A stretch of DNA of 27,481 bases from a virus: positions 1 through 27,481 of the IMG/VR virus record IMGVR_UViG_3300043640_000151, one strand, 5' to 3'. Positions 1 to 27,481 of the stretch are shown here, piece after piece. A program made the translations under genes and the position numbers. The stretch's first letter is position 1, and each line of letters begins with the position of its first letter. The notes beneath the pieces were generated by a model, which was not told where the DNA came from, did no database searches, and was given only the letters and a program-made list of their open reading frames with translations.

Positions 1-1933
1 CGGCCACGCTGGCCAGGTCGGACTTCCCGCCCACATCGTAGATTTTGCTTTCAAGGTTGAAGATGGTAGAACCCAGTTTCGCGTGCTGGGCATCGTAACT
101 GTCCAGCGCCTTTTGCTGTTCCTTGGATAAGGTGCCGCCCGTCTCTTTTGTGCGCTTCAGCCGCATGTACTCGGTGCTGTTGCCGATCGATTCGCGTTGC
201 TGCCTCAATCCTTGCAGCTGGTCGATGAGCTGTGTTTTTTGCTTGGCAGCTTTTCCGGCCACTTCCTCTTTATCGCGCAGCTGCTTTTGCGCCTGCTTGT
301 CTCCGCCCGCCGCCTTCTCGCGCAGCGCCGTCAGGTCGGCCGCTTCCTGATCTTGCGCCAGTCTCGCGTCCGGATCTTCCTGAATGGATCTGTTGGCCAT
401 GCGATCGCCCGGCACGTTCGGCTTGGAGAGGGGACTTGATTGCCCTTCGCCGCCTTCGTTCGTGCTATGCAGTGGACCTTGATCCGCGCGCCCTTCGTCG
501 GCTGTCTTCGCCTCCATTGCCCTGGCTAATAACCGCCGCTGGCTGTTTGGCCCCAGGAGCGCCAATTCATGCTCTGGCACGCCCATGTAATGCGTGATAA
601 GTCCCACCTGGTCCGCGTCAAGTTCGCCCTTCAACGACCGAATATCGCCGGAATCATTCAGAGGCAGGTCCTGCCGCTTCATGGCGTTTTTTTGCGAGTC
701 CGGATTCAGCCCGGCCCGCAGGTAGGCTTCGCGCACGGGATCCGCTCCGGACTCCCTGGCAATGGCCAGGTCTTCCGGTTTGGTGAAGGTATTGCCAGCG
801 CGGTCGGTCACGGGTACAGGCGCATCGCCCACGGGATGTAACTCCTGCCCGGCATGGTCGGCTACCACGGAGTCGCGCCGGATTACGGGCTCCACGCCAC
901 CCTTGAATGCGTCGGCCGTGGATTTTCTTGCGGCTGCCTGCGCTGCCCGGTCCGCATCCGGCGCCAGCATTTGATAAATGCGATCAAGCGGGGAAGCATC
1001 GGAACCCGGCCGCATATGTCCGGAGATGTCATGCACCGCGTTATAGCCGCCCGTCTCGCGGTTGAATCGGGGAGCCCGTGCCCGCTGCCCAAGTACTGCC
1101 GCCAGCACGGCGCCCATTCCGCCAGACGTGCCCATCCGGGTCGGGTCCAAAAGATCCTGTGCGTGTTCGGCATGGCCATAATCCCGCAGCACCTGGTTTT
1201 CCTGTTGCGCGGCCGGAATGTCCAGCGCCAGGTTTGCGCCGGCGCCCTGCACCGTGCGCGGTATCAGTTTCCCGGCCGCTGCAAGTGGCAATGCAAACCC
1301 GGCTACATTTGCCGGATAACTGGCGATCGCCGCCTTGTCCGCCACATCCTTGGGAACGCCTGCAGCCTGCAATTGGTTCGTCGTGTTGAAGCCTTGGGTT
1401 GCGGCCATGTTGGCGCCTGACGGCACCTGTGACGCAAACTTGGCCAGGGCGTTTTGAATGACAGTGCGCCCGGCCTCGACAGCATCCGCCGCTTTTTTGC
1501 CGGGTCCGCCCATCACCATGTCCGGCACCATGCCGGCAATGTTGCCGCCGATATTCCCGACCATGCCAGGCCCGGTCAATTCTTCGGTTTTAGGATTGAT
1601 TGCGCTTCTCTGTGCGATTTGCTCCCAGGGCGCGACAAACCTGGATTTTTGGTACTCCAGGATGTCGGAATCAGGATTGCCGGTAATTTTGTTCTTGAGG
1701 TACTGGATACCCATCGCCGGCAACGCGGTCGTCATGACTCCAGCTTTTTGAGCCAGACTGGCCAGGGTGCCCTTCAGTCCGCGCTCTATCCCTTCGGCTG
1801 CCCCTACCTGGCGCCTTGGCGCTGGTGCCTGGTCTATGACATCCCATTCGCCTGGCGCAGCTGGTCCAGGCCCGCCGCGTGAGGGCATCGGCGCTATCGG
1901 CCTTTCCTCCATCACGTCCCAATCGCCGGCCAT
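1..1933 (-). CDS. Large ejection (internal virion) protein, N-terminal part, runs off left edge
   Basis: An uninterrupted minus-strand frame of 644 codons starts at ATG 1933 and is still open at base 1, so only the N-terminal part of a bigger protein is visible. The N-terminus repeats a W-D-V motif (DWDV near residue 3, EWDV near 30). Alanine/glycine-rich, weakly hydrophobic stretches lie around residues 110-240. The region from about residue 530 on is rich in charged residues and Gln and looks coiled-coil forming. The start directly follows the TAA of the upstream gene (no spacer). Its position at the end of the ejection block and its size fit the large internal virion proteins of T7-like phages (gp15/gp16), which form the DNA-ejection conduit. 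No lytic transglycosylase motif is visible in this part, so the role is inferred from context. Confidence 0.7.
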   Translation of the reverse strand, partial: MAGDWDVMEERPIAPMPSRGGPGPAAPGEWDVIDQAPAPRRQVGAAEGIERGLKGTLASLAQKAGVMTTALPAMGIQYLKNKITGNPDSDILEYQKSRFVAPWEQIAQRSAINPKTEELTGPGMVGNIGGNIAGMVPDMVMGGPGKKAADAVEAGRTVIQNALAKFASQVPSGANMAATQGFNTTNQLQAAGVPKDVADKAAIASYPANVAGFALPLAAAGKLIPRTVQGAGANLALDIPAAQQENQVLRDYGHAEHAQDLLDPTRMGTSGGMGAVLAAVLGQRARAPRFNRETGGYNAVHDISGHMRPGSDASPLDRIYQMLAPDADRAAQAAARKSTADAFKGGVEPVIRRDSVVADHAGQELHPVGDAPVPVTDRAGNTFTKPEDLAIARESGADPVREAYLRAGLNPDSQKNAMKRQDLPLNDSGDIRSLKGELDADQVGLITHYMGVPEHELALLGPNSQRRLLARAMEAKTADEGRADQGPLHSTNEGGEGQSSPLSKPNVPGDRMANRSIQEDPDARLAQDQEAADLTALREKAAGGDKQAQKQLRDKEEVAGKAAKQKTQLIDQLQGLRQQRESIGNSTEYMRLKRTKETGGTLSKEQQKALDSYDAQHAKLGSTIFNLESKIYDVGGKSDLASVA

Positions 1934-3208
1934 TTACTGCACCTGCACGGCTTCGCCGTTTTGGAGGGTCCAGGTCTGGCCATTGCCAAACTTGGTAATC
2001 GCATCTTCCTTCAGTTTTGCCCTTGCTTCCTGCGGCAGGCCTGTCTTGGGCGGACGGTTCCCGGTCGGTGCGGCCGTGCCGGATCCACCACCCCTTGGAA
2101 TGAACTTGGCGGAACTGAATGGCCCGGCAGAATCCTCAAATCCGTTCGGTGCTATTTCACCAATGGCTGCATCGACGGCGCCGAGAGGATTGCGGTGATG
2201 AGGGGACGCCGGATCGACGGCCATTTCGTAGGCACGCGACAGGACGGTTGCGCGCGTAACCGGGTCAACCCTTTTAAGATCCCCGCCGCCGATCTTGTCG
2301 GCCACATGGTTTTCCATCGAAACCGTCTCGGACTTGGAGAGCGGCTTAACCTTTTCCGCGCCGGCTCCGCCAGCCCCGCCTTTAGGCGCGAACATCTTGG
2401 GAGGCGCCACCGTCACGGCGCCAGTGCCCGTCACTTCTCCCAGGAAACGGGAAGTGGGCTTGCCGTCTACGTCCACGGTGACTGCCGGCCCGTAGTGGCC
2501 TTTCTGGATCTTGCTGGTTTCCGCCTTCGACTTGCCAGCTGATGCCGAGCTTGCGCCGGCCGCCGCGTTTTCCCGTCTTATCTTGGCAGTACCTACGGGA
2601 GTCGTCTCAAATTTTCCGGCCACCTGGTTGCTGTATTGCGTGCCATCGCTCACGCCATAGCGGGAATTGCCCTTGCTGGCGGACACGGCATCGCCAAACT
2701 TGTCGGCAGGCAAGGTGCCGGCTATCACGCGGCCGTAATCCTGCCCCTGCGCCCGCGTCGTCATGGCCTTGTAAATCTCATCCAGGCTCGTCTTGGGATC
2801 CGCCAGGAATTTAAGCCTGGCCAGGTTGCCTTGCGTTGCCGCTTCGGTATGCGCCGGCGTGATGTCCCCATATTCCGGTATCGGCCCTTCCGGCATTCCG
2901 CCGTTTTGCAAGTCGGTTGCCCGCCGGAAGACATCGCGCGGCAGGCCGGACACCAGCTGCCCCAATTCATTGCCGGCAGCAGGGGAAACGGCCTGGTTTT
3001 GCTGTTCCTCGCCGGCCGCCTTCGCAGCGAGGTAGCGCGCGTTGGCTTCGTCTTCGTCATTCTGTTGCTGCGTACGCTGGCGCCCGTAGCCTCCATAGCG
3101 CCCATAACCCTGCAACCGTCCAATGCCAGTCATGGACCGAGAAATGCTTTGCAGTCCCGCGCCGATTTGGGTAGCGGGACCGTAGGGGTTAGGTAGGGTA
3201 TTGGCCAT
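1934..3208 (-). CDS. Putative internal virion/ejection protein (424 aa)
   Basis: A 424-aa frame starting at ATG 3208 with an AAGGAA ribosome binding site about six bases upstream, nine bases after the preceding gene. The N-terminus is rich in Gly, Tyr and Arg (residues 30-45), followed by a Gln/Asn/Glu-rich stretch (45-75). The centre is low-complexity Ala/Gly/Ser (about 215-300). No catalytic motif is visible. It is directly followed by the large ejection protein and preceded by a 217-aa protein with a hydrophobic N-terminus. This low-complexity composition and position match structural ejection proteins of podoviruses, but I do not recognise the family. Confidence 0.7.
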   Translation of the reverse strand: MANTLPNPYGPATQIGAGLQSISRSMTGIGRLQGYGRYGGYGRQRTQQQNDEDEANARYLAAKAAGEEQQNQAVSPAAGNELGQLVSGLPRDVFRRATDLQNGGMPEGPIPEYGDITPAHTEAATQGNLARLKFLADPKTSLDEIYKAMTTRAQGQDYGRVIAGTLPADKFGDAVSASKGNSRYGVSDGTQYSNQVAGKFETTPVGTAKIRRENAAAGASSASAGKSKAETSKIQKGHYGPAVTVDVDGKPTSRFLGEVTGTGAVTVAPPKMFAPKGGAGGAGAEKVKPLSKSETVSMENHVADKIGGGDLKRVDPVTRATVLSRAYEMAVDPASPHHRNPLGAVDAAIGEIAPNGFEDSAGPFSSAKFIPRGGGSGTAAPTGNRPPKTGLPQEARAKLKEDAITKFGNGQTWTLQNGEAVQVQ

Positions 3209-3217
3209 GATTTCCTT

Positions 3218-3871
3218 TTATACCTTGGGGACTTTGCCGATGGGATTTGTCAGGAGCCCATAGCCAACACCGGCATCTGCTATGCCCCCCACGCCTTGCA
3301 GGATCGCCGCCATGTTATTGCCGGCCACCCCCGCCCCGGCCGCGCCCTGCAATTCCGTGCCCAGGACGCCGGTTGATCGAGACGACATGCCATTGAGTTG
3401 CTGGACCGTCTGCCCCAGGCGATTAAGCGCCAGGTTATTATCGAAGCCCATGCGCCCGTACGAGGAAACGTTGGCCAGGTTCTTGGCGTAATCCTTCCCC
3501 GTGGCCAATGCGCCGGCGAGTTGGCGTGACATGGAATCCGTCACTTCCTTGGGAGCCCCTGGATTCTGTGCCACGTACTCGGATCCCGTAGTCGCATCAG
3601 ACGGGGTAAGGTATTGCTGCACCTGGTCCGCCAGGGACTGTTGCTGCTTTACCTGTGAGCCTTTGTCGAACGTAGGCACGGCCGTATTGACCGCCGCCGT
3701 GCGTTGCTGGTCAATTTGCGCTTGCCTGACGCGCTCCGCATTCTGTGCGGCCGCCTGTTTCTGCTTGATTGCATTCTGGCTCACCATTGATGCGGCCGTG
3801 CCGCCTACCGAGGCAGCGGCAGAGACAGCGGCAGCGGCAGCCAGCCACGCGGGGATTTCGATTATGGGCAT
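3218..3871 (-). CDS. Putative internal virion protein with hydrophobic N-terminus (217 aa)
   Basis: A 217-aa protein. Residues 8-30 form an Ala-rich hydrophobic helix with small-residue spacing. A Gln/Ala-rich helical segment follows (about 33-60), and a second glycine/alanine-rich hydrophobic region lies near residues 170-205. The ATG at 3871 shares one base with the TAA of the upstream cupin gene. Size and composition resemble the small membrane-active ejection proteins of T7-like phages (gp14, about 196 aa), which insert in the host envelope during DNA entry. That link is by composition and position, not by a specific motif. Confidence 0.7.
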   Translation of the reverse strand: MPIIEIPAWLAAAAAVSAAASVGGTAASMVSQNAIKQKQAAAQNAERVRQAQIDQQRTAAVNTAVPTFDKGSQVKQQQSLADQVQQYLTPSDATTGSEYVAQNPGAPKEVTDSMSRQLAGALATGKDYAKNLANVSSYGRMGFDNNLALNRLGQTVQQLNGMSSRSTGVLGTELQGAAGAGVAGNNMAAILQGVGGIADAGVGYGLLTNPIGKVPKV

Positions 3872-4212
3872 TACTTTTCTCCTAAAACCAGGTTGACCAC
3901 GGCCGGCATATCCGTCGCTTCAACCAGGGATTCATCGACCTTGTTGGGATCGCGCTCGGTTGTCGAATGCACGCAATACCAGACGACCGGCGCCAGGGCG
4001 GTAATCTTGTGATGCTTGCCGGCAGGAATGACAATGCAGGCCGGCGCGTAATACCGATCCGTTTTTCGGTCCTCAATCTCAACCTCCACGGATCCACGCC
4101 CAAGAATGCTCAAATGCTCAAACTTGTGCCGGTGCGAAACAACGAATTGGCCGCGATCCAGGTGCATTTCTTTCGCGTAGACTTCCCCGCCAAAATGATG
4201 AGCAATTTTCAT
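3871..4212 (-). CDS. Cupin-domain protein (113 aa)
   Basis: A small single-domain cupin. A first metal motif is visible as H-R-H near residues 28-30 followed by E33 and H34. After a beta-rich stretch with a conserved glycine (ILGRG), a second motif P-A-G-K-H-H follows near residues 63-68. These are the ligands of the Cupin_2 family, which binds a divalent metal in a beta-barrel. The ATG overlaps the upstream TGA (ATGA) and its own TAA overlaps the next ATG, so it is embedded and translationally coupled inside the virion-ejection block. The substrate is unknown. It may be a structural beta-barrel recruited to the virion or a carbohydrate-binding or modifying protein. The fold call is firm, the role open. 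Confidence 0.8.
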   Translation of the reverse strand: MKIAHHFGGEVYAKEMHLDRGQFVVSHRHKFEHLSILGRGSVEVEIEDRKTDRYYAPACIVIPAGKHHKITALAPVVWYCVHSTTERDPNKVDESLVEATDMPAVVNLVLGEK

Positions 4213-5000
4213 CTGTTAGTAACCGTATGCACGGATCCGCCACTCGGAGCATAAGAAAGCGGATTCTGTTGGAACATCTGCCCGTACACGTTCGCTTGAG
4301 CATAATTCCCCGCCGTATTCGCATATTTTGCGAACATGTCCGCCAGGGGACTGTAGGCAGGCGGCTTGGAAAGTGCCGCAATGCGCGCGGATGTCTGCGA
4401 CGCCAGCGAGGACGAATCCGTACCGGAGTTGGCCAGGCCGATCAGGTCGGAGCGATTGCCTTCAACCGCCGATCGCTGCGTGTTGGCAAAGTCCAGGGCC
4501 TTGTCCGACAGGTCCGCCACGTTGCGCGTGTAATCGCGCTCCAGGTTCGCGGCTTGGGTCTGGTAGGCACTGCTTGCCGTCGAGGCGAATCGCGAAGGCA
4601 GCGCGCGCCTGGCCACGGCTATTTGCTGGTCCAGCTGCGGCTTTTGATAAGCCAGGTAAGCGTCGGCCACACTCTTGAAATACGCATCATCGAAACCCGG
4701 TGTGGCTGCCACGTCCTCAACTCCCGAATAAAGCGGGGTGCGCTGAGTCGGATTGTTTTTCATGAGGTAATCCTGTTGCGTCATGGGATCTTTTGTCAGC
4801 GGCACCGAAGCATTGCCTGACGCATCATAGTAAGTTTGCCCAGGGATAAAATCGGTCGTCGCGGCACCTGTCCCACGCTTGGATGCAGGCGCCCCGTCAA
4901 ACTGAGCATTAATCTGGTCGGTCGTTGCCTTGGTTTTTGCATTGCGCGCATTTTCATCCGCGCGGATGTCTGCCGCGCCACCATCTCCGCCACCGCCCAT
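4209..5000 (-). CDS. Putative internal virion protein (263 aa)
   Basis: A 263-aa protein starting with a glycine-rich tail (residues 1-9), followed by a charged segment and a helical, Ala/Ser/Gln/Asn-rich body (about 105-220). The C-terminus is Tyr/Asn/Gln-rich. The start ATG 5000 has an AAGGAGG ribosome binding site. The stop TGA overlaps the cupin start. Low-complexity composition and location after the gp13-like protein suggest a virion component of the ejection machinery (T7 gp14-like position). No enzymatic motif is visible. Confidence 0.7.
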   Translation of the reverse strand: MGGGGDGGAADIRADENARNAKTKATTDQINAQFDGAPASKRGTGAATTDFIPGQTYYDASGNASVPLTKDPMTQQDYLMKNNPTQRTPLYSGVEDVAATPGFDDAYFKSVADAYLAYQKPQLDQQIAVARRALPSRFASTASSAYQTQAANLERDYTRNVADLSDKALDFANTQRSAVEGNRSDLIGLANSGTDSSSLASQTSARIAALSKPPAYSPLADMFAKYANTAGNYAQANVYGQMFQQNPLSYAPSGGSVHTVTNR

Positions 5001-5009
5001 ACTGCCTCC

Positions 5010-5429
5010 TTAAATTTTGTATCGGACTACTTCGTACGCGCTGTAATAACCCAGCCGCTTGAACAGTTTCGCCATTGCCGAAGATCCGCTAGCCTGAAAA
5101 TGCGTTGCGCCGAATGACTTGGCGAAGCGCTGGATTTCAGGCGAGTGTTCCAGGAACAGCTCTTGCATTCTTTTTCCCGCCATGGCCATCACATTGAGCG
5201 CCGTGAGTTTCCTGTAGCGAATGACTTCCATTGCAAAGGCCATCACGACCACGCCGGCATCTTCAATGTAGGCAATCAGCGCGGATCCATTGACGGCCAT
5301 CAGCCACAGATCCTTGATTGCAAATTCAGGCTCCGCCGTCCGGTTAATCACCTTGACAAATAGCGGCTCGACCAGCTTCCATTTCGGCCCATACAGGTCT
5401 GGACGTTCGATAATCACCAGACGGGTCAT
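5010..5429 (-). CDS. GNAT-like virion protein, T7 gp13 position (139 aa)
   Basis: The start ATG at 5429 overlaps the TGA of the upstream nozzle gene (ATGA); the frame could be opened further upstream but would then run through that gene. The protein is 139 aa. The strand pattern (LIAYIEDAGVV, then a long amphipathic helix, then a strand and the C-terminal F-K-R-L-G-Y) looks like a degenerate GNAT acetyltransferase fold, with the Rossmann-like end typical of GNATs (KSFGA...LFKRLGYYSAYEVVRYKI read in two parts). T7 gp13 (about 138 aa) is likewise a small GNAT-like protein immediately after the nozzle gene gp12. Gene order and length therefore both support a gp13-like assembly or internal virion protein. 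The acetyl-CoA loop is not obvious, so catalysis is doubtful. Confidence 0.65.
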   Translation of the reverse strand: MTRLVIIERPDLYGPKWKLVEPLFVKVINRTAEPEFAIKDLWLMAVNGSALIAYIEDAGVVVMAFAMEVIRYRKLTALNVMAMAGKRMQELFLEHSPEIQRFAKSFGATHFQASGSSAMAKLFKRLGYYSAYEVVRYKI

Positions 5430-6844
5430 AGGTTCGTCTCCGCCCCATCGGTATGGACTGCAATTTGCGAGAGGCTTGCGGGTCCGGCGCCCCGGTGTGT
5501 CAGGACCGGTGCTATGTGGGTCGTGTGCGCGTTGACAGGTATCCCCTCTTCGGGAAAGCTCACGCCGTCGAGTGCCCCCAGGGCGACGAACTGCGTCTCG
5601 TCGTTCGGATCCACCAGCAGCTTGCAATCCCATTCCCCGGTTGCGGCAATGTCCATGCCCTTCACCACCTTGAACGTGCCAGGCTTGCCGCCAGAAAGGA
5701 ACGGCAGCCCGGCCGTCACCATTGTCAGGGGATCATAGGTATTGTTATCGGCTCCGCCATAGAGATAAACCGTATCTCCCGCGCGGCAGTAGACGCGATC
5801 ATTCAACGCGACCATATCGGTAAACACGACGCCTGGCTCATACCAGGACCAGGCCGCGATTTTCTTGGACGGGAAGAAGGTAAAGACGAAAAGCCGCGAA
5901 CCGACCGCCAGCATGAAACGCCCGTCAACCGGCTCAATCACGGCCACGGCATTCTGCACGGTGACATCCTCCAGCGTGTCGATCCACTCGCGTATCAGGG
6001 AGTCGATAGGCGTGCCCACATCGTTCACCCCGGCCGTATTGCTGCCAGTTCGGGTACGCAGCGATCGCACGCCGCTGTCCGACAGGTAGAAGCAATCCAC
6101 ATCCCCGAAGCCGATCACGGAACGCGGTGCCCTTGTCCCTGTTTCCGGTATGGTCTGGAAAGGCGCGTTTTGCGCGTCGTCGTCGGCCATTGCCCATATT
6201 TGCACGATGCGACGGGAGAAGACGGCGAGGTAGTTTTGAAAAATCCCCTGGCCCGTCACCACGTCAGATCCGGATTGATGCGTAGACATATTGATGAAGC
6301 CGCTGCCGGCTTGCGTGCTATCGAATGTCGTCGGCGTATCGAGTTCCGAGAACCATTCGACGGACCGCACGGGAGAGTAGACCTTCCGCTTGTGCGTTTT
6401 GACAATCGATCCGTACCCCGTGGGCTTGGTGCCGCCATCATCCCAATCCGAGACTTCCACGGCATTGTAGAAATGCCGTATATCGCCATTGTCGAATTGT
6501 GCGATCGCATAAATAAAACCGTTATAAAGATCCCACGACAGAATGACGAGCAACGTGCGCGTCGCATCCGTTGGATGCTGCAACCGCTGATAGATCACAC
6601 CAGGCGGAATGCCACCCGGCGCCGGTGCGCTGCCAAACACGACCAGACCAGAGGCGACCTTGGCCAAACTCGCCGTGCCAGGCGGAAGCGAATAAGTGGC
6701 CACGAAGGCCTTGCGCTTCTCAAAGTCCCCGCCGCGCGACAGGTGCCCGTTGATCCCGCTCCAGAGCGATCCTGGCGGACCCACGTAGCGAGGCCTGGAT
6801 CGATCCACGCCGCCGCTGAAATTCTCTATGAGGACATATGCCAT
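5426..6844 (-). CDS. Tail nozzle / packaged-DNA stabilisation protein (472 aa)
   Basis: I chose ATG 6844 (ribosome binding site GGAGAT, seven bases upstream). The frame stays open upstream but only through the adaptor gene. The product is 472 aa of mostly beta structure with repeated short blades (for example Y-L-A-V-F near residue 205 and R-L-F-V-F-T-F-F near 348, with W-S-W-Y-E near 365), as expected for a propeller. P22 gp10 (472 aa) and T7 gp12 are the equivalent proteins: they extend the short tail below the adaptor and keep packaged DNA in. It sits directly after a gp11/gp4-like adaptor and before a gp13-like protein. The family assignment rests on order, length and secondary-structure pattern. 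Confidence 0.6.
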   Translation of the reverse strand: MAYVLIENFSGGVDRSRPRYVGPPGSLWSGINGHLSRGGDFEKRKAFVATYSLPPGTASLAKVASGLVVFGSAPAPGGIPPGVIYQRLQHPTDATRTLLVILSWDLYNGFIYAIAQFDNGDIRHFYNAVEVSDWDDGGTKPTGYGSIVKTHKRKVYSPVRSVEWFSELDTPTTFDSTQAGSGFINMSTHQSGSDVVTGQGIFQNYLAVFSRRIVQIWAMADDDAQNAPFQTIPETGTRAPRSVIGFGDVDCFYLSDSGVRSLRTRTGSNTAGVNDVGTPIDSLIREWIDTLEDVTVQNAVAVIEPVDGRFMLAVGSRLFVFTFFPSKKIAAWSWYEPGVVFTDMVALNDRVYCRAGDTVYLYGGADNNTYDPLTMVTAGLPFLSGGKPGTFKVVKGMDIAATGEWDCKLLVDPNDETQFVALGALDGVSFPEEGIPVNAHTTHIAPVLTHRGAGPASLSQIAVHTDGAETNL

Positions 6845-6848
6845 AGGG

Positions 6849-7574
6849 TTATCTCCGTATGTAGGTCGGGTAATAGGGAAACCGGCCGGCATTGGATCCG
6901 ACTCGGCCCTGGCCCATGACATATTTTGATTTGCTGGACAGGTTCGCACGCATGATTTGCTGGCGATCAGTTGCCGCCTGCCCCTTGGCGGCCGCCGCTT
7001 CCATGCGCTTCTGGCCAGCCAGGATTTCAGTCGATACGCGCAGTACCACGAGAATATCGTCCATATCCATGCGGTTTGTATCATCCACCAGCTGCTCAAC
7101 CTTGCGCTGCCCCTGGAAGGCAATCTGGTTTGTCCCGTTCTCCACGCCATTGCTGGCTGGCATTGGCCATACCTCAAACTGTTCGCCGCCTTCAAACGCC
7201 CAATTCAGCACCGGGTCGGAGCGCATGTCCGCATCCGAATCGTAGATGCTGCATTCCTCATAGCCGATACCGTACTGAAGCGGCACCCAGCCATTGCCCC
7301 ACCGCAACCAGGCCTTTTCAATCTTTAGCGGATTGAGCGCCACCGGCCAATCGTAGTAACGGCTGCCGGCCTGCAGCAGCTTCCTGGAGTCCGGCGACTC
7401 GCGCCGTATCTCAAGATGCTGCCAGTCGTATTCTTCCGCCAGGGTCGTGTAATGCCGGCGCACCAACTGCTTGATGTTTTCCAGGTGATCGAGGCTGCGG
7501 CTCGTATTCGTGGACATTCCGCACTCGCTGCGGACTTGCTGCACGACTTCCTGGAATGTCACGCGAAGGGCCAC
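6849..7574 (-). CDS. Head-tail adaptor, T7 gp11-like (241 aa)
   Basis: The likely start is GTG 7574, preceded by AAAGG at seven bases and two bases after the TAG of the upstream gene. The longer frame to 7721 would overlap that gene by about 145 bases. The protein begins with helices (TFQEVVQQVRSECG), then a segment with E-Y-D-W-Q-H-L near residues 54-60, a beta core, and a C-terminal helical Arg/Gln-rich tail. The W-rich D-W motif after an initial helix bundle is typical of podoviral adaptor (tail tubular protein A) proteins, which form the dodecamer between portal and nozzle. The gene directly downstream is nozzle-like, which supports this. Confidence 0.6.
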   Translation of the reverse strand: MALRVTFQEVVQQVRSECGMSTNTSRSLDHLENIKQLVRRHYTTLAEEYDWQHLEIRRESPDSRKLLQAGSRYYDWPVALNPLKIEKAWLRWGNGWVPLQYGIGYEECSIYDSDADMRSDPVLNWAFEGGEQFEVWPMPASNGVENGTNQIAFQGQRKVEQLVDDTNRMDMDDILVVLRVSTEILAGQKRMEAAAAKGQAATDRQQIMRANLSSKSKYVMGQGRVGSNAGRFPYYPTYIRR

Positions 7575-7576
7575 GG

Positions 7577-8059
7577 CTATACCTTTTCGGCCGCCAGGTC
7601 TGCCGATACCTTGGCTTCGGCCGCATCCCGCGCACGGGTAAATCGGGCCGCTTCTTCCTGTGCTTGCTGGCGATGCTGCCGGCGCACCGCATCCTGGCTC
7701 ATGTCCCTGAGCGCATTCCATTCGTCGAAGCCGTCCAGCGTCACGCCGAATACCCGTTCAACCAGCCTGACCCCAGGGCGCGGGTCAACATCCTTGCTAT
7801 ATTTCACGGCCAGCTTGAACAATTCCTCTTTTTCGTTAACCTCTTTTTCCCCCACTTCGCGCACTCTCACCGCGCCGGTTTCCCCGTGAATGGCGCGAAT
7901 GACGCGGATCTCTCCATTGGTGATTCCCGTTCGTTCCTGCGTGTGCAATATATCGCCGCCCAACCGCACTTCGCAGTCGTATAACTTGACAGTGGCCAGG
8001 CCGGATTCCACAGGCGGCTTGTCGTCGTTCAACAGGGTTGCTTTCTTGGGTGTGCCCAT
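7577..8059 (-). CDS. Hypothetical head-region protein (160 aa)
   Basis: A 160-aa protein with start ATG 8059 and a strong GGAG ribosome binding site seven bases upstream. The N-terminal half (about 20-75) is predicted beta-rich (ATVKLYDCEVRLGG, then NGEIRVIRAIHGETGAVRV). The C-terminal third is a long, highly charged Arg/Glu/Ala helix (about 115-155). It lies between the major capsid gene and the adaptor gene, where podoviruses often encode a decoration protein or a head-completion factor. I do not recognise the family, and no catalytic motif is visible. Confidence 0.65.
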   Translation of the reverse strand: MGTPKKATLLNDDKPPVESGLATVKLYDCEVRLGGDILHTQERTGITNGEIRVIRAIHGETGAVRVREVGEKEVNEKEELFKLAVKYSKDVDPRPGVRLVERVFGVTLDGFDEWNALRDMSQDAVRRQHRQQAQEEAARFTRARDAAEAKVSADLAAEKV

Positions 8060-8076
8060 CTTTCGCTCCTTCAGTT

Positions 8077-8122
8077 AAAAAATCCTGGACGGGCAGCACC
8101 TGGTTACAGCCAGGCACCGCCC
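8077..8122 (-). terminator. Hairpin with downstream T-tract after capsid gene
   Basis: On the minus strand, 8122 to 8091 folds into a 13-bp stem (three G-T wobbles) with a CTGTAA loop. It is followed eight bases later by six T residues (8082-8077). The eight-base gap makes it an atypical intrinsic terminator. It may act as a partial attenuator or as a 3' stabiliser of the capsid mRNA. Confidence 0.5.
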
Positions 8123-8135
8123 ATCTTGTTACCCC

Positions 8136-9167
8136 TTAATTGATCGAGTAGACGCCGCTGGTATTTAACTGGCCAGCGCACATTCCGCCCGTGCAAGTGA
8201 TCGCGCGGTACATCACGTACTTTTCAGGCGGACGGGCAGGGGTATGGTTTTTCATCCATTCCGACTCCATCGCCCACAGCTTGATTTGGCTCATGTCCAG
8301 GACGTAGCCGTACTTGGCACGCCCAAGATCATCCAGGAGCGGGTCATACACCAGGCTAATTCCCTTGAAAGCCAGGTCGGCCATGCTGGCATCGATCTTT
8401 CCGGATTTGCTCCAGCCTTCCATCGTGTAATTACCCTTGCTCCTGAGTTCTTTTTCAAACGCCTCCAGGAAGTCGGAGCCCGCAAAGAATTCATGCTTGG
8501 GCGAACCGTACCGGCGCAGCTGGCGGAATTCGTCTTGCAGCGTATTGACGAGATTCTGGTTGCTGCCGGTTGAGGAATCCACCGCCAGGACCGAGCGATT
8601 GCGCCAGTACGTCTCCGCCACGGCATCGAGCCCGAAGCGCGTACCCACGGCCGGATTGTCCACGATGAACGAGAGAACGCCCGGTATCGCCTTGGCATCT
8701 TGCGTGCCGTCGCGCCAGAACATTTCCGCCAGCGAACGCACGGAGCCTTCGTTCAGTTGCTGATCCTTGTATTGCAGAATATCGACGAGGGCCACGGTTT
8801 CGGCATCGGTGTGGGTCGTGGTTTTGGCGCTATCCAGGCTATCGACGACGCTGATCCCGTACTTTTTGAGTTCGGTAAGCGTCATGGAAATGCCGGCAGA
8901 GGTTTCGTACCACTTGGCCTTTGCTTCCTTGATGGTTGCCGGATTCTGGTAGTTTTGTTCGTCGTCGTAGGAGTAGCCGGTCATCGTTACCGGAAACTGG
9001 CCAGAGACGCGCATGGTGATGAATTCCTTGCCGCCAGGAAATTCTTTCTTTCCCTTTATCAAGGAGTCGTACAAGGGACGCACCTGGATCGTCTGATCCG
9101 TTACCCCCTTGATGTTGTAGTCCAGAAGCGTGTTCTGGACCTGAAGGACTTCTGCTGCTGTAAACAT
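8136..9167 (-). CDS. Major capsid protein (343 aa)
   Basis: The start is ATG 9167 with GGAG about eight bases upstream. An ORF open to 9287 would need an upstream start with no ribosome binding site. The product is 343 aa, with an N-terminal helix (TAAEVLQVQNTLLDYNIK), a region resembling the HK97 E-loop (F-I-T-M-R-V-S-G near residue 48), and a long mixed core with aromatic repeats (YWRNRS, FFAGSDFLEAF). It follows a scaffold-like gene and precedes head-completion genes, the standard position for the major head protein. It is the only late gene flanked on both sides by clear non-coding spacers, consistent with separate control of a highly expressed product. I call the function from order, length and overall pattern. 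Confidence 0.75.
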   Translation of the reverse strand: MFTAAEVLQVQNTLLDYNIKGVTDQTIQVRPLYDSLIKGKKEFPGGKEFITMRVSGQFPVTMTGYSYDDEQNYQNPATIKEAKAKWYETSAGISMTLTELKKYGISVVDSLDSAKTTTHTDAETVALVDILQYKDQQLNEGSVRSLAEMFWRDGTQDAKAIPGVLSFIVDNPAVGTRFGLDAVAETYWRNRSVLAVDSSTGSNQNLVNTLQDEFRQLRRYGSPKHEFFAGSDFLEAFEKELRSKGNYTMEGWSKSGKIDASMADLAFKGISLVYDPLLDDLGRAKYGYVLDMSQIKLWAMESEWMKNHTPARPPEKYVMYRAITCTGGMCAGQLNTSGVYSIN

Positions 9168-9362
9168 GATGAGGCTCCAAAGAGAAGGTGAATTACCTCG
9201 AAGCAAATGCCTCGTAGGCTTTTCGTCTGGCGGGACGCGCATCGGCTCTGAGCCTTTGCTACAGCCACGCTGGTTGCGAACCAGCACCTTCGCTTTGGGT
9301 TATCAGCCCCTAGTCATGCGATAGCGCACGGACGCCTGGCGTCCATGCGGTAAAAACGGTTA
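9168..9362 (-). other. Structured spacer between scaffold and capsid genes
   Basis: There is no plausible gene in these 195 bases. Several self-complementary elements are present: GGACGCC/GGCGTCC at 9330-9344, GCTGGTT/AACCAGC around a 3-base loop at 9269-9285, GGG/CCC around a 7-base loop at 9297-9309, and shorter stems near 9241-9254 and 9316-9329. On the minus strand it lies upstream of the capsid start and could form a folded 5' leader. A promoter or RNA-processing site here is possible, but I see no convincing -35/-10 pair. Confidence 0.5.
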
Positions 9363-10475
9363 CTAGCCCCGCATTGCTGCCAGGGCTATTTTTGCGGCTT
9401 CAAGCGGGCTTCCAGGTTGCCGGTTAACGGTTCCCCCGGCGCTCGGTACATTCACCGGCGTAATTGCCCGCTTGTTTTGCGAATTCCCAATCCGCTTGTC
9501 CACATCGCCCTTGGCGCGGTTCAAGAGATTGAGCAACGCTTCGTCTGTTGCAGGTTGCTCGGCCATCACCATCACATAGGCGCGGTCCGAGATTTGCGCT
9601 GCCTTGTATCTAAAGTCCGGATCGGTACTCACCTGATTGCGCTGCCAGCCCGCAATCACGCGATCGGTGTTGACCTTGCTTTCGGCTACCTTGTTGTCGG
9701 CCTGGCGCTGGGTATCCAACTGTTCCTGGTACTGGTTGCGCTGGCTATTTTTCTTCTCCAGCAACGTGCGCTCACTCCGTTCAAAGGTGAGTTGCTGGGC
9801 AAGCTCCGGAGTAATGCGGCCCTCATCCACTTGCGCCTGCAAGTCGGTGGGCAACAGATCCCCCATGTAACCCTGGAGATCCGCGAAAATGGGCTTCAAG
9901 GCTTCGTACGCCTTGGCCGGGTCGGTATTGATCCAACCCATGATGTTGAGCCCGCTCACAAACTGATCATGGCTCATACCCGTGGAACTCACGAATCCGG
10001 CCATCTCGTCGAACATTTGCGCCCGTGGCTCCAGCACTTCCCGCGCGGCACGCTCCCGCTTCACTTCATTGCCCAACCAGCCGATACGGGTTTTTGCGCG
10101 CTCCGGAAGCCCGGCCCATTCCGCTTTCGTGAGCAGGCTTTTCTTGCCGGCCGCCTCCAGGTCCTCGGCTGCGGGGACCGGCGCCGGCTTGTCGGTTACG
10201 GCAGCCGCATCGAGCGGCTTGTCCTTTTCCCGCGCTTGCGCCATGACTTTGCGCACGACTTCAAGCGCGGACTCCGGTTTCTTTTCCGGTTCCGGCACGG
10301 CGGCCGGCGCAGGTTTGTCGACCGCGGGGTCCGGCACCGCGGTATCCGGTTTCGCCGCGGCGTCTGCTGCCGGATCCGGCGTGTCGTCTACAACACCGGT
10401 TTCGATTGCGAGTGCATCAAGTTCCGGATTTCCGGCTTCGGGAGGGGTTTGCGTTTCTACAATATCTTCTGGCAT
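9363..10475 (-). CDS. Scaffold-like capsid assembly protein (370 aa)
   Basis: I prefer ATG 10475, which has AAAGGA six bases upstream. A TTG two codons earlier lies on top of that ribosome binding site. The N-terminal 80 residues are acidic, Pro/Ala/Asp-rich and probably disordered. From about 120 to 310 the protein is helical and highly charged (many Gln, Glu, Arg, Lys), with a basic C-terminus. This composition, and the position between portal and major capsid genes, are those of internal scaffolding proteins. It might also contain a protease, but no Ser-His catalytic pattern is evident. It begins 10 bases after the portal stop. Confidence 0.7.
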   Translation of the reverse strand: MPEDIVETQTPPEAGNPELDALAIETGVVDDTPDPAADAAAKPDTAVPDPAVDKPAPAAVPEPEKKPESALEVVRKVMAQAREKDKPLDAAAVTDKPAPVPAAEDLEAAGKKSLLTKAEWAGLPERAKTRIGWLGNEVKRERAAREVLEPRAQMFDEMAGFVSSTGMSHDQFVSGLNIMGWINTDPAKAYEALKPIFADLQGYMGDLLPTDLQAQVDEGRITPELAQQLTFERSERTLLEKKNSQRNQYQEQLDTQRQADNKVAESKVNTDRVIAGWQRNQVSTDPDFRYKAAQISDRAYVMVMAEQPATDEALLNLLNRAKGDVDKRIGNSQNKRAITPVNVPSAGGTVNRQPGSPLEAAKIALAAMRG

Positions 10476-10485
10476 GGTCAATCCT

Positions 10486-12675
10486 TTATGGTGCGGCCGG
10501 CATATCGGCCGGGCTTGGGTTCATGTTCTGCGTCAGAGCGCCCGATTGCACAGGCGCCGGCGCATTCAGTGCGCCAGCTGGGGCCTGTGCGGCACCGCCC
10601 GCTTGCGGGGAGAGGTTCGGCCCGGCTTGGGCATTCATGGCTACGATGCTTGGCTGTCCGGATTTCTTGAAGTCGTCGATGTCAATATTTTCGTCGAGTT
10701 CCTGGATCATGAAACCGGCGATCTTTCCCGGATCGATGTCGGGCATTTGCATGAGCATCGGCCCTATTTTTTCAATCGCTGCCATGCGCCCGGCCTTGTT
10801 CGGACGCCCCGAAGATCCCGCCTTGACCGATAGCATCGTCTCCTTTGCGACTTGGGTACGATCCATTTGCGGCCACGACGCGCCCGGCCCGGCAATGTCC
10901 TGTACGGTTTTGAGCGACATATACAGAAAGAGAATCTGGCCCGTGCCGCGCATGACATCAGTCAGGCATTCATCCAGGTCGTCGATATTGGACTGCAAGG
11001 ATGAGACGCGAGAAGCATCCGCCACCGAGACTTCCGTGGCGGATATTCCGGTCGGCCCGCCCATGTCGGCGGACTGGCTCCCCACGACGCGCTGCGTGTC
11101 CATGAACACCTGTTCTGTATCGTAGGCTTTCGGGTCGATGGGCACCGTGGGCTTGGCCACCATGACTTTGCTTATATCGTCAGTCTTGCTAAGGTTCGTC
11201 TCAATCAGGCCGTTCATGGGATGCGTTGCGAAGTCGTCTATCACGGACGCTTCCAGCACGCCCTTGGCGATCACGGTCCCCGGCCGGTTTGCATATCGAT
11301 GCTGGCGCAGGCCCTCCCGCGCGCGGTTGTAATCCAGTGCCATCGGCCGGATCAGCTCCACGTCAGACGGCGGAAAAATCGTGTCAGGATCTTCGGTATC
11401 GTTGAACGTGAGCGAATAGTAGGGGTGGAATTGCTCCATCGCCACATCCGGCTCACCTGGCGGCTTTGCGAAATCCGGGTAGCCCGTGATCACGGTAAAG
11501 CAGACTTGGCCAACCAGGTCGTACACCTCGAACACAGAGCAATAGCTGGTGGTTTCCTTCTTCGGCCGGGTGTCGATCCGGCCGTCAACCTTGTAGGCGG
11601 AAAACGACTTGCCCACGTCAATGCCGTAGATTTTCTGCACCTGGCGCGGGGTAAAGACGTATTGCTCCGCGATCCACTCCGCCCCCACGAACCCCTTCAG
11701 CTGAGTGCAATTCGGATCGATGATAAGTGACCAAGCCTTCGGAAAGCAAAACATCATGCCTTCGCGCAGGACAATATCCTTTTGCTCCTGCAATGCCGCA
11801 AGGTTCAGGCGCAATGACTCCGCTTCCTTGCTATCGGCCGTGATCACATCGTCGGCCAGATCCGCCGACAGAGCCTCCAGCTCCAGTATCCGGTCGGTTG
11901 CATCCTTGATACGCGCATCGATGTCCGGCGTCGGCTGCAGGATGCGCTGGTATCCAAGTTTGATGTAGCCGACTTTGCATGTCAGCACCCGGCGCACCAG
12001 TTGCTTGGCTTGCAATTTGAAGCGCGGCTGCGGCTCATCCAGCGAGTATTGCGCTACCAGCTCAAGCGTTTTCCCCGTGCGGTCGGCAATTTGTTTCTGG
12101 TTTGCGATATTGGCGGCTTCAGCCACGATTTCCTTGGCCACGGCGGCATTCATGACAGGCGCCTTCATCAGCCCCTGTTGAATCGCGGCCATTGTGTTGG
12201 GCTCACCCATGGCAACGGCCACGGCGAGTTGCGCCTGTTGCAGCATTTCCGGTGTGCCGTCCCACTTCAAATACCAGATTTTCTCCGCCCGCTCCGCCTG
12301 CACGCGCGGATTTTTGGCGTAGATGCTGGAGACGCGCTGGTTAATGTGGCGCAGCGTGATATTGGCGATATAGCGATCATCCCCTCGCTTCTTCTGGCCA
12401 GGCCACTGCCGGCCGGCTGAAAACTTGGCGCACTCGCGCATTTCGGCAAAGGTTTCCTTCCAGTGGGATTGCGCGTCCTCAATTTTCTGGAGCCAGTCTT
12501 TTACGAGTTCGGTAACAGAAGCCGGCACATCAGGCGGATCCCGGTCGATAATCTTCCCTGGCGGCAACCCGGCCGCAAAGTTGGTCGGCACGGCAGCCGG
12601 CAGCCCGCCTTGATTGCTTGGCAGGGCGCCCATCATGTTCCCGTCTTGCGGTGCAGCTGGAGGTAGTGGAAACAT
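10486..12675 (-). CDS. Portal protein (729 aa)
   Basis: A 729-aa protein whose ATG shares one base with the TAA of the terminase (12675). The N-terminal 40 residues are Pro/Gly/Asn-rich. A segment reading I-A-N-I-T-L...I-N-Q-R-V-S-S-I-Y-A-K-N-P near residues 104-124 is characteristic of podoviral portals. A second motif with D-P-N-C...G-A-E-W-I (about 318-333) and a long helical stem region follow. The C-terminal tail is Ala/Pro/Gln-rich. Length and position match P22-type portals (about 725 aa). It forms the dodecameric DNA channel at one capsid vertex and docks the terminase. The large size suggests an extended C-terminal barrel inside the head. Confidence 0.85.
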   Translation of the reverse strand: MFPLPPAAPQDGNMMGALPSNQGGLPAAVPTNFAAGLPPGKIIDRDPPDVPASVTELVKDWLQKIEDAQSHWKETFAEMRECAKFSAGRQWPGQKKRGDDRYIANITLRHINQRVSSIYAKNPRVQAERAEKIWYLKWDGTPEMLQQAQLAVAVAMGEPNTMAAIQQGLMKAPVMNAAVAKEIVAEAANIANQKQIADRTGKTLELVAQYSLDEPQPRFKLQAKQLVRRVLTCKVGYIKLGYQRILQPTPDIDARIKDATDRILELEALSADLADDVITADSKEAESLRLNLAALQEQKDIVLREGMMFCFPKAWSLIIDPNCTQLKGFVGAEWIAEQYVFTPRQVQKIYGIDVGKSFSAYKVDGRIDTRPKKETTSYCSVFEVYDLVGQVCFTVITGYPDFAKPPGEPDVAMEQFHPYYSLTFNDTEDPDTIFPPSDVELIRPMALDYNRAREGLRQHRYANRPGTVIAKGVLEASVIDDFATHPMNGLIETNLSKTDDISKVMVAKPTVPIDPKAYDTEQVFMDTQRVVGSQSADMGGPTGISATEVSVADASRVSSLQSNIDDLDECLTDVMRGTGQILFLYMSLKTVQDIAGPGASWPQMDRTQVAKETMLSVKAGSSGRPNKAGRMAAIEKIGPMLMQMPDIDPGKIAGFMIQELDENIDIDDFKKSGQPSIVAMNAQAGPNLSPQAGGAAQAPAGALNAPAPVQSGALTQNMNPSPADMPAAP

Positions 12676-14330
12676 TACATCCCCCCCCTGTTTTCAAGCA
12701 TTTTTTTCTGGCGGGTTTCGCGCTCACTGGCCCATTTTGTCCAGCCGAATGTGCCGACCCTGGGGAATTTCACGACATTGGTATTAGGCTTGCCCGCTGC
12801 AATGGTGTCCTCCATCGCCTGGCCAACCAGGGAACACATGTCGCAAAAATCGTCTTCGGCATCCGAACCGGTCCCGGTGAACTTCAATAGCTGTTCCTTG
12901 ACGGCTGGCCACCAGGGAGCGAAGCTGGGAAACCGTACCTTTCCTTGCCGCATTCGGCCCCGAATTGACTGTGACCGGACGCCCTTATTTCCTGCAACGG
13001 GGAGGGAGGTAACGGTAAAGTAAACTTTGGCTTCGGCCATCGCTTTGGCGAGAAACGGACCGATCGCACGCTCAATTTGTCCTTTTTCAAAGAATGCCTC
13101 CATGACGTTGTGGGCCTGGCCGCGCGCGATTATCTCGGTCACGGATTCGTCGGAACTTTTACGTTCCCAGAACAGGTCTGGATGCAGCCATAGCACATCA
13201 TCCTGATCAAGCCCCCAGGTGCCGATGCACGACTTATCCGCCCACAATTCAGGGGATACGGCCAGATCGCCGGTCTGGTACATGCGCGCGTTTGTCGGGA
13301 AGTCGCCGGGCTTGTCGTACACGTACAAATCATTGGCCTTGTAGAATGCGCCTTCGGGGGGCGTCGGCTTTCCCATCTGAAGCGCACTGAACCCATACGG
13401 GTCCATTTCGCGCGACGTGGCCAGGTGCGAAAGGGGAAAACGCGAAGGCCATAAGGCGTCCCCCACTTCCTTCCCAAGTGCCTTTGCAATCTCCGGATTG
13501 TCCATGATCGCGGGAATATTTATCACCGTCCATTGCTTCGCAACACTCTCTTTATAATGCCTATTTTTGGGATCGGTGAGGCGCGCAATGACATCATCAT
13601 CACTCCAGCGAGTCATGATAATCACTTGCCATGAACGGCTATGACAACGGTTATTCGCTACCCTCGTAAAGAAGTTCCATATGTCATTACGTGTCGTCTT
13701 CGACTCGGCTTCCTTGGCATCCTTGATCATGTCGTCCATCAAGAAACCGTCAGCCGGCCGGCCGGTTCCGGATCCGCCGCGACCCAGGAACGAGATTTTT
13801 CCGCCCTGGTGCGTGACCATGTGATCCTTTGCCTTCGATCCCTGGCGCAGCCCCATGCCTGGAAACACTTTCTTGTATTCAGGGGAATTGATGACCACCC
13901 GCACTTCATCCCCGAATTCTTCGGCAAAGTCCTGGTTATAGGCTGCCATCAGCAAATGCTTTCTTGGGAATTTCCCCATGTGATACGGCAGGAACATGCG
14001 CGTGCCCAGCTCACTCTTGCCGCTTTGTGGCGGCATCGAGAGGCAGACTTTCTGACACTTGCCCTCAATTACTTCCGTCAGGACTTCGCCCAGCAATTCG
14101 TGATGCGGCTGCGTGTCATAGTCGGTTTGGTCGGCATCCTCGAAATATTCGGAATGTGGATGCATGTAGCGCACGAACTGCATAAAATCCGACTTGGACT
14201 CTTGCGGCACAACCGAGTTATAGCGGCACCATTGCAGCAATTCCTTGGCGCGCGCATCCCCGCCGAACCGGGCAATCACCTGGTCTGGCGTCATGCCTTC
14301 CAATTCGGCCGGGGAAATAATGGGCAGCAT
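12675..14330 (-). CDS. terL: Terminase large subunit (551 aa)
   Basis: DNA-packaging motor with ATPase and nuclease domains. Walker A is visible as M-P-P-Q-S-G-K-S at residues 99-106, Walker B as F-L-M-D-D at 196-200, and the coupling motif T-R-W at 240-242. The nuclease domain begins around residue 350, with a first acidic residue in T-G-D-L-A (D355) and a late acidic cluster D-D-F-C-D (493-497). The length is normal for the family. The start ATG 14330 overlaps the TGA of a 57-aa upstream ORF, and its own stop overlaps the portal start. The small subunit is not adjacent but about 3.5 kb upstream, with tail-fibre genes inserted between the two. Confidence 0.95.
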   Translation of the reverse strand: MLPIISPAELEGMTPDQVIARFGGDARAKELLQWCRYNSVVPQESKSDFMQFVRYMHPHSEYFEDADQTDYDTQPHHELLGEVLTEVIEGKCQKVCLSMPPQSGKSELGTRMFLPYHMGKFPRKHLLMAAYNQDFAEEFGDEVRVVINSPEYKKVFPGMGLRQGSKAKDHMVTHQGGKISFLGRGGSGTGRPADGFLMDDMIKDAKEAESKTTRNDIWNFFTRVANNRCHSRSWQVIIMTRWSDDDVIARLTDPKNRHYKESVAKQWTVINIPAIMDNPEIAKALGKEVGDALWPSRFPLSHLATSREMDPYGFSALQMGKPTPPEGAFYKANDLYVYDKPGDFPTNARMYQTGDLAVSPELWADKSCIGTWGLDQDDVLWLHPDLFWERKSSDESVTEIIARGQAHNVMEAFFEKGQIERAIGPFLAKAMAEAKVYFTVTSLPVAGNKGVRSQSIRGRMRQGKVRFPSFAPWWPAVKEQLLKFTGTGSDAEDDFCDMCSLVGQAMEDTIAAGKPNTNVVKFPRVGTFGWTKWASERETRQKKMLENRGGM

Positions 14331-14503
14331 CAGTCCTCCATTTGACTGAGCAATTCGACTGCTTCGCCAAACGAAAATGGCGGCCGATCCAGTTGGGTAT
14401 TGGCCGATTCGTCCACGTATGGACCGGCCGGCCGATTGGGCGGCCCCGCATCAACCCACAGATAGCCGCCACCAGGTTCAGGCAAAAAGGCGCGAATCCT
14501 CAC
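14330..14503 (-). CDS. Small protein upstream of terL (57 aa, GTG start)
   Basis: A short frame with GTG at 14503 overlapping the TGA of the fibre-chaperone gene (GTGA). It ends in a TGA whose last base is the first base of the terL start. Both junctions look translationally coupled, the strongest argument that it is real. The product is 57 aa, Pro/Gly-rich in the first half (PEPGGGYLWVDAGPP) with an acidic C-terminal helix (FGEAVELLSQMED). No family is recognised. It may be a second small tail-fibre-associated protein or merely a linker for translational coupling. Confidence 0.55.
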   Translation of the reverse strand: MRIRAFLPEPGGGYLWVDAGPPNRPAGPYVDESANTQLDRPPFSFGEAVELLSQMED

Positions 14504-14982
14504 CATTGGATCGCGTCCAGTTGCGCTTGCGTCGGATTAACCAGGGCGTCGATCGCATCGCGCAGATTCTGCCGCTTGCCGGTCAATGCGCCGTAAGCCG
14601 GCGCCAGGTTGTCGGCATTGCGGATAATCAGGGCTACAAGGTTCGGGACGTTGATGCTTCTTGCGATCGATGCGCCATTGATCCACGGCGTAAGCGTCTC
14701 CGGATCCAGCAGCCATGCGCGTGCCTCCGCTTCCTGTTTCGGCCAGCTAGCCACTTCTTCGGGCGGATAGCCGGCAGTCAGGTCAACGATTGCGGCTTGA
14801 TAGGCATCCGTGATCCTGGCATGGGCAATCTCCACCATTTGCTCAGCCGTGAACGGAGGGAACCGCAGCAAGTCCGCTTCTTCTTCGGAGATAAAGGTCT
14901 GGTCGGCAGGAATGAATGGATCCTGCGAACCGTCCGACTCATATGCGTAAACCTTATCATTTGTATTTTTGTAATATTTCAT
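14500..14982 (-). CDS. Probable tail fibre assembly chaperone (160 aa)
   Basis: The start ATG 14982 overlaps the TGA of the tail fibre (ATGA) and has GGAG six bases upstream. An in-frame ATG five codons earlier is possible but lies inside the fibre gene. The product is 160 aa. The N-terminus is short and beta-like (MKYYKNTNDKVYAYESDGSQ), followed by a mainly helical body including E-I-A-H-A-R-I-T-D-A-Y-Q-A-A and a C-terminal Asn/Gln/Ala-rich region. A small acidic protein with this architecture directly behind a fibre gene is typical of tail fibre assembly proteins, which help trimerise the fibre and may remain bound to its tip. Confidence 0.65.
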   Translation of the reverse strand: MKYYKNTNDKVYAYESDGSQDPFIPADQTFISEEEADLLRFPPFTAEQMVEIAHARITDAYQAAIVDLTAGYPPEEVASWPKQEAEARAWLLDPETLTPWINGASIARSINVPNLVALIIRNADNLAPAYGALTGKRQNLRDAIDALVNPTQAQLDAIQW

Positions 14983-17228
14983 CTGAGCTCCGTCCAATAT
15001 CCCAAAGAAGACGTACCGCCGCCGACAAGTGTTACGGAATACGTTGCACCGTTCGGCACGACGACACCAGAAATAGATACCCCGGCGTTGGCAAAATAGG
15101 CGCCGCCTGATGTGCTAACGCCCGCACCATTTATTGTTATGGTTAGACTGCTGTTTTGCGTACCTACGGACGCGGCTACACACACCATGATTGGGCGCCC
15201 GGACGTGTTGGTGTAGGTCGTGCCGATAGCCCGACTGCCGGCAACGTTCTGCCATGCATAGCCATCCCCCCCCAGGCCCATCATGCCAGGCAGCAAACGG
15301 AGCGCAAGGCCGTTGATCGCGGACGGCTGATTTACCCACGTTCCCGCTGTTGCTTGCGTGATATTTATGTCGCCCAGGATTCGCCAGGGAACATTGGTTC
15401 TGGCGGTCGTGCTGTAGAGGTTGCCGGCTAAATCAGCCGCACCGGCGCCGCCTTCCGCCAAGGTCGTGACAATCGGCGAGCTAAACTGATTCTGGCCGAC
15501 GCCGTTGAGCCAGCCCAGTTCAACGACGCCGTTGACATCCATCGCAAAAATTACAAGCCTGGCCAGAGCGCCGTTCGTTGTTCCGCCCGTCGATCCCGAA
15601 CTTATCACGGTCGAAATCGGTGACGAAACCACGCGCGTATTGACCGCCCCGGAGTCGAGCGACGGTGAGCGAAAACTAATCACACACGGGTTCAAGGTAA
15701 TCGTGAGCGCATTGCCGGCCGCGCTTGCCGTGATCGGGAAAATGGCCGATTCGACCATGAGCGCAAGCTTTGCCGCCGCCGCATCGGCGCCGACCAGCAC
15801 GGTCTGCATGAAAGCACTGGCTATCCCGCCGACCAGCGTAGCCGCTGACGGTCCCGACAACCAAGAGCCGGCTGTGATTTGCGTATCGGTCGTTTCCCCG
15901 ATCCAGATAAACGGGACGCCTGCCCTGGCTGTTGCCGAATACATTACCGCCCCGGAACCCGCACCCCCCGCACCCCCCTCCGCCGTGGTACTGGCGATGC
16001 CGGCTTTTCCGAAATAGTAGGAGCTCGCGGCGAGCTCCAGGACGCCGGCATTGTCGATCAGATACCAATTGATTTTGGCAGCGATTCCATTGGAATGCCC
16101 CAGCGTAGACCCGGCCGAAATGATGAGCCCCATCGGCGCCGTAATCGTGCGGATATTGAATGTTCCCAGCGCCACATTCGGGCTACGCATGGCCGCTTCG
16201 ATAGGGGATCCGGAAGTCGGCAGGCTGCCCGTCGCAGTCACAATCGACGCGGACAGCGCATTTGCGCCCACGGAAAACGCCAGGCCCAGGTTTTTCACGC
16301 CGCCAGCAGACGACAGGCTTGCACTCAAGCCAACAGCGTAAAGCGGATTCAGCAGAACCCACTTATCCAGGCTCAAGTCGTAGATGAATTTGCACTTGTT
16401 GCCGGCAATATCGCCGGCGATCAGGGGTACGCCGGCGCCCTTGACGACGCCCTTTGCGCCTGTAGGGGTGGTCCCCAGCGTCAAAGCCAATGTCGGAGCC
16501 GTCAATGTATTCGTGCCCGGCGACTCAACAGTGAATTCCATGCCGTCCACCAGGACGGTTAAGCCGCTTGCAATCGTGGCCAGCATGGCGTCTGCCGTGC
16601 CCGCGCCGATGGCCGATCGCAGCGTATTGTTCTGTATTTGGCCCATCGAAGCCGCTTGCGTCGCGGCCGTCGCATCCCCAACCGAGAAAGATTGTGTGGC
16701 CAGCCCGGCCTTGGCCGCTTTTTCCCCGTCGAGCTCCTGGATCGCGGCTTGCACGTTGGTCGCTTCGATGTTGCCGGCAGGCGTAAAGCTGATCACCGAG
16801 GCGCCGGCCGCAGCCGTCTCCCCCAGGATGATCCAATCGCCGGCAGCATAATCCGTGGCAAAGACGCCGCTAGTGTGCGATACCGCACAAAGGTATGAGG
16901 TCGTGGCATTCTGGACAATCTGGCCAGGCTCGTAGACCGTGGCGGTATGCCACAATCCGCGTACCTGGCCAGCCAGTCCCGTCGAACTCCCGGCTGCCTC
17001 AATCAGCAGCAGGGTTGCCGTTGACAACGCATCCGGGTGTACCGAATCATTGGCCAACGCCCCGTCGTCGCGCTGGATAAGCGCGCGATTGAAAAGTACG
17101 CCCATGAGCGTTTGTGCGATCGCATTCAGCTCGGCATCGTGATCCGAGGCGTTATAAGGATCCGCCGTGTGATCAAGTGCGAACTGCGTGAAATTCTTCA
17201 GTCGCTCGTATGGGACAGGTGCGGTCAT
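14979..17228 (-). CDS. Tail fibre / receptor-binding protein (749 aa)
   Basis: A large Ala/Gly/Ser/Thr-rich protein starting at ATG 17228 (GGAAGG ribosome binding site). The N-terminal 130 residues would anchor it to the tail. Residues 159-171 (VQAAIQELDGEKA) are a common phage-fibre linker motif. Two related modules follow, about residues 322-461 and 506-637. Both contain SAGST or SSGST, an NGxxA segment, an NAGVLELA or NGVVELG segment, AEGGAG, YSxTAR-x-x-V-P, and end in TxxTAGxW...PSA. The final 100 residues form a beta-rich tip. It determines host recognition by analogy to other podoviruses. No reverse transcriptase is nearby, so a diversity-generating retroelement target is not supported. 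Confidence 0.8.
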   Translation of the reverse strand: MTAPVPYERLKNFTQFALDHTADPYNASDHDAELNAIAQTLMGVLFNRALIQRDDGALANDSVHPDALSTATLLLIEAAGSSTGLAGQVRGLWHTATVYEPGQIVQNATTSYLCAVSHTSGVFATDYAAGDWIILGETAAAGASVISFTPAGNIEATNVQAAIQELDGEKAAKAGLATQSFSVGDATAATQAASMGQIQNNTLRSAIGAGTADAMLATIASGLTVLVDGMEFTVESPGTNTLTAPTLALTLGTTPTGAKGVVKGAGVPLIAGDIAGNKCKFIYDLSLDKWVLLNPLYAVGLSASLSSAGGVKNLGLAFSVGANALSASIVTATGSLPTSGSPIEAAMRSPNVALGTFNIRTITAPMGLIISAGSTLGHSNGIAAKINWYLIDNAGVLELAASSYYFGKAGIASTTAEGGAGGAGSGAVMYSATARAGVPFIWIGETTDTQITAGSWLSGPSAATLVGGIASAFMQTVLVGADAAAAKLALMVESAIFPITASAAGNALTITLNPCVISFRSPSLDSGAVNTRVVSSPISTVISSGSTGGTTNGALARLVIFAMDVNGVVELGWLNGVGQNQFSSPIVTTLAEGGAGAADLAGNLYSTTARTNVPWRILGDINITQATAGTWVNQPSAINGLALRLLPGMMGLGGDGYAWQNVAGSRAIGTTYTNTSGRPIMVCVAASVGTQNSSLTITINGAGVSTSGGAYFANAGVSISGVVVPNGATYSVTLVGGGTSSLGYWTELR

Positions 17229-17464
17229 TGCGTGCCTTCCTGTTTCAATTTGTCCATGAATGCAGCCCGCCGATACATCGGGCAGCGCCGGCCGTAAGTC
17301 TCACCCATCGCGCACCTGATCGATCCGCACCCCTTCATCACGGTTTCGCGCCGGCAGCCCGTGCAAGTCAGCACCGGCCTGTCCGCATCGGGAACCAAAA
17401 AATGAGGCGCAGCGATCCTTCGGACTTCGATCGCCGCCAATACTCCAATCCTTTCAAGACCCAT
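17225..17464 (-). CDS. Small cysteine-rich protein (79 aa)
   Basis: The ATG at 17464 lies eight bases inside the end of the upstream basic-protein gene. The TGA overlaps the fibre start (ATGA), so the frame tiles exactly. The product has five cysteines (34, 37, 46, 51, 61), with C-T-G-C followed by C-G-S-I-R-C and a basic C-terminus. This suggests a zinc-ribbon-like structure. Nothing else identifies it. Because it is short and its start rests on tiling, I hold it with moderate confidence. Confidence 0.5.
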   Translation of the reverse strand: MGLERIGVLAAIEVRRIAAPHFLVPDADRPVLTCTGCRRETVMKGCGSIRCAMGETYGRRCPMYRRAAFMDKLKQEGTQ

Positions 17465-17636
17465 TCGCCCCCCGCAACTGGCGCCGCCGCTTGCCCGTCG
17501 CCACCATGTCCGCCCGTTTTTTCTCCAGGCCGAACCATTCCCGATGCTTCTTTTGCCTGGCCCGAAAATCCTCCTGGCCTGCCTCCAGCCGCGCAGGGAA
17601 GTTGGAAAGCAGGTGCCATGCGCGCCCGTCCATCAT
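17454..17636 (-). CDS. Small highly basic protein (60 aa)
   Basis: Starts with two consecutive ATG codons (17636, 17633); the first shares its A with the TGA of the membrane-protein gene. The product is 60 aa, strongly basic (clusters RARQKKHREW, EKKRAD and KRRRQLR), probably one helix. A larger frame through 17921 exists but overlaps two genes. The function is unknown. A nucleic-acid-binding or packaging accessory role near the small terminase is possible, as is a lysis accessory role because a membrane protein precedes it. Confidence 0.5.
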   Translation of the reverse strand: MMDGRAWHLLSNFPARLEAGQEDFRARQKKHREWFGLEKKRADMVATGKRRRQLRGANGS

Positions 17637-17806
17637 CACCACTGGCCCTTGTAGATGCTTTTCGCCCGGCCGTGGCCAGTCCAAAAACCAATCACCACGG
17701 ACGCGGCAATCGCCAAAAAGGTCAACCAGCCGCCCAGCTGGGACGGCGCCCAAATCACCAGTGCCGTGGCCCACGCGACCAGCCAGATCCAGGAGACGAG
17801 CATCAT
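17636..17806 (-). CDS. Small two-TM membrane protein, holin candidate (56 aa)
   Basis: The ATG at 17806 overlaps the TGA of the small terminase gene (ATGA). The product has two hydrophobic segments (about residues 4-20 and 25-43) separated by a short Pro-Ser-Gln-Leu-Gly-Gly turn, and a basic C-terminal tail (GRAKSIYKGQW). The size and topology fit a two-TM phage holin. No endolysin or spanin is recognisable beside it, so lysis is only a guess. Other small membrane proteins such as superinfection-exclusion factors would look the same. Confidence 0.55.
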   Translation of the reverse strand: MMLVSWIWLVAWATALVIWAPSQLGGWLTFLAIAASVVIGFWTGHGRAKSIYKGQW

Positions 17807-18378
17807 TGCCTTGCCCCCGTGGTTTCGGATTCGATGTCTTGCGGAATGTGGGGAGTACTGCCAGGCAGGTGCCGGTTCGCAAAGGCGCCCGCCAGGTGCT
17901 TGGCCACGGCGGCAATGCCATCGTCGGACAGTGGCGCGGAATCCGGCTTGACCGCCTGCACGAATCGTTCGGAATCCAGCATTTGCGCAGCCTTGAGCCG
18001 CGTCAAGACCTGCAATCGCGCCCAGGCAACGTCCTTTCCTACCGGCTGCCCGGCTTCGTTTAGTGTGGGACTGCCATCTTTTTCGCGGGACAGGTCGTCG
18101 TCGGCCCGCTCGATCGCATCGTGGACCAGGGCGCCGGCCATGAGACGCTCGGCATTGCGGTACGCTTCCATGCGGGTTTTTTCGGCGGCAATCCAAAGCT
18201 GGAACAGGCCGTAGGGCAGCATCTCATCCCTTGCAATCTGGCGCAGCGAGTCCCCTTCCGCTACCCGCTGGCACACAATATCCATGAACATCGGGTTTTC
18301 CTTGACCAGTTCAAGCCGGTCCCGCCTGGTTAGCCCGTCACTTTGCTGGTGTAAATTAACAAGGGGTATTGTGTTCAT
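17803..18378 (-). CDS. terS: Terminase small subunit (191 aa)
   Basis: An N-terminal helix-turn-helix is visible around residues 42-64 (G-D-S-L-R-Q-I-A-R...L-F-Q-L-W-I). It is followed by a long helix and a segment V-A-W-A-R-L-Q-V-L-T-R-L-K-A-A-Q-M-L-D-S-E-R-F (118-140) that is typical of small terminases, which recognise the packaging site and form a ring. The first ATG (18378) has no Shine-Dalgarno and sits inside an inverted repeat. An internal ATG at 18291 (residue 30) has AAGGA seven bases upstream and keeps the whole HTH, so the true start may be there. This is the first gene of the late operon. Confidence 0.75.
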   Translation of the reverse strand: MNTIPLVNLHQQSDGLTRRDRLELVKENPMFMDIVCQRVAEGDSLRQIARDEMLPYGLFQLWIAAEKTRMEAYRNAERLMAGALVHDAIERADDDLSREKDGSPTLNEAGQPVGKDVAWARLQVLTRLKAAQMLDSERFVQAVKPDSAPLSDDGIAAVAKHLAGAFANRHLPGSTPHIPQDIESETTGARQ

Positions 18379-18396
18379 TGAAGGGAGGATACCCCT
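18362..18396. promoter_or_regulatory. 8-bp inverted repeat flanking the terS start
   Basis: AGGGGTAT (18362-18369) and ATACCCCT (18389-18396) form a perfect inverted repeat around the first ATG of the small terminase gene. As DNA it could be an operator for the late operon. As RNA it could hide the first start codon. Confidence 0.45.
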
Positions 18397-18475
18397 AACT
18401 ATCGGAAAATCAAAAATTTTTGTAGGGGAGTGTTAAAGGGAGCGTGAGCCCGCGCGTCGGGAGTGGCGGGGCGGG

Positions 18476-18497
18476 CCTCGCCTGGCGGGGATTTTTT
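18476..18497 (+). terminator. GC-rich hairpin followed by six T residues
   Basis: CCTCGCC (18476-18482) pairs with GGCGGGG (18484-18490) with one wobble; in practice this is a 5-bp stem with a small loop. Six T residues follow at 18492-18497, with a second T-run shortly after. It reads as an intrinsic terminator for plus-strand transcription. No plus-strand gene precedes it, so it may instead be part of a packaging-site or origin structure. Confidence 0.4.
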
Positions 18498-18573
18498 CGT
18501 GGGTTTTTTCTCGCGTTGCGCGGGGCAAACCGAAGGGCGGCATTGCTGATGAGCAAGAGCTAATGGCTAAGCA

Positions 18574-18595
18574 TACTAACACGAATAGGTTAGTA
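18574..18595. promoter_or_regulatory. 7-bp dyad, possible operator
   Basis: TACTAAC and GTTAGTA are perfect inverted repeats separated by eight bases. Centre-to-centre spacing of 15 bases suits a dimeric regulator binding successive major grooves. It lies upstream of the leftward late operon. Confidence 0.4.
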
Positions 18596-18657
18596 CGCTC
18601 GGAGAAGCACTATCCACGCGGGTATAGACCAGTTTAACCTTTCAATACGCTGCCAGG

Positions 18658-18700
18658 GTACTGCTTCCAAGAATCTACCCCGCCTTTGACTTGGAAGTAC
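18658..18700. repeat. Imperfect inverted repeat in origin region
   Basis: TTCCAAG (18665-18671) and CTTGGAA (18690-18696) are inverted, extended outward by GTAC on both sides with a small insertion. The heptamer GTACTGC also occurs as a direct repeat at both ends. Confidence 0.5.
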
Positions 18701-18821
18701 TGCACCAAACAGCACCAACCGATTGCAAAATGCAAGTATTCCGATGTGATAAAGAATCTTTATAGGATTTTTCTACCATTCCTTAGCTCACCTACCCTGC
18801 CTTCCTCGCGCAGGAATATAA

Positions 18822-18861
18822 ATTTAATATATATATATATCTAAATATTTGATATGTAAGG
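18822..18861. other. AT-rich tract beside iterons
   Basis: Almost pure A/T sequence including a run of alternating AT (about 18827-18840), ending shortly before the tandem 11-bp repeats. In iteron origins such a tract is the DNA-unwinding element. Here that role is inferred from position. Confidence 0.5.
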
Positions 18862-18880
18862 TAAAACCCCTAAAACCCCA

Positions 18881-18935
18881 TGTCCATCTAGTGTCCATCT
18901 AGTGTCCAACATGTGTCCATGTAGTGTCCATCTAG
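18881..18935 (+). repeat. Five tandem 11-bp iteron-like repeats
   Basis: Five contiguous units starting at 18881, 18892, 18903, 18914 and 18925. Three are exactly TGTCCATCTAG. The third is TGTCCAACATG and the fourth TGTCCATGTAG. TGTCCA is invariant. The 11-bp period places every unit on the same face of the helix, as in iteron origins that bind an initiator protein. An inverted copy of the core (ATGGACA) lies at 18984-18990. The AT-rich tract immediately to the left completes an origin-like layout. Confidence 0.75.
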
Positions 18936-19038
18936 TGCAAGAGCCGCATGGCTAGGGACTCTCAGAGCGTCCAAAAGAGGAAGATGGACACATGATAGAC
19001 ATTAGCAAGGGGGATTGTTAAGTGGTATTCTCATATCA

Positions 19039-19096
19039 CATCAAGCGACCTTATGGCGCTATGACATGAAGCGACCTCGCAGCATATCAAGCGATT
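19039..19096 (+). promoter_or_regulatory. Three AAGCGA direct repeats upstream of RHH gene
   Basis: CATCAAGCGACC (19039), CATGAAGCGACC (19065) and a partial match TATCAAGCGATT (19085) are spaced 26 and 20 bases apart, just ahead of the ribbon-helix-helix gene at 19121. RHH proteins commonly autoregulate by binding short direct or inverted repeats, so these are operator candidates. Confidence 0.45.
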
Positions 19097-19120
19097 TTTC
19101 ACACTTTGGAGAAAAGGAAC

Positions 19121-19291
19121 ATGGCCACCACTATCACGCTATCCGACGAATTGCGGGACCGCCTGGACACCCACACGGCACGAACTGGCGCATCAATGAA
19201 TAAGGTTATTGCCCTTGCGCTGGACCAGTATCTTTTTATCCAGGAAAGAGCGGAAGAATTGCACCGCGACATCACAGAGCCTGATGAATGA
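19121..19291 (+). CDS. Ribbon-helix-helix DNA-binding protein (56 aa)
   Basis: A 56-aa protein with an AAAGGA ribosome binding site upstream. Residues 2-8 (ATTITLS) form the DNA-contacting strand. Helix A follows (DELRDRLDTHTARTG), then a turn and helix B (MNKVIALALDQYLF), the standard CopG/Arc ribbon-helix-helix layout. The acidic C-terminus (HRDITEPDE) could contact a partner. It overlaps the next gene by ATGA and lies directly beside the iteron array. It could be an antitoxin, a copy-number regulator of the CopG type, or a general early repressor. The fold is clear, the target unproven. Confidence 0.8.
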   Translation: MATTITLSDELRDRLDTHTARTGASMNKVIALALDQYLFIQERAEELHRDITEPDE

Positions 19292-19491
19292 AAAGGCTAT
19301 CCAACGGCCAAGATTCAACGCTAAGAAACTGGCGCGACCTCACAGCAAAATTCTTTGGTCAGGATTCGCCAGCACTCGCATTTATTGACCAGAAAATAAT
19401 AGAGAGTCCGAACGGCGACCATGCTGAAATCCTTGCCGACGAACGGCAATTCTTGAATGTGTTAATTCAGCTTCACAGACCGGAAGCATAA
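19288..19491 (+). CDS. Small protein coupled to RHH gene (67 aa)
   Basis: The ATG at 19288 overlaps the TGA of the RHH gene (ATGA), so the two are co-translated. The product is 67 aa, with a basic N-terminus (MKRLSNGQ, NWRDLTAKFF) and a helical acidic middle. I recognise no family. As the second gene behind an RHH regulator it occupies the place of a toxin in many toxin-antitoxin operons, but no RelE/ParE, MazF or PIN signature is seen. A replication accessory role next to the origin is equally possible. Confidence 0.65.
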   Translation: MKRLSNGQDSTLRNWRDLTAKFFGQDSPALAFIDQKIIESPNGDHAEILADERQFLNVLIQLHRPEA

Positions 19492-19704
19492 ATCCCCACT
19501 CAATTCTCCCCACGAAATCTCATATACCGCGTTAACAAGATTTTTTCACGTCCTCGCTAAACCGTGAAAGTCACCCCGATTTGACCCCGATATAAATTTA
19601 TTTTTATATATGCTACTCGCATGGCATCCCTAGCATTCATGCGCCTCTCGACTGCCAAAACCTGAAACCAGTGGGTAAATGTTGTAATATCATCATAATA
19701 TCAC

Positions 19705-19734
19705 TTGACAACTAAAATGATATTAAATTAATAT
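19705..19734 (+). promoter_or_regulatory. Promoter-like sequence with palindrome upstream of ardC
   Basis: A perfect -35 hexamer TTGACA lies at 19705-19710. An AT-rich -10 region with TAATAT follows after about 18 bases. Overlapping it is a perfect inverted repeat ATATTAA-A-TTAATAT (19720-19734). A near-identical block recurs at 22420-22434, suggesting a shared regulator binding over the -10 region. Confidence 0.55.
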
Positions 19735-19746
19735 TATATACAGCAA

Positions 19747-19769
19747 CCGACCAAGCGGCACTTGGACAC
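19747..19769 (+). promoter_or_regulatory. Leader element copy 1 (ardC)
   Basis: CCAAG (19751-19755) and CTTGG (19761-19765) form a 5-bp hairpin with a 5-base loop, followed by ACAC. The same design occurs before four other genes or mini-ORFs downstream. Here the stem is CCAAG/CTTGG instead of CCAGG/CCTGG, so both arms changed together. Confidence 0.6.
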
Positions 19770-19786
19770 CCATCGGAGCAGCGAAA

Positions 19787-20656
19787 ATGACACAGGACAT
19801 CTATCAAATCGTGACGGACAAGATCATTGCACAACTGGAAGGCGGAGCCGTTCCCTGGATTAAACCCTGGACCAATAGCGGACACGGCGGAATGCCATTC
19901 AACGCCAGCACCGGCAAAGCGTATCGGGGGATCAATACCATGATCCTTTTTGCGCCAGCAGCTGGCGAAGGGTGGATGACCTACATCCAGGCGAAGGAAG
20001 CAGGCGGACAGGTACGCAAAGGCGAGAAAGGAAGCATGGTGGTTTTTTTCAAACCTTGGGCAGTGACAGACAAAAACGCACCGGCCGGAAGCGAAACCAC
20101 AACAAAAATAATTCCAATCCTGAAAAGCTACACGGTTTTTCACACGTCGCAAATCGATAACCTGGCGGAAAAATACTTGCCGAAAGCAGCAGCGCCAGTC
20201 GCGGAGAAAATCCGCATTGAAGCCGCTGAAGCATACCTGGCACAAGCGACCGTAAACCACGGCGGCGATCGTGCTTTCTATCGCCAGTCAACCGACGCCA
20301 TCCAATTGCCGATTCAATCGCAATTCAAATCTGTAGATGATTACTACGCCACGGCATTGCATGAGCTAACCCACTGGACCGGACACGCAGACCGATGCGC
20401 CCGCGAATATGGGAAGCGTTTTGGTGATCAAGCGTACGCACGGGAAGAACTGGTAGCCGAAATGGGTGCAGCGTTTTTATGCGGCAAAACCGGAATCGCC
20501 GGGCAATTGCAACATGCAAGCTATCTGCAATCATGGCTTACGGTACTGAAGGCGGACAAGCGTGCAATCGTGGTAGCAGCTGGCGCAGCACAGAAAGCAG
20601 CCGACTACATAACCGGATGGAAGGCGGAAGAAAGGGCGGAAGAAATCGCGGCTTAG
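19787..20656 (+). CDS. ardC: ArdC-type antirestriction protein (289 aa)
   Basis: The N-terminal domain (about residues 5-125) has the ArdC ssDNA-binding pattern: W-I-K-P-W, G-K-A-Y-R-G-I-N, and R-K-G-E-K-G-S near residues 77-83. The C-terminal half is a zincin metallopeptidase-like domain with H-E-L-T-H at 192-196 and a downstream E-L-V-A-E-M-G-A (E225 is the probable third ligand). Such proteins are carried by plasmids and phages to protect incoming DNA from restriction. It is the first gene of the rightward early region, which suits a protein needed on entry. Length and motifs are complete. Confidence 0.9.
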   Translation: MTQDIYQIVTDKIIAQLEGGAVPWIKPWTNSGHGGMPFNASTGKAYRGINTMILFAPAAGEGWMTYIQAKEAGGQVRKGEKGSMVVFFKPWAVTDKNAPAGSETTTKIIPILKSYTVFHTSQIDNLAEKYLPKAAAPVAEKIRIEAAEAYLAQATVNHGGDRAFYRQSTDAIQLPIQSQFKSVDDYYATALHELTHWTGHADRCAREYGKRFGDQAYAREELVAEMGAAFLCGKTGIAGQLQHASYLQSWLTVLKADKRAIVVAAGAAQKAADYITGWKAEERAEEIAA

Positions 20657-20663
20657 TTTTTCA

Positions 20664-20690
20664 GGTTATACCCCTCACCAGGGTATAACC
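20664..20690 (+). promoter_or_regulatory. Perfect 10-bp hairpin after ardC
   Basis: GGTTATACCC and GGGTATAACC pair perfectly around a 7-base loop. It starts eight bases after the ardC stop. No T-run follows, so it is not a classic terminator. It may stabilise or process the mRNA. Confidence 0.6.
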
Positions 20691-20704
20691 GGACGAATTT
20701 AAAT

Positions 20705-20726
20705 CGACCAGGCGACACCTGGACAC
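20705..20726 (+). promoter_or_regulatory. Leader element copy 2
   Basis: CCAGG (20708-20712), loop CGACA, CCTGG (20718-20722), then ACAC. It precedes a 13-codon mini-ORF. Confidence 0.6.
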
Positions 20727-20749
20727 CGCAACAAACGGAAAAAATCATC

Positions 20750-20791
20750 ATGAACCCATTCACCGATATGTTCACAATGGATGAAAAATAG
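20750..20791 (+). CDS. Possible 13-aa leader peptide
   Basis: A 13-codon ORF from ATG 20750 to TAG 20791 lies after leader copy 2, with an ACGGA-type ribosome binding site. It is followed by a 9-bp hairpin and the next leader element. It encodes an acidic, Met/Phe-containing peptide. It may be a leader peptide that couples translation to the following gene, or the remnant of a deleted gene between two repeated leaders. Confidence 0.3.
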   Translation: MNPFTDMFTMDEK

Positions 20792-20801
20792 CCTATCAAT
20801 T

Positions 20802-20823
20802 TATAGCCTGGTATCAGGCTATA
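20802..20823 (+). promoter_or_regulatory. Perfect 9-bp hairpin between leaders
   Basis: TATAGCCTG and CAGGCTATA pair perfectly around a GTAT loop. It lies between the mini-ORF stop and leader copy 3, the same relative place as the 10-bp hairpin behind ardC. Confidence 0.6.
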
Positions 20824-20838
20824 GATGGACGGACTAAA

Positions 20839-20862
20839 CCGACCAGGCGGATCCCTGGACAC
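20839..20862 (+). promoter_or_regulatory. Leader element copy 3
   Basis: CCAGG (20843-20847), a 6-base loop, CCTGG (20854-20858), then ACAC and a CGGAGAAAA ribosome binding site ahead of the ATG at 20879. Confidence 0.6.
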
Positions 20863-20878
20863 AACCGGAGAAAACAGC

Positions 20879-21076
20879 ATGAATGAATTTGAAAAAGACG
20901 GCTATCGCTACACGCCGGAAGAGTCTGTAACGCGAATCAAAACAAAAGGCGTGATCTGGTCAAGATGGAAAATCTTGCGTGAGCCTGGCAGCGGACAGGC
21001 TTTTGACGGCAGGGTATTCGTGCCGGATGATGAACAATTCCGCAGCGAAATTGTTGCAAGATTCAGCGACGATTGA
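20879..21076 (+). CDS. Hypothetical small protein (65 aa)
   Basis: ATG 20879 follows leader copy 3 with CGGAG nine bases upstream. The ORF can be opened to 20825 but that would translate the leader. The product is 65 aa and beta-rich: a Tyr-rich start (KDGYRYTPEES), a basic middle (KTKGVIWSRWKILRE), and an acidic C-terminus (FSDD). It may be a small SH3- or OB-like nucleic acid-binding protein judging only by size and charge pattern. I recognise no family. Confidence 0.65.
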   Translation: MNEFEKDGYRYTPEESVTRIKTKGVIWSRWKILREPGSGQAFDGRVFVPDDEQFRSEIVARFSDD

Positions 21077-21198
21077 CCTGCCTATCCGGCAGTAAGGAAA
21101 ATAAAATACACAATTTTCTGAGCTATCTATGCGGCAGTTTTTGAAGTGTAGCTTAATTTAAGTTTTTAGCAAAATCTAAAATAACTGGAGAAAAAATC

Positions 21199-21417
21199 AT
21201 GGCTACAGCTATAAAAAACACGCGGCGAGTGAACCGCATTGCGCAAGTCATAGCGCGCGACAATGGATCTACCGCGCAGGACATAAAGGACGGTGTAACC
21301 GATCTTTTGACCGACATCCGCCACTATTGCGACGCACATGGCCTGGACTATGGAGAGCGGGACAAATCCGCATACCATCACTACCAAGAGGAGGCACACG
21401 CAGCAAAGCGCAGTTAG
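21199..21417 (+). CDS. Hypothetical small protein (72 aa)
   Basis: ATG 21199 with GGAG nine bases upstream. The product is 72 aa and mostly helical, with a basic N-terminus (MATAIKNTRRVNRI) and a C-terminal half D-I-R-H-Y-C-D-A-H-G-L-D-Y-G-E. The latter pattern is one I associate with uncharacterised plasmid and integrative-element proteins. No hairpin leader element precedes it; its upstream DNA (21080-21190) is A/T-rich and featureless. Function unknown. Confidence 0.65.
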   Translation: MATAIKNTRRVNRIAQVIARDNGSTAQDIKDGVTDLLTDIRHYCDAHGLDYGERDKSAYHHYQEEAHAAKRS

Positions 21418-21427
21418 TACTTAGCGT

Positions 21428-21474
21428 ACTGCCAGCAATGGCAGTGCAGTAGGCACTGACCAGGCAGCACCTGG
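21428..21474 (+). promoter_or_regulatory. Hairpin plus leader element copy 4
   Basis: ACTGCCA/TGGCAGT (21428-21434, 21439-21445) is a perfect 7-bp hairpin with a 4-base loop just after the preceding stop. It is followed by CCAGG (21460-21464), CAGCA, CCTGG (21470-21474). This copy continues ATTA rather than ACAC. Confidence 0.55.
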
Positions 21475-21497
21475 ATTAATTAGAGAGGGAACGGAAA

Positions 21498-21788
21498 ATG
21501 AAGGCAATTATCCAGTATTGGACCGGCGATTTGAGCAACGGAAACATCAACCCATTCGCCAGCTATGAGGGCGCTTTTGCCGACTACAAAGAAATGGCTG
21601 AAAGTTGTGCCACCACTGATAGAGGCGACGAACCGGACGCAACGCCAGAAGAAGCCTTGGCTGAAAGCATGGCGTTTCACTACGTAGCGAAGGTAACGAC
21701 GACTTATGACGAGGACGGCAAAGTAGTAAAAGAAGACCAGGAAACGCTGGATGGCGGCGATCCTGATGCTTGTGGCTATAACGGGTAG
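21498..21788 (+). CDS. Hypothetical acidic protein (96 aa)
   Basis: ATG 21498 with a GAGGGA/CGGA ribosome binding site, behind leader copy 4. The product is 96 aa and very acidic (EPDATPEEALAES, TYDEDGKVVKEDQETLDGGDPDAC). The start is beta-like (MKAIIQYWTG). Small acidic early proteins of phages and plasmids often mimic DNA or inhibit host enzymes (for example antirestriction Ocr or ArdA types), but no such family is recognisable here. The call stays hypothetical. Confidence 0.7.
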   Translation: MKAIIQYWTGDLSNGNINPFASYEGAFADYKEMAESCATTDRGDEPDATPEEALAESMAFHYVAKVTTTYDEDGKVVKEDQETLDGGDPDACGYNG

Positions 21789-21799
21789 CGCCTAGCGGC

Positions 21800-21852
21800 A
21801 AGGGGGAAACCCCTTTCCAGTAGGTACCACCTACCTGGAGGCACCAGGACAC
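21800..21852 (+). promoter_or_regulatory. Hairpins plus leader element copy 5 (arms swapped)
   Basis: AAGGGG-GAAA-CCCCTT (21800-21815) and GTAGGT-ACC-ACCTAC (21820-21834) are adjacent perfect hairpins. They are followed by CCTGG-AGGCA-CCAGG-ACAC (21834-21852). Compared with the other copies the stem arms are swapped, but pairing and the GGACAC end are kept. Confidence 0.55.
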
Positions 21853-21873
21853 CTAAAACCACGGAGAAAACCC

Positions 21874-21921
21874 ATGCCAAAACACATCTATAAGTACGAC
21901 GACGAGAGCGGGCAATCATGA
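21874..21921 (+). CDS. Possible 15-aa leader ORF
   Basis: ATG 21874, with CGGAGAAAA about nine bases upstream, opens a 15-codon ORF. Its TGA overlaps an ATG at 21918 (ATGA) in the frame of the following gene. It may be a leader peptide or a shortened gene. It has the best leader of the group but almost no coding length. Confidence 0.3.
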   Translation: MPKHIYKYDDESGQS

Positions 21922-21974
21922 GATTCAATCAAATTGACGCTAAAATTTCAGCTGTTCCCAACATAGGAGCGACC

Positions 21975-22175
21975 ATGAACGAACTAGACCGACTCAAGAT
22001 AACTAACCAAGCATTATTGGAAGCATTGCGCCTGGCCGAAGCGGAATTGCGCCTGATAGTGGAAGAATGCCAGGACAATAACGAGACGCACAAAGGCTGT
22101 GAAGCCGCTGTGAGCATCGCGCAGCTGGCTATCCTGGAAGCAGGCGGGCAACCCATAGAATTCGGTGTCCAGTGA
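21975..22175 (+). CDS. Hypothetical helical protein (66 aa)
   Basis: I chose ATG 21975 because AGGAG lies six bases upstream. The frame is open to ATG 21918, which overlaps the mini-ORF stop but has no good ribosome binding site. The 66-aa product is nearly all helix with Leu/Glu/Ala heptad character (LLEALRLAEAELRLIVEE), then two cysteines, and probably self-associates. No family is recognised. Confidence 0.6.
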   Translation: MNELDRLKITNQALLEALRLAEAELRLIVEECQDNNETHKGCEAAVSIAQLAILEAGGQPIEFGVQ

Positions 22176-22183
22176 GGAAAAAA

Positions 22184-22372
22184 ATGAACATACCAAAAAT
22201 AGAGGTTACTTGGGACGAGGCTAGGCAAGTTGCGGATTTGCCCGAAGTCAGTGAGGCGTTCGGGAAATTGGCGGAAGTCACGACCGGAGATAATGCAATA
22301 GCCGCAATCCGCACCGTAATGCAGGCCATGCGAGACCCCGCTTACCACTTCAAAGACCATTCCGAGGCTTAG
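22184..22372 (+). CDS. Hypothetical small protein (62 aa)
   Basis: ATG 22184 with AGGA six bases upstream is preferred over the in-frame GTG 22172 overlapping the previous stop. The product is 62 aa and acidic-amphipathic (WDEARQVADLPEVSEAFGKLAEV), ending in a histidine/acidic tail. Function unknown. It is closely spaced behind the previous gene and probably shares its transcript. Confidence 0.6.
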   Translation: MNIPKIEVTWDEARQVADLPEVSEAFGKLAEVTTGDNAIAAIRTVMQAMRDPAYHFKDHSEA

Positions 22373-22419
22373 TCTCTCAATCCATGCCGGTTTAAACGCT
22401 GGCATGAGTGGACGGATTA

Positions 22420-22437
22420 ATGTTAAATTAATATCAC
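22420..22437 (+). promoter_or_regulatory. Second copy of AT-rich palindromic block
   Basis: ATGTTAAATTAATATCAC here matches the ATATTAAATTAATAT palindrome upstream of ardC at 14 of 15 positions. The AATATCAC end also resembles the sequence just before that promoter. The likely role is a common operator or promoter element for both plus-strand operons. Confidence 0.45.
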
Positions 22438-22472
22438 ACTTATATCAAAACGATACGAAAACAGGCAGGCTA

Positions 22473-22568
22473 GTGGCTCACAATAATGTTGTCGTCGAGC
22501 TGTTCAAGAAGGTCGGGCAATCCAGGCGATTTTTGGACTTCATGACTGGCAGGCGGGCAAACCGATAA
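22473..22568 (+). CDS. Doubtful 31-aa ORF
   Basis: A GTG-started frame of 31 codons with a basic, amphipathic product (VVELFKKVGQSRRFLDF). The ribosome binding site is weak (CAGGCAGG). It lies just after the AT-rich promoter-like block. It could be a small real peptide or a gene remnant. Confidence 0.2.
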   Translation: MAHNNVVVELFKKVGQSRRFLDFMTGRRANR

Positions 22569-22672
22569 CGCATCATGCAGCAGGGCACCAAACTCACTGA
22601 TGCCCTGCATTAAATCCGATCGATTCCCTTTCTCCATGCCCTATATTATTCAATACCTGTTGTGTTACGTCT

Positions 22673-22689
22673 ATGGCAATTCTTGCCAT
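22673..22689. promoter_or_regulatory. Perfect dyad upstream of parD
   Basis: ATGGCAA-TTC-TTGCCAT is a perfect 7-bp dyad about 43 bases before the parD start. ParD antitoxins usually autoregulate through such palindromes, so this is the best operator candidate. Confidence 0.5.
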
Positions 22690-22731
22690 AAGGTTGAATC
22701 TGTGTCATTGTTTGGTTAGGAGGTAACACCT

Positions 22732-22998
22732 ATGCAAACCATGAATATTTCATTACCCGATCCGCTCAAGAAATTTATAGATGATCGATTGCAGGAAGGC
22801 CGCTATAGCAGCGCCTCCGAGTTCATGCGCGAACTCATACGGGAGGAAGAGAAGCGATGGAAAGAGGATCGATTGGAAGCGTTTTTACTGGAAGGAATGG
22901 AAGGGCCAAGTACCCCTATGACCAAGCAGGATTGGGTAGACATTCGCGCCGAAGCTAAGGCAGGCGCGGAAAAACACAGGAAAGAGAATGCGGATTGA
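22732..22998 (+). CDS. parD: ParD-family antitoxin (88 aa)
   Basis: The start at ATG 22732 has a near-perfect AGGAGGT ribosome binding site, itself part of the short palindrome AGGT-AAC-ACCT. Residues 3-8 form the ribbon (MNISLP), followed by the two RHH helices (LKKFIDDRLQEG, then R-Y-S-S-A-S-E-F-M-R-E-L-I-R), a ParD/CC2985 hallmark. A flexible acidic C-terminus would wrap the toxin. It overlaps parE by 11 bases. It neutralises ParE and represses its own operon, keeping the replicon in the population. Confidence 0.88.
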   Translation: MQTMNISLPDPLKKFIDDRLQEGRYSSASEFMRELIREEEKRWKEDRLEAFLLEGMEGPSTPMTKQDWVDIRAEAKAGAEKHRKENAD

Positions 22999-23305
22999 AA
23001 AGCAGGCAAAAGCAAGGAGGGACTTGGTGCTATGTGTAACGCATCTTGAAATACATGCGAGGCATTCGGTAGCGGAGGATTTTGCGGATAGCCTGGAAGA
23101 ATCCTTTGCCTACCTGGCAGAATATCCAGAGGCGGCCCCTATATTACCCACAACCCGCGCCAGGATTGCCGGTTTACGCCACTGGCCTGTTAAGAATTTT
23201 CCAAAATACAGGATTTTCTACATGGTGCAGCGGGATAAGATTGTCATTATCCGTATCGGGCATTCCGCGCAAGATTGGTGGGGCATTCTAGGAATCACAT
23301 CATGA
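22988..23305 (+). CDS. parE: ParE-family toxin (105 aa)
   Basis: A RelE/ParE-fold protein of 105 aa starting inside the parD end, with AGGAAA upstream. Helical hairpin A-E-D-F-A-D-S-L-E-E-S-F-A-Y-L-A-E-Y-P is followed by the typical beta core with L-R-H-W-P-V-K-N-F-P-K-Y-R-I-F-Y and I-I-R-I-G-H-S-A-Q-D-W near residues 88-98. ParE toxins block DNA gyrase in classic cases. It looks full length and intact. Its TGA overlaps the recombinase start (ATGA), coupling toxin and recombinase translation. Confidence 0.88.
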   Translation: MRIEKQAKARRDLVLCVTHLEIHARHSVAEDFADSLEESFAYLAEYPEAAPILPTTRARIAGLRHWPVKNFPKYRIFYMVQRDKIVIIRIGHSAQDWWGILGITS

Positions 23306-23970
23306 AAAAAGCGATTGGCTATATCCGTGTCAGCACCGACCGCCAGGCCCAGGAAGGCGTGTCACTGGAAGCGCAGCGGGCAAAAATAGAGTCCTGGTGC
23401 AAGGCCAATGACTACGACTTGATGGAGGTTTTTATTGATGCCGGGCTGAGTGGCAAGAGCATGGAGAAACGCCCTGCCCTGCTTAAATCCCTGGCCACAA
23501 TTAAGCGCGACATGGCTCTGGTGGTCTACAGCCTAAGCCGCCTGGCCCGGTCCACCAAAGATACCCTGACAATTTCCGACCACCTGGTAAAAGCAGGTGC
23601 GGACCTGGTAAGCCTGTCCGAAAAGCTGGATACCACTGGCGCAGCTGGCAAGATGATGTTCAGGCTCCTGGCAGTCGTGGCCGAGTTCGAGCGCGATGTC
23701 ACGGCGGAGCGCACGACTAGCGCCCTGGCCTACAAGAAGGCAAGGGGTGACAAGTACGGCACCGTACCTTTTGGCTATTCCGAGAAAGCGGGAAAATTAA
23801 CACCAGTCGAATCCGAATCGCTCATAGTCGCGGAAATGGTGACAAAGCGCGACGCGGGTAAATCCTTTGGAGAGATTGCCACCTGGTTAAATAATGCCGG
23901 CATTCGTGGCAAGAAGGGCGGGCAATGGCACCCTTCGACCGTGCGTTACTTGATACAGAGGCAACCATGA
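23302..23970 (+). CDS. Small serine recombinase (222 aa)
   Basis: A resolvase-type serine recombinase. Catalytic Ser11 lies in Y-I-R-V-S-T-D-R-Q. Conserved S-R-L-A-R-S is at residues 79-84, the E helix follows (about 115-140), and a DNA-binding part ends in G-Q-W-H-P-S-T-V-R-Y-L-I-Q-R. The last motif is typical of the recombinase domain of larger enzymes, but the protein is far shorter than the 450-600 aa phage integrases. A resolvase or invertase role is therefore more likely than integration. It overlaps parE and the next gene by ATGA. In this context it may resolve multimers of a circular replicon. Confidence 0.88.
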   Translation: MKKAIGYIRVSTDRQAQEGVSLEAQRAKIESWCKANDYDLMEVFIDAGLSGKSMEKRPALLKSLATIKRDMALVVYSLSRLARSTKDTLTISDHLVKAGADLVSLSEKLDTTGAAGKMMFRLLAVVAEFERDVTAERTTSALAYKKARGDKYGTVPFGYSEKAGKLTPVESESLIVAEMVTKRDAGKSFGEIATWLNNAGIRGKKGGQWHPSTVRYLIQRQP

Positions 23971-24317
23971 GCTGGAACGTATGGGCGGTTGTTGATCCGG
24001 ACGGCAGTCTTTTTGCTGCCGAGAGCCAGCTGGATACCAGGGAGAAAGCGGAGAATTTAGTCGGGGAGGGTTGCGAAGATGAGGGGTATCGCCTCATTCG
24101 CGTGAAGGTGGAAGAAGACCCGCTTGATGATGAATCCCCCGAAGATTACGAGCTGGCGATAGTGCAAAACGCCTGGCCGACACTGAGACATGAGAACCGA
24201 GCAATTATTGCCAAGCTGGTTATGCTCATGGCCGAAAACGAATCGCTTCTAAAATGCATTAATCAAAACCTTCCGGACGGCACGCAGCTGATTCGTGACG
24301 CAGAGGCGCGTGACTGA
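23967..24317 (+). CDS. Hypothetical acidic protein (116 aa)
   Basis: ATG 23967 overlaps the recombinase TGA and has AGAGG six bases upstream. The frame can be extended to 23925 but only into the recombinase gene. The product is 116 aa, beta-rich at the start (SWNVWAVVDPDGSLFAAES), strongly acidic in the middle (EEDPLDDESPEDYEL) and helical at the end. It is the last gene of the parDE-recombinase operon. It may assist the recombinase or be an unrelated passenger. No family is recognised. Confidence 0.7.
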   Translation: MSWNVWAVVDPDGSLFAAESQLDTREKAENLVGEGCEDEGYRLIRVKVEEDPLDDESPEDYELAIVQNAWPTLRHENRAIIAKLVMLMAENESLLKCINQNLPDGTQLIRDAEARD

Positions 24318-24405
24318 TTCCGTGTGTCTGTACTTCAGTCCAATAGGCGGAGCCAGCAATGTACTGTAAACATGTTGCCGACATACATTCGTAAAGGTAA
24401 CTGCC

Positions 24406-24924
24406 ATGAAGTACTTAATCGTTTGGGTATTTTTTCTGTCGGGCTGTGCCTCCACTCCACCCTATGACCGAAACGCTGTCTATGATCAAAAATCCACATC
24501 ATTGGAACAAGAAAAAAAACAGGGAAAAATCGGAGAGGTAGAATTCTCAACCTCAATGCTGCAATTAGCTCAACGGTATATACCGGACCATCCTGTAATG
24601 GTACAGGCGCTCAATGAGAGGCTGGAGTTGGCATCAGCTTTGGAGCGTGGCGAAATTTCCCGTATTGAATTTGATGCCCAATGGAAAAGCCGAAGTGATT
24701 TTTATAATGCAAAAGTAGCGAAATACAATGCAGACATAGATGAGGAAAACGCAAGGAGAAGGGATCAATACAGCAGGCAAAGAGCGCAGCAGCCCGCCTT
24801 CAATCCCTTTGCAGCCATGCTAATGATGAATATGTTAAACAACCAGATTAACCGGCCTTCCCTTCAACCCCGGCACTGCCAGTCATACGCGATTGGCGGA
24901 ACGGTTCAGACCGATTGCTATTGA
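24406..24924 (+). CDS. Predicted lipoprotein (172 aa)
   Basis: A very short signal peptide (basic K2, hydrophobic LIVWVFFLS) ends in the lipobox L-S-G-C, with Cys14 as the lipidation site and Ala-Ser next, which would favour the outer membrane. The mature part is helical and charged (about 20-140), with a Met/Asn-rich stretch. The C-terminus has two cysteines with C-Q-S-Y-A-I-G-G-T-V-Q-T-D-C-Y, a pattern I associate with small envelope lipoproteins. It has its own upstream spacer (24318-24405) and AAAGG ribosome binding site. A phage lipoprotein expressed alone suggests lysogenic conversion or superinfection exclusion. Confidence 0.75.
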   Translation: MKYLIVWVFFLSGCASTPPYDRNAVYDQKSTSLEQEKKQGKIGEVEFSTSMLQLAQRYIPDHPVMVQALNERLELASALERGEISRIEFDAQWKSRSDFYNAKVAKYNADIDEENARRRDQYSRQRAQQPAFNPFAAMLMMNMLNNQINRPSLQPRHCQSYAIGGTVQTDCY

Positions 24925-24944
24925 TCGGCCGACTAGGATGGCAA

Positions 24945-25262
24945 ATGACTGAAAAAGACGTGCTATTAGATCTTATCAAAGAAGTCATGGCCGTCACGGA
25001 AGGCGCGGACATGTCCGACGACACAAAATTCCGTCAGTACCTGGAAGCAAGCGACTACTACGAAATAAGAAAATTGCCTGATGGCGCATGGGTAGGGTTA
25101 ACCGATATGCTTTTCACCACGGCGCTATGTATCCGCTTGGATCGATTCGGCTATGACAAAAGGTACTGCTACCGCGATCCGAACATGGCCCTGGCCGAGA
25201 TTGAGAAACTGGAAAATGGCGACCAGGAACCCGAAGGCTGGATTAGGAGGCTGCCAAAATAA
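24945..25262 (+). CDS. Hypothetical protein (105 aa)
   Basis: I chose ATG 24945 (AGGA eight bases upstream) over the TTG at 24915, which lies inside the lipoprotein gene. The product is 105 aa with an acidic N-terminal helix and a segment W-V-G-L-T-D-M-L-F-T-T-A-L-C-I-R-L-D followed by Y-D-K-R-Y-C-Y. It ends P-E-G-W-I-R-R-L-P-K. I associate this pattern with uncharacterised phage proteins, without a known function. It is tightly coupled to the next frame. Confidence 0.7.
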   Translation: MTEKDVLLDLIKEVMAVTEGADMSDDTKFRQYLEASDYYEIRKLPDGAWVGLTDMLFTTALCIRLDRFGYDKRYCYRDPNMALAEIEKLENGDQEPEGWIRRLPK

Positions 25263-25315
25263 TCGAACGCCTGTATATCCTGGAAGGCAGAACGCCAGTC
25301 AGGTGTCCCGATCTT

Positions 25316-25609
25316 GTGCAGTGGGCAATGTGGTATGAAAAAGCCGACCGGCACGTTGCGGAATCGTTCGTGGACGGGGTGAGAATCAGCACTGTTTTTC
25401 TTGGGCTCGACCACAGTTTTTCCGGTGGCCAGCCCCACCTTTTTGAAACAATGGTGTCGGCCAATGAAGAATGGGGACCCATTCAGCTGCGATGCAGCAC
25501 CTTCATGCAGGCGGAGGAAATGCACCGGTCCGTGGTGGACCTGGTGCATGAACACCAGGCGGACGCGGAGGCGATAACCGCAGAGACGTTCGCCCGGTTC
25601 AAGCCGTAA
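25316..25609 (+). CDS. Hypothetical protein (at least 97 aa; start uncertain)
   Basis: The first standard start is GTG 25316, with no ribosome binding site. However, the frame is open back to 25247. The upstream codons encode a sensible N-terminus (I-E-R-L-Y-I-L-E-G-R-T-P-V), and AGGAGG lies at 25245-25250, eight bases before an ATA codon at 25259. The true product probably begins near there (see findings). Visible in the body are W-A-M-W-Y-E-K-A, S-T-V-F-L-G-L-D-H-S-F and L-F-E-T-M-V, motifs I associate with a widespread uncharacterised phage protein. It ends exactly where the convergent helicase gene ends. Confidence 0.65.
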   Translation: MQWAMWYEKADRHVAESFVDGVRISTVFLGLDHSFSGGQPHLFETMVSANEEWGPIQLRCSTFMQAEEMHRSVVDLVHEHQADAEAITAETFARFKP

Positions 25610-27481
25610 TCAATTCTCGCGGTCGGCATACGCATTGGCGCCCTTCCCTTTCAGCTGCCATAGCCAGGCGCCGGTATCGCTGCCCACTTTTATCAGATCG
25701 ACTTCCATCGAATCCTTTGCCCGATACATCGTCTTAGACGAGTAGCCCGACTTTTTCGCAAACCGCATGATGCTGTTCGATGATAGCGGGCCGCCTTCCA
25801 AAAGGGATTTTAGGAAGGATTTTGAGTCTTTTCTTTCCTCCCGTTCGTCCTCGGTTTCCCCCGCCTGGTTCATGGCCGCATTGGCGCCGATGGTTATAAC
25901 CTCGTCTTCCCACATGATCCGGCTAGTCTCGATCATTTCGTCGTCTTCGTCTGCCGGAATGTCCCTCGACTCGATTGAAAACGCCAGTCCCGTATTGGAT
26001 TTTCCGAGATTGTTTTTCATTGAAAGGAATAGCCGTCGCGCAGGGTTTTCCGGATCTTCCGTTACACCCCACACGGCCCGCGCCGTGGCCACTAACGCGA
26101 CAGATCCCTGTACCCGCAGCAATGCGGACGCACTGCTGGCCTTCGTCATGTGAGCAATCAACAGGACGGCCAGGTTGCGCTGGTGCGCCATGTTCCCCAG
26201 GGGAGTGAGCAACCCCCTGACTTCAGAATCCTTGTAGCTGTCCGCGCTGCCCATGAATGCCGAGATTGGATCGATAATCAGCAGGCGCACATCCCCTATT
26301 TCATCCATGCGCGCACCCAGCCGCTTCAAATCGCTTTTGACTGAAAACGCGCGCTCTACAGGGGATTCGTCAATCCTGCCTTCATTGATGGATGTCAGTA
26401 AGTGCACCCTTGTCCTATCGGCGCCAGCTGCTTCCAGCCGCGGGCAAACGGTATCTTCGGGATCATCTTCCGAGGACAGGAGAATGATGCTTCCTTTCTC
26501 GCATGGCGTGCGGTCAACCGGCCACGTTCCGCCCGTGGAAACCACGGCACAAATGGAAGCGCACAGCTGGCTTTTGCCTAAACCCGGGTTGCCCACAAGC
26601 AGGGATATTTTGCCCTTCGCAATGCGGCCCTTCCATAGCCAGCGAATCGGCTTCATGACGTAATCCGACGCTGCCTTGCAATTCGTGCTGGCCAGGAGTT
26701 CGGCTTTTGTTTCCGGAACCGGATCCAATTCGGGATAATTGGTGTAGTGGTTTTGCGTGCGGCTTCGCTTGCCATTCCCGTCCATGATGCTGTAGCCGTT
26801 TATAGGCGGCTCCGGCTCTACCAGTTCGTCGTCGTTTCGCACGGTGTACGGCTGCATTCGCTCCGTCAACCAGGCCAGGGCTTTATCAGGGCTCCAGCCT
26901 TGAATTTCCGCATCCGCTATGTCCCATCCGTCCGGCTGCCCGGTTACATCGACAGTTTGAACCGTGCAATTTAACTCGATCAGGATTTGAGCCAGGGCAT
27001 ACATTGCTTTTTGGCCAGGTTGATGCGCGTAGGGAATCAGATCCCCCACGGCGCAATTGAAAGCTTGGGCATCTTTTATGGTCTTGCAGCGTTTCTTGTC
27101 CGCATCGGGGAACAGCACGACACTCTTGCCGGCAATGGTGCGGTAATCATGCCAGGGGACCGCGTTGGCGCCTCCAGTGAAGCTCAGTGATACATAAGCA
27201 GTGCCCAGCAACCTGTGTGCAGCGTCGGCCTTCTTAGGCCCCTCCGTGATCAATATTGGCTTGTCCGGACGCTTCCCCAGGCGATCCAGCCCATAGAGCG
27301 GACGCGGATTGTTAGGCGCACCGCAGGACCATCGCTGTTTCGATCCAGGCATGGCGCCCCAGGTCCACATCCTCGATTTGTTTTTGGGATCGTTGTACCT
27401 GGCTTCGTAACAGATCAGGGAACCGTCCACATCGCGCAGCGGGTAAACCTGGATGGGTTCGCCTATGGCATAAAGAGCCAT
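25610..27481 (-). CDS. TOPRIM primase-like / RepA-type helicase replication protein (623 aa or longer)
   Basis: A probable multi-domain replication protein. Residues 75-190 form a TOPRIM-like domain: glutamate E80 in I-T-E-G-P-K-K-A-D, D-A-D at 126-128, and a later acidic D-I-A-D (187-190). Residues 280-500 form a RepA/AAA_25 hexameric helicase: Walker A G-N-P-G-L-G-K-S at 297-304, S-S-E-D at 336-339, Walker B L-L-I-I-D-P at 400-405, and I-A-H-M-T-K near 442-447. The last 70 residues look like a small winged-helix DNA-binding region. The frame begins at the last base of the window, so the N-terminus (for example a zinc finger) may lie outside. It converges with the plus-strand genes without a spacer. 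Confidence 0.85.
   Translation of the reverse strand: MALYAIGEPIQVYPLRDVDGSLICYEARYNDPKNKSRMWTWGAMPGSKQRWSCGAPNNPRPLYGLDRLGKRPDKPILITEGPKKADAAHRLLGTAYVSLSFTGGANAVPWHDYRTIAGKSVVLFPDADKKRCKTIKDAQAFNCAVGDLIPYAHQPGQKAMYALAQILIELNCTVQTVDVTGQPDGWDIADAEIQGWSPDKALAWLTERMQPYTVRNDDELVEPEPPINGYSIMDGNGKRSRTQNHYTNYPELDPVPETKAELLASTNCKAASDYVMKPIRWLWKGRIAKGKISLLVGNPGLGKSQLCASICAVVSTGGTWPVDRTPCEKGSIILLSSEDDPEDTVCPRLEAAGADRTRVHLLTSINEGRIDESPVERAFSVKSDLKRLGARMDEIGDVRLLIIDPISAFMGSADSYKDSEVRGLLTPLGNMAHQRNLAVLLIAHMTKASSASALLRVQGSVALVATARAVWGVTEDPENPARRLFLSMKNNLGKSNTGLAFSIESRDIPADEDDEMIETSRIMWEDEVITIGANAAMNQAGETEDEREERKDSKSFLKSLLEGGPLSSNSIMRFAKKSGYSSKTMYRAKDSMEVDLIKVGSDTGAWLWQLKGKGANAYADREN

Follow-up and report, generated by a model that had tools for sequence, protein, structure and literature searches.

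A two-part hairpin module between consecutive genes of an uncultured bacteriophage, a candidate intercistronic RNA element

The same small hairpin stands ahead of several consecutive plus-strand genes in a 27.5-kb virus record of IMG/VR, IMGVR_UViG_3300043640_000151, raising the question of what this repeated unit is and whether it belongs to the genes or to the borders between them. The record, from an uncultured bacteriophage, was analyzed over its full length and is called the window here. Genes for a tailed-phage terminase, a portal-like protein and a head protein lie on its minus strand. The plus-strand gene group opens with an ArdC-type anti-restriction gene (289 aa); we infer that the group is transcribed as one operon and, following the label given in the initial annotation, that it is early. 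Its description as a run of small ORFs, each led by a copy of the hairpin, applies in part: the first gene is ArdC, and no copy precedes the 72-aa gene at 21199.

The hairpin, which we term B, has a 5-bp stem with 20–27 nt between stem and ATG, and all five copies reported by the initial annotation are present in the window (Table 1). An anchored search pattern that demands perfect pairing matches the plus strand five times and the minus strand never; dinucleotide shuffles of the window give a mean of 0.05 matches (maximum 2 in 300). The unpaired letters beside the stem are conserved, ACC before and GGACAC after, and the loop is purine-rich. As had been described, four copies continue GGACAC, with GGATTA instead in the copy at 21460, and all five lead into RBS stretches of CGGA or CGGAG type. 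The two middle pairs of the stem and the loop are variable, and the RBS lies outside the hairpin.

Because this pattern was derived from the window's own copies, its fair and independent test is L003 (IMG/VR 3300049929_000018, 49 kb), the only close relative found, whose ArdC is 92% and terminase 83% identical to those of the window. L003 contains five matches where 0.01 are expected, four placed as leaders and one within a coding region. The leaders, at 1207, 1582, 2536 and 3398, each lie 13–25 nt before the next ATG (at 3398 the gene of annotated length may begin at the second ATG), and one of them has a new compensated stem, CCCGG/CCGGG. No further strong B copy was found across the whole 49 kb. 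Taking both records together, nine of nine strong copies lie 13–27 nt before an ATG, which bears out the enrichment upstream of start codons that the initial annotation had raised. The B2 leader is identical between the window and L003 at 35 of 35 nt, with the fourfold-degenerate sites of ArdC 48% identical; strong selection or recent exchange would each produce such identity. A perfect B-like hairpin, CCAAG-ACGGA-CTTGG-ACA, is found at L003 3608–3622 within the coding region behind the fourth leader, and may have arisen by chance or mark where a border once lay. In the window, ORFs of 13 and 15 codons (20750–20791 and 21874–21921) sit behind the B2 and B5 leaders and may be remnants. The beginning of the 13-codon ORF resembles that of the 62-aa gene at L003 2909 (MNPF-DM); a leader may thus persist after its gene has been lost.

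Is the stem of B maintained as a structure? Across eight distinct copies, 40 of 40 cells are paired (100%) with no broken pair. Two of the five pairs change on both sides, and three independent double changes can be read by hand: A-U to U-A, A-U to C-G and G-C to A-U. The covariation score and the number of double-change cells are reached by 1 of 500 shuffles, whereas the count of pairs changing on both sides is unexceptional (93 of 500). The original argument for a selected RNA structure is thereby upheld, on few pairs, with the score above chance and the pair count within it.

B is the 3′ half of a larger module. A longer hairpin of 44–50 nt, hairpin A, precedes every B copy except the first of its gene group; the unit as first described had missed it ahead of copies 2–5. 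A starts at the in-frame stop codon of the upstream gene in 13 of 13 copies. Type 1 copies read TAG-YYY-M-TC-A-[stem-loop]-G-GA-C-RRTTA and form 19–23 helix levels with regular 1x1 mismatches; the sequence of the upper stem differs between copies while pairing is nearly always kept. The two copies of type 2, ahead of B4 and B5, read CYTAGC...CAGTAGG, a different sequence of similar shape (20 and 16 levels). In six copies, all of type 1 and thus outside the two of type 2, 10 of 18 pairs change on both sides, which none of 500 shuffles reaches, and 94.4% of cells are paired, compared with 78.5% in shuffles and at most 48% in slid controls. Nine distinct copies give the same covariation picture, in an alignment that leans towards the model because it was fitted to it. 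Orthologous copies are compensated as well, for example U-A versus A-U between window 20654–20701 and L003 2481–2529. A covaries far more strongly than B and is the better supported of the two. In the whole-module fold of copy 3 an alternative structure is more favorable, and the two strands fold about equally well, so that these energies do not separate action as RNA from action as DNA. No U tract follows A, which for that reason was not scored as an intrinsic terminator, and the terminator-like sites on the plus strand of the window and L003 include none of the A or B copies. An intrinsic terminator, consisting of a GC-rich hairpin and a T run, was rejected, the T run being absent behind both A and B.

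Table 1. Predicted promoter and hairpins of the plus-strand gene group (window coordinates).
Feature	Position	Strand	Context	Sequence, scores and remarks
Sigma70-like promoter	19705–19734	+		TTGACA-18-TAATAT; consensus match only, 10 of 12; top plus-strand promoter-like score of the region
Hairpin B1	19751–19765	+	ArdC leader; no hairpin A ahead	CCAAG-CGGCA-CTTGG
Hairpin A, type 1	20654–20701	+	at TAG of ArdC	59.7 bits, model R2 (copy used in model); module fold z = -3.69
Hairpin B2	20708–20722	+	leader of 13-codon ORF	CCAGG-CGACA-CCTGG; 35-nt stretch identical to L003 2524–2558
Hairpin A, type 1	20789–20836	+	at TAG of 13-codon ORF	58.6 bits
Hairpin B3	20843–20858	+	leader of 65-aa ORF	CCAGG-CGGATC-CCTGG; 6-nt loop
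Hairpin A, type 2	21415–21458	+	at TAG of 72-aa ORF	fold -21.3 kcal/mol; module z = -3.69; no match to type 1 model
Hairpin B4	21460–21474	+	leader of 96-aa ORF	CCAGG-CAGCA-CCTGG, then GGATTA
Hairpin A, type 2	21786–21829	+	at TAG of 96-aa ORF	fold -20.8 kcal/mol; module z = -1.83, weakest copy
Hairpin B5	21834–21848	+	leader of 15-codon ORF	CCTGG-AGGCA-CCAGG; arms swapped
Hairpin A, type 1	22370–22419	+	at TAG of 62-aa ORF; end of gene group, no B behind	61.9 bits; fold z = -3.61

We asked how far the two hairpins extend beyond these phages. A gapped IMG/VR pattern of the A foot and linker, in which the upper stem was not required, matched twelve stretches, L003 and eleven others. Five of the latter (L078, L079, L081, L084 and L087) reach 45–54 bits with the A model, and their upper stem pairs well; the remaining six score 18 bits or less, or not at all. 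In the five, A starts at an in-frame TAG and ends 20–23 nt before an ATG. Each of these records has one A copy and no B in the stretches examined, indicating that A and B need not act together. The five are close in sequence and therefore contribute fewer independent changes than their number suggests. The initial annotation had looked to further copies in related elements: B is found in one related record and A in six other phage records, so that A is known from seven phage records and B from two related ones. A covarying hairpin with a stop codon in its foot, present between unrelated genes in seven phage records, would constitute a new structured RNA family. In Rfam, the window has no match at gathering score, and positions 19600–22500 have none at E up to 1. 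No similar DNA was found in phage and plasmid collections, nor by BLAST with single modules. Scanning a bacterial genome collection with the B pattern gave 18 matches, none judged a true relative; a terminase profile search of the genome collection gave no relative, and the A model found no copy in 399 genomes of one order, a result of little weight given that the host order was guessed and the filters were strict. B pattern scans of IMG/VR returned, outside L003, single matches mostly in long open frames; one of them, at L013 8301–8336, lies in the spacer ahead of an ORF, but its locus has no other copy, and it was set aside as probably chance. ArdC relatives in L004 and L005 (58–64% identical) have no such leader.

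What might the module do? With considerable confidence we regard it as a cis-acting RNA element; since its shape persists through changes of sequence, it probably serves as a signal by which messages are cut, stabilized or translated. By analogy we tentatively favor message processing, with a little less than even confidence, the module acting in cis between the cistrons of an early phage operon, on its mRNA. Of the two parts, A is a long imperfect hairpin with the stop codon of the upstream gene in its foot and an upper-stem sequence free to vary; B is short, with a stem of 5 bp, and behind it come GGACACC and the RBS that serves the next gene. A would be cut, or would block an exonuclease, in the manner of the RNase III hairpins of the T7 early genes, so that the message of each gene would be protected at its 3′ end and carry hairpin B at its 5′ end. 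The first gene would need no A, its B being already near the predicted transcription start. B1 begins 17 nt past the predicted promoter, the best of the region, and has no A, which suggests that B is the 5′-leader hairpin of primary as well as processed messages. Leader r1 of L003 has no A; a terminator-like site precedes it, and no good promoter was found for it. A ribosome terminating in the foot of A would unpair it, and the folding of A may therefore, speculatively, depend on translation of the upstream gene. Cutting, stabilization and an effect on translation we likewise infer.

In proposed function, the closest known elements would be the RNase III sites of T7, although we claim no membership among them. 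The helix of a T7 site is about two turns long; A, too, is a spacer hairpin between neighboring plus-strand genes, and its interrupted helix has about this length. Cuts by RNase III at five sites divide the polycistronic message of the T7 early region (PMC4858673). Like A, these R sites are irregular hairpins between consecutive early genes, upstream of the next RBS, one per junction and several in one early transcript (PMC4858673). Unlike them, A has a stop codon in its foot and is followed by a second short hairpin, and the likeness to RNase III sites would be one of shape and position. If the processing model is true, this locus would join T7 as another case in which RNA structure at gene borders partitions an early operon. 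A further step, which we consider unlikely, would be to see here an undescribed kind of two-part intercistronic RNA, in which a stop-keyed, translation-dependent hairpin and a start-keyed leader cut early messages, give them new ends and also mark the borders of early-gene exchange.

Alternatively, a phage or host RNA-binding protein could recognize hairpin B with its loop and the GGACACC tail and so switch several early genes together, with A only a stabilizer; this is the main rival reading, and the shared translational control suggested by the initial annotation could take this form. The distance of B from the ATG (13–27 nt), the conserved unpaired letters around its stem and the full conservation of the B2 leader between both phages are all what such a translational operator would predict. 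Still, we think it rather doubtful: neither the two middle pairs nor the loop is constant, one copy has its arms swapped, the RBS is not part of the hairpin, no candidate binding protein was identified, and A, the stronger structure, is left unexplained. The translational operators of T4 RegA and gp43 are a hairpin or site just upstream of the RBS, common to several early genes. B differs from these in not containing the RBS and in having no known binding protein. A leader regulated by CsrA/RsmA exposes GGA near the RBS, in a hairpin loop or as single strand; the GG of the GGA that follows B is taken up by stem pairing, but GGA is present in the RBS too.

In position and repetition, the closest elements in the open literature are SAS and ESAS of the Cluster K mycobacteriophages, which recur at start codons across numerous phage genes unrelated to one another; alongside SAS, ESAS form 17-bp imperfect inverted repeats with their own consensus, and a role in translation start has been proposed (PMC3203893). 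The sequence of SAS, GGGATAGGAGCCC, is fixed over 13 bp and stands immediately ahead of the start codon (PMC3203893), whereas the leaders here read CGGAGAAAA-type RBS stretches. Compared by eye, the leaders do not carry the 13-bp consensus, and we rejected and do not claim membership. The module also differs in having 5-bp arms (B) or about 20 levels (A), in its compensated changes, and in the tie of A to a stop codon.

To see whether the module belongs to the genes or to their borders, the window can be compared with L003. Their ArdC homology block (81.7%) runs from the ArdC leader to the ATG behind the next module, and the genes beyond it are unrelated; the modules alone match one another at 75–80% although the genes are unrelated. 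Almost every copy of A has its own upstream and downstream neighbors, and in L081 and L084 a relative of the w4 protein has, by eye, neither B nor A ahead. The module stays at the borders while the genes differ, indicating that it belongs to the borders and not to gene families. The suggestion that it travels with early genes is thus not supported as worded. Some junctions have no module (the 72-aa ORF at 21199 and the L003 genes at 2909, 3131 and 3856); hence not every gene requires it. The bounded homology block, the matches between unrelated genes and the changing neighbors of A would suit modules that serve as short homology for early-gene exchange, with regulation secondary. In mosaic phages, boundary sequences are short common sequences where homology between genomes begins and ends. 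Unlike those, the module keeps its pairing while its sequence changes. DNA homology needs no compensated pairs, yet the upper stem of A changes and still pairs, and exchange at the borders may be a by-product, making this reading decidedly unlikely. The module would also be a marker for gene exchange in early regions with anti-defense genes such as ArdC.

Action at the DNA level appears very improbable, be it as an internal promoter or operator, a palindromic protein site, or attC-like single-stranded DNA folded for a recombinase. The arm sequences differ between copies, which a sequence-specific DNA binder could hardly tolerate, even though the copies are palindromic, both strands fold about equally, operator-like inverted AT-rich repeats flank the gene group and a serine recombinase gene lies nearby. 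Promoter-like sites recur at no fixed place in the modules, and the internal-promoter reading was rejected on that ground. Integron attC core sites are absent, with no RYYYAAC in or within 15 nt of any of the 13 A copies and one lone GTTRRRY in a flank. That these are chance hairpins in GC-poor spacers, picked by eye, is scarcely credible: five-base stems are short and single B matches do arise by chance in large collections, but the shuffle counts, the covariation and the independent relative contradict it, and the upper stem pairs well in another five records, which were picked up through foot and linker only.

Several other features lie in and around the gene group. An AT-rich inverted pair, TGATATTAAATTAATATTA (89% complementary), brackets the group at 19718–19736 and 22418–22436, one copy overlapping the promoter ahead of ArdC; the two copies may be operators to which an early repressor binds. 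Four to five 11-bp direct repeats, TGTCCATCTAG, occupy 18881–18937 and 18982–19005 with an inverted copy nearby, and the matching place in L003 (about 258–312) holds a comparable array built from another 11-bp-like unit, GATCATCTTAT. Both arrays look iteron-like and are perhaps a replication origin or a partition site. A ParD/ParE-like toxin-antitoxin pair at 22732–23305 is 46% and 41% identical to the pair at the same place in L003.

Two units resembling type I-F CRISPR repeats, 46 nt apart, are found at window 21078–21138 (minus strand) and at L081 1037–1110 (plus strand), on the strand opposite the genes and upstream of the 72-aa ORF. Against Rfam CRISPR-DR4 (cut-off 35), the L081 units score 33.1 and 29.0 bits and the window units 15.1 and 13.3 bits, one stem being broken. 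The window and L081 regions align with a score of 73, compared with at most 31 in shuffles. Solitary CRISPR repeat units offer a comparison (PMC10651486), and by analogy with these the units are possibly an RNA anti-CRISPR or a mini-array.
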